From a virus, in the IMG/VR virus record IMGVR_UViG_3300009183_000177, positions 1 through 39,268 of that record: a stretch of 39,268 nucleotides of DNA. The stretch is one strand, 5' to 3'. The notes below the pieces were generated by a model. The model saw nothing but the letters and a program-made list of their open reading frames with translations. It did not search any database and was not told the DNA's origin. Shown here one piece after another: positions 1 through 39,268 of the stretch. Numbering within the stretch: position 1 is the first letter of the stretch; each line of letters opens with the position of its first letter. Position numbers and translations under genes: made by a program.

Positions 1-12
1 AGGGGAGACACC
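1..12. repeat. Left copy of 12-nt terminal direct repeat (possible cos)
   Basis: AGGGGAGACACC opens the window and is also its last 12 bases. The site lies just beyond the small terminase gene, where lambda-type phages have cos. Twelve nucleotides equals the lambda cohesive-end length. An assembly overlap of a circular genome would look the same. Confidence 0.6.
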
Positions 13-19
13 CGCCGAC

Positions 20-45
20 AAGGATGGCTGACAGGAGACTCCTTG
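20..45. repeat. Small inverted repeat near the genome end
   Basis: CAAGGA at 20-25 faces TCCTTG at 40-45 across a 14-nt loop, a few bases inside the genome end. The flanks contain GGGGAGA, GGAGACTCC and GGGGGAGAG. Such purine-rich repeats could be terminase binding or cutting signals, but this is inference from position only. Confidence 0.4.
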
Positions 46-210
46 CCCGGGGGAGAGTAGAGCACGCCTAGCCAGCTTCCGCCCGTGCCCGATAACGTTA
101 ATGCCTGATCGCGTGACGATGGTTGCCATACGGCGAGACGGTTTTGCATTGGTTCGGGAAAGTCAATCAATAAGCGTCAAAGAATATCCAAGTTTGCGAG
201 GCTTTCCGGA

Positions 211-459
211 TTAGTAACGCGAATGTTCCGTTGATGTTCAACGGGTTGTGCCTGATTCCCTAACGGAAGTTACGGAATCTTTGACCGTGTTACTAGATTT
301 GTTCCGTGTCAACACATTGAGTTTTCAACGTTTTGCTTGCGATTATCAGTTAGTAACAAATAAATATAGAGATATGGTATGGTATGGTAACACGTTACAA
401 GGTGTAACGTATTACATGCCCCTATTGCTGTCTCTGTTTTCGTGTTCCGGCGTTACTAA
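211..459. repeat. Four scattered TTAGTAAC/GTTACTAA iteron-like words
   Basis: TTAGTAAC occurs at 211-218 and 350-357. Its inverse GTTACTAA is at 452-459, and GTTACTAG, one mismatch, at 289-296. The copies lie about 60-100 bases apart in both orientations. The third and fourth extend to the 9-mers GTTAGTAAC and GTTACTAAC. GGAACA/TGTTCC words are interspersed (for example 224, 300, 443). The pattern fits iterons for an initiator, or operators. Confidence 0.55.
387..411. promoter_or_regulatory. Operator-like GTAAC palindrome and half-site
   Basis: GTAACACGTTAC (387-398) is a 12-bp sequence with inverted GTAAC/GTTAC arms. GGTGTAACGTA (401-411) follows two bases later and matches exactly 11 bases of the palindrome in front of the HTH gene (1046-1056). 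The shared word suggests that one regulator binds both places. Confidence 0.55.
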
Positions 460-530
460 CTGGCGATTCCTGCTAGGATTTTTCTTGCAATCTATTGCGG
501 TTCATGAGCTTGCGCCGTGTCCATGGACGG

Positions 531-613
531 AACAAACCACGGAACAAAAAACAGTCAGGCCGGAACATGGTAACGCCCATTTGTTCCGGTCTTTGCTGTT
601 TTCGTGGTTTGTT
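531..613. repeat. 83-nt imperfect palindrome
   Basis: Three nested arm pairs share one axis. AACAAACCACG (531-541) pairs with CGTGGTTTGTT (603-613). AAAACAG (548-554) pairs with CTGTTTT (596-602). CCGGAACA (560-567) pairs with TGTTCCGG (582-589). The left strand carries an extra bulge GAACAA (542-547). It lies 10 bases beyond the stop codon of the HTH gene. It could stop leftward transcription as a large cruciform, although no T-run follows on the minus strand, or act as an origin hairpin or operator cluster. Confidence 0.65.
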
Positions 614-622
614 GCGAATGTT

Positions 623-1036
623 CTAAGGTTGGCTTGATTCTTGCGTTGTGAAACAGTCGTTTAATTTCAGCGATCTTGCCGCATGTTCCAGCCGACTTGC
701 CCCCCGTTTCCGGACATCCTCAAACGTCATTGCCCCTTTTCGGAACGCCGTGTATTCCGGTGGGAACGCTCCAAGGATTTCGCGATAGGTCAAAAACCAT
801 CGTTTCGAGTCGTCGCCGATCTCTTTCAGCGGGCCGGATCTCGCCGCTTTCAGCGCCTCCCTGGTCTTGCGGAATTCCTCGAAATCCTCGACGGTGACGG
901 TGTAGCTTGGCCGCTCGCCGTCGCCCCCGTGATTCAGCTTGCTCTTGATCTTGCCGGATTTGATCCACCTGTAAACGTGGACATGCGAAACGTTAAGTTC
1001 CTTGGCGATTTGATACGGTGATATGCGGTTGCTCAT
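623..1036 (-). CDS. Helix-turn-helix DNA-binding regulator
   Basis: A 137-residue protein with an N-terminal HTH: residues 6-35 (SPYQIAKELNVSHVHVYRWI, then a basic KSGKIKSK stretch) have the layout of MerR/excisionase-type or HTH_17 domains, with YRWI as recognition helix. The C-terminal half is charged and unassigned. The start is the ATG at 1036 rather than the longer open frame, whose extra N-terminus is only a read-through of the 24-bp repeats of the next gene in another frame. An 18-bp palindrome lies 8 bases upstream, which suggests autoregulation. It is the last gene of the left operon and adjoins the control region. It may be an excisionase-like or late-switch regulator; the exact role is unknown. 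Confidence 0.8.
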   Translation of the reverse strand: MSNRISPYQIAKELNVSHVHVYRWIKSGKIKSKLNHGGDGERPSYTVTVEDFEEFRKTREALKAARSGPLKEIGDDSKRWFLTYREILGAFPPEYTAFRKGAMTFEDVRKRGASRLEHAARSLKLNDCFTTQESSQP

Positions 1037-1044
1037 AGTGGAAA

Positions 1045-1062
1045 CGGTGTAACGTAACACCG
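1045..1062. promoter_or_regulatory. 18-bp near-perfect palindromic operator
   Basis: CGGTGTAACGTAACACCG has perfect CGGTGT/ACACCG arms around an almost symmetric core. It lies directly upstream of the HTH gene start (1036, minus strand) and is followed by another GTAACGG (1062-1068). Position and symmetry suit binding of a dimeric repressor, most simply the adjacent HTH protein. Eleven of its bases recur at 401-411. Confidence 0.65.
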
Positions 1063-1184
1063 TAACGGATGCAAGCGGATTTTCCCGCCAGCGTGTGCCG
1101 CCAGATCGGCCCGCCTTGCCGCCATACGCCTCGACGTGAGGCTTTGCAGGCTTTCCCGCTGTCAGTGTGAGCCGGGCACAGAAA

Positions 1185-1212
1185 CGCCCGCTAGCGTCGA
1201 GGCCAGCGGGCG
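1185..1212 (-). terminator. Rho-independent-type terminator
   Basis: CGCCCGCT (1185-1192) pairs perfectly with AGCGGGCG (1205-1212) over a 12-nt loop. Read on the minus strand the hairpin is followed by TTTCTG. It lies 18 bases beyond the stop codon of the gene at 1230-1790, so it ends that transcript before the HTH gene. Confidence 0.65.
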
Positions 1213-1229
1213 CTTGCGATTCGATCCGA

Positions 1230-1790
1230 TCAAGCCTCGACCGGCTTCTTGAGGAGCTTTCCGTCAACGGCAATGTATGGCGTGTCCGCCTCGATCTCGA
1301 CGCCGTCCACAACTCCAAAAACGACGCGATAACGTTCTTGTTTCGCATCCCATTCAGCGATTCGAATAAAGCCTTCAAGGCCCGCCGTGGCAGTCCCGCT
1401 ATCGCCCGCCGTGGCAGTCCCGCTATCGCCCGCCGTGGCAGTCCCGCTATCGCCCGCCGTGGCAGTCCCGCTATCGCCCGCCGTGGCAGTCCCGCGATAG
1501 CCCGCCGTGGCAGTCCCGCGATAGCCCGCCGTGGCAGTGTCACCGCCTATTTCGGCAAGTATCCACGTTTCCCAATTGTCTCGCTTTTCTTCCGCCAGCT
1601 TTGCGCGAAGCTCGACGTATTTGCATCCGTTCGGAAACGTTTTGGCGAACCATTCCTTTCCCGGATGACATGTCGCGTGTTTTGTGAGCCAGTCCATGTC
1701 AATCAGGGTTTCGGCCCTATCGGATGGAATGAAACGAGCCGCGCCGTAGATATTCGGCACGGCAACCATGGTAATTTGATCGTTGTTCAT
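1230..1790 (-). CDS. Phage protein with GTATAG-type octapeptide repeats
   Basis: A 186-residue protein in three parts. Residues 1-82 are a unique N-terminal region rich in Trp and charged residues. Residues 84-137 are about seven tandem octapeptides of the form G-[DY]-[SR]-G-T-A-T-A. A short C-terminal domain (about 139-182) contains WDAKQERYRVV and IEADTPYIAVDGKL. This arrangement, alanine/glycine/threonine octapeptides followed by a W-D...RYR...V-G...Y domain, recurs in proteins from gut and environmental phages; their function is not known to me. The repeats probably form a beta-helix-like stack. It is bounded by two similar terminators, so it appears to be a separate accessory cistron. 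Confidence 0.75.
   Translation of the reverse strand: MNNDQITMVAVPNIYGAARFIPSDRAETLIDMDWLTKHATCHPGKEWFAKTFPNGCKYVELRAKLAEEKRDNWETWILAEIGGDTATAGYRGTATAGYRGTATAGDSGTATAGDSGTATAGDSGTATAGDSGTATAGLEGFIRIAEWDAKQERYRVVFGVVDGVEIEADTPYIAVDGKLLKKPVEA
1381..1538. repeat. 24-bp tandem repeats within the octapeptide-repeat gene
   Basis: Six full 24-bp units and a partial seventh (1525-1538) keep the reading frame. Each starts CCCGCCGTGGCAGTCCCG on the plus strand. Four units (1381-1476) end in CTATCG (Asp-Ser on the minus strand). Two (1477-1524) end in CGATAG (Tyr-Arg). CTATCG and CGATAG are reverse complements of each other; otherwise the units are identical. Confidence 0.9.
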
Positions 1791-1828
1791 AATGGTGTTG
1801 ATTTGAGATTTTTCCTCTCGCCCAGAAA

Positions 1829-1856
1829 GCCCGCTGCCGAATGATCGACAGCGGGC
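1829..1856 (-). terminator. Rho-independent-type terminator
   Basis: GCCCGCTG (1829-1836) pairs perfectly with CAGCGGGC (1849-1856) over a 12-nt loop, followed on the minus strand by TTTCTGG. It lies 36 bases after the gene at 1893-2390. The stem and tail closely resemble the terminator at 1185-1212, so the two may be duplicates of one cassette. Confidence 0.65.
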
Positions 1857-1892
1857 GTGTAATGGCGTGTATTGAGCGTGTCCCGCGATCGC

Positions 1893-2390
1893 TCAAGAGG
1901 AAGCCTGATTTGTCACCGGATGGCCGAAAGCGTCGGTTTCCGTCTCGTCAACCGGAAAGCCTGGAAAGAACTCCAAGTAATGACCAATCGGCCCGGCATC
2001 GTCGGCGAAATTGGAGAGCTTTGAACATGACGTGTCCCATTCGGTTTGCCCGCGCTGGCGAACGTGCCCTTTTTCGCCATTCGTCGGCATTCTCCATTCG
2101 TCGCCCTCCGGATTGCGGAAGTAGCGAAACGCGGGAAAGACCGTTTCCGAGCAAGTGATCGTCGATGCCGAATACGATTCGGATTGAGGAATTGCCGAGC
2201 GAGTCGCCAACACTTCGGCGGCTTTGTCCCTGATCCATTCCAGATCGGACGATTCAAAGTCAGGGAAGCGACCGACGAACGATTCCGTTTCGTCTCCCTG
2301 GTCTTTCTCCGCTTGCATCGCGGCCAAGGTTTCCATTAGAGCGGCCAGAAAGATCGGGTCCGCGTCGGTGATTACGAATTGCGTTTTCAT
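1893..2390 (-). CDS. Hypothetical protein
   Basis: 165 residues, not recognised. The N-terminus MKTQFVITDADPIFLAALMETLAAMQAE looks helical. The middle has an acidic FPDFESSDLEWIRDKAAEVL segment, and the C-terminal part is rich in Phe, Pro, Asp and Gly. No membrane segment or catalytic motif stands out. The start ATG follows an A-rich leader (AATAAACAAAAC) without a Shine-Dalgarno sequence. It is part of the run of small minus-strand genes after the primase-helicase and ends before a clear terminator. Confidence 0.65.
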   Translation of the reverse strand: MKTQFVITDADPIFLAALMETLAAMQAEKDQGDETESFVGRFPDFESSDLEWIRDKAAEVLATRSAIPQSESYSASTITCSETVFPAFRYFRNPEGDEWRMPTNGEKGHVRQRGQTEWDTSCSKLSNFADDAGPIGHYLEFFPGFPVDETETDAFGHPVTNQASS

Positions 2391-2441
2391 GTTTTGTTTA
2401 TTGGTTGAGGTTGCGCGTGTCCGCCGCGCCCCGGAGATTGG

Positions 2442-2636
2442 TTAAAGTGTTGCGAACCATTCCGACCATTGCGCGACGGCAGCTTTCATGACGGCAAGCG
2501 GCGCGTCGGTATCGGCAATCCCGCCATAGGAGACGAAAGGCCGGACATTGTCGCCGCACACGTCGAGGCCGATTGTCCACCAAAGCTTTGAATCGTCGCA
2601 CTCGATTAGTTTCTCTTCCCTGAATTGCTTTTCCAT
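2442..2636 (-). CDS. Small hypothetical protein
   Basis: 64 residues beginning MEKQFREEKLIECDDSKLWW. The ATG at 2636 is preferred to a longer open frame because the upstream gene ends at 2641, leaving a 4-base gap. The sequence has Trp pairs near the middle and the end (LWWTIGLDVCGDNVRPFVSY and QWSEWF), suggesting a compact alpha/beta fold. Function unknown. Confidence 0.6.
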   Translation of the reverse strand: MEKQFREEKLIECDDSKLWWTIGLDVCGDNVRPFVSYGGIADTDAPLAVMKAAVAQWSEWFATL

Positions 2637-2640
2637 GACG

Positions 2641-2787
2641 TTAGAATGCTTGGACTGAATGAGTGATGCGGATTTTAAACGCCCGCTTGATTCGGACGAT
2701 CCTGTCTGACACGTCGGAAGGACGGCCATTTTTCACGAATGACACTTGACGGCCTTCGTGAGCGTATAGGGTGACGATTGTTTTCAT
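2641..2787 (-). CDS. Very small hypothetical protein
   Basis: A 48-residue frame starting MKTIVTLYAHEGRQVSFVKN and ending HSVQAF before a TAA stop. It fits tightly between its neighbours: six bases after the gene at 2794-3105 and four before the next start. The N-terminal pattern alternates hydrophobic and charged residues (beta strands), followed by a basic segment (DRIVRIKRAFKIRI). The tight packing and sensible composition support a real gene. Function unknown. Confidence 0.55.
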   Translation of the reverse strand: MKTIVTLYAHEGRQVSFVKNGRPSDVSDRIVRIKRAFKIRITHSVQAF

Positions 2788-2793
2788 TTTCGA

Positions 2794-3105
2794 TTAGGCG
2801 TTGATTCCATGATACTTTCCGCCGCATGAGCATTCGCAAGTGTGCCCCTTGGCGTTCTGACAGCGAGCGTCGCACTTGTGGAGACTCGGATTCGTCTTGA
2901 ACTCGATCCGGCGAGTTGCTGGAAGCCATGCGTCGGGGTTGCGGAACGAATCGACATTTTCAGGCCATCCGATCATGACGGAATATCCATCGAATTTGAC
3001 GAACTTCGTTCCTGGAAACCTCGACTCGACTTCATTGCGACGCTTGGACGTGACGGGGTAAAGTTTTGTTTCGCCGTTGTAGTAGGTGACGGATGCGGTA
3101 GCCAT
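2794..3105 (-). CDS. Small Cys-rich phage protein (putative zinc-binding C-terminus)
   Basis: 103 residues. The N-terminal 70 residues form a beta-rich region (ATASVTYYNGETKLYPVTSK...). The C-terminus carries C-D-A-R-C-x4-GHTCECSCGG-x-YHG, with five Cys and two His, a pattern found in small phage proteins of unknown function and likely to bind metal. It is the first gene after the intergenic element at 3106-3168 and so probably heads its own transcript covering the small genes to its left. Confidence 0.7.
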   Translation of the reverse strand: MATASVTYYNGETKLYPVTSKRRNEVESRFPGTKFVKFDGYSVMIGWPENVDSFRNPDAWLPATRRIEFKTNPSLHKCDARCQNAKGHTCECSCGGKYHGINA

Positions 3106-3168
3106 GGCGGGACAATGCCGACGAAATTCTTGCCAATAAAGAAAAATCTTCGCATTTCAGAAAAAAGT
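3106..3168 (-). promoter_or_regulatory. Conserved TTTTTCTT promoter-like element, copy A
   Basis: Reading the minus strand, bases 3164-3139 match 25 of 26 bases of the plus-strand sequence at 11072-11097 (shared core CTGAAA-T/C-GCGAAGA flanked by T-runs). The word TTTTTCTT (3146-3139) begins 41 bases before the ATG at 3105 and is followed by AAGAATTT. Copies B and C place TTTTTCTT 40 bases before their ATGs. An intergenic position and conserved spacing on both strands point to a phage-specific promoter. Confidence 0.7.
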
Positions 3169-5868
3169 TTAAGAGAGGTCGAAAGCGGTAAAAGGAATCT
3201 TGGTTGCTCGCTGCTTGATTTGCCCGCCGAAATGAGTCGGGCCGAGCTTTTCAGCGCCCGCGATCCGTTCAAGCTGTTGATGCCATTTCGACGGCCATTG
3301 CGTGCTGTCGTAAACCCGGCCTAGCGCCTGATGCCGATTGGCAACGATGATATGACGCGTCATGAGGTCGATCCGGACGCCAGAGCGCGAAAGAGCCGCT
3401 TCGGCCTCCCGGTTGAATGTCGCGAGTTCCGGCGAGCCATTGACGACGGCGACAATGATTTCACCGATGGACACAACCGAATTGAATCCGCCAGCCTCGA
3501 CGCGAACCGTCGCCGATAGAAGATGATTCAGACAGGAACGCTCGTCGGAATCGACCTCTTCCGCCTGGAAGCCCGTCCAATCTTGCCGAGCCATCCAGTC
3601 ATGAGCGGCAGCGTCGGAAATGACCTTGTTTGACGTGAGCGAGAATGCGCCCGCAAGCAAGGTGCCGATTTGATCCGCGCTTCGTTTGTCTCCGGTGAAC
3701 TCGACAGCGACACGCGAAAACGTTTCCGAGTTTTGCCGAATGACCTTTGCCAATTGCAGGCAACGTGATCGGATGCGATCCGAGAAACCCGCTTGCCCGA
3801 TTGACTCTTTCCATGCGGCCTTGATTCGCTCGAAATGTTCCGTCTGATCCTCTCCGGATCTTTTGCGGAGCGTTAGAACCGTGATCCGTGACGTGTCGGA
3901 TTTCTTGGCCGCTGAAACGCCGATGGACGCGAAAAGGAAGCATGACCGAATCAGGAAGGACATGGACTTTCCGCCCGCGCTTCCCTTCATGATCGACGCC
4001 CCGGTTTCGGTCGAGGCTTGCCGGGCAAGTTCAAGAATCATGTCGATCCGTCCGGACGATCTCTTGTCCTCGCCTTCGGCCTCGTCAAAGATGACCGGCA
4101 ACGCGTCGCTTCCGAGTTCTTGCCGAATCCCGGCCTCCGTTGTCGAGGATTGGACATTCAGGCCGGTCTTGCCAACCATCGGATGAATGATGTTTGAGAA
4201 GATCCAGCTTTTCCCCGTTCCAGCGCCGCCCGTTAGCCATGCGTGAGGACGCCACGGCAACACGCCGCAAATCGGAGCGATTGCGATCCATCCGGCCAAG
4301 AGCTTCCCGTAAAGCGGCCTTTCCCAAGATAGAATTTCGCACAAGTCGCGGAGCTTTGCGGCCTCCGCTGATGTCGCGTGTTCCGCCGATTCAGTCGGGA
4401 TGTCGAAACCCTCGTTGTAAATCCACTTGCCCGGCGAGTTGTATCCGCGAATCGGTCTTTCCTTGCCGTTCACAATCAGACGATCCCCCGCGTGAAAGAT
4501 AACGTCTTGCCCGTCAATCCAGCATCCGCGCCCGCGAACACGTCGAGGCGAGAATTTCGGCAACTTCAATTGACGCTGAATCAGGCCGTTTGCCGCCGCG
4601 TCCCAATCGACGCCGTTAGATCCGGGGAACTCGGATTCCCAAGCCTGCAAGGGCGAAAGCTGAAACAGGTTGTTTTTGGTGTGAGCGCCCGGCGTGAGTT
4701 CGCAGATTTGCCCGCCAACGTCCGGGAGATAGTAGAAAATACCGCGATCCGATCCGAGCAAACGAAATGGCATGTCGCCGATTCTGTCGGCTGAATACGT
4801 GTTGTCGTCTTTCGGTGAGTCGTCAAATTCGGTTTGCCCGTCATCCTCCGGAAGCAATTCCTTCGGAATCGAAAACCAGTATGCGACCGGGTCGAATCCT
4901 TCCTTTTCGGCGTCGGCGGCGTCCCATCCGTCAAGCTTTCCATCCGGAGGCGTTAGAATGTTTGAGTCCGCGACGCGTTCCGAGATTGCAAGCGCGGCCT
5001 GGTAGCCTGGTTGCTCTTCCCATGGCTTCACCGTCCCGATGTCGTCAACGGTTGGCGCGTCGGCTTCCTTGTATTCGTGGCGGTCCCTGTCAGGCCAGAT
5101 GAACACGCGACGGCCCGCCAGCGGCGACCAGTCGGAATGACGGACGCCCTTCCCGCCGCCCGGCCATGACACGGCGACGAAATCCGGCATGATGCGAGCG
5201 GCAGCGTCGGCGGATTTCTCGCCCTCGACAACGATAACGGACGCGTCCGGCCTTTCTGCTAATCGGTCAAGGCCGTATAATGCGCGGGGAGTTGGAAAGC
5301 CTCGCATCCTCCATTTCGTTTCCCCCGTGTCTTTGTGGCGACACCATGAAAACGGAATCACGTCTTTTCCGCCGTCCGCCAGATCATAGCGGCAAACGTA
5401 ACCGATAGTCAGGCCGTCCGCCGACTTGTATTCCCACTTCGCGACGGGTAATCCGTGTGCGGGATGGCGGAATGTCGGGAACTTGTGACCGGGCGGCGCG
5501 TGAGGTTGCGCGATCCAATCGGCGGCAGCGGACGCGCCGGGCTTTGTGCTTCCTTCCATGCGTTCCGCCCGGCGTTCCTCGATTGGCATTCCGAGGCGCT
5601 TTGACAAACGCCTTGCGGCCTCGCCTTGCTTAACGTTTTCAAGGTATGCGACAAGGGCGATTGCGTCGCTTCCGCTGTCGTTAGATGCGAAGTCGCACCA
5701 AACGCCGGTTGTCGTGTTGATGCGAAACGATCCGGGTTTACGATCCCCCCGCGTCGGATTCGTGGCGACGTATTCGACGCCGTCCATCTTCCCACCTGGA
5801 AGCCATTCGCAAAGCAGGGATTCAAGGACAGGGAGCGCCGCCGCGCTGATTGCGTCATAGTCTAGCAT
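3169..5868 (-). CDS. TOPRIM primase / superfamily helicase fusion
   Basis: 899 residues from the ATG at 5868. The N-terminus (about 30-95) resembles the start of phage CHC2-like primases (GVWCDFASNDSGSDAIALVA). Residues 211-270 form a TOPRIM-like domain: VIVVEGEKSADAA holds the conserved Glu and WPDRDRHEY the Asp-x-Asp. Around 548-556 is a Walker A, TGGAGTGKS, and around 590-597 a Walker B-like VIFDEAE, followed by an arginine-containing LTLRKRSG segment, as in phage and plasmid DUF927/DUF3987-type helicases. It probably primes and unwinds DNA at phage forks. The start overlaps the upstream nuclease gene by 7 bases. A longer open frame was rejected because it would cover most of that gene. 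Confidence 0.85.
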   Translation of the reverse strand: MLDYDAISAAALPVLESLLCEWLPGGKMDGVEYVATNPTRGDRKPGSFRINTTTGVWCDFASNDSGSDAIALVAYLENVKQGEAARRLSKRLGMPIEERRAERMEGSTKPGASAAADWIAQPHAPPGHKFPTFRHPAHGLPVAKWEYKSADGLTIGYVCRYDLADGGKDVIPFSWCRHKDTGETKWRMRGFPTPRALYGLDRLAERPDASVIVVEGEKSADAAARIMPDFVAVSWPGGGKGVRHSDWSPLAGRRVFIWPDRDRHEYKEADAPTVDDIGTVKPWEEQPGYQAALAISERVADSNILTPPDGKLDGWDAADAEKEGFDPVAYWFSIPKELLPEDDGQTEFDDSPKDDNTYSADRIGDMPFRLLGSDRGIFYYLPDVGGQICELTPGAHTKNNLFQLSPLQAWESEFPGSNGVDWDAAANGLIQRQLKLPKFSPRRVRGRGCWIDGQDVIFHAGDRLIVNGKERPIRGYNSPGKWIYNEGFDIPTESAEHATSAEAAKLRDLCEILSWERPLYGKLLAGWIAIAPICGVLPWRPHAWLTGGAGTGKSWIFSNIIHPMVGKTGLNVQSSTTEAGIRQELGSDALPVIFDEAEGEDKRSSGRIDMILELARQASTETGASIMKGSAGGKSMSFLIRSCFLFASIGVSAAKKSDTSRITVLTLRKRSGEDQTEHFERIKAAWKESIGQAGFSDRIRSRCLQLAKVIRQNSETFSRVAVEFTGDKRSADQIGTLLAGAFSLTSNKVISDAAAHDWMARQDWTGFQAEEVDSDERSCLNHLLSATVRVEAGGFNSVVSIGEIIVAVVNGSPELATFNREAEAALSRSGVRIDLMTRHIIVANRHQALGRVYDSTQWPSKWHQQLERIAGAEKLGPTHFGGQIKQRATKIPFTAFDLS

Positions 5869-6260
5869 CCGGGCGGAAGCGTTTCGAGTTGTGCCAATGC
5901 TTCGGATTCGGATCGGGCAATGATGGCGATTCCACCAAAGCCGTTGACCACGTCCCGCCAGTTGTCTTGAGCTTCCGACGTTTTGCCCTTCGGGCCGTCC
6001 TTCACTTCGACTGACACAAAAACCGCAAGCGTCATTCCGACCATGTCCGGAGTCACCTTGACTGACTTCCAACCGATCAAGTCGCCAGAGCCTTTCACAA
6101 GGCCAGCGTGAAGCGGGCGGGCGCTGTCGAGAGTCACGCGCCCGTTGACGTTGGAAACGAGCTTTCCGGCCCATCCCATCCCGACATTGTTTCGGAAGGA
6201 TCTCACGCCCGGCAGAGTGCCGAGAGAGAGCATGATTTTTCTAAGTAAGGGTGATTCCAT
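5862..6260 (-). CDS. VRR-NUC domain nuclease
   Basis: 132 residues from the ATG at 6260. The pattern is a phage VRR-NUC nuclease: an N-terminal MESPLLRKIMLSLGTLPGVR helix, FRNNVGMGWAGK, then GLVKGSGDLIGW (metal-ligand Asp in the S-G-S/G-D-L/I motif), and VEVKDGPKGKTSEAQDNW with the E-x-K catalytic pair. Such stand-alone domains are Holliday-junction or flap nucleases in phage replication modules. It overlaps the primase-helicase start by 7 bases, so the two are probably translationally coupled. Confidence 0.85.
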   Translation of the reverse strand: MESPLLRKIMLSLGTLPGVRSFRNNVGMGWAGKLVSNVNGRVTLDSARPLHAGLVKGSGDLIGWKSVKVTPDMVGMTLAVFVSVEVKDGPKGKTSEAQDNWRDVVNGFGGIAIIARSESEALAQLETLPPGC

Positions 6261-6264
6261 GGAT

Positions 6265-6576
6265 TCAATCGTTATCGTTTGCAGCGGCCCGGCGACGATC
6301 AATGTCGTAAAATGGCCGCTGTCTGAAAAATTCGCCGTGCGGATGTTGCTCGCCAGCCTCAATGACCGTTGCGAGCTTGAAAACCGATCCGACCGAAAGC
6401 TTGCGCGAAACAATCCACTCGAAACCGTCACCATCCGTTAGCATGAACTCCGCTTCCGGATCTTCCGTCCGGATCAAAGTCAAGTCCGAATGATGTCCGA
6501 TCCCAAGCGCAACGTTGTTGAATTCCTCTTCCGATAAGTCGGCGAGTGTCATCCATTCCATTTCGTCAATTCTCAT
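6265..6576 (-). CDS. Hypothetical acidic protein
   Basis: 103 residues, MRIDEMEWMTLADLSEEEFN at the start, with the acidic DGDGFEW segment in the middle and DRRRAAANDND at the end. No domain recognised. It lies 4 bases before the VRR-NUC gene and 17 bases after the SSB gene, so it belongs to the replication operon. ATGs at residues 6 and 9 are possible alternative starts. Confidence 0.65.
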   Translation of the reverse strand: MRIDEMEWMTLADLSEEEFNNVALGIGHHSDLTLIRTEDPEAEFMLTDGDGFEWIVSRKLSVGSVFKLATVIEAGEQHPHGEFFRQRPFYDIDRRRAAANDND

Positions 6577-6593
6577 GGCCGGAGCGGTTGAGG

Positions 6594-7022
6594 TTAGAAA
6601 GGAACGTCGTCGTCTTCCTGGAAGTCATCGGATGGCGCGGCGCTTGCCCCTTGTGGCGGCGCTTGCTTGGCCGGTTGCTGTTGTTGCCTCGACTCGCCCT
6701 GTTGCGCCCCTTGAGGCTTGGCGAGGAATCCCATTTTTTCGCAGACAATCCGGGTTTTTCTAACAGGCTTGTCGGAATCTTTCGGCGTGTATTCCTCTTG
6801 TGACAGCCTGCCGACGATTGAAAGTTGCTGGCCTTTGACGACGTGTTGCACAAGGTTTTCAGCCGTCTTTCCCCAAAAGGTGACGTTGAAAAAAAACGAT
6901 TTCTTTTGATCCCCGAAGCCATCGTCAACGGCTAGATTGCCATCGGCAACGGCTTTACCTTGCGGCGTGTATCGGAGTTCTGGAACGGCGGTGATTCGCC
7001 CGATGATTTGAACGGAATTCAT
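6594..7022 (-). CDS. ssb: Single-stranded DNA-binding protein
   Basis: 142 residues with the classic SSB layout. An OB fold (about 1-100) begins MNSVQIIGRITAVPELRYTP and contains FFFNVTFWGKTAENLVQHVVKGQ and the GRLSQEEY strand. A low-complexity Gln/Ala/Pro linker (105-130) follows, then an acidic tip ending DDDVPF, which in bacterial SSB recruits partner proteins. It coats single strands during replication and recombination. Its ATG overlaps the stop of the upstream SF2 helicase (ATGA, 7019-7022). Confidence 0.95.
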   Translation of the reverse strand: MNSVQIIGRITAVPELRYTPQGKAVADGNLAVDDGFGDQKKSFFFNVTFWGKTAENLVQHVVKGQQLSIVGRLSQEEYTPKDSDKPVRKTRIVCEKMGFLAKPQGAQQGESRQQQQPAKQAPPQGASAAPSDDFQEDDDVPF

Positions 7023-8605
7023 GGTTTCGGTGTTGTTGGTTTTGGTATTGCTGTCATGTCAACCGGCTGGCCTTTCGCCATGCGTTCCGCCATTTTCGAG
7101 CGGTAAACATGCGTTGCCCATCCGAGAGGATTTTTCATTTTCTTGCGGTGCCCGAGCTTGATTAGAGACTCAAGCATTTTGCCGCCGTCAAAGTCTTTTG
7201 GAGCGTCCGACTTTTTGCAAGACGGACATTCCTTGGCTGTTTTTGCGTGAACGTATCCGCACGCGCATTGAGTGAAATGATTGTCCAGCGTGTGTCCCTG
7301 GATGAGCGGGACAAGCTCGCCGTCAACAACGCGGATCTCGCGGCCTCGCGGCTGATAGACATGATGACACGACGGGCATTCGGGCATTGGAACGTGAACC
7401 GCGAAACACTTCTGGCACTGCCGCAATTGGACAAGCTCGCCTTTCTTTTCGGCTTCATTTTTCTTCCTGGCTTTCGCGCCTTGAAGTGTCCATTCCCGAT
7501 GATCTTCGGCCCGCCCGTGTTTCAGGTTGCCTACATGGTCGAGGATGATCGCGAAAGGCTTCGGGCCGGTAGCCATGGCAAGCATTCGCTGGTCAACGGT
7601 GTTCTTCGGCATTCCTTCCTTGTAAACCGGACGCAACACGCGCCCGATTTGCTGCAAGTGGAGTGCGAGCGATTCCGTCTTGCGGAGTAGGATCGCGGCA
7701 GTGACAACCGGCAAGTCGAATCCTTCGTTCACGACCTCGACAGTTGACAACCCATGAAGGCGACCGTCTGACAATTCCGCGACCATGCGCCGCCGCGTCG
7801 TCGGATCTAACGTGCCGTCGAGCGTCGCCCATCGGAAACCAGCTTCCTTGAAATTTTCGGTGACTTGATCCGCATGTTTCCGGTTCACACAAAAGGCGAC
7901 AGCTGGAACGTATGGACAGACTTTTTTGTATTGAGCGACGGCGCAACCGTAGATTGAAGAGTTGCCCATTGCTGCCGCCAGTTGCGTTTTGTTATAGTCG
8001 CCGCCGTTGACCTTAACGTTAGAAAAATCGCCATCGTTCGGAATGAGATAATACAACGGTTGCGCAAGCCATCCGAGGTCGATCAACTCGCCAGCTTGCG
8101 GCCCGCGAATCATATCGTCGAACACGTCGCCGAGTCCCTTCCCGTCGAGTCGTTCCGGCGTTGCAGTCACGCCAAGGTTGAGCGCGTCCGGATAGGCTTC
8201 CCGGATCTTTTTCCATGACCCGGCAACGGCGTGATGCGCCTCGTCTGTAATGATAAGGTCCGGAGGCTCCAAATCGGCAAGCCGGTTGATGAGCGTTTGC
8301 ACGCTGGCGACTTGGACAAGATGATTGCGATCCGGCGTCCGCTTGGCCGCAATCAGGCCGTGAGGAACGCCAAGATCCGTCAACGATTGCGACGACTGAT
8401 CGACCAGTTCCGAGCGATGGACAAGGATCAACACGCGCTTGCCCTTAATCATGGCGTTGCGGGCGATATACGAGAAAACAAAAGTCTTTCCGCCGCCCGT
8501 CGCCATCACAAACACCGGCGCTTTCTTGCCGGATTTCATGGATTTCCGAACTCCGGAAACGCCCGGTTCCTGGTAATCGCGGAGGGTGATTTTTGTCAGA
8601 CTCAC
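7019..8605 (-). CDS. SF2 DEAH-type helicase with zinc-ribbon C-terminus
   Basis: 528 residues if the GTG at 8605 is used; a TTG at 8653 would add 16. Domain 1 has a Q-like LRDYQ, Walker A ATGGGKT (residues 35-41), HRSEL, DEAH (121-124) and GVTATP. Domain 2 has VAFCVNRKHAD, STVEVVNEGFDLPVV and QQIGRVLRP with arginine fingers. The C-terminal third has two CxxC pairs (CQKC...CPSC and CACG...CPSC), probably zinc ribbons. It resembles phage helicases of the RAD25/ResIII group used for replication or origin unwinding. It begins the left operon, divergent from the exonuclease gene. GTG was preferred because it leaves a 121-base promoter gap. Confidence 0.88.
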   Translation of the reverse strand: MSLTKITLRDYQEPGVSGVRKSMKSGKKAPVFVMATGGGKTFVFSYIARNAMIKGKRVLILVHRSELVDQSSQSLTDLGVPHGLIAAKRTPDRNHLVQVASVQTLINRLADLEPPDLIITDEAHHAVAGSWKKIREAYPDALNLGVTATPERLDGKGLGDVFDDMIRGPQAGELIDLGWLAQPLYYLIPNDGDFSNVKVNGGDYNKTQLAAAMGNSSIYGCAVAQYKKVCPYVPAVAFCVNRKHADQVTENFKEAGFRWATLDGTLDPTTRRRMVAELSDGRLHGLSTVEVVNEGFDLPVVTAAILLRKTESLALHLQQIGRVLRPVYKEGMPKNTVDQRMLAMATGPKPFAIILDHVGNLKHGRAEDHREWTLQGAKARKKNEAEKKGELVQLRQCQKCFAVHVPMPECPSCHHVYQPRGREIRVVDGELVPLIQGHTLDNHFTQCACGYVHAKTAKECPSCKKSDAPKDFDGGKMLESLIKLGHRKKMKNPLGWATHVYRSKMAERMAKGQPVDMTAIPKPTTPKP

Positions 8606-8726
8606 GGCGGGAGGCTGATCCGAAACCGGATTGTCTGGCAAGCGGGAAATCAAAGAAAATCAAACTTTATCCATTTCCGTGCATTTTCGGCTTGCGTATC
8701 GTCAACCATTTTCCATTGTCCGCGCC
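8606..8726. promoter_or_regulatory. Divergent intergenic region between the two early arms
   Basis: About 120 bases separate the helicase (minus) and exonuclease (plus) genes if both start at GTG. The middle (8645-8700) is AT-rich, with AAATCAAAGAAAATCAAA and a TTTATCC word. Promoters for both arms should lie here. I cannot pick -35/-10 boxes with confidence. If the longer TTG starts are real the genes overlap and the promoters would lie inside them. Confidence 0.45.
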
Positions 8727-9773
8727 GTGCCAGCGAAACCGAAACCGAAAAAGCCAGCGAGCAAGGCCAAGGCCCGGCCCGCAAAGTCCGGCAAGCCAAA
8801 CAAGCGCGACGCCTCGCAAGTGCCGGTGACGGTGCCGACTGACAACCTGGAAGCCGAGCGGAAGCTTTCGGCGATGCTAACCGGAGGCGAGCGGCCCGTT
8901 GAATACCCTTCGATGATTCTCGACATGCCCGCCGCCGAATATCATTCTCGCCGTTCCGAGATTTCCAAACACGGCCTTGACCAATTAACGGTTTGCCCTG
9001 CGAAGTATAAATACAACCTCGACAACCCAAGCGAACCGACAGCCGCGATGCGGATTGGCTCGCTTTTGCATCTATCAATTCTTGAGCCGGAAGAGTTCAA
9101 GCGAGTTACTGCATTCGTTCCAGCCGACGCGCCGCGCAAGCCATCACAAGCGCAACGTGACGCGAAGAATCCAAGTCCTGAATCCATCGCGTCAATTACG
9201 TGGTGGGATAACTTTTATGCGGAAATCGCGGGCAATGAAATCGTCACCGTTGACGAATACGAAATGCTAACAGGCATGGGAAAGGCCGTCCGCGAACATC
9301 CCGCCGCATCCGTCTTGCTCAACAAGGAAGGATGGACGGAAGCTTGCTTTTTCTGGATCGACCCGGAGACGGGCGCGAAGTGCCGCGCTCGCATGGATCG
9401 CGTGATTCCCGAGCTTCGATTGATCCTCGACATAAAGACGGCGGAAGAGGCCAGCGCCGCGAAGTTTTCCCGCGCCTGCGGAAACTTCCGTTACGGCGTG
9501 CAATCGGCGATCTATCCAGACGCCGCGCAAGCCGTTCTTGGCGACAATGACTGGCGATTTCTTTTCATCGTTGTTGAGAAAAAGAAACCGCATTTCGTCG
9601 CCGTGTATGAAGCGGACGAAATGATGCGCGATCTTGGACAAGCTGAATACCGGCTCGACCTCGCGAAATATCAAGAGTGCATCCGTTCCAACAATTGGCC
9701 TGGATACACTGACACAATCGAACCGATTTCATTGCCTTCATGGATGGCAAGCAACGATCTTGAGGAAGCCTGA
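8727..9773 (+). CDS. RecE-like PD-(D/E)xK exonuclease
   Basis: 348 residues from the GTG at 8727. Residues 1-45 are a Lys/Pro/Ala-rich tail, then MPAAEYHSRRSEISKHGL opens the nuclease domain, as in RecE and phage YqaJ/DUF3799-type exonucleases. The core has AMRIGSLLHLSILEPEEF (motif with conserved His), then KCRARMDRVIPELRLILDIKTAEEAS, which supplies the Asp and the D-x-K catalytic pair. The end has YGVQSAIYPDAAQ and FLFIVVEKKKPHFV. It degrades 5' ends to leave 3' single strands for annealing. It heads the right arm. A TTG at 8631 would overlap the helicase and was not preferred. Confidence 0.85.
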   Translation: MPAKPKPKKPASKAKARPAKSGKPNKRDASQVPVTVPTDNLEAERKLSAMLTGGERPVEYPSMILDMPAAEYHSRRSEISKHGLDQLTVCPAKYKYNLDNPSEPTAAMRIGSLLHLSILEPEEFKRVTAFVPADAPRKPSQAQRDAKNPSPESIASITWWDNFYAEIAGNEIVTVDEYEMLTGMGKAVREHPAASVLLNKEGWTEACFFWIDPETGAKCRARMDRVIPELRLILDIKTAEEASAAKFSRACGNFRYGVQSAIYPDAAQAVLGDNDWRFLFIVVEKKKPHFVAVYEADEMMRDLGQAEYRLDLAKYQECIRSNNWPGYTDTIEPISLPSWMASNDLEEA

Positions 9774-9775
9774 AA

Positions 9776-10339
9776 ATGAAACGCCTTTACTTCGACACCG
9801 AAACAACCGGATTCCCCGCCAAGGCCGGGACTCCGCTCGACCGTTGCCCTTGGATCGTTCAGATTGCTGCGATCCTGGTTGACGATGAACACGGCGAGGT
9901 TGCGTCGATCAATCAGACAATCAAGCCCGCTGGTTGGACGATCCCGGACGATGTCGCCGCTATCCATGGAATCACGACGGCCAAGGCGGAAGCGTTCGGA
10001 ATCCCGGCCCGCGTCGCGATGGCCGCGTTTTCTCAAATGGTCCGCGTCGCCGATCAAGTCGTTGCGCACAATATCAATTTCGACCTCAAGCTTGTGACCT
10101 ATGAAGTCGAGCGGGCGGGCGCTGAAAACGTTATCATTGCCAAGCCTCGATTTTGTACCATGGAAGCCAGCACGGGAATCATGAAGATTCCCGGCGCACG
10201 CGGTTACAAATGGCCGAAACTTATTGAAGCGCACACGCATTTTCTCGGAATCGGATTTGACGGCGCACACGACGCGCTTGTTGATGTCCGCGCCTGCCAT
10301 CGCGTTCACCGCCACTTGATCGACAATAATCTAATCTAA
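9776..10339 (+). CDS. DnaQ-like 3'-5' exonuclease
   Basis: 187 residues with all DEDD-family exonuclease motifs: Exo I LYFDTETTGFP (Asp7, Glu9), Exo II HNINFD (about 99-104) and Exo III HDALVDVRA near residue 160, the HxAxxD form of DEDDh enzymes. The family removes nucleotides from 3' ends in proofreading or end processing. No phage polymerase is present, so it may proofread for the host enzyme or process recombination ends. It starts 2 bases after the upstream stop. Confidence 0.9.
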   Translation: MKRLYFDTETTGFPAKAGTPLDRCPWIVQIAAILVDDEHGEVASINQTIKPAGWTIPDDVAAIHGITTAKAEAFGIPARVAMAAFSQMVRVADQVVAHNINFDLKLVTYEVERAGAENVIIAKPRFCTMEASTGIMKIPGARGYKWPKLIEAHTHFLGIGFDGAHDALVDVRACHRVHRHLIDNNLI

Positions 10340-10344
10340 TCGCC

Positions 10345-10884
10345 ATGGAAACGAAACCATACACAGGAAAAGTAATGGGAATGAAAACAAGCCCTTGGCT
10401 TGCATCCGAAGACCTGGAAGGACTTGGAAAGGTTGGAGGGAATGTTCGCGGATCGGTCAAAGTGAAAATCTCCGGTGTTTTCAAAAACGAGAACGTCACG
10501 CTTGATGGCGGACGTGTCGAGAAATGCCTTTTTTCCGTTTCTTTTGAAGGAATCAGTAAGCAAATGATTTTGAATGCAACGAACCGGAAGTCACTAACTA
10601 AAGCTTTCGGTGCCGACACAAAGAAATGGATTGGCGGCGAAATTCAATTGATCGCTCAAGACGGAATCCAAAAGCCGGGAGAAAAAAAAGGAGTCCTTAC
10701 GACCGGCCTGCGATTCGTTTCCGAAAATGCTTCAAAGCCTCGCGACCTCAACGCGGAAATCGACCTGCAAGAGAAGCCGAAGCCATTGCCAGCCGTGGAG
10801 GCCAAACCGCAACCGGAGGCGACGGCAGCAAGTCAGGAAGAGGAAGAAATTGAACTTGAAGAAATCGACCATGGAGACGACTGA
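10345..10884 (+). CDS. Conserved phage protein of the recombination/replication module
   Basis: 179 residues. Residues 1-145 form a beta-rich domain (GSVKVKISGVFKNENVTL, MILNATNRKSLTKAFG, WIGGEIQLIAQDG) that could be an OB-like fold. The C-terminal tail (150-179) is strongly acidic (EEEEIELEEIDHGDD). Similar 'NATNRK..L..A.G.....WIG' proteins occur in phage replication modules without known function. Standing two genes after the RecE-like exonuclease it could be the ssDNA-annealing or loading partner, but it does not resemble RecT, Beta or Erf, so this is only a suggestion. Confidence 0.7.
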   Translation: METKPYTGKVMGMKTSPWLASEDLEGLGKVGGNVRGSVKVKISGVFKNENVTLDGGRVEKCLFSVSFEGISKQMILNATNRKSLTKAFGADTKKWIGGEIQLIAQDGIQKPGEKKGVLTTGLRFVSENASKPRDLNAEIDLQEKPKPLPAVEAKPQPEATAASQEEEEIELEEIDHGDD

Positions 10885-11071
10885 AACACCGCTAACGCCT
10901 GCCGAGCTTGTCGCCCGATGGAACGGCAAAATAAAGGAAGCCACACTTGCGACTTGGCGTTGCAAGGGAGGCGGGCCGGAATTCGTGAAGATCGGCGGAC
11001 GCGTCGTTTACTATCCATCCGCCGTCGAGGCTTACGAGCAAAGTCGGAAACGGAAAGGCGGAGAGAAATAA
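10871..11071 (+). CDS. Small helix-turn-helix (excisionase-like) protein
   Basis: 66 residues from the ATG at 10871, overlapping the previous gene by 14 bases in another frame. It has the HTH_17 pattern: LTPAELVARWNGKIKEATLATW, then GGGPEFVKIGGRVVYYPSAVEAYEQ, i.e. a helix-turn-helix followed by a beta wing and a short helix, as in excisionases and phage regulators. The basic C-terminus ends SRKRKGGEK. It may regulate the right arm; the next intergenic element begins right at its stop. Confidence 0.8.
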   Translation: METTETPLTPAELVARWNGKIKEATLATWRCKGGGPEFVKIGGRVVYYPSAVEAYEQSRKRKGGEK

Positions 11072-11129
11072 TTTTCTGAAACGCGAAGATTTTTCTTCCA
11101 ATCGTCCTAAATTCTGCAAAGGTCAACGC
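11072..11129 (+). promoter_or_regulatory. Conserved TTTTTCTT promoter-like element, copy B
   Basis: Bases 11072-11097 match copy A at 25 of 26 positions. TTTTTCTT (11090-11097) begins 40 bases before the ATG at 11130, and CTGCAAA (11114-11120) occupies the same offset as in copy C. It separates the recombination genes from the small-gene cluster that follows, so it probably drives the latter. Confidence 0.7.
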
Positions 11130-11327
11130 ATGTCAACCGCAACTCAATACTTCGTAAGCCTTTCGACAGCGACCGTTTCGACCGCTTCCATTGCCAGCGT
11201 TTCAAAGCATTGGACGCCGATTTCCAAAGTCGTCGGATCTTACATCACGTTCCGAGGCCGTCGCGTTGCCCGTTTCTTTTCTTCGGAATCCGACGCGATG
11301 AAATTCGCCGGTTCACTTCTCCGCTAA
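11130..11327 (+). CDS. Small hypothetical protein
   Basis: 65 residues. The first half is rich in Ser, Thr, Ala and Val (MSTATQYFVSLSTATVSTAS). The second half is basic and aromatic (YITFRGRRVARFFSSESDAM). No domain recognised. It is the first gene after element B and is followed 12 bases later by the next gene. Confidence 0.6.
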   Translation: MSTATQYFVSLSTATVSTASIASVSKHWTPISKVVGSYITFRGRRVARFFSSESDAMKFAGSLLR

Positions 11328-11339
11328 CCGTCCAACACC

Positions 11340-11693
11340 ATGAACATACTCGATCAAATCACCGAATCGCAAGTTTCCGAATGGATGCTTGCCAAGCTCG
11401 CCAGCCTCCGCGAATCCGACAAATCGTTTTCCTCGATCTCGATTGAGGCAAGGCAATACAAGTGCCAGCCTAATTCGGAAACCACAATCTGCATTCACGC
11501 CGACGAACAATGCGTTGTTGGCGAGGCCGATTTTCCGACCGCTATCAAATCCATTTCGGCAAAGCTTTATGATGACGCGGCCAAACGCGCCGCCAGTCTC
11601 CGCAAGGAAGCCGAGGCCATTCTTTCAAAGGCCAGCGAGCTTGAATCGCGTTCCGCAACAACAGAATCCAACACCGACAAAAACGAAATGTGA
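11340..11693 (+). CDS. Hypothetical helical protein
   Basis: 117 residues. The first 85 residues are mixed, with two Cys in QYKCQPNSETTICIHADEQC. Residues 75-117 are a charged, Ala-rich predicted coiled coil (DDAAKRAASLRKEAEAILSK) ending in a polar tail. Its stop overlaps the GTG start of the ParB-like gene (11690), so both are probably translated from one message. Confidence 0.65.
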   Translation: MNILDQITESQVSEWMLAKLASLRESDKSFSSISIEARQYKCQPNSETTICIHADEQCVVGEADFPTAIKSISAKLYDDAAKRAASLRKEAEAILSKASELESRSATTESNTDKNEM

Positions 11694-12697
11694 CAACTGC
11701 CGCACCAAAAGCTAGCCGTCTCCGCGATCTCAAATCCGGAGCGCGGGACATGTTCATGATGGACCCGAGAATCATTGTGATTTCCGAGGGTGAAAACCCG
11801 CGTGACTACACGTTGCCCGAAAACCGCGAACATATCGACCGGCTGAAAGCCTCGATTATGTCGCAAGGCGTTCAACAGCCGCTTTGGGTCCGCTTCGATC
11901 CTGTCACCGGGTCCGCCGTCCTGGTTGATGGCGAGTGCCGCTTGCGCTCGACCATGGAGTTGATTGCCGAGGGGAACGACATTAAGGCCGTGCCGGTCAT
12001 CCAGAAGCCGGAAAGCGACGAGGCGGGCCGTCTTGTCATGGCATTGACCGCCAACACCGGCAAGCCGTTGTCCAAGTGGGAAGACGGCAGCGCGTTCCAG
12101 AAGCTTCACAACTTCGGATTTGAGATTGCCGACATTGCCGAAAAGACCGGCCATCCGGAGCGATACATTCGCGAGGCCATGGAGCTTGCCGCCGCGCCGC
12201 GTGAGGTCAAAGAAATGCTTTCCTCCGGATCGGTGACGCCTGGCGTCGTTTTGCAAACGCTCCGCAAGAAAGGCAACGCGGCGGGCGCAGAAGAGTTGAA
12301 ACAAAAAGTTGCCGCTGCCGCCGAAAGCGTCAAGCCGGGCGCTAAAAAGCCTGCAAAGGTGAAGCGGGCACGGATCGCAACCGGCGTGAAGTTCACCGAT
12401 GACGAGGCCGTCACTGTCCGCGATTCGCTTTCTTGGTCACTCGACTTGCTCGCGAAAAACCTAACGCCGGAAATCGCTATCAATTTCAACCGCGCCGTCG
12501 ATTCCTTGAAGCTCTTTCCGGCTGATTTGAAAGCGACGCCGAAACCGGAAGCCGACGATCAACCGTCACTCTTTCCCGGCGAGACTGGCGAGCCTGACAC
12601 CGTCGTTGTTGACGGCACGCAACCGGAGACGCCAGCCGCGCCGCCCGCCGCGAAAAAGGCCGCAAAGAAAGCGGCCAAGAAAGCCGCGAAAAAATAA
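11690..12697 (+). CDS. ParB-like nuclease/DNA-binding protein with lysine-rich tail
   Basis: 335 residues from a GTG; an ATG at 11750 is an alternative start. Residues 25-110 match a ParB/Srx fold: GENPRDYTLPENREHIDRLK, SIMSQGVQQPLWVR and DGECRLRSTMEL in place of the GERR motif. An HTH region follows (FGFEIADIAEKTGHPERYIR). The C-terminus (about 315-335) is an Ala/Lys repeat (KKAAKKAAKKAAKK) like histone H1 or phage histone-like tails, likely for non-specific DNA binding. No ParA partner is nearby, so partition is less likely than a role in transcription, replication or chromosome compaction. Confidence 0.8.
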   Translation: MTTAAPKASRLRDLKSGARDMFMMDPRIIVISEGENPRDYTLPENREHIDRLKASIMSQGVQQPLWVRFDPVTGSAVLVDGECRLRSTMELIAEGNDIKAVPVIQKPESDEAGRLVMALTANTGKPLSKWEDGSAFQKLHNFGFEIADIAEKTGHPERYIREAMELAAAPREVKEMLSSGSVTPGVVLQTLRKKGNAAGAEELKQKVAAAAESVKPGAKKPAKVKRARIATGVKFTDDEAVTVRDSLSWSLDLLAKNLTPEIAINFNRAVDSLKLFPADLKATPKPEADDQPSLFPGETGEPDTVVVDGTQPETPAAPPAAKKAAKKAAKKAAKK

Positions 12698-12733
12698 CCC
12701 TCTCTCACAACCAACCCCAAAAACATAACACTG

Positions 12734-12979
12734 ATGAAATTCAAACTTCCCTCGCTCAAATCCTGCTTGCTCGCTTGTGTCGCCCGCGTTTGCGGGAACG
12801 GTTCCGACCAACAACCGCCGCAAGCCTATGTCAACCGGCCGATTTTCCGGCCCGCTCCAAAGCGCGTCAAGCCCGTGAAACTCACGGCATCCGACCGCTT
12901 CTATTCCAACCAGCGGCAACGCCGGAAGGATGCACGCCGCGCAAATGCGGCTGGCGTCCGCAACGCGTTTGCCCGCTAA
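12734..12979 (+). CDS. Small basic hypothetical protein
   Basis: 81 residues. The first 20 (MKFKLPSLKSCLLACVARVC) look like a short hydrophobic or signal-like stretch with three Cys. The remainder is very basic (KRVKPVKLTASDRF and QRQRRKDARRANA). It could be a small membrane-associated or nucleic-acid-binding protein. No family recognised. Confidence 0.5.
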   Translation: MKFKLPSLKSCLLACVARVCGNGSDQQPPQAYVNRPIFRPAPKRVKPVKLTASDRFYSNQRQRRKDARRANAAGVRNAFAR

Positions 12980-12997
12980 CCTCGACCATCAAACGCC

Positions 12998-13276
12998 ATG
13001 AACGCACAAGAGCTATTCGACGCGCTAACGGTTATCGAAAAGATACCGTTAGGAGCGAAGGAAACGCGCGTGTTCGCGGCCATCGCCACCGAAAAGGACG
13101 GGACAGGGTTTGACGCCCTGCTTGCCCGGATCGGCGGCAATGCGCCCGCGTTGCGCCAACTACTCGACCGGCTGAAAAGCAAGGGGGTTATCGACACGGG
13201 CCGCGACGATGCCGACGCCCGCGTTTACAAGCTGTCGCCAGAAGGAAAGAAAACCCTCAAGAAAATCACGAAATGA
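12998..13276 (+). CDS. Winged-helix DNA-binding protein (MarR-like)
   Basis: 92 residues with a winged-helix layout: an N-terminal helix NAQELFDALTVIEKI, a helix-turn-helix (FDALLARIGGNAPALRQLLDRL) and a wing followed by RVYKLSPEGKKTLKKI, close to the C-terminal LTxxG segment of MarR-type regulators. It probably regulates phage or host transcription. Its stop overlaps the ATG of the next gene (ATGA at 13273-13276). Confidence 0.75.
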   Translation: MNAQELFDALTVIEKIPLGAKETRVFAAIATEKDGTGFDALLARIGGNAPALRQLLDRLKSKGVIDTGRDDADARVYKLSPEGKKTLKKITK

Positions 13277-13644
13277 TTGCCGCCCCCTATTGCCAGCCCG
13301 CCAGTCCGTCACGATCCCACAAGCCAGCGCATGGCGGTTATCCAGCCGTCCGGCGCGGCCTGCAAGCTGGCGACCGCGTCGTTTGCATTGACGATACCGG
13401 CTGGCTGATTCCAGATCCGGGCTTTGAGCACCTCGCGCCGAAACGCGGCGAGCTTTACACCATCCGCGACGTGTTCTCAACCGGCGTGTCATTGGTCGAG
13501 GGCGAGCCGGAACATTACTATTTCGCGGGCCGCTTCCTGGAAGTCGAGGCCGCGCTTGAATTGATCCGCCATCGTCTCGCCACCGATCCGACGCCGACGC
13601 CGTCAGCGGCCCGCCCGGTTCACGAATACCATGGTGCCGAGTAA
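13273..13644 (+). CDS. Phage protein with SH3-like beta-barrel domain
   Basis: 123 residues. Residues 30-95 (GDRVVCIDDTGW..., KRGELYTIRDVFSTGVSLVE and YYFAGRFLEVE) follow a 'GDxVVCID...G..Y.V..v......v.l.e.....f...RF' pattern common in small phage proteins and thought to adopt an SH3-like barrel. Function unknown. The first 27 residues are low complexity. It overlaps both neighbours in the compact right arm. Confidence 0.65.
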   Translation: MIAAPYCQPASPSRSHKPAHGGYPAVRRGLQAGDRVVCIDDTGWLIPDPGFEHLAPKRGELYTIRDVFSTGVSLVEGEPEHYYFAGRFLEVEAALELIRHRLATDPTPTPSAARPVHEYHGAE

Positions 13645-13816
13645 TCCAGATCCCGACTGTTTCGAGTTGGCAAAAGAGCGTCGCATTGATGACGAGTTGC
13701 AAGACCTCGACCGGATCAATCAAGAGCGAGCCAAACAAGGTCTTGCCCGTCTAACTTATCCCGAATATATCCCCGAAATCCATAGATCAAAACTGCATGA
13801 AAAAGAAAATGAGTGA
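13631..13816 (+). CDS. Small charged hypothetical protein
   Basis: 61 residues, mostly charged helix (ELAKERRIDDELQDLDRINQ) ending in RLTYPEYIPEIHRSKLHEKE. It overlaps the preceding gene by 14 bases and the following membrane-protein gene by 20. No family recognised. Confidence 0.5.
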   Translation: MVPSNPDPDCFELAKERRIDDELQDLDRINQERAKQGLARLTYPEYIPEIHRSKLHEKENE

Positions 13817-14066
13817 AGCCGAGTTATATCATTACAGGAAATTCCGCGCTTGCGGCGCGGCGTGCATCGCGTGCCTTGCCGCGATTACATGCGTCGGGAT
13901 TTTCTTCACCGTCGCGCTCATGTATCACATGCCGAAAACCGCCATCGGCCTCGCCTGTCTGGAAGTCCTGATTTTGTTTGTCTGCCAAGTCAATTGCAGC
14001 GACGCCGACAGGCATTACAAGCGGGCGTTTCCAGACGATGACATTGATTCCCCTTTCCGTCTCTAA
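13797..14066 (+). CDS. Small two-pass membrane protein
   Basis: 89 residues with two hydrophobic segments (about 20-42, ACGAACIACLAAITCVGIFF, and 48-66, AIGLACLEVLILFVCQV), Cys-rich in both, and a charged C-terminus (DADRHYKRAFPDDD). The ATG at 13797 is used; MSEAE at 13809 is an alternative. It lies in an early/middle gene cluster away from the lysis genes, so it is more likely to act on the host membrane or in superinfection exclusion than as a holin. Confidence 0.6.
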   Translation: MKKKMSEAELYHYRKFRACGAACIACLAAITCVGIFFTVALMYHMPKTAIGLACLEVLILFVCQVNCSDADRHYKRAFPDDDIDSPFRL

Positions 14067-14083
14067 TTCCAACCCTTCCGCCC

Positions 14084-14987
14084 ATGAAAGAAGCATTCAT
14101 CACAAAACGTTTCAACGCCGCGTCGCAAAAGCTGATCGTCGTTATCAACGAAATCCTCGCCAACTACGCAATTGCCGGGTATGATATCAGCTTGCGGCAG
14201 TTGTATTATCAACTCGTCTCGCGGAACATCGTTGAGAATACCGAAAAGAGTTACAAGAATATCGGCAAGCTCGTTTCCGACGCCCGCCTTGCTGGCCTGG
14301 TTGATTGGGATATGATCCGCGACCGTGGCCGCGTCACTGTCGGAAATTCGCATTGGGACTCGCCCGCCGACATTGTCCGGAGCGCCGCAAACTCTTTCCG
14401 GATTTGCCGATGGGAAAACCAGAAAAATTACATCGAGGTCATGGTTGAAAAGCAAGCCCTGGAAGGCGTGCTGATTCCGGTTTGCCGCGATCATGACGTT
14501 AGATTCATGGCAAATAAAGGTTACACGTCATCCAGTGCGGCGCGTGACACGTCGATTCGTTTCAATGATGCGATGAGCGCCGGGAAGGAAGTGCATGTCA
14601 TTTACCTTGGCGACCATGACCCGAGCGGAATCGACATGAGCCGCGACGTTGACGACAGGTTGCGCCTGTTTACCTACGGCGTCGGCGTGACAGTCCATCG
14701 AATCGCCTTGAACATGGATCAAGTCAAAACGTTCAATCCCCCCCCCCAATCCGGCGAAAATAACCGATTCCCGCGCTTCCGGATACATCAAGAAATTCGG
14801 CAAAAAGTCATGGGAGTTAGACGCTATCGAGCCGAAAAAGCTCGCTCAACTTTTGATCGACAAAATCAATTCGTTGACCGATCCGAAAAAATGGGGAGCG
14901 TCCGGCAAGATCCAAGAGGCGGGCCGGAAAGAGCTTCACAAGTTCGCCGACAACTACGGCAACGGCAAAGGTAAAAAAGGCAAGTGA
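14084..14987 (+). CDS. TOPRIM topoisomerase VI subunit A-like protein, interrupted by a C10 frameshift
   Basis: The uninterrupted frame shows a phage TopoVIA-like protein. An N-terminal winged-helix region (ISLRQLYYQLVSRNIVENTE) comes first. The TOPRIM domain holds VEKQALEGVL (catalytic Glu) and YLGDHDPSGIDM (Asp-x-Asp). After NPPP the original frame becomes arginine-rich noise and stops at 14974. Skipping one base at the run of ten C (14738-14747) gives GYIKKFGKKSWELDAIEPKK and LAQLLIDKINSLTDP, a normal C-terminus of this family, ending at 14987 in TGATG with the next gene. The intended product is about 300 residues. The break is a sequencing or assembly error, a real mutation, or slippage. 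Confidence 0.8.
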
Positions 14988-15193
14988 TGAAAGCCCTGCC
15001 AGTTTTCCAAAGCCTACGGCCCGAAATCTGCGAGACAAAGCTTGAAGCCGCATTGAGGGAATCAGACATGCCCTGCAAGGTTGTGAGGGATGGCCGCGAA
15101 TCGGTCAAACTCTTGCCAGCAAACGACGGCCTCGACCGTGTCGCGATCAAGCATTTCGTCGCCGGATTCAATGCCGGATACTTCGCTTTCTAG
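14987..15193 (+). CDS. Small hypothetical protein
   Basis: 68 residues from the ATG at 14987 (TGATG overlap with the frameshift-restored upstream gene). It begins MKALPVFQSLRPEICETKLE and ends KHFVAGFNAGYFAF. A mixed alpha/beta composition, no recognised family. Confidence 0.6.
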   Translation: MKALPVFQSLRPEICETKLEAALRESDMPCKVVRDGRESVKLLPANDGLDRVAIKHFVAGFNAGYFAF

Positions 15194-15243
15194 CGCCGTC
15201 CCTTGCAGGCGAATTCTAGCAACCTCATTTTGAAGCAAGCCGA

Positions 15244-15363
15244 ATGAATCCGACAACCGAAAGAAACGTTTTGCTTCTGATGGTGATTGTCCGCTTGCGG
15301 TTGATTCGGCCTCATGAGGTCGAGACGCATTGCGGACAGAAATCGCCATCGGCGACTAGATAA
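15244..15363 (+). CDS. Possible 39-residue protein
   Basis: A short frame, MNPTTERNVLLLMVIVRLRL at the N-terminus, with a hydrophobic, then Arg-rich centre and CGQKSPSATR at the end. It fills most of the 176-base gap between neighbouring same-strand genes and ends 6 bases before the next ATG. No other evidence supports it. Confidence 0.35.
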   Translation: MNPTTERNVLLLMVIVRLRLIRPHEVETHCGQKSPSATR

Positions 15364-15369
15364 ATCTTC

Positions 15370-15609
15370 ATGAACGGCAAGCGAACAATTCCAACGACGC
15401 CGATCCATTCGCTATCGACGGCGGATCGGTTTTGGCTCATGTTCCACGCCATGCCTGACAAGACGGATGACGAGATAATCAACGCGATCAAACGGCTTAC
15501 CTCGCCCGCGTATTTGCCCGCGCCGGACAGGCCGATTTCGCGGACGCACGCGGAAGCCCTCGCCGACCATCAAGACGAGGCCCGGCGTCGCGGCCTGAAA
15601 CTTTCGTAA
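15370..15609 (+). CDS. Small hypothetical protein
   Basis: 79 residues. It has an aromatic LSTADRFWLMFHAMPDKTDD segment and a basic helical C-terminus (HQDEARRRGLKLS). Leader AAATCTTC shows no Shine-Dalgarno. Not recognised. It is the last gene before promoter-like element C. Confidence 0.6.
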   Translation: MNGKRTIPTTPIHSLSTADRFWLMFHAMPDKTDDEIINAIKRLTSPAYLPAPDRPISRTHAEALADHQDEARRRGLKLS

Positions 15610-15611
15610 AC

Positions 15612-15652
15612 TTTTTTCTTTACGGGAAAGAATTTTCTGCAAATCTCCGGCC
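15612..15652 (+). promoter_or_regulatory. Conserved TTTTTCTT promoter-like element, copy C
   Basis: TTTTTCTTTA (15613-15622) begins 40 bases before the ATG at 15653 and is followed by AAGAATTTTCTGCAAA (15628-15643). Copy A has TTTTTCTTTA and AAGAATTT at the same offsets; copy B has TTTTTCTT and CTGCAAA at the same offsets. It should drive only the gene that follows, since a terminator comes right after. Confidence 0.65.
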
Positions 15653-16186
15653 ATGTCCACGACGCAACCAGCCCCCGCCGATTCCACCGTTGAAGTTTTC
15701 CAATTCGTCCGCAAAGGTCACGAATGGCTTGAGCCTTCCGAAATCCGTTCGCTTCTGAAACAGAATCTCGGTTACAATTCCAAGCAAGTGAGCGTGTCCG
15801 CCCGCCACTCGCGCCAATACGTCACGATGACCGTCCGCGACGCGTCCGTTGATCTTGAGCGCGTCCGGCGCTTCCGGAAGAGCCTCGACACCTGGAGCAT
15901 GGCGCAAGACGACGTTGTCAGCGGCCAATCAATCGAGGTCCGCACAACCAGCGAGGTTGACGCGATCCACGCCGCCCCGTTCGTTGACGAGGCCGCGACC
16001 ATCGCTTTCGAGTTGACGCAACCCGGCCAAATCAAGGTTGCGAAAAACGGAAACTTCGTGATCTATCAAGGCTTTGATTTCATCGTGCAACGCGGCAATC
16101 ACGGTCAACCGCATTACGCCGGATCGCGTGACGCTGCCGTCTCGAAATCATCGGTTCAACTCGCGCTCGCCATTGCTCGCGCATGA
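15653..16186 (+). CDS. LPD29-like polyvalent-protein-associated domain protein
   Basis: 177 residues. Residues 25-80 (WLEPSEIRSLLKQNL, QVSVSARHSRQYVTMTV, ERVRRFRKSL) look like the LPD29-type domain found in polyvalent proteins and stand-alone phage proteins: an amphipathic helix, two strands and a basic helix. The C-terminal half is Ala/Val-rich with a GNFVIYQGFDFIVQR segment. Function unknown; such proteins may be injected or counter-defence factors. It has its own promoter-like element and is followed at once by a terminator, so it is probably a monocistronic, strongly expressed gene. Confidence 0.65.
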   Translation: MSTTQPAPADSTVEVFQFVRKGHEWLEPSEIRSLLKQNLGYNSKQVSVSARHSRQYVTMTVRDASVDLERVRRFRKSLDTWSMAQDDVVSGQSIEVRTTSEVDAIHAAPFVDEAATIAFELTQPGQIKVAKNGNFVIYQGFDFIVQRGNHGQPHYAGSRDAAVSKSSVQLALAIARA

Positions 16187-16197
16187 GGTTGAAAATC

Positions 16198-16230
16198 GGT
16201 CTTGCCCGATCTAACTACACGGGCAAGACC
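16198..16230. terminator. Bidirectional terminator between convergent arms
   Basis: GGTCTTGCCCG (16198-16208) pairs perfectly with CGGGCAAGACC (16220-16230) over an 11-nt loop, 11 bp in all. The plus-strand early arm ends at 16186 and the minus-strand late arm at 16233, so it stands exactly between convergent genes. The minus-strand side is followed by GATTTTC; the plus side has no T-run. Confidence 0.8.
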
Positions 16231-16232
16231 AA

Positions 16233-16496
16233 CTAACGGCGCTTTGCCGTTTGTTCCCGCAACCGTTTTTCGCTCGCCGCCTTGGATGCGGCCCGATTCC
16301 ACAAGCGGAAAGTTTCCACAAGCCCGGCGTCGGCGAGGATCGGGACGCACGCGCCGCGCTCGCATCCGAGACGGCGGCAACCCGGCTCGTAAGAATGACA
16401 AGGCTTGTCGCCGCAGTGAGCGCAAGCCGCCGCGTCCCTAGTCAACGTGAGGATGGCCAGTTGCGTTTCGTTGGCGATGTCCGCTGGCCCGATCAT
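16233..16496 (-). CDS. Small Cys-rich protein of the lysis region
   Basis: 87 residues from the ATG at 16496, which overlaps the endolysin stop (ATGA). Residues 24-55 hold seven Cys (CAHCGDKPCHSYEPGCRRLG, then CERGACVP), probably a metal-binding or disulfide knot. The C-terminus is a basic helix (ASKAASEKRLREQTAKRR). The longer open frame was rejected because it would lie inside the endolysin gene. It is the last late gene. Function unknown. Confidence 0.6.
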   Translation of the reverse strand: MIGPADIANETQLAILTLTRDAAACAHCGDKPCHSYEPGCRRLGCERGACVPILADAGLVETFRLWNRAASKAASEKRLREQTAKRR

Positions 16497-17107
16497 ATCG
16501 CGGACAGGATCAAATCCGCTTCCTTGTCGCGCCGGACAAGCAGGCCGTCGAGACTCTGTCCGATCCATAGCCGTTTCATCCTGCGGAATTGACCGGCAAT
16601 TTTCGTCATGTATTCGACGCGGCAAGCGTCCCGTTGCTCTTCCGTGAACGTCTGAAACTCCGCAAGGATTTCGTGAATGATCCGCATTTCACGGCGACGA
16701 TCCCCTTCGATGGATGTCCCGCGATTGTAAACGAGGGAAACCATTGCGCCCAAAACTTCGGGCGGCATGAATTCGACGCCTGGAAAGGCTTTCAGCGTCT
16801 TCCGGATCTCGGTTGGCAACGTGAGTTCCTGGAACACTTTCAACGCCTGCGAGCGGGAAACCTTGATGCCGACGAAACGGGATTGAATGTTTTGCGCGGC
16901 CCGGCCCGTGACGCCGACAGCTTGCCGCAACGTTTGAATCTCAGTGTCCGCCAGCACGCCGCGCCAATGCTCCAAGCCTTCCGGGTCCGCGCCGATGTCA
17001 ACGCCGTATCCGAGAGTAATTCCGGAGCCGCCGCCCGGCCATTTGTAAGGCTGGTCCATTCCTTCCGATTCAAGGATCAAGTCAATTGCAGATTGTGGGA
17101 TGTCCAT
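16493..17107 (-). CDS. Endolysin (phage lysozyme, pesticin/T4-like muramidase)
   Basis: 204 residues. The N-terminus has the muramidase signature: ILESEGMDQPYKWPGGGSGI, then TLGYGVDIG, giving the catalytic Glu and the G-x-G-x-T-x-G-Y-G-x-D pattern of T4- and pesticin-type lysozymes. FMPPEVLGAMVSLVYNRGTS matches the 'ALvSLvyNrG' helix. No signal peptide is seen, so export should depend on a holin. It hydrolyses peptidoglycan at the end of infection. It follows the membrane protein at 17141-17365. Confidence 0.9.
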   Translation of the reverse strand: MDIPQSAIDLILESEGMDQPYKWPGGGSGITLGYGVDIGADPEGLEHWRGVLADTEIQTLRQAVGVTGRAAQNIQSRFVGIKVSRSQALKVFQELTLPTEIRKTLKAFPGVEFMPPEVLGAMVSLVYNRGTSIEGDRRREMRIIHEILAEFQTFTEEQRDACRVEYMTKIAGQFRRMKRLWIGQSLDGLLVRRDKEADLILSAI

Positions 17108-17140
17108 TTTTTACGAGGTTTGATTTTGAGAGAGAGGATT

Positions 17141-17365
17141 TCAACCGTAGCGGCCTTTCCAGACGCATCCGCCCGCGCCGCAACCTCGCGACATGCGCTC
17201 AACGTCATCTTGGAGCTTCGTAATCATGGCGTTTTGCGACTCGATAATCTTATCTTGCGCGTCGATCCGTGACTTAACAAAACTCCACATGATGCCCGCA
17301 AGGGACGCGATGACGCCGCCTAGCGAAATGATGATTCCGAGAACCCAAGCGATAGGAATTTCCAT
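17141..17365 (-). CDS. Small single-pass membrane protein, holin candidate
   Basis: 74 residues from the ATG at 17365. A hydrophobic segment (residues 5-27, AWVLGIIISLGGVIASLAGI) is followed by a coiled-coil-like helix (KSRIDAQDKIIESQNAMITK) and a Cys/Gly tail (RGCGAGGCVWKGRYG). Size, one membrane pass and position between spanin and endolysin fit a class III-like holin or a holin regulator. No family signature. Confidence 0.65.
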   Translation of the reverse strand: MEIPIAWVLGIIISLGGVIASLAGIMWSFVKSRIDAQDKIIESQNAMITKLQDDVERMSRGCGAGGCVWKGRYG

Positions 17366-17373
17366 GGTTTTGA

Positions 17374-17970
17374 CTAGAGAGGTTTGACAGCGGCGAGGAT
17401 GGACGGAAGGAAGCGAATGATTAGAAATGCAATCGCGCAAACAATGGCGGCGATGGTGACAATCCAGAAAGTGTTTTTCACATATTTCCCGAGCGCGGCG
17501 TTTTCCGCCTGCTTCACGACTTGCGTTTTTAGCACCTCGACGCCCTTGTCATGAGTGATCGCCGTCGCCTCTAATTCGGCCAAGACCGATTTTGATTCCT
17601 CCGCTTGCGTGATTGCCACATCGGCGATAGCCGACACTTCCTCGATACTCTTTTCGTGTGTCGAGGTCTTGCCGGACAGGCCATTGACCAGCATCCAAAG
17701 CGCGTCGAATTCGCCCGGCGCAATCCCGCTGTCGAGCTTCCGGAGCCTGTCAACCTCGACCGTCGCGGCCATGACTTCGCGGGTGATCTCTTGCGCTTCC
17801 GTCCGCGCCTCCGCAACGCTCGTTTTGACGCGCACGGCGGACGCTGCCGCCGTCGAGGCCGTCGCCCTGGCACGGATGACAGCGGGCGCGATTGGCTCGA
17901 CAATGACGGCTTTTGGGGCGCAAGCCGACAGCGCGAAAATCAGAGCGGCAAGCAAAGGTTGAAATTTCAT
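17374..17970 (-). CDS. Putative unimolecular spanin (lipoprotein with C-terminal membrane anchor)
   Basis: 198 residues. The N-terminus MKFQPLLAALIFALSACAPK is a lipoprotein signal peptide with lipobox LSAC, so Cys17 should be acylated and the mature end anchored in the outer membrane. Residues 30-155 are helical and coiled-coil-like (ARTEAQEITREVMAATVEVD). Residues 167-190 are a strong transmembrane segment (FWIVTIAAIVCAIAFLIIRF), followed by a short basic end. This is the architecture of phage T1 gp11-type u-spanins, which fuse outer and inner membranes in the last step of lysis. It lies beside holin candidate and endolysin. Confidence 0.75.
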   Translation of the reverse strand: MKFQPLLAALIFALSACAPKAVIVEPIAPAVIRARATASTAAASAVRVKTSVAEARTEAQEITREVMAATVEVDRLRKLDSGIAPGEFDALWMLVNGLSGKTSTHEKSIEEVSAIADVAITQAEESKSVLAELEATAITHDKGVEVLKTQVVKQAENAALGKYVKNTFWIVTIAAIVCAIAFLIIRFLPSILAAVKPL

Positions 17971-17982
17971 GTTTCCGAGAAA

Positions 17983-18798
17983 TCAAGTGTCATACCTTGA
18001 CCCGAGAGACAAGCCGAATCTTCCGAATTGCTTTGTCAAAGCGGTGCGGACGCCAGCGGTGTTGACGAATTGCCCGGTGAAGCCTCGACCGTCAACGGTG
18101 ATCGTGAGGTCGCCTAACATATCGGCAATCAGATAGCCCGGCCATCCGACTTTGTTCACGGTCGAGTATTGCGTGTAATTGACATTCGGAATGTCGATCC
18201 GCCAAGTTGTTGCCGCCGTAGCGACGCACGTTGCACCCGTGAGGCCGTTTTCCAGCATGTCCGCCTGCATTCTCGCCGCGTCTCCCGGCATCGTGTAAGG
18301 GAAGCCGCCTAGCGCCCGCGTCACGCTGTTGATGACAAGTGACATGAACGGATTGTTCCTAACGTCCGCGCCGCTTCCCGCCGTGCTTTCAACCCACATT
18401 TTCCCGGTCTTGACTTTGGAATCCACCGGATACTTGCAGCGTGCCCAATAGATCCAAGCGCCGTCGCCTGTCGCCTCCGGTGAATTCGGCGACTCGATAA
18501 CATCATTGTCCCAAGTGACCAGATCTTCCGAGCGCCAAGCGCGGATTCGGCAATATCCGCCCGGATCTTCCCACCCGTCAACCGCATTGCCATTGAGCAA
18601 TTCGGGCGACACCCATCCGAATTCAAACCATTTTTCGTTTCCGTCATCCACAACCCGGTTGCGGTTTCCGATGTCGAAAGGCAAGCGCGGGTCCGGCTCC
18701 GGAAAGATCATCTTCCCTTGCGTCAAAACATATTCGGCCTCAACGCCGCCGTGAAACACGCGGTCAACGATTGATCCGTTGTGATAGATTGGCGGCAT
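17983..18798 (-). CDS. Tail fibre/receptor-region structural protein
   Basis: 271 residues, aromatic and Asp/Gly-rich (VDRVFHGGVEAEYVL, WFEFGWVSPELLNG, WRIDIPNVNYTQYSTVNKVG), of beta-rich appearance. Last gene of the tail region, separated from the upstream collagen-like protein by one base. It could be the distal fibre or receptor-binding tip. No known domain. Confidence 0.55.
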   Translation of the reverse strand: MPPIYHNGSIVDRVFHGGVEAEYVLTQGKMIFPEPDPRLPFDIGNRNRVVDDGNEKWFEFGWVSPELLNGNAVDGWEDPGGYCRIRAWRSEDLVTWDNDVIESPNSPEATGDGAWIYWARCKYPVDSKVKTGKMWVESTAGSGADVRNNPFMSLVINSVTRALGGFPYTMPGDAARMQADMLENGLTGATCVATAATTWRIDIPNVNYTQYSTVNKVGWPGYLIADMLGDLTITVDGRGFTGQFVNTAGVRTALTKQFGRFGLSLGSRYDT

Positions 18799-18799
18799 G

Positions 18800-19168
18800 T
18801 CAGGCTTTGGGAATCACCCACCATTTCGACGGGTCGTTTTGTTGTTCCACGGTCAAGGCCGCGTATTGCGCCGCCGTGACATGGACGGCAGTTAGGCCCG
18901 CGCCGTCCGCGCCTGGTGCCCCGTCGTTTCCATCGTCGCCCTTGTCGCCCTTGTCGCCTTTCGGGCCGGGAGTCGGAAGGACAATGACAGTCGAGGTTTC
19001 CGGAGTTGGAAAAACAACCTCGACGCTTCCAGTCGCCCCGGTTGCGATGACCTCGACGGAATCGACGGTTGAGATTTGAACGGGAAACGAGCCATCCGGA
19101 ACGACGAATTCAATCGACGCCACGGGCGACGACGGCAAAACGATTTCGGCGACCTCGATACAACTCAC
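18800..19168 (-). CDS. Collagen-like repeat tail protein
   Basis: 122 residues from a GTG that overlaps the previous stop (GTGA). Residues 1-65 are Val/Thr/Ser-rich and beta-like. Residues 67-92 are about eight Gly-X-Y triplets (GPKGDKGDKGDDGNDGAPGA...), a collagen-like triple helix common in phage fibres. The C-terminal 30 residues (LTAVHVTAAQYAALTVEQQN... WWVIPK) resemble the short module that often ends such fibres. It probably trimerises. Confidence 0.75.
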   Translation of the reverse strand: MSCIEVAEIVLPSSPVASIEFVVPDGSFPVQISTVDSVEVIATGATGSVEVVFPTPETSTVIVLPTPGPKGDKGDKGDDGNDGAPGADGAGLTAVHVTAAQYAALTVEQQNDPSKWWVIPKA

Positions 19169-19515
19169 GCGGTTTGTGTGATTGGCGTTTCAACGGTGAT
19201 TTCGCCAGAGACGAACGGCGGCAGTTTCTTCCCGCTTGGATCAATCAGGATCAAATCCCACTTGAGAAGATTTTCAGCAATATCCGCAGTGGTTTCCCAT
19301 GGGATTTCAGGAAGCGTGATAATTCCCGCCGCGTCGTCGGCTTCGATTGCCGGAGCAAGATCAAGCGCAAGTTCGCTGTCGTTATTTTTGCGAGCCTCCG
19401 CTTTTGCCGAATAGCCTGCAAGGGGAACGGCAGCGCCGTTTGCATCCTTGCACAAGATTTGATACGGCCCGAATGTCGTTCCGCGTTTGATTGTCAGGTT
19501 GACGATGTAGCTCAT
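19165..19515 (-). CDS. Tail/baseplate protein, BppU-like domain
   Basis: 116 residues. MSYIVNLTIKRGTTFGPYQI followed by a 'GyxAkAearkn' strand and LLKWDLILIDPSGKKLPPFV matches the beta-sandwich often found at the N-terminus of upper baseplate/tail proteins, where a polynomial 'rG.tf......' motif begins the domain. Probably a small structural adaptor in the fibre region. Confidence 0.6.
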   Translation of the reverse strand: MSYIVNLTIKRGTTFGPYQILCKDANGAAVPLAGYSAKAEARKNNDSELALDLAPAIEADDAAGIITLPEIPWETTADIAENLLKWDLILIDPSGKKLPPFVSGEITVETPITQTA

Positions 19516-19518
19516 AGG

Positions 19519-20145
19519 TCAAATGGTGATTGAGTCGGCAGCGATGAAAAGAGCGTCAACGTCCGCGTCCGACAAGCCAAGCGAGGAAGCAAGCGCGGAA
19601 ACCGTCGCGCCCTTGCGTGCGAGCGATGCGTTGCCGTTCCACGCGGCAGCAATGACCAGCCTGTCAGATTCCGGCATGGCCTCAATCATGGCGTCGATTT
19701 TTTTGGTCAAGCCCATCTTTCCAAGCACGGCCTTTGCACGCCAGTTGAGGATTTCGCGAGGGACACGTTTCGGCGGCGCTTCCCGTTCCCAATACGGGCC
19801 AAGCTCGCCGTTGATGAGCGGTTGCAAGACGGATGCCGGATCGTCGCCGCAAAGATCCGCGACGCGGGCCGCGTGCTCTTCCATGGTATCGCCGGACGCC
19901 GGGCCGAAATCTTCCGGCCCGTAAAGCACAAGCGGATTCACGCACGGCGACAGATAGGCCAGCAAGTAACGCCGGACAGGATCGACATGGACAAGCAGCG
20001 GCAGTTTCGAAAACTCCCGGTCTTGCCGCTCGTATGGCTCGACCTTGCCGCCAGCTGGAACGACACGCGGGCGCGGGAACGGAGAAACGTTAAGCGACAG
20101 CGTGACGGGCTTTGGAAAGCGGACGTATGTTTGTGATGGGATCAT
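19519..20145 (-). CDS. Hypothetical tail-region protein
   Basis: 208 residues. A beta-rich N-terminus (TYVRFPKPVTLSLNVSPFPR) is followed by a helical C-terminus with two repeated helical segments (REILNWRAKAVLGKMGLTKK, VSALASSLGLSDADVDALFI). No family recognised. It lies 4 bases downstream of the large fibre gene and 3 before the next gene. Confidence 0.55.
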   Translation of the reverse strand: MIPSQTYVRFPKPVTLSLNVSPFPRPRVVPAGGKVEPYERQDREFSKLPLLVHVDPVRRYLLAYLSPCVNPLVLYGPEDFGPASGDTMEEHAARVADLCGDDPASVLQPLINGELGPYWEREAPPKRVPREILNWRAKAVLGKMGLTKKIDAMIEAMPESDRLVIAAAWNGNASLARKGATVSALASSLGLSDADVDALFIAADSITI

Positions 20146-20149
20146 TTCG

Positions 20150-22387
20150 TTAGAACGTTGATAGTGCGACTCGCTTCCATGTTCCCGCGTCTTGAACGTA
20201 TAGATAGCCGCCAGAAACGCGCAAGTATGGAGTATCCGCAGTCTGAATCACGGTAGCAACGCCAGTCGTCGTGTTGAGTGATGCCGATTGCGCCGGGTAT
20301 CGGGTTGTCGCCATATTGATTGCAAGCGTCGAATCGTTTGCCGTGTAAGGGTAAATCTTTGTGAGGGTGATTGTCGCGCCAGTTCCGCCAATAGTGTATT
20401 GCGAATAAACCCCATAGAGAGTAGCAAGCGCGGCCCTTACCTTTCCGCCAACGGTTGAGGCGCTGTCGCCACTCACAAGCGCAACGGCAACGGTGTAGGT
20501 GCTTCCGCCGATAATCACCGACGAATTATTGTTTCCGGTGCTAGAAGCCGATCCAACAAGCGTAAGGGTTTCGACTTGAGCGGTTCCCGCAATGGCATTA
20601 ACCGGCGCGGATGTCGCCGGTTTAAGTTCCTCGTCAATCGCAAAGGTTCCGTTTTTGTCTGGAAGCTCAATGATCCTATCGGCGGCGTATGCAATCGGCG
20701 CGTAAATATCGCAACGCTTCCCGCTATCAGAATACAAGGTAAGTAATCCGGAAGAGCCCATTGACGAATTGATTATCAAATGGTTGATCCCTTGATTTTC
20801 TCCCATCGCCTGAAGAAATTCAATAATGAATTGGCCAACCCATGCCGTGCGGTTCACCCAGCTTGTGAGGGTTTCGGCCTGATACCAAGCGTAAGGAACA
20901 TCATCGCCAACCCGGCACCATTGGCCGATGTATGCGGCCTCAACTTGTGGCCCGTATGCAACGTCAAGCGACGATGCGGCGGGCGAGAAATCGCCGCCGC
21001 TTCCCGGCTCGTAATCGGTTTCGGGAACCATTGCCGGCGTCCCCTCGAAATTATCCCAATCCGTGCTGATAGCGTCGTCAACGTCAACCTGGACCTTCCA
21101 ACGATCCGTTGAGTAAAACGCGGATCGAGTCGGATACGCGCCGCCGCCAAAGTAAGTCGGCGATCCGGCGTCAATGCCGGTGAAGAGAGCGACGCCGCTT
21201 GGATCGTAGCCCGTGCCAGCGACCGGAGCGCCTGCCGTGATCGTGATCGACTGCGGAATGTCTGGCGGACCTTGGAACGCGCTACGCGTCATTGCGCCAA
21301 TCAGGGACATTACGGAAGGGAACGGTGGGACGGTTGCGGGAGAGTTGCCGATAACGTCGTCAATGACCGTGCAATCGGTTTGCAAGACCGTCCATGTCGT
21401 TCCGTCGCCGATGTCGTAAAGCTCAATCTCAAGTTTCGCCGTCGCTTGTGAAGCACCGTTGAGAAGCTCAATCATCGCCGCCGTATTCGTGTTGAGCGTC
21501 CCGACGCGGCCTTTGGGAACGACAAGACCAGTTGTGTCGATTGTCGGCATCCAAACGCCGATTGTAGTATCGAAATTGAAAGTGAACAATGGCCACTCTC
21601 CAGACACGACGAGCTGTCCCGGCCCTACGGAAGAAAGCAAATCAAGAGCCGCCTGCAAGGTCGATGCGTCGGCGTCCCATGGAATCCCTAACGTTTGCTC
21701 GCCGTCGATTTCCAGCGTATAGAATCCAGAATAGGGCAAGACCGAAAAACCAAACGAGACAATCGCGCCAACCGATCCGGAACCGGCCCTAACCTCGACA
21801 ATGTCGGCAGCAGCAACCGGGAAATCATCGGTCAATTCCGCATAGGCCGCTGGAAGAGTTTCGAGACGCGCAACGGTGATTTCGCGGGTCGATCCGTCAC
21901 CCTCAACGGCAACGTGAATCTCGACGCCCGAAGTCGGATAGATTGCCGACGCGTCGGCAGTAATCGCCGTGCGAGCGCCCGCCGTGTTGAACACGATCCG
22001 GAAAGCGCCGGTTGTCGCCCTGGTAACGACAACGCCGCCCGCCGCCGTGATCGACGCAAGTGCATTCAGCGCCGTTTGAATCGTCGCCCCGTCCGCGTTG
22101 TAAGCAATCGCCGCCGTGGTGTTCGCTCCATACGTCAAGGTAAACGTTCCACTCGACGCCGCGCCCGCTGGATTCCCGATTGCGATCCGGACGGTTTTCC
22201 CCGTCAAGTCAACTTCCGACCACGGATTAACCGAATTGTTGCCGTTGCTTTTCAGCGGTCGATACGAAACCGGAATCGAATCCCCGAAAACAAAACGCGG
22301 CAAAGTCGCTTGCAGTGTCGAGAGGAAGCTTTGCACAAGCCGACCCTGGTCAAGATCGGCGAAAAGAGAGAGTTCACGGGTTGCCAT
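20150..22387 (-). CDS. Large tail/fibre protein with repeated beta domains
   Basis: 745 residues. Two homologous segments share the form 'G-x-[FY]-[TL]-L...I-x-[YW]-[DN]-A-D-[AG]-[AS]-T-[IL]-Q-[TA]-A-L': about 80-135 (SGTFTLTYG..., YNADGATIQTALNALASI) and about 220-272 (SGFYTLEIDG..., WDADASTLQAALDLLSSV). A looser third copy near 610-690 is GGKVRAALATLYGV. A later segment has a fibre-like ELPDKNGTFAIDEE. These are likely beta-sandwich modules of a tail fibre or baseplate protein. It is preceded by a TTGACAA-type element. Confidence 0.7.
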   Translation of the reverse strand: MATRELSLFADLDQGRLVQSFLSTLQATLPRFVFGDSIPVSYRPLKSNGNNSVNPWSEVDLTGKTVRIAIGNPAGAASSGTFTLTYGANTTAAIAYNADGATIQTALNALASITAAGGVVVTRATTGAFRIVFNTAGARTAITADASAIYPTSGVEIHVAVEGDGSTREITVARLETLPAAYAELTDDFPVAAADIVEVRAGSGSVGAIVSFGFSVLPYSGFYTLEIDGEQTLGIPWDADASTLQAALDLLSSVGPGQLVVSGEWPLFTFNFDTTIGVWMPTIDTTGLVVPKGRVGTLNTNTAAMIELLNGASQATAKLEIELYDIGDGTTWTVLQTDCTVIDDVIGNSPATVPPFPSVMSLIGAMTRSAFQGPPDIPQSITITAGAPVAGTGYDPSGVALFTGIDAGSPTYFGGGAYPTRSAFYSTDRWKVQVDVDDAISTDWDNFEGTPAMVPETDYEPGSGGDFSPAASSLDVAYGPQVEAAYIGQWCRVGDDVPYAWYQAETLTSWVNRTAWVGQFIIEFLQAMGENQGINHLIINSSMGSSGLLTLYSDSGKRCDIYAPIAYAADRIIELPDKNGTFAIDEELKPATSAPVNAIAGTAQVETLTLVGSASSTGNNNSSVIIGGSTYTVAVALVSGDSASTVGGKVRAALATLYGVYSQYTIGGTGATITLTKIYPYTANDSTLAINMATTRYPAQSASLNTTTGVATVIQTADTPYLRVSGGYLYVQDAGTWKRVALSTF

Positions 22388-22393
22388 AATTTT

Positions 22394-22426
22394 CGGAAAG
22401 GTTGATTTTTAACGCCTGGTTGTCAA
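22394..22426 (-). promoter_or_regulatory. TTGACAA-type promoter-like element, copy 2
   Basis: Reading the minus strand, TTGACAA (22426-22420), CAGG (22418-22415), an A-run and ACCTTTCCG follow one another. It matches the element at 29778-29810 in 24 of 33 ungapped positions. TTGACA then 17 bases then AACCTT resembles a sigma70 promoter. The ATG at 22387 is only 10 bases after the putative -10, implying an almost leaderless transcript if this is the promoter. Confidence 0.55.
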
Positions 22427-22433
22427 TTCGGAA

Positions 22434-23438
22434 TCAGGGAAGCCATGGAATCCGCCATTGCCGCAAATGTCCGTCATGCTCCGGATCGTCGGCGTGTCCG
22501 GTAGCAACAAGGACGTGCCCGCCGTTTTCCTTGTCCCTGATAACGTGATCGCAAGGACAGTGAGGAATGCACGCGATTTTCAAGCCCGCTGGATACCAGC
22601 GCCGGAAGTTGATGAACAAATCTTCCGTTCCCTTGCCGTCGTATCCCGTGAAGTCGCACAAGGCCAGCGCCCGCCGATTCATCATCGTGCATCCAAAACC
22701 GATCCAATCGACCGGAACAACGGACCCGCGACCGATTGCGGGATACGCGAAGTCAAACCAACCGCGTTGACGCCAGCGTTTGCCGTTGCACGCGAAAACG
22801 TTTTCTTTCGGCGGGACGGATCGTATCTTCCTTTCGATCTCTTGAAGCTCGTCACGGGCTTTCTGCTTTTGCTTTTCCGTGCCCTTGCCCGCCAGCTTTT
22901 GCAGCGACTCGCGCTTTTTCGTTAGTTCCTCCGGAACGTCTTTTTCATCCTCGTAAAAATCGGGCAAGATCGGGTTTTGCGGAGTGCCGCGCCCGCCAAG
23001 GAATGCGCCGCCGCCCTGCGATGGATACGGGCAAAACGTCACCGAATAAAACCCGCCGTCGAATTGAATCATGTCGATCATGCTCCGGATCGCGTTGGAT
23101 GGCGGCAGAACGTCGGAATCAAGAGCAAGGCAAAGATCCGCGCCCCATCCGATAGCGAAAGAGCTTGCGGCCTGTCTCATTGATGCGATCAAAAGTTGCG
23201 CCGCTTCCTTGTAATTCTCGCCGCCCTTCCTGTCAGTTAGAATGGTCTTGACCGATATTCCAGCCGACTCGTAAACGGCCTTTGCCGGTTCAACTTCGGC
23301 CTCGTCATCGGTGACGAAAACAAAGACAAGATCGGTGATCCTTGATTCAAGCGACAGCCCGGCAATGATGCGTTGCGCTTGAGCTTTCAAGGCGACGCCG
23401 TAACCGGATGTCGCGGCGGTATAGATGCAAAGTTTCAT
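22434..23438 (-). CDS. GT-A type glycosyltransferase in the tail module
   Basis: 334 residues with a GT-A fold. An N-terminal MKLCIYTAATSGYG and VFVFVTDD strand comes first. A catalytic DxD-like DSD (residues 107-109) sits in LCLALDSDVLPP. The acceptor half has VDWIGFGCTMMNRRAL (244 on), TEDLF (271-275, probable general base) and HCPCDHV with two His, as in GT2-like enzymes. A charged coiled-coil insertion (165-210) interrupts the fold. The ATG overlaps the stop of the Ser/Thr-rich gene (ATGA), so both are coupled. It probably glycosylates a virion protein or a host surface glycan. Confidence 0.75.
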   Translation of the reverse strand: MKLCIYTAATSGYGVALKAQAQRIIAGLSLESRITDLVFVFVTDDEAEVEPAKAVYESAGISVKTILTDRKGGENYKEAAQLLIASMRQAASSFAIGWGADLCLALDSDVLPPSNAIRSMIDMIQFDGGFYSVTFCPYPSQGGGAFLGGRGTPQNPILPDFYEDEKDVPEELTKKRESLQKLAGKGTEKQKQKARDELQEIERKIRSVPPKENVFACNGKRWRQRGWFDFAYPAIGRGSVVPVDWIGFGCTMMNRRALALCDFTGYDGKGTEDLFINFRRWYPAGLKIACIPHCPCDHVIRDKENGGHVLVATGHADDPEHDGHLRQWRIPWLP

Positions 23439-25999
23439 GGAGTTCTAACGTGTGGAGTTGATGAAAAGTAAAAAGGGATTTCGCCCGCGCCCGTCCAGTT
23501 CGCGGTAAAGATCGGTTCAATCTGAAAAACGATTCCCTTGCTTCCTGGAACGGTGAAAGAAACGGTGCCGTTGCTGCCGCTGGTCGAGAACGACGCGGAT
23601 GCCGTCGATTGACCGGCGCTGTATTCCGTCCATTGCGCGAATCCGGATCGGGCAAACACCGTGTAAGGATGGCCAAGGTTGTTGTCGCCGACAGCATAAC
23701 CGCCGATGAGTTGAAACGATTCTTCCGAGTGAATCGAAAGGTTGTCTTCGCTGAAAAATGTCCCTCCGATGGATGAGACGCCTGCAAGGGTGTAGGTTGC
23801 GAGCCGACTTGTCACTTGCGAGGCCGTTCCGCTCGATGTCGTCGCCGTGGTGGTGCTTGTCCATGTCACCGCGACTGTCGCCGTGCCGATTGACGAAAGG
23901 CCCGCCACGTAGCTTGCACGCGCCGCGCCGGGCATGTCGAAAGTCAATCCCGGATCGACAGGATACAACGTGACACCTGGATAAGCCGAGACGGTAGGAA
24001 GCGGCCCGAATTGGAATGACTGGCCAGAGAACGCGGACCCGGCGACAAGCCCGGCCTCGACCGTGAACTTGACCGCCAGCGTCGAGGCGTCGAACGCGCC
24101 TCCGAATCCGGCGTAACCGTAGGGCAAGACCGAAAACCGAGCCTTGTCCATGATTTCCCAGATCCCGCCCGTGAATTGATAGTGATCCCATCCGTCCGGC
24201 GTTGTCCGAAGTTGTGGCAAGGCCCGGTATTTCGTGAAGTTCGTCACGTTGATTGCCTCATGCACGGATGACGTTTCGCCATTCGCGCCGCCGACAAGCG
24301 AGTAACTGGAAACCGTCGTGAAGTTTCGCGCTTCCTGGTTGAAATGCGAATCATAAAGGCTTTGCGAGGTTGTCGTTGCGAAATCGTAAACGCGAGTCGT
24401 CGCCGTCGAGACTTTGCCGAGGAAAAAGTAACTCGTATCCGTCCCGCTCATGTATGACGAATAAGAGTTGATTAGAACCTGATCCAAGGTCGTTGACCTC
24501 AAGACGATGTCCATTGACGTTGTGGTCGAGTGCCACAAGGCAAGCCGCGTTTCGCTGAATGACGAGCTTGCGAAATAAGCCGTTTCCGTGGTCGAGGTCC
24601 AAGAGAAGTTAGACGTATCGTATCCGGTGACTTGGATCGAATGCGTGAAGAGCGTTGTCGAGAACGTGCTTGTGCCATAAGTCCAAGTCGAAAGCGATGT
24701 TCCAACGTCGCCGATTGAAAACGTGTGATTGACGGTCGAGGTATTGGACGCGGCCAAGCTGATTCCGGTTGTCGCCGCCGTGCCGGTTGCCGTGCCCGTT
24801 CCGGTGACAATCGTTGTCGTGCATGACTCGTATCCGCTCCATGCCGACCCGCCCTTTGAAAACACCACAACCGTTGCGCCCGTCGAGGCCGTGCCCGTTG
24901 CAGTGCCCGTGCCGGTGATTGTCGAGGTCGTAGAAGTGACCGTGTTTTGACTGAATGCAATCTCACTGATCGCAATCGAATTTGTCCGATACTTTTCATA
25001 ATCGGACAACGTCACCGTCGCCGCCCCGGTCGAGGCGAAAAGATTGGTGAACCTGCCGACCGTCGAGGCCGTGTCGCCAAGAGCGGAAAGCGTGAAGTGC
25101 CAGAGCATGTCGCCAAGGTTGAAATCATTCTCGCCGCGCCCGCCGTGCATGAGCAAAACAGTGTCGATCTTTTGCGCGTAGGCGTGCCCGGTGACGGTTT
25201 CATTCGTGACGGGAACGGTGAATGTCCCGCTTGTCGCCGTGTTCGTCGTGGTCGAGGTTGAGGCGTGAACCGTTGTCCTGTCGCCCGCATGGGTGACGGG
25301 CGTTGTGATCGTGTCCGTTGTGTCCGTCGTGTTTTGCGTCAAGCCCTGCGAAAGCGTCCACGTCGAGCTTGACGTTGCCGTTTGCGTCGCGTTCGTGGAA
25401 ATCGTGAAAGAGCCGCTAACCGTTGTCCAAAAGGAATTCCCGAAAGTCCCTGTCGATTCCGTTTTCGTTGTCCAATCGTCAACCGTTTGAACGAAACTTC
25501 CGATAAACGTTGTCGCTCCGTTGTTCGTGTAAGTCGTCTTGTAACGGGTTGTGGTGTCGGTATCCGGTGGATCGGTGAAGCCGTTGACCGTCCGGCCCGA
25601 GGCTTGCTGATAGGAGCTGAAAGCCGACGTGTCGTTAGTGACTTGCGCTGTCGTTCCGTGAAAGCTTTCCGTCGAGGTTGTCAACAGAGTATAATTGAAC
25701 GTCACGGTGATAGTCCCCGTGCCGTCAAACGACGTTGCCGTTGATGGATTGTAATGATAGAAATCCTGAATGCTCTTGCCCGTGTCCCCGGTGTATTTCA
25801 TCCCATAGGAACTCGCCGCGTAAACCCACTCGGAAACGTTAGACGATTGCGCGGTTTCCGTCCTGTCGGAAGTGTAAGCCGTGTTTCCAATGCTGGAATG
25901 CGCCGATTGAGACTCGACAACCGAAAGGACATGCGTTCCCGCTCGCCACGTATCCGGAGCGGTGCCGCCGTTGCTTTGGATGTAAGTCCACTCATCCAT
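23435..25999 (-). CDS. Ser/Thr-rich tail fibre-like protein
   Basis: 854 residues from the ATG at 25999 (8-base overlap with the upstream gene). Nearly the whole first 550 residues are extraordinarily rich in Thr and Ser (for example TITTPVTHAGDRTTVHASTS), with few Lys or Glu, and carry the duplicated word TGTGTATGTA. The C-terminal 300 residues are a beta-rich domain (PYGYAGFGGAFDASTLAVKF, then VTWTSTTTATTSSGTASQV). It looks like a long fibre or tail-surface protein. The Ser/Thr density and coupling to the glycosyltransferase suggest O-glycosylation. No family recognised. Confidence 0.7.
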   Translation of the reverse strand: MDEWTYIQSNGGTAPDTWRAGTHVLSVVESQSAHSSIGNTAYTSDRTETAQSSNVSEWVYAASSYGMKYTGDTGKSIQDFYHYNPSTATSFDGTGTITVTFNYTLLTTSTESFHGTTAQVTNDTSAFSSYQQASGRTVNGFTDPPDTDTTTRYKTTYTNNGATTFIGSFVQTVDDWTTKTESTGTFGNSFWTTVSGSFTISTNATQTATSSSTWTLSQGLTQNTTDTTDTITTPVTHAGDRTTVHASTSTTTNTATSGTFTVPVTNETVTGHAYAQKIDTVLLMHGGRGENDFNLGDMLWHFTLSALGDTASTVGRFTNLFASTGAATVTLSDYEKYRTNSIAISEIAFSQNTVTSTTSTITGTGTATGTASTGATVVVFSKGGSAWSGYESCTTTIVTGTGTATGTAATTGISLAASNTSTVNHTFSIGDVGTSLSTWTYGTSTFSTTLFTHSIQVTGYDTSNFSWTSTTETAYFASSSFSETRLALWHSTTTSMDIVLRSTTLDQVLINSYSSYMSGTDTSYFFLGKVSTATTRVYDFATTTSQSLYDSHFNQEARNFTTVSSYSLVGGANGETSSVHEAINVTNFTKYRALPQLRTTPDGWDHYQFTGGIWEIMDKARFSVLPYGYAGFGGAFDASTLAVKFTVEAGLVAGSAFSGQSFQFGPLPTVSAYPGVTLYPVDPGLTFDMPGAARASYVAGLSSIGTATVAVTWTSTTTATTSSGTASQVTSRLATYTLAGVSSIGGTFFSEDNLSIHSEESFQLIGGYAVGDNNLGHPYTVFARSGFAQWTEYSAGQSTASASFSTSGSNGTVSFTVPGSKGIVFQIEPIFTANWTGAGEIPFYFSSTPHVRTP

Positions 26000-26594
26000 T
26001 GTATTGCACCCATCGCCACCAGCGCGAATAAGGCTCGCCACCAACGGCGGGCGCTGTTTTCGTTTCCCGAAAAACCTCTTGCGCGATCATGTCGAGATTC
26101 ACGGCGACGATCATTTTTCCCGTCTGCTTTCCGACAGCGCCAAGCACAATCTTGAACTCGACCGGAGGCGTATCCTTGGCAATGGAATCCTCAGTTGGCG
26201 CGGCAGTGTCGAGGCTGATCGTCACGCCGGTTACTTTCCCGGATTCAGTCGTCACCGTGATGACGACAAATTTCAATGAATCGTCGGACGGAAGCGTGAA
26301 CTTGTCGTTCCAGTTTCCAGCCGGAACATTGTTGACCGTCGCGAGATTGAATCGGCACTTGTAAACCGGAGCCTCCGAAGATCCTTCGGTGAAGAAAGAC
26401 GGCCTCCAAGGGACGTAGGTTGACGATCCGCCGCGCTTGGCTTTCCGTGGAGGCGTGATGACCGTCCCGCCGAAAAAGTGATTGATTCCACCGCCAGCAA
26501 TGCCCGGCGTCCGGCGTTCGATGGCCGCAAGCAAGCGCGGATCTCCCGGCGTTCCGAGGTCCGGGAATGCGTTTGCTTTTCGGTGCCGTTCCAT
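25992..26594 (-). CDS. Distal tail region protein
   Basis: 200 residues from the ATG at 26594 (TGATG overlap with the gene before). A Gly/Pro-rich N-terminus (RTPGIAGGGINHFFGGTVIT) precedes a beta-rich domain (AGNWNDKFTLPSDDSLKFVV, ITVTTESGKVTGVTISLD) and an end WWRWVQYNG. Tail structure by position; no family recognised. Confidence 0.6.
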   Translation of the reverse strand: MERHRKANAFPDLGTPGDPRLLAAIERRTPGIAGGGINHFFGGTVITPPRKAKRGGSSTYVPWRPSFFTEGSSEAPVYKCRFNLATVNNVPAGNWNDKFTLPSDDSLKFVVITVTTESGKVTGVTISLDTAAPTEDSIAKDTPPVEFKIVLGAVGKQTGKMIVAVNLDMIAQEVFRETKTAPAVGGEPYSRWWRWVQYNG

Positions 26595-27286
26595 CACTTG
26601 TAAATCTTTATAGAGAATCCGTTAGGACCGCTGCCAAGATATTGTTCCGTGCATTGGTAGAAACTCCCGATTTGACGATACGGGATGTCGAGCAAAAGGA
26701 AATTCTTCACGTCGGAAGGTTTGCGGAATCCTGGAATGCTGGCCTTGATCGACATGCGTTTCGTGAGACTCGGAACGCTCGATTGCCAATATGTAAGCGA
26801 CACCATCGTTGCCGGGACAAGGTAATGCGCCGCGCCGAAAAGATCCTTGATTGCCTGATCGTAAAACCCGAGGAATTCCCCCGTTTCGTCGTCAAACTTT
26901 GCGCCGTTTTTCGGACTTGCTTTCGTGCCCGCGAATTCCTCAAACAACGGATGCGTCTCGATTGGTTCCTTGTCCGTGTTCGGCGTGTAAGCAAGAACCG
27001 GCTCAGTCTTGTTTGAAATCAACCCGAAGTAGGAAGCCACAAGTTGAACCTTACGAAGCGGCAAATACGTGATGTCGCGGTTATAGATTTCGCATCGCGA
27101 CTCGCGAGGATGCGGCGCTTTCATTCGCGGAAGATTCGCGAAATGATCCATGTCCGTTAGAAACGTGACGTTTCCTTCAATCGTCCCGTCGTTCTTTTCG
27201 GTCAAAGAATAATTCGGCTGGATGACGACGCCGTCCGCGTAATGTTCGGCGGCATTTCCATGCTTCTTGATGTTGGAGCTTGCCAT
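26594..27286 (-). CDS. Tail protein downstream of the tape measure
   Basis: 230 residues from the ATG at 27286; the longer frame was rejected because its start would lie inside the tape-measure gene. Features include HGNAAEHYADGVVIQPNYSL and YNRDITYLPLRKVQLVASYF. The gene follows the tape measure by 4 bases, a position often held by distal tail or minor tail proteins. Confidence 0.65.
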   Translation of the reverse strand: MASSNIKKHGNAAEHYADGVVIQPNYSLTEKNDGTIEGNVTFLTDMDHFANLPRMKAPHPRESRCEIYNRDITYLPLRKVQLVASYFGLISNKTEPVLAYTPNTDKEPIETHPLFEEFAGTKASPKNGAKFDDETGEFLGFYDQAIKDLFGAAHYLVPATMVSLTYWQSSVPSLTKRMSIKASIPGFRKPSDVKNFLLLDIPYRQIGSFYQCTEQYLGSGPNGFSIKIYK

Positions 27287-27290
27287 TTCG

Positions 27291-28817
27291 TTAGATTGGT
27301 TCCGGTGGTTTCGATCCTTCCGAGCCTCCCGCCGTGTTGGCGGCGATTTGAGCCAGCAAATCGACCATGCGGCGCTGTTGATCGTTGTCCATGAGGCGAG
27401 CGCCGCCGCCGCCGCCAATGTCCGCCAGCGAGCTTGTCGCGATGGTTGGCACGGCCTTTTGCGCGTCGGCGAGCTTCTTTTGCAAGTCTTCATTCAGGCC
27501 GCGTGTGATGCCGTCAATTTCCCCGGTCAATTGTTTGGCCTTGTTGGAAAATTCGAGACTCGATTTCGTGTCGCCGCGTGATTTCGCGTCGCCGGAATCC
27601 TTGATTGCCTGGGCACGTTCTTTTTTCAGGAACTCGCGCTTTTCCCGATCATCCATCCCGGCAAGCTTGTTTGTCCGGTCGATCTCCGCACCCTTTTCGG
27701 TCAACGTCTTGATCTCTTCCGCCGATTTCTTCCGCTGGTCGTCAAGTTCCTTGTCGTTCGTGGCTTGCTCTTCACGGTATCCGGCAATCTCTTTCTCGAC
27801 TTCCAATTGCTTTTTCCGAGCCTCAAGAGCTTTCGTTTCATCCTCGCCAAAGATCGCGTCGGCAGCGAGTTCGGCCCGGCGCTTTTCGGCGTCGAGGATC
27901 TTTTCAGTGAGAGACAACGCACGAATCCGCGCATCCTCTTCAAGCTTTGCGATGTCCTCGCTTAACTTCTTTTTTTCCTTTTCGGTTTCGAGTTGTTCCT
28001 TGGCGCTTTGCGCGGCAGCTTCCGCCTTGGCCTTGGCGTCATCCTTGCCGGACCCGCCGCCCTGAATCATGGCGTCAAAACGTCTTTCAAGTTGAGCGTC
28101 GGCGATGTCGCCCGATCCGGTTGCCTTGTTCAAAAACCATTCAAGGTATGCGCCCGCGATTTTCAGGCCGTCGATAACATTTCCGAGCCATGCGACGCTT
28201 TTCGATTTGAGCGCGTCGTAAGCGTCGCCAATCTTGGCCATCGTCTCGATTTGCTCATTTGAGGCAACGGTTGCCTCATCCAGCATTGCCGTAAGCTCTT
28301 CCGGACCTCCCGCAAGCATCGGAATGATTTCCGCGCCGCTCTTGCCGAGCAACTTCATGATCGCGGAAAGCGCCGCGCCCTTGTCCGCGCTCGCCTGGTA
28401 TCCACGCGCAAGCTCGATCATTTGTCCTTCCGGCGACATGCCTGCAAGTTCGGCAAGGTTGACGTTCAAGGCCGCTGCCGCGTCGGCGAATCCATCGCCG
28501 CCATTTTCCGCTTCCGCAAGATTCTTCGTTAGAATCGTGAGAGCCTTACCGACGACTTCCATGTCACCGCCTGAAAGCTTGCTCGCGTAGGAAAGCCGCT
28601 GGAAGCTTTCGGCGGACATGCCGAGGCGCTTCGATAGATCGTCAATCCGGCCCGCCGCGTCGAGCGTCGCCGATACCCAAGCCGTGATTGCGCCCGCGCC
28701 GAATAGCCCGGCAAGCTGGCTTTTCGCCGACGCGGAAAATTGTTTCACGTCACTCCGCATTTCGTTCAACGAACGGCGGAAAGGTGAAGTGTCAGCGCCA
28801 AAAACCCATTTAAGCAT
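27291..28817 (-). CDS. Tape measure protein
   Basis: 508 residues. The N-terminus (LKWVFGADTSPFRRSLNEMR) is the 'v.gd.s.f...l......' start typical of tape measures, followed by a hydrophobic Ala/Gly stretch (LAGLFGAGAITAWVSATLDA). Residues 60-215 are helical with GAALSAIMKLLGKSGAEIIP. Residues 265-455 are a long charged coiled coil (KAEAAAQSAKEQLETEKEKK). At about 1.5 angstrom per residue the tail would be near 75 nm, short for a siphovirus; this is an estimate. It sets tail length and passes through the membrane. Confidence 0.85.
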   Translation of the reverse strand: MLKWVFGADTSPFRRSLNEMRSDVKQFSASAKSQLAGLFGAGAITAWVSATLDAAGRIDDLSKRLGMSAESFQRLSYASKLSGGDMEVVGKALTILTKNLAEAENGGDGFADAAAALNVNLAELAGMSPEGQMIELARGYQASADKGAALSAIMKLLGKSGAEIIPMLAGGPEELTAMLDEATVASNEQIETMAKIGDAYDALKSKSVAWLGNVIDGLKIAGAYLEWFLNKATGSGDIADAQLERRFDAMIQGGGSGKDDAKAKAEAAAQSAKEQLETEKEKKKLSEDIAKLEEDARIRALSLTEKILDAEKRRAELAADAIFGEDETKALEARKKQLEVEKEIAGYREEQATNDKELDDQRKKSAEEIKTLTEKGAEIDRTNKLAGMDDREKREFLKKERAQAIKDSGDAKSRGDTKSSLEFSNKAKQLTGEIDGITRGLNEDLQKKLADAQKAVPTIATSSLADIGGGGGARLMDNDQQRRMVDLLAQIAANTAGGSEGSKPPEPI

Positions 28818-29394
28818 GATGATCGGTTGTGTCAGGGATTAAGCCCTCATCTTCGGGAAAATCATCTTCAAGATCCCCGTCAAAAAGAAACCGGAGCGTC
28901 GATCCTTCGATTTCGGAAATCTCCGCGCTCATCCATTGCAATCTACCTAACGACATGTTCCAAACGTCTTTTTCGGTCATGCCCGTTTTCATGATAACCG
29001 GGATGACAAGCGTTAAAACGTCCGGCCCGGTCAACTCCCTGGTTGCAGGCCCGCCCGAAACGATCTCCCAAAAACGCGGCCCGCTGGAATGGCTCGTCAT
29101 CCAGAGCGAAAACTTGACGATCTCGCGTTTGAAAAGTGCCGGATTGCGATCCATTCGGAGACGCCAGAAAAGATCGCACAACGTCGGCTTGAGCTTGACC
29201 GGCGACCCGAAACGGTTGCGACAGGCCGCGACGGCGGCGAGCAAATCGGCGGGACGGTTGACGCCCTCCGGATTGATTAGCGGCGAGTCAATCGCACGCA
29301 ACAAGAGGTAATGAAATGGAGAGAAATCATTCAGGACACGCCCGCAAACGCGGGCGCATCCTGGAAAGTAAGCGGTGAAGAAACGGTCATCCAC
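28810..29394 (-). CDS. Tail assembly chaperone-like protein
   Basis: 194 residues directly upstream of the tape measure, overlapping it by 8 bases, the position of tail assembly chaperones. Helical sequence with HYLLLRAIDSPLINPEGVNR, LKPTLCDLFWRLRMDRNPAL and an acidic C-terminus (DGDLEDDFPEDEG). No slippery site or -1 extension was recognised, so the frameshift of lambda G/GT seems absent. Confidence 0.6.
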   Translation of the reverse strand: MDDRFFTAYFPGCARVCGRVLNDFSPFHYLLLRAIDSPLINPEGVNRPADLLAAVAACRNRFGSPVKLKPTLCDLFWRLRMDRNPALFKREIVKFSLWMTSHSSGPRFWEIVSGGPATRELTGPDVLTLVIPVIMKTGMTEKDVWNMSLGRLQWMSAEISEIEGSTLRFLFDGDLEDDFPEDEGLIPDTTDHHA

Positions 29395-29395
29395 G

Positions 29396-29746
29396 TTAGG
29401 GAAGCGTGATGTATTCCGAAGTCTCCACGTCGTAATTGATGATTACGAAATCACCGGCTTGCTCCGCACGTCCAACCTTGTTGATTTGATACTTCACGGC
29501 GTTGAACGTGATAACCGAAAACACGGTTGCCACGGTGTAGCCGGAACGGATCTTGAGCGTGATCGTTCCAGTCGTGGTCAAGTCGTCGCGGGTATCCTCG
29601 ATCTTGTTGCCGATCTCGTTGACGGTGACGAGCTTGTTTGCGTGTTCGCTTTCAAGGTTCGTGGAAATGACGGTTGCATTGACGATGACGCCAACGCCGC
29701 CAGTGATGCCGTGAAGGTGCGCGGTTCCTTTGGTTTGAGAGGCCAT
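29396..29746 (-). CDS. Probable major tail (tube) protein
   Basis: 116 residues, mostly beta (GTITLKIRSGYTVATVFSVI, YQINKVGRAEQAGDFVIINY). Just before chaperone and tape measure, where the major tail protein is expected, and under its own strong promoter-like element with an A-rich leader (GTAAAAAATC), which suits an abundant product. It is short for a tube protein, so a decoration role is possible. Confidence 0.6.
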   Translation of the reverse strand: MASQTKGTAHLHGITGGVGVIVNATVISTNLESEHANKLVTVNEIGNKIEDTRDDLTTTGTITLKIRSGYTVATVFSVITFNAVKYQINKVGRAEQAGDFVIINYDVETSEYITLP

Positions 29747-29777
29747 GATTTTTTACGAGCGAATGATTTCTAGTCGG

Positions 29778-29810
29778 CGGAAGGTATTCTTTTGAAATCC
29801 TGATTGTCAA
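29778..29810 (-). promoter_or_regulatory. TTGACAA-type promoter-like element, copy 1
   Basis: On the minus strand, TTGACA (29810-29805), 18 bases, then TACCTT (29786-29781). The first bases overlap the stop codon of the gene at 29807. It matches the element at 22394-22426 at 24 of 33 positions without gaps (TTGACAA, CAGG, TT, AAAA and the TTCCG end). The ATG of the major tail protein gene is 34 bases after the putative -10. Confidence 0.6.
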
Positions 29811-30268
29811 GCATCCAATAATTCGCAAGTCACGTCAAAAACCAGATTTTCGACAAAGTCGGTTTCTTGCCTGTCGCTTGGATCGTCGGCGGGCGTGACG
29901 TAGTGGAAATGAATCTTCTTCACGGCGCGGTTATCGGTTCCGACAGGCTTGTTAAGAGCGGCCTGCAAGGCTGGAAGGTCATCGGTCATCGCGAGTTCCA
30001 GCGCCCCGGCCCATGCGTCCAGATTCGCCCTGGTTGTGACCATGGAATCCGCCCGAAGCTCGAAACGCAAACGCACGATTCTAACGCCAACCTCAGTCGG
30101 CATGTCCGGATGCGGAGAAGAGTTTTCGGCGTAGATAATAAGCCAAGGCATGACCGCCTTTTCCGCCTTGTCATGGCCTGGATAGGAATTCAGGCCAGCG
30201 ATATTCAGAACGCCGGGAAGCCATGAGGCGAAAGCCTTTTCAACTTTGATTTTTGTTTGCAAACTCAT
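29807..30268 (-). CDS. Tail terminator / minor tail-type protein
   Basis: 153 residues. VEKAFASWLPGVLNIAGLNS at the start, then PWLIIYAENSSPHPD, RIVRLRFELRADS and HFHYVTPADDPSDR: alternating strands and helices as in tail terminator (gpU/HK97 gp10-neighbour) proteins. It lies between the head-tail connector genes and the major tail gene, as in other siphophages. It overlaps the previous gene by 4 bases. Confidence 0.6.
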   Translation of the reverse strand: MSLQTKIKVEKAFASWLPGVLNIAGLNSYPGHDKAEKAVMPWLIIYAENSSPHPDMPTEVGVRIVRLRFELRADSMVTTRANLDAWAGALELAMTDDLPALQAALNKPVGTDNRAVKKIHFHYVTPADDPSDRQETDFVENLVFDVTCELLDA

Positions 30269-31050
30269 TTTAGTGATCTTGATGCAGCCCTCATTTTGCG
30301 ATCCATCATGCGCTTGATAACCGACGTGACGGCCTTTTGCCGATGCTCGATTGCCCGAGCCTCGCCGTGTGCGTCAAGCGCGTTTTCGATATACCTAACG
30401 TCATTCGTGAGCGTGACAGTGAGCGTTTTTCCGTCTCCGGTTACGCTTCCAGTCCCCGGCGACTTTTGCCGTGTGGCAAACCCTGGAATGCCGCGAACGC
30501 CGCCTAGCTGCCGCGCCCCTGCCGCGAATCCGCCCTTGGCGAATCCTACCAGCTTGATTTCCTTCGTCCCATATTTCACGGCGTTCTTGAAATCGACACA
30601 AATCAGCATTTCGCGAGGCTTTCTAACGAATCTTTGTTTTCGGTGAAGCTCGCCGCCGTCAAACATTCCGACCGAATAACGACGATCCGTTTTCCCATGC
30701 GTATTCAGGACGCTTGCCGCTTCGGAATACTTGCCGCTCTTCACAAGCCTTGAGAATTTCGCCGCGACTCCCGGCCCGGCCTTTGCGTCGTTTTTCAGCC
30801 AATCATACGCGCCGCCAACCGACCCGTAAGTCATGGACAAACGCATTAAAATCTTTACCTGTAATTCCTTCCCGGAAGAGGAAGTCTTTCCGACAGGCCG
30901 CGTGTTGAATGCCAGATCGGCAGCAAAGAGACGCATTTGCGCGGGCAATACTTCGCGGACGGTCGATCCCGCCGCGTCTGCAAGTTTCTGAATGGATGAA
31001 TCCAGTTCGGAAATATCCGAGAAACGTAATGTCACGTCGCCGTTGCTCAT
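30265..31050 (-). CDS. HK97 gp10-like head-tail connector protein
   Basis: 261 residues. ISELDSSIQKLADAAGSTVR and EVLPAQMRLFAADLAFNTRP with GKTSSSGKEL fit the 'a...aA...A....TGrL' layout of gp10-like neck proteins, and the C-terminus VRYIENALDAHGEARAIEHR resembles the 'YA.yvE.G......P.' end, here without the usual glycines. Overlaps both neighbours by 4 bases, so translation is coupled. Confidence 0.6.
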   Translation of the reverse strand: MSNGDVTLRFSDISELDSSIQKLADAAGSTVREVLPAQMRLFAADLAFNTRPVGKTSSSGKELQVKILMRLSMTYGSVGGAYDWLKNDAKAGPGVAAKFSRLVKSGKYSEAASVLNTHGKTDRRYSVGMFDGGELHRKQRFVRKPREMLICVDFKNAVKYGTKEIKLVGFAKGGFAAGARQLGGVRGIPGFATRQKSPGTGSVTGDGKTLTVTLTNDVRYIENALDAHGEARAIEHRQKAVTSVIKRMMDRKMRAASRSLK

Positions 31051-31373
31051 TCGTTGCGCCTTTCTGGTTCCACAAGAACAATCGTTATTGCGATCCGTCC
31101 TTTCCTGATCGAATTCGGCTCGCTAGAAATTTGCCAGCTTTCGGACCTCGCTAAAACGGTCATGCCCGATTTAAGCGCCCCCGTGTAAGCGTCGGCGGGA
31201 AACTTCACGACAAGCGTTCGCTCGTTATCCGTCGCCGCGATCCCGAGCGCGTTGCTCGATTCGGTTTCATCTTCAATCGCCTGGATCTTCGTTGACCCGA
31301 TGGTGATTTCTTCCGATCCCATCGTTGCGAGGGATTTCTTGAACGCCGTTAGGAGGAAGGTTTGAACACTCAT
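31047..31373 (-). CDS. Head-tail joining protein candidate
   Basis: 108 residues. A helical N-terminus (MSVQTFLLTAFKKSLATMGS) is followed by beta strands (EITIGSTKIQAIED, TLVVKFPADAYTGALKSGMT, WQISSEPNSIRKGRIAITIV). This layout resembles small adaptor proteins of phage heads. First gene of the neck/tail transcript after the terminator at 31393. Confidence 0.6.
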   Translation of the reverse strand: MSVQTFLLTAFKKSLATMGSEEITIGSTKIQAIEDETESSNALGIAATDNERTLVVKFPADAYTGALKSGMTVLARSESWQISSEPNSIRKGRIAITIVLVEPERRNE

Positions 31374-31392
31374 TTTCAGGATCTAAAGAAAA

Positions 31393-31420
31393 CGGCCCGC
31401 CCTCGCGAAAGGACGGGCCG
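31393..31420 (-). terminator. Rho-independent terminator after the capsid genes
   Basis: CGGCCCGCCCT (31393-31403) pairs with AGGACGGGCCG (31410-31420) over a 6-nt loop, 11 bp with one mismatch. On the minus strand the hairpin is followed by TTTTCTTT, a classic U-tract. It lies between the capsid-associated gene (ends 31452) and the neck genes (start 31373) and should reduce transcription from capsid into tail genes. Confidence 0.85.
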
Positions 31421-31451
31421 CTTATGGATTCCAACAAACAACCCGGAGAAA

Positions 31452-31865
31452 TTAGAACCTCACCGTGCCGGTTGCGTTGACACCCGCCGCAGTGGTTCCG
31501 CCAGCGCCGCGAGTCGTCTTGAAACGGACGTAACGCGGGCAATCGGAAGGAATGCGGAAACGAACGGTCGTCGCCGGAATACCAACACCGCCAGCGCCCG
31601 TCACGTTTTTCGTAAGGGTTTGGTCAATGGTGGCAAAGTTGGAAGCCGACGAGGTTTCCAGAATCAGACTCACAACAGAGGCGTCGGGAATGATGCCGGT
31701 TGCAAGCGCCGGAATGGACAATTCAAACTCGATGGATTCGGGCTTGTGAACATCCGCGCCGAGGTCAATCGCGGTGCTGTTGGTCGAGGCCGAGGCCGCG
31801 CCCATGGCGAACGGAACTGGATTTACCAGAACGTCCTGAATGTTTCGTGAATTTTCGTTTGGCAT
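31452..31865 (-). CDS. Capsid-associated (decoration-type) protein
   Basis: 137 residues. Beta-rich: SIEFELSIPALATGIIPDAS, VVSLILETSSASNFATIDQT and CPRYVRFKTTRGAGGT. It resembles small phage proteins encoded next to capsids (Bbp16-like), which decorate or stabilise the shell. It follows the capsid gene by two genes and is the last cistron before the strong terminator, consistent with high expression. No experimental role can be inferred. Confidence 0.6.
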   Translation of the reverse strand: MPNENSRNIQDVLVNPVPFAMGAASASTNSTAIDLGADVHKPESIEFELSIPALATGIIPDASVVSLILETSSASNFATIDQTLTKNVTGAGGVGIPATTVRFRIPSDCPRYVRFKTTRGAGGTTAAGVNATGTVRF

Positions 31866-31907
31866 GGTGTGCTAATGGATGATTTTGTTTTTCGATGCGG
31901 CGGAAGA

Positions 31908-32237
31908 TTAGGCTTCTTCCTTTTCCTTTTCCTCGATGGCGGAAACCAGATCGGCCTTGCTCATTCCGGAAGTGTCAATGCCGAGAAGTTCGGCCTTGCT
32001 GACAAGCTCTTGCTTGCTGAATGCAGACAACGGCTTGCCGTCCGCTTCGGTGGCGATGGCGACGCAAGCGCCGATTTCGGCAGTGTCGGTGACTTTGCAT
32101 CCGCCGACGACAAGCAACGGCTTGCCATCCTCGCCGCCAGTCGCAAGGCCGATGTCAACGGTCTTGTCGGCGTTGACTTTGAGAACGTCGAAAACTAGCG
32201 AGCGACCGTCTTCCGGGTAATAAGTGACTTGTTTCAT
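31908..32237 (-). CDS. Small capsid-region protein with HeH/SAP-like C-terminus
   Basis: 109 residues. The N-terminal 75 residues are beta-like (MKQVTYYPEDGRSLVFDVLK). Residues 76-103 (SKQELVSKAELLGIDTSGMS, KADLVSAIEEK) match a HeH/Rho-N-like 'L...A...GI..sgmsKadLi..I' helix-extension-helix, which in capsid-neighbour proteins probably contacts DNA or the shell. Leader is A-rich without Shine-Dalgarno. Confidence 0.65.
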   Translation of the reverse strand: MKQVTYYPEDGRSLVFDVLKVNADKTVDIGLATGGEDGKPLLVVGGCKVTDTAEIGACVAIATEADGKPLSAFSKQELVSKAELLGIDTSGMSKADLVSAIEEKEKEEA

Positions 32238-32331
32238 GATGCGAATTTGATGATTTGATTTTTGATTTTTGAGAGGGTGCCCGTCGTTCGTTCGGGCCGG
32301 TCGATCAATGAATCCCTATGGGATGATTTTT
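32238..32331 (-). other. Intergenic leader with a weak hairpin
   Basis: 94 bases between capsid and the next gene. GCCCG (32279-32283) can pair with CGGGC (32293-32297) over a 9-nt loop, and CCCATAGGG lies at 32316-32324. The minus-strand end before the ATG is rich in AAATCAAA. It could attenuate or process the capsid mRNA; evidence is weak. Confidence 0.3.
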
Positions 32332-33291
32332 TTACGCTTCGATAGCGTCGGTGTTGAGGATGGCGTCGGTTGCGATAATCGGAATGTTATCGTAATGCGT
32401 CGGCATGGGCGCGGTGGTGGTTTGCTTGCCGTTCGGATCTCCACCAGCGCCGCCGTTGAGAACAACCGTCATGGACAGTTGATATTGCTCGCGGGAGCGG
32501 CGCGACATGAAGATTGCGTCCGGACGATAGCCAACCGGGAAGCTATTGACGAGCCTTGCAAGCAAGGTGCCGGTCAATCCCTTGCCGGAATCGGCTGTCA
32601 GGTTGGCAATCCGACGAATGCAATTCACGTTGCCGATTTGCAGGCCGATCCATCCAATCAGATCGGCGACGCGACCTGGAAGCGGATTGCTGGAAGCGTC
32701 GTAAATCGTTTCGTCGCGGAAGTCACCCAAGCGGGGAACTTGACCGTTGCCGCCTACAAGAGTCACGTCTTGCTTGCCGAATTTCACGGCGTAAACGCTC
32801 GACGCGGTGCTTGCGGTGGTTCCGGTTGCATTGATTACAGATCCATCGGCGACGCCAGCGGTGAACGGCAGCGCGGCCTTGATGCCTGGAAAACCCTTGG
32901 CATCGGCGCTGATGCCATACCAGATTTGCGAACCGAGCTTGATAAGCGACTGGCGGAAAGTGCCGAGTGCTTCGACCATTTCCCAAGCTTCCATTCCTTC
33001 GTCGTATGCCATGGCAACGGCGCGGTCGGCCTCGACGCGACCGCCGAAAATGTAAGCCTCAACAAGCTTGCGGACGAACTCGCTTTTCGTGGCAGTGACG
33101 CCAGCGTTTGCGAGACGGAAACCGACACTTGGGAAAGAAACCCGTGTGACGGTGGGATATGAAGTGCCGTTGATCGTCCGGAAAGGAAAGACTTCGGCTT
33201 CCGGTGCGGAAGTCAAAACCTCTTCAATCAAGCCGACTTCCTTGTCAGCTCCATTGAGCTTGGCAACGTCGAGTAGTGTGATGCGTGGCAT
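32332..33291 (-). CDS. Major capsid protein (HK97 fold)
   Basis: 319 residues, of the single-domain type seen in BPP-1-like (Bbp17) capsids. N-terminus MPRITLLDVAKLNGADKEVG; core VFPFRTINGTSYPTVTRV; helix GFPGIKAALPFTAGVADGSV; YRPDAIFMSRRSREQYQLSM is the typical P-domain segment; the end HYDNIPIIATDAILNTDAIE is the conserved 'y.GiPiv.tD.i' of such capsids. Position after the scaffold-like gene and before the decoration genes agrees. The leader is A-rich (CGCAAAAAATAGAATAAGACC before ATG). Confidence 0.88.
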   Translation of the reverse strand: MPRITLLDVAKLNGADKEVGLIEEVLTSAPEAEVFPFRTINGTSYPTVTRVSFPSVGFRLANAGVTATKSEFVRKLVEAYIFGGRVEADRAVAMAYDEGMEAWEMVEALGTFRQSLIKLGSQIWYGISADAKGFPGIKAALPFTAGVADGSVINATGTTASTASSVYAVKFGKQDVTLVGGNGQVPRLGDFRDETIYDASSNPLPGRVADLIGWIGLQIGNVNCIRRIANLTADSGKGLTGTLLARLVNSFPVGYRPDAIFMSRRSREQYQLSMTVVLNGGAGGDPNGKQTTTAPMPTHYDNIPIIATDAILNTDAIEA

Positions 33292-33334
33292 GGTCTTATT
33301 CTATTTTTTGCGGTTTTGTGAGAACGATGAAACG

Positions 33335-33763
33335 TTATTTCTTGCGGGATTCGGCTTGCGACTTGTGGATCGCGGTTGCTTTCGCAAGACCAGTCAGACC
33401 GGCGATTTCTTGCTTGCCCTCGTCATCCTTGCCGGATTCCGGAAGCGGATTTCCGCCAAGGCCAGCGAAGCGGGCGGAAGCGGCGGTTTCAACGTCGGCG
33501 TCGAACGTGGCGAGCTTTCCGTTGGCGACTTCAAGCGCGGTGTTCGCGGTGGTAAGCGAGGCTTCGGAAGTCTCAAGAGCGGTTGCCGCTTCGTCGCGTT
33601 CCGTAGTCATCGCTTCAAGATCCGTTTGAGCGGTTTGAAGTTGTTCTTTCAGCGTGACGATTTCGGCGTCTCTTGCCGACAAGTCGCCTTGAAGGGTGGC
33701 GATTTGCCCTTCCAGTTTTCCGATTTCTTCCTTTGCGGAAGCGTTGGTGTAAAACAATTTCAT
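33335..33763 (-). CDS. Scaffold-like coiled-coil protein
   Basis: 142 residues, most of it coiled coil: EEIGKLEGQIATLQGDLSAR, EIVTLKEQLQTAQTDLEAM and TTERDEAATALETSEASLTT. The last 30 residues are basic (GLAKATAIHKSQAESRKK). Between protease and capsid genes, this is the standard layout of a head scaffold. It would be removed by the S49 protease during maturation. Confidence 0.7.
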   Translation of the reverse strand: MKLFYTNASAKEEIGKLEGQIATLQGDLSARDAEIVTLKEQLQTAQTDLEAMTTERDEAATALETSEASLTTANTALEVANGKLATFDADVETAASARFAGLGGNPLPESGKDDEGKQEIAGLTGLAKATAIHKSQAESRKK

Positions 33764-33861
33764 TGGCGGTTACGGTTTGTATTTCATGCGGATTACAATT
33801 TGATGCGGTGAGAGGTTGCTAGCTTAACGTTTCCTTACTTTCAAGAACAAAAGACAGAATT

Positions 33862-34770
33862 TCAATCGTCGGTTTCAGGGTCTAGCCCGTTTTCCTCGTC
33901 ATCTTCCGGAGGCTCGCAAAGCAGAATGACGGCGTCCCGAGCTTCCGCCCTGGTTGCGATGGCGTCCGCCAATCCGAGTTCTAGCGCCCTGTCGCCCGAA
34001 TACCATCCGGCGCGGAAAACTTCCGGGTCGAGCATCGCGCCCGCATTCGTCCGCCCTTCGGTGACGTGATTGCGGAACGCCTCGCCAGCCGAATTGATCG
34101 ACTCTTGTAGGAACTCCAATTGCGTTTCATCCGGTTCCAAGTGAAACGTGCTTTTGAGGTCCGCGCCCTCACTGACAAGAGCCTTGAAAGTGATTCCCAT
34201 GTCCGCCCAAAACTTGTCGCAATCGGCCCATGAAATGATTGCGCCGATGTTGCCGATTGTAGCGGACGGCGACACGATGATTTGATTCATCCCGGAGACG
34301 AGCCAATACGCGGCGGAACATGCCATGCCAGCGCAAAAACCAGCGGTCGGAATGCCAAGCCCTGAAATCGCTTGCCCGGCCTCAATGACACCGGCAACCG
34401 TTCCGCCTGGAGAATCGACGTGATACATGACGCCTTTTGCGCCTTGTGCTTTCGCGTCTAACGATTCGGCAATGATCGTGTTGTAACGCGTCGCAAGCCC
34501 GAGGTATTCGTAAATCGGCGGGCACTTGAAAAGCAACGCGCCCCGGATCTCGATATGAGCGACGGCGTCCGCGTCCATGTGCATCGGCTTGCGGAGCGTG
34601 TAGAATTGTTCCCAATACGAATCGGCCCGCTCTTCCGTTGCCGATTTTTCGGCAGCTTCCAGAGCGGAAAGAGCATAGTCTTGAACGGCGTCCGGTCGGA
34701 TCATCCATTGATGCGAGCGGATACTTGAAAGCATCCGGAGTTGAGCCGTTGAGGCGTTGACGGTTTTCAT
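33862..34770 (-). CDS. S49 head maturation protease (SppA/lambda gpC-type)
   Basis: 302 residues. AQGAKGVMYHVDSPGGTVAG is the typical S49 segment, then GFCAGMACSAAYWLVSG with catalytic Ser152 and the oxyanion Gly, VSPSATIGNIGAII, and Lys206 in EGADLKSTFHLEPD as the likely general base. WYSGDRALELGLADAIAT matches the conserved C-terminal 'f.G..A...GLvD'. The C-terminus is acidic. It cleaves scaffold and head proteins during capsid assembly. It overlaps the portal by 4 bases. Confidence 0.92.
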   Translation of the reverse strand: MKTVNASTAQLRMLSSIRSHQWMIRPDAVQDYALSALEAAEKSATEERADSYWEQFYTLRKPMHMDADAVAHIEIRGALLFKCPPIYEYLGLATRYNTIIAESLDAKAQGAKGVMYHVDSPGGTVAGVIEAGQAISGLGIPTAGFCAGMACSAAYWLVSGMNQIIVSPSATIGNIGAIISWADCDKFWADMGITFKALVSEGADLKSTFHLEPDETQLEFLQESINSAGEAFRNHVTEGRTNAGAMLDPEVFRAGWYSGDRALELGLADAIATRAEARDAVILLCEPPEDDEENGLDPETDD

Positions 34771-36317
34771 GATTGTGCGGCGTTGTCGGGTGCTGAAACA
34801 AAGTTAGGATCGGGCATTTCGTTAGGCGTGAGCATGTAGAACAAACGACGGTCGATCTCGATTCCGCGTTTCTCTTCCTCCGCAAGAATGCGCTCTTCGC
34901 GGTTGAAAACCTCGTCAATGCGTTCCATGTCGAAAGCCTCGATGTCGCCGCCGCCCTCTTCCGCAATGATGCCGGTGCGGTTGCGCAGACCGATCTTGTA
35001 ATCTTCCCGGCGCTGTTGAGCGTCGCGGCCTGGATCAATCGAAAACTTGCGCGGCATGACGAATCCGAGTTTCCACCAATCGGCGGGATTTTTCGGACGC
35101 GGGAGAATCCCGATGTTCATTGCGACGGCGACGGCGTAACGGATCTCGAAAAGGGCCGGTGACTTGATAACGTCTTGCCGATCCTCGACGGATGCGCGGG
35201 CGCGTTCCTGGATGTTCCGGACAAGCGCGGAGTTCACGCCTTCCGACTTCCAGAAAAGCTCATAAGGCCAGTTGACGGCGGCAGCGTGAGTGCGAATGAC
35301 GCGGTCTTGAAACCGATCCCACATGTCGCCCGGCGTGTTGTTCTCGACGGCTTCCAGCTTCCCGCCTGAATTGCTCCGGAAGTATTTAATCATTCCGCCT
35401 GCAAGAGATTCGACTGTCGGCGCTGCCGATGTCGTCGCGGTTGCGTTACGTCCAACGGTAACGGACGGGTCCGTTAGATCCGGCCCGCCAGTTTCGTTGT
35501 ATTCAACTAACGCGTAACTCGCCCGGATGTTCTGATTCATTTGCTCGCGTTCCGTCGCGGTCAACGATCCGTAAATCAACTTGATGGCCGCAGATCCGGA
35601 CGGAATACCGCGAACCTGATCGTGCCAGCGAGGATCGAAAACGTGAATGCAACGATCCGCTTCAAGGTCAACGTCTTCGGCGGGAGTGTCGCCAAGAACT
35701 CGATATGCCATCGCCCGGTTGAACTTGTCCCGAATGACGCCGTGCGAAATCCGCAAGCCTTTATATTTCCCATCGGTAACGATGGTGTATCCGCTTTGCC
35801 CTTGCGACGTGACACCCGATTGACGCTGGCCAATCCGGTTGACGGAAATACGTTGTGTCAGCGGGTATCCGCTAGCCGCTTTCGTTAGGTAAATCAGAAA
35901 GTCGCCGTCCCGGTCGATTGCGACGCTGTCGAGCCAAAGCCGGGTTTTGAAATCCCATGCCCGGCCTTTCACGTCGCAGTTGCCATACCACTGATTTTTC
36001 AACCAGTCGATTGCGAGCTTTCCCCATTCGCGATCCTCGCCCCAAAAATTCGGGTCCCATGCGCGGCCAATCGCGTTGTCCGCTTTTTGAACCATCGGCG
36101 TTGACCACGGCCCGAAGTTTTCAAACAAGCGCCGCGATCCGGAAACAATAAATTGCCGGTCGAGGTCCGGAATCAGTTTCTCGAAATCCTCTTTGAAATT
36201 CCTTTGCGGAGGAATCCCGCGATCATTCCTGGAAGCCGCGCTTGCGAAGTTTTGAGGCGTCGCGATGCTGGTTGGCATCACTTCAAATGGGTTGCCGAAT
36301 TGGTCGAGGATGGCCAT
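34767..36317 (-). CDS. Portal protein (lambda gpB-type)
   Basis: 516 residues, the usual length. Signature segments: RDGDFLIYLTK, the GDTPAEDVDLEADRCIHVFD strand and helix, PRWHDQVRGIPSGSAAIKLI (the 'p.q.RG.p....i' motif of gpB portals), INTHAAAVNWPYELFWKSEG-like DRVIRTHAAAVNWPYELFWK, and SALVRNIQERARASVEDRQD. Twelve copies form the DNA channel at one vertex. It overlaps the protease ATGA and follows the small gene at 36319 by one base. Confidence 0.92.
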   Translation of the reverse strand: MAILDQFGNPFEVMPTSIATPQNFASAASRNDRGIPPQRNFKEDFEKLIPDLDRQFIVSGSRRLFENFGPWSTPMVQKADNAIGRAWDPNFWGEDREWGKLAIDWLKNQWYGNCDVKGRAWDFKTRLWLDSVAIDRDGDFLIYLTKAASGYPLTQRISVNRIGQRQSGVTSQGQSGYTIVTDGKYKGLRISHGVIRDKFNRAMAYRVLGDTPAEDVDLEADRCIHVFDPRWHDQVRGIPSGSAAIKLIYGSLTATEREQMNQNIRASYALVEYNETGGPDLTDPSVTVGRNATATTSAAPTVESLAGGMIKYFRSNSGGKLEAVENNTPGDMWDRFQDRVIRTHAAAVNWPYELFWKSEGVNSALVRNIQERARASVEDRQDVIKSPALFEIRYAVAVAMNIGILPRPKNPADWWKLGFVMPRKFSIDPGRDAQQRREDYKIGLRNRTGIIAEEGGGDIEAFDMERIDEVFNREERILAEEEKRGIEIDRRLFYMLTPNEMPDPNFVSAPDNAAQS

Positions 36318-36318
36318 G

Positions 36319-36606
36319 TTAAACGATTCTTCCGTAGGTGCGAGACGATGGAGTTAGCCCGGCGTCGAGGTATTGCAACGCGTCGTCAAGGACTTCAAAC
36401 CAATCCTTGTTTGTCATGACGCCGCCGCCTAACGACTTCGCGAAAGACACGCCGTTGCCGCTTCCGCTCAAGATGTCGCCGCCCTTATTTTCCGCCAAGT
36501 CCGCCAAGGCTTCCGCCTTCCAGTCCTGGAGTTGCTTCCGGTTGGATGCGGATTCAGCGCCATAACGGCGCAACCTTGCAACAAACGTGATCCCTGGATG
36601 CGCCAT
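36319..36606 (-). CDS. Small head protein between terminase and portal
   Basis: 95 residues, helical N-terminus (GITFVARLRRYGAESASNRK), Gly/Ser-rich centre (GGDILSGSGNGVSFAKSLGG) and aromatic C-terminus (WFEVLDDALQYLDAGLTPSS). Position is that of lambda gpW but the sequence does not resemble it. One base before the portal gene. Confidence 0.55.
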   Translation of the reverse strand: MAHPGITFVARLRRYGAESASNRKQLQDWKAEALADLAENKGGDILSGSGNGVSFAKSLGGGVMTNKDWFEVLDDALQYLDAGLTPSSRTYGRIV

Positions 36607-36617
36607 GATTCCGAGAA

Positions 36618-36791
36618 TTAGGGAGCCTGCTTGATGATGTCGGAAACCGGGATGACGTAGGTTTCCCCGCCTTGCAGCGTGGCCTTGTCGCCGTCGATTT
36701 GCACAAGGTAAATCGGGCCGATCTCTTTGCCGTCCACTTTCGCGAAAACGTTAGTGCCAGCCTTGGGAGTGAATTCGGATTTTGTCGCCAT
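36618..36791 (-). CDS. Small protein between large terminase and portal
   Basis: A 57-residue frame, MATKSEFTPKAGTNVFAKVD through GPIYLVQIDGDKATLQGGET to DIIKQAP. The regular beta-strand pattern suggests an SH3-like or small barrel fold. It starts 31 bases after the large terminase stop and ends 11 bases before the ATG at 36606. Too short for standard cut-offs but well packed and compositionally sound. Confidence 0.6.
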   Translation of the reverse strand: MATKSEFTPKAGTNVFAKVDGKEIGPIYLVQIDGDKATLQGGETYVIPVSDIIKQAP

Positions 36792-36822
36792 GAGCGGAGC
36801 AAATCTTGATTATCCGGAAAAG

Positions 36823-38598
36823 TCAATCTTCAATCTCGATACGAATCACGCCCCGGATCGTCTCCATGACAATTTGCATGACCTCGCAATCCCATTCGTG
36901 GTTATCGTAATGGTCCTTGATCTTGCTCCAGCGATACACGCCCGGCGAAATCTCGCGCTTGACCTCCGCTTTCATTTGCTCGCGATAATCCTTCGACACG
37001 TCAACGGGAATCCCGAAGTGACCGTCTGGCAATCCCATTTGACCGACAAGCGCGTCTTTCGCCCGGAGGTTTGAAAACCGGATCGTCCGGAATCGGATTT
37101 GCGAACTCGTCGTTCCGTTCTGGTATTTTGAGAAGATTTTCCAAACGATTTTCGGGCGCTTTGAAGTGCCGATGTCGTATCGGTATCCCTTGGCCTGATC
37201 CTCGCCGATTAGGATCATCCACCATCCGGCAACGTCCGGCCCGCAGTGAAGCCGCACTTGCTTGACGACCTCGTCAATCTCATACCGACCGTCAATCGCA
37301 ACGTCCGGATTCTCGACGCCGAATCGGTCTTGAAGCTCAAACAAGCCTTGCCACGTCGTCACCTTACCTTCCCACAAAAGACGGCTTGCGCCTCCGATCT
37401 TGAACGCCCGGATGACAACCCAAAAGTGCCCCTTTTGAACGTCAATCGTCATGAACCGATAATGCTCGCCGTCCCACTTTTCGCCATTGTGGAACGCCTG
37501 CTTTCCGTAAGCCTCGCCGCCAGTCGTTAGCGTCGGCGCGTCGCTAGGCTCTTCCCAAAATTGCCCGAGGTCTTTGTTGATGAATTGTTTCAGCGGTTCC
37601 AAGTTCCCGCGCTTGGCCTGGTCATTGGCGATGATCCAAAGCTTCATGACAGACGCCCAAGTTTTCGTCCATACCGTCATGAACGTCCAAGAGAACGTGA
37701 CGCGATCCGGGAAATGTTTGTTGCCGTTCCAGACGGGTTTGCACTTCGACCATTTGCGCCGGTTTGAATCCGTGTCAGCGAACTCTTCACCGCAGGCCGG
37801 GCACTTGTAACGGATGCTCGCAAAGATTGCTGGCCAGTCGTAATCGCCGGATTCATCCCTAACGATTGTCCGCTTCAAGTCGTCCATGACAACCGGATTC
37901 CATTCCTTGCATTCCGGGCATTGATGGTGTCCGTCATGCCACTTGCCATTTTTGCAAAACTCGTGCCATTCGGTTCCCTCGTTGCCGCCCTGGGACTGCA
38001 AGAGCATCTTCCGATTCAGCCGGTCATGGTGCCGCTTGAGGAATTCACCGATCATCCCGTTGACCCACTTCCAGACCTCGTCACCGAAACAGTAACGCAT
38101 GGACTTTTCTTGAGTGTTCGACTCGTTAGCTCCGCCCGTAAACATGGACATATGACGGAAGATGATCGACGTTTTCTTTGCGTCGTTCCGATCCTTGCCG
38201 GACGGAATGAAAATCTTTGTCCATGGCGATTTCCGAAGGACTTTCAAAAGCCGCGATTCCATCCAGTCTTTTACGAGCTTGTCGTTTTGCCCGAGCATGA
38301 GCAAGTCACCCGGATCTTGCGCGATGGCGTAGGATGCGCAGACCTCGAAAATTGTTGTCTTGCCGAATCCGGTAACGGCGATGTTCGCAATTTCCTTGAT
38401 GCGAGGATCTTTGAACGCGTTCAAAACGAACTCATGCGCCGGGACAACCGACAAGTCGTATTTCGCGCCATACTGCGAACCGGCCAAGTAAACGTTTCTT
38501 GTCGCCAATTCCGAAAGCGGCAACCGATCCGGAGGCTTGACGCCGGACAGGAAGCCGGCTTTCCACGGCCTGCTTTCCTTTTCCTTTTCCGCGATCAT
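36823..38598 (-). CDS. Large terminase subunit (lambda gpA family)
   Basis: 591 residues from the ATG at 38598, overlapping the small terminase stop (ATGA). A modified Walker A VTGFGKTT (75-82), a Walker B region MRYCFGDEVWKW, a zinc-like CPECKEWNPVV...YKCPACGEEF pair, the nuclease Asp in FMTIDVQKGHFWV and GRYEIDEV, and DNHEWDCEVMQ near the end are the gpA-family landmarks. It cuts cos-like sites and pumps DNA into the prohead. The family makes cohesive ends, which agrees with the 12-base terminal repeat. Confidence 0.92.
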   Translation of the reverse strand: MIAEKEKESRPWKAGFLSGVKPPDRLPLSELATRNVYLAGSQYGAKYDLSVVPAHEFVLNAFKDPRIKEIANIAVTGFGKTTIFEVCASYAIAQDPGDLLMLGQNDKLVKDWMESRLLKVLRKSPWTKIFIPSGKDRNDAKKTSIIFRHMSMFTGGANESNTQEKSMRYCFGDEVWKWVNGMIGEFLKRHHDRLNRKMLLQSQGGNEGTEWHEFCKNGKWHDGHHQCPECKEWNPVVMDDLKRTIVRDESGDYDWPAIFASIRYKCPACGEEFADTDSNRRKWSKCKPVWNGNKHFPDRVTFSWTFMTVWTKTWASVMKLWIIANDQAKRGNLEPLKQFINKDLGQFWEEPSDAPTLTTGGEAYGKQAFHNGEKWDGEHYRFMTIDVQKGHFWVVIRAFKIGGASRLLWEGKVTTWQGLFELQDRFGVENPDVAIDGRYEIDEVVKQVRLHCGPDVAGWWMILIGEDQAKGYRYDIGTSKRPKIVWKIFSKYQNGTTSSQIRFRTIRFSNLRAKDALVGQMGLPDGHFGIPVDVSKDYREQMKAEVKREISPGVYRWSKIKDHYDNHEWDCEVMQIVMETIRGVIRIEIED

Positions 38599-39191
38599 TC
38601 CGTTTTCCCTTCCTCGCTTTCGGCGAGTGCCGTTAGGATTCCGAAAGAGTAATCCTCGCACTTGGCGACGGCGTCGGGATAGTCGAGGCCGACCAGCATT
38701 TGCGGAAGCTCCGCAGGAATTTTCAGGACAAGCGCCTTGATCGTTTGCCCGGTTGCCATGCCCTCGCGAATCTGACTTTCCTTCGTGACGTAGTGCCCTT
38801 GCTCGCGAAGTGATTTCAACACGTCCCGGACGCCAGCGATTTGCATTCGGATCGTCCTCGCCCCTTCATAGTCCCGAGCCTTGAGAAGCTTCCTTTGGAG
38901 TTGCTTTAATTCGTGTTCAATGTCGAGGTGATCCGTTGCCGGTGGTTCCGGTGGTTCATCGCCTGCAAGGGGCGGCGTGTTTTCTGGCGGCGTATCCTCG
39001 ACAGCGGGTTTGCGTTTTCGCGGTGCCCGTTCCTGGTTGCGAAACTTCTTTTCCAGTGCAACCGGATCGTCCAACGGATACCCTTTCGACCTCCACACTT
39101 TCACGCATTTTTCCGTGACGACACGGTCAAGCGCAACCGTCAATCGGGCCGCAATTGCTCTTAATGATTTGTCGCTAGGCTTGCCCGCCAT
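38595..39191 (-). CDS. Small terminase subunit
   Basis: 198 residues. N-terminal winged-HTH-like segment (KSLRAIAARLTVALDRVVTE... VKVWRSKGYPLDDP) for cos binding, a Pro/Glu/Lys-rich linker (50-85), then a coiled coil (DIEHELKQLQRKLLKARDYE, GVRDVLKSLREQG) for oligomerisation and contact with the large subunit. First late gene, 65 bases from the terminal repeat. Like lambda Nu1 by layout rather than by sequence. Confidence 0.75.
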   Translation of the reverse strand: MAGKPSDKSLRAIAARLTVALDRVVTEKCVKVWRSKGYPLDDPVALEKKFRNQERAPRKRKPAVEDTPPENTPPLAGDEPPEPPATDHLDIEHELKQLQRKLLKARDYEGARTIRMQIAGVRDVLKSLREQGHYVTKESQIREGMATGQTIKALVLKIPAELPQMLVGLDYPDAVAKCEDYSFGILTALAESEEGKTE

Positions 39192-39256
39192 GATTCATTT
39201 CCGTGCCAATGTTCGGACCTAGTTAAATTTTCACGAATTCACACGTTTTGACCGAG
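39192..39256 (-). other. Leader between genome end and small terminase gene
   Basis: 65 bases, AT-rich on the minus strand (GTGAAAATTTAACTAGG). No sure promoter; TTTAACT could be a -10 box without a matching -35. The late promoter may lie further up, beyond the genome junction in 1-622. Confidence 0.35.
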
Positions 39257-39268
39257 AGGGGAGACACC
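39257..39268. repeat. Right copy of 12-nt terminal direct repeat
   Basis: AGGGGAGACACC, identical to bases 1-12. The base before it (GAG) has no counterpart at the left end because the window starts there, so the true repeat length cannot exceed 12 in this sequence. Confidence 0.6.

What the first reader, a model, noticed from the sequence alone, without database searches (positions are those of the whole stretch)
22434..25999. Glycosyltransferase translationally coupled to a Ser/Thr-saturated tail protein
A GT-A enzyme (DSD at 107-109, TED at 271-273) overlaps by ATGA the stop of an 854-residue protein of which the first two-thirds is dominated by Thr and Ser. Gene coupling within the tail module suggests that the enzyme O-glycosylates this fibre, giving a sugar-coated tail that could affect host recognition or immune evasion. 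The enzyme also carries an unusual coiled-coil insertion that might dock on the fibre.
Basis: inference. Interest (0 to 1): 0.75.

Follow-up and report, generated by a model that had tools for sequence, protein, structure and literature searches.

The report
Glycosyltransferase paired with Ser/Thr-rich tail protein
A little-known family of phages carries a sugar-attaching enzyme whose gene almost always sits next to a tail-region protein exceptionally rich in serine and threonine, and the two are missing together, which suggests that these phages build a sugar-coated tail part, though the chemistry has not been shown.

Summary
In detail: a 334-aa enzyme (22434-23438, -) overlaps by ATGA the stop of an 854-aa protein with 33% Ser+Thr. 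The enzyme has no database family, but a 63-sequence AlphaFold2 model (pLDDT 95) is a GT-A glycosyltransferase with a helical-hairpin insertion. I found 138 relatives in IMG/VR (80 loci kept), none in 50,697 phage records, and 8 in genome contigs, mostly Verrucomicrobiota. Of 54 non-redundant loci, 44 have a Ser/Thr-rich neighbour (>=24%), against 3% of other large proteins. The neighbour is mostly unrecognisable between loci by BLAST, while its composition is kept. In one clade the gene is inverted but still adjacent. Anchored on an upstream tail gene instead, 26 of 26 contigs with the enzyme have the Ser/Thr-rich gene; 4 of 4 complete contigs without it (about three lineages) lack both. Some loci add nucleotide-sugar or sulfotransferase-like genes. 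Best reading: a dedicated virion-glycosylation cassette that O-glycosylates its adjacent tail protein. Phage virion glycosylation is known (mycobacteriophages); this enzyme family and its pairing with a Ser/Thr-rich tail protein look new. Modification, sugar and biological role are untested; immune evasion has no support here.

The parts
22434..23438 (-). GT-A glycosyltransferase gene, 334 aa (GT)
   Evidence: ORF; AF2 model pLDDT 95.2, pTM 0.91; GT-A hits Z up to 19.4
23112..23120 (-). DSD motif (residues 107-109), presumed metal/nucleotide-sugar site; D109 invariant in 63/63
22620..22628 (-). TED motif (residues 271-273), presumed xED motif; T271 and D273 invariant, position 272 covaries perfectly with 107 (D/E or E/Q)
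22545..22547 (-). His298, invariant in 63/63, candidate GT-A C-terminal histidine (His293 also invariant)
   Evidence: role inferred from GT-A family knowledge
22821..22931 (-). Helical-hairpin insertion, residues 170-206, highly charged
23435..23438 (-). ATGA stop/start overlap; the 4-base overlap occurs in 14 of 43 non-redundant upstream-type loci, and 42 of 43 lie within 60 bases
23435..25999 (-). Ser/Thr-rich tail-module protein, 854 aa, 33% S+T: proposed substrate
25992..26597 (-). Conserved tail-module gene 'm2' (~200 aa) directly upstream of the Ser/Thr-rich gene in nearly all loci; its C-terminal half is swapped with the cassette
27291..28817 (-). Tail tape-measure protein: places the pair in the tail module
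   Evidence: phrog_9483 E 4.9e-21

Best explanation
A two-gene virion-glycosylation cassette in the tail module of a siphovirus-like phage. The upstream gene makes a beta-rich, Ser/Thr-rich tail-tip or fibre protein; the downstream gene, translationally coupled to it, makes a soluble GT-A glycosyltransferase that takes host (or in some relatives phage-supplemented) nucleotide sugars in the cytoplasm and O-glycosylates many Ser/Thr on its neighbour before or during tail assembly. Shown by computation: gene pair, GT-A fold, conserved active-site motifs, conserved adjacency, joint absence, maintained Ser/Thr richness in spite of sequence divergence. Inferred: nucleotide-sugar donor, O-linkage, neighbour as acceptor, location in the virion, cytoplasmic timing. 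Host recognition (adding or hiding a glycan on the adsorption apparatus) is the likeliest role, but it is untested.
For: Fold: AF2 pLDDT 95.2; best matches are GT-A enzymes, top being the protein-modifying COLGALT1 (Z 19.4) and LH3 (Z 18.9), with GalNAc-T2 at 16.3; D109, T271, D273, H293, H298, G247, G249 invariant in 63/63; positions 107 and 272 covary without exception, as expected for one active site. No strongly hydrophobic transmembrane segment. Association: 44/54 non-redundant loci with an adjacent >=24% S/T protein vs 2.8% background; the partner is richer (median 29%, up to 43%) than other fibre-like proteins of the same phages (median 22%, max 27%; p 3e-7). Partners fall into about 41 groups not linked by BLAST at 1e-4, while the enzymes stay 36-59% identical to the window's: composition, not sequence, is conserved next to the enzyme. 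One clade has the enzyme in convergent orientation and still beside the S/T-rich gene. Anchor control: with m3 as anchor 26/26 GT+ contigs have the S/T-rich gene and 0/4 complete GT- contigs do (raw Fisher p 4e-5, ignoring relatedness). Sugar-related genes beside the pair: cytidylyltransferase-like, RmlD/epimerase, GDP-mannose-dehydratase-like, sulfotransferase-like.
Against: No biochemistry. The 4 GT-negative contigs are about three lineages in one clade and are fragments, so an enzyme elsewhere in those genomes is not excluded. A few enzyme loci have only 18-23% S/T neighbours (L027, L032, L033, L039, L062), within the ordinary fibre range (tail fibre of phage P8625: 23%). Structural matches do not tell protein acceptors from polysaccharide acceptors (chondroitin polymerase and Mnn9 are within 2 Z units). 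No partner protein was folded, and none is known to be in a virion.
Confidence: 0.77

Rival explanations
1. The enzyme glycosylates another virion protein (m2, downstream fibre or tail tube), and the Ser/Thr-rich protein is merely a beta-rich fibre of the same exchangeable module.
For: Phage fibres are moderately S/T-rich anyway (median 22%). m2's C-terminal half is exchanged together with the cassette. Mycobacteriophage enzymes modify capsid and tail tube (PMC12619734).
Against: When the enzyme is inverted it is the S/T-rich gene, not m2, that lies beside it. m2 is normally 11-25% S/T. Partner S/T content clearly exceeds other fibres of the same phages.
Confidence: 0.13
2. The enzyme modifies a host surface glycan (serotype conversion or superinfection exclusion) or phage DNA, and the neighbour is irrelevant.
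For: Phage glycosyltransferases commonly do this; structural matches include polysaccharide enzymes; L010 carries it amid other carbohydrate genes.
Against: Tail-module position in nearly all loci, joint absence with the S/T-rich gene, no strongly hydrophobic segment as membrane Gtr enzymes have; no DNA-modification genes beside the pair were seen.
Confidence: 0.05
3. The enzyme is a lectin-like or inactive structural tail protein with a GT-A fold rather than a catalyst.
For: In 47 of 63 relatives the motifs read ExD and TQD instead of DxD and TED.
Against: D109, D273 and both histidines are invariant and 107/272 covary, which looks like maintained catalysis; nucleotide-sugar genes co-occur.
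Confidence: 0.05

Closest known systems
Mycobacteriophage virion glycosylation (Che8, Corndog, Myrna; Freeman et al. 2023, known here only through citing papers PMC12619734, PMC12363180, PMC11256854)
   Same: Phage-encoded glycosyltransferases modify the phage's own structural proteins.
   Different: There capsid and tail-tube C-termini are modified. Che8 glycosyltransferase genes 108-110 lie at the genome end, and gp109/gp110 show no detectable profile relation to this family (hhalign probability 2.2 and 0.3). Here the enzyme is paired with a very Ser/Thr-rich tail-module protein.
Human collagen galactosyltransferase COLGALT1 and LH3
   Same: Closest solved folds, Z 19.4 and 18.9; protein O-glycosyltransferases.
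   Different: 11-14% identity; act on hydroxylysine (general knowledge); the sequence-profile match is only a weak lead (E 0.32).
Polypeptide GalNAc-transferases (GT27, GalNAc-T2) and mucin-type O-glycosylation
   Same: GT-A fold (Z 16.3); Ser/Thr-rich acceptor as an analogy.
   Different: No sequence family match; no lectin domain; acceptors here are not Pro-rich (Pro 3.8%).
Bacterial serine-rich-repeat adhesins with adjacent Gtf enzymes (from general knowledge)
   Same: Dedicated glycosyltransferase genes next to a Ser-rich surface adhesin.
   Different: GtfA/B are GT-B enzymes acting on exported repeats; no accessory secretion system seen here. Not tested.

Membership tests
GT-A glycosyltransferase fold | GT-A fold in a confident model | tested here: met
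   pLDDT 95.2; solved GT-A enzymes at Z up to 19.4 over 227 residues
GT-A glycosyltransferase fold | DxD-type metal motif, glycine-rich loop, xED motif, C-terminal His | tested here: met
   D/E-x-D at 107-109, GxG 247-249, T-E/Q-D 271-273, His298; key residues invariant in 63. Assignment of roles is from family knowledge; first position of DxD and middle of TED vary in relatives
GT-A glycosyltransferase fold | Nucleotide-sugar transferase activity | not testable with these tools
   needs an enzyme assay
A named Pfam/PHROG/NCBIfam family | Profile match above curated cut-off | tested here: not met
   No match above cut-off for the window protein; best hint among 63 relatives is Glyco_tranf_2_3 (6 members, best E 8e-4) in Pfam; only single weak PHROG hits
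GT25 (COLGALT) family | Sequence-profile homology | tested here: inconclusive
   Fold match strong, sequence match E 0.32 only
Phage virion-glycosylation system | Enzyme encoded by the phage and linked to a structural-module gene | tested here: met
Phage virion-glycosylation system | Glycan on a virion protein | not testable with these tools
   needs mass spectrometry of virions
Mycobacteriophage Che8-type glycosyltransferases | Sequence relation to Che8 gp109/gp110 | tested here: not met
   hhalign probability 2.2 and 0.3

The most novel reading that the evidence does not exclude
The cassette gives the tail tip a dense, in some phages sulfated, glycan coat that imitates the polysaccharides its hosts feed on, so that host glycan-capture proteins bind the phage: recognition by glycan mimicry instead of by a phage lectin. 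Hints only: likely Verrucomicrobiota/Planctomycetota hosts, a sulfotransferase-like gene between the pair in L003, nucleotide-sugar genes beside other copies, and exchange of the whole cassette like a host-range module.
Probability: 0.1. Interest if true: 0.88.

Novelty: new variant of a known kind. Interest (0 to 1): 0.72.

Why it matters
Virion glycosylation by phage enzymes is documented in a few mycobacteriophages. If confirmed, this is a widespread, unannotated enzyme family in environmental phages with a physically linked, composition-conserved substrate. It would be a simple two-gene system for studying protein O-glycosylation, and would extend virion glycosylation from capsid and tail tube to the adsorption apparatus of phages of Verrucomicrobiota and relatives. 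It also gives a genomic signature (enzyme next to a >24% Ser/Thr tail protein) to find more cases.

Tried and rejected
Single-sequence and 3-sequence approaches were too weak: no Pfam/PHROG/NCBIfam/PDB match and a 3-row AF2 model of pLDDT 49; the 63-row alignment solved this. A scan with the Ser/Thr-rich protein itself found nothing; a mixed m2 alignment was too diverse to scan. Searches of 50,697 phage records with four enzyme queries were negative; the first genome scan was negative, a broader one found 8 loci. Apparent exceptions examined: L003 and L017 have the S/T-rich gene one place further upstream; L136 was a gene-calling artefact, the S/T-rich frame is there; L135 has a truncated S/T-rich gene three places upstream; L031 and L005 are cut by the contig end; L140 is an N-terminally broken remnant; L010 has no S/T-rich gene in its 36 kb and no tail module seen. 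Strong Ser/Thr site conservation was not found: within one clade S/T-to-S/T pairing is 1.64 times expectation, less than for charged or aromatic classes, so modification without strict site choice, or no position constraint, fits. The Che8 enzymes as relatives were rejected at sequence level. Immune evasion was considered and set aside for lack of any evidence.

Full report
Observation. The window is a 39,268-base virus record with head and tail genes on the minus strand: terminase, portal, protease, major head protein and tape measure were recognised. The two ORFs are exactly as described. The 334-aa enzyme starts inside the stop codon of the 854-aa protein (ATGA, 23435-23438). The 854-aa protein is 20% Thr and 13% Ser, with a Ser/Thr-poor stretch only at residues 600-700.

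What the enzyme is. Family libraries gave nothing above cut-off. Two close relatives, then nine, then 138 (80 kept) came from IMG/VR. An AlphaFold2 model built on 63 of them has pLDDT 95.2 and pTM 0.91. Structural comparison puts it among GT-A glycosyltransferases: COLGALT1 Z 19.4 (3.3 A, 227 residues), LH3 18.9, Mnn9 18.4, chondroitin polymerase 17.7, GalNAc-T2 16.3. The ranking does not decide the acceptor, since protein- and polysaccharide-modifying enzymes lie close together. D109, T271, D273, H293, H298 and the GxG at 247-249 are invariant in all 63. Positions 107 and 272 are either D and E (16 members, including the window) or E and Q (47), never mixed; the 16 appear to be one part of the family, so this may be a single coupled change rather than many. 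The charged helical hairpin at 170-206 is a constant feature of the family (35-66 residues); docking on the fibre is untested.

The neighbour. In the loci found by the enzyme alone the gene order is usually tape measure, one or two small tail genes, a ~200-aa gene (here m2), the Ser/Thr-rich gene, the enzyme. After removing enzymes more than 90% identical, 44 of 54 loci have an adjacent protein of at least 300 aa with at least 24% Ser+Thr; 2.8% of 217 other large proteins in those loci reach that. A fairer yardstick is other fibre-like proteins downstream in the same phages: median 22%, maximum 27%, against a partner median of 29% and values up to 43%. The partners diverge so fast that 96 of them split into about 41 groups not linked by BLAST at E 1e-4, while the enzymes remain 36-59% identical to the window's. 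Lys, Arg and Glu are depleted and Tyr and Phe enriched in the partners, which suggests folded beta-rich fibres rather than Pro-rich disordered mucins; this is inference.

Controls. (a) Orientation: in one clade of the enzyme tree the enzyme points the other way and is preceded by an ordinary 142-aa gene, yet its convergent neighbour is a 24-33% Ser/Thr protein, with an m2 homologue in the same loci. One rearrangement, adjacency kept. (b) Anchoring on m2 instead of the enzyme, in two subgroups: 23 of 28 and 22 of 22 contigs carry the enzyme, each with an S/T-rich gene next to it or, in two near-identical contigs, one gene further upstream. (c) Anchoring on the next gene upstream (m3): 26 of 34 contigs carry the enzyme and all 26 have a 26-36% S/T gene between m2 and the enzyme; four contigs with the region complete lack both; four are cut off. 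The four negatives are about three lineages and recur in (b); none has the enzyme elsewhere on its fragment. In them only the first 68-93 residues of m2 match, so m2's C-terminal half, the Ser/Thr-rich gene and the enzyme appear to be exchanged as one block, as host-range modules are.

Accessory genes. L002, L005 and L007 have a cytidylyltransferase-like and an RmlD/epimerase-like gene directly downstream; L011 and L049 have epimerase/RmlD genes; L003 has a weakly matching sulfotransferase-like gene between the pair (Pfam E 0.034) and one other neighbour matches sulfotransferase more clearly (E 2e-6). The window has none recognised next to the pair, so it would depend on host nucleotide sugars.

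Hosts. Eight genome-contig relatives: five labelled Verrucomicrobiota or members of it (two of them Chthoniobacter flavus, one the isolate Ellin428 with a broken copy), one Planctomycetota, two Betaproteobacteria MAGs. The window's terminase has Verrucomicrobia phage P8625 among its closest annotated matches at 24%. MAG assignments of phage contigs can be wrong.

Mechanism. Shown by computation: pair, fold, conserved active site, adjacency, joint absence. Inferred: sugar transfer to Ser/Thr of the neighbour in the host cytoplasm, close to translation, giving a glycosylated tail-tip or fibre. Role is open; host recognition or shielding of the adsorption protein are the plain candidates.

Relation to known systems. 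Papers that cite Freeman et al. 2023 report that mycobacteriophages glycosylate capsid and tail-tube proteins with their own enzymes (PMC12619734, PMC12363180, PMC11256854; the primary paper was not held). Che8 gp109 and gp110 are not detectably related to this family and sit at the genome end. A full-text search for a Thr-rich tail fibre together with a glycosyltransferase found no paper. I therefore rate it a new variant of phage virion glycosylation, not a new kind of system.

Noticed in passing
window 25992-26597; L106, L107, L109, L110: Gene m2 has a conserved N-terminal part; in contigs without the enzyme only residues 1-68 to 1-93 match and everything directly downstream differs, pointing to a recombination junction inside m2.
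   Followed up: partly
GT residues 107 and 272 (window 23118-23120 and 22623-22625): Perfect covariation D107/E272 versus E107/Q272 across 63 relatives.
   Followed up: partly
L003:9253-9951: Sulfotransferase-like gene between the Ser/Thr-rich gene and the enzyme in a 197-kb virus record; weak Pfam match only.
   Followed up: partly
L002:11058-12334, L005:2561-3837, L007:6480-7726: Cytidylyltransferase-like plus RmlD/epimerase-like genes directly downstream of the enzyme; the cytidylyltransferases of L005 and L007 are 94-96% identical to that of L002, although L007's other genes look more diverged, suggesting strong constraint or recent transfer of that part.
   Followed up: no
L140 (Chthoniobacter flavus Ellin428, NZ_ABVL01000003.1): A copy of the enzyme gene matching only residues 150-331, apparently a prophage remnant in a cultured isolate.
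   Followed up: partly
window 20150-22387: The 745-aa gene downstream of the enzyme matches tail-protein families (phrog_10909, E 3e-8) in its N-terminal part and looks like a further fibre.
   Followed up: no
L010 and L176: The most isolated relative of the enzyme lies in a contig with several carbohydrate-type genes (by eye) and no Ser/Thr-rich protein in its 36 kb; its acceptor may differ.
   Followed up: partly
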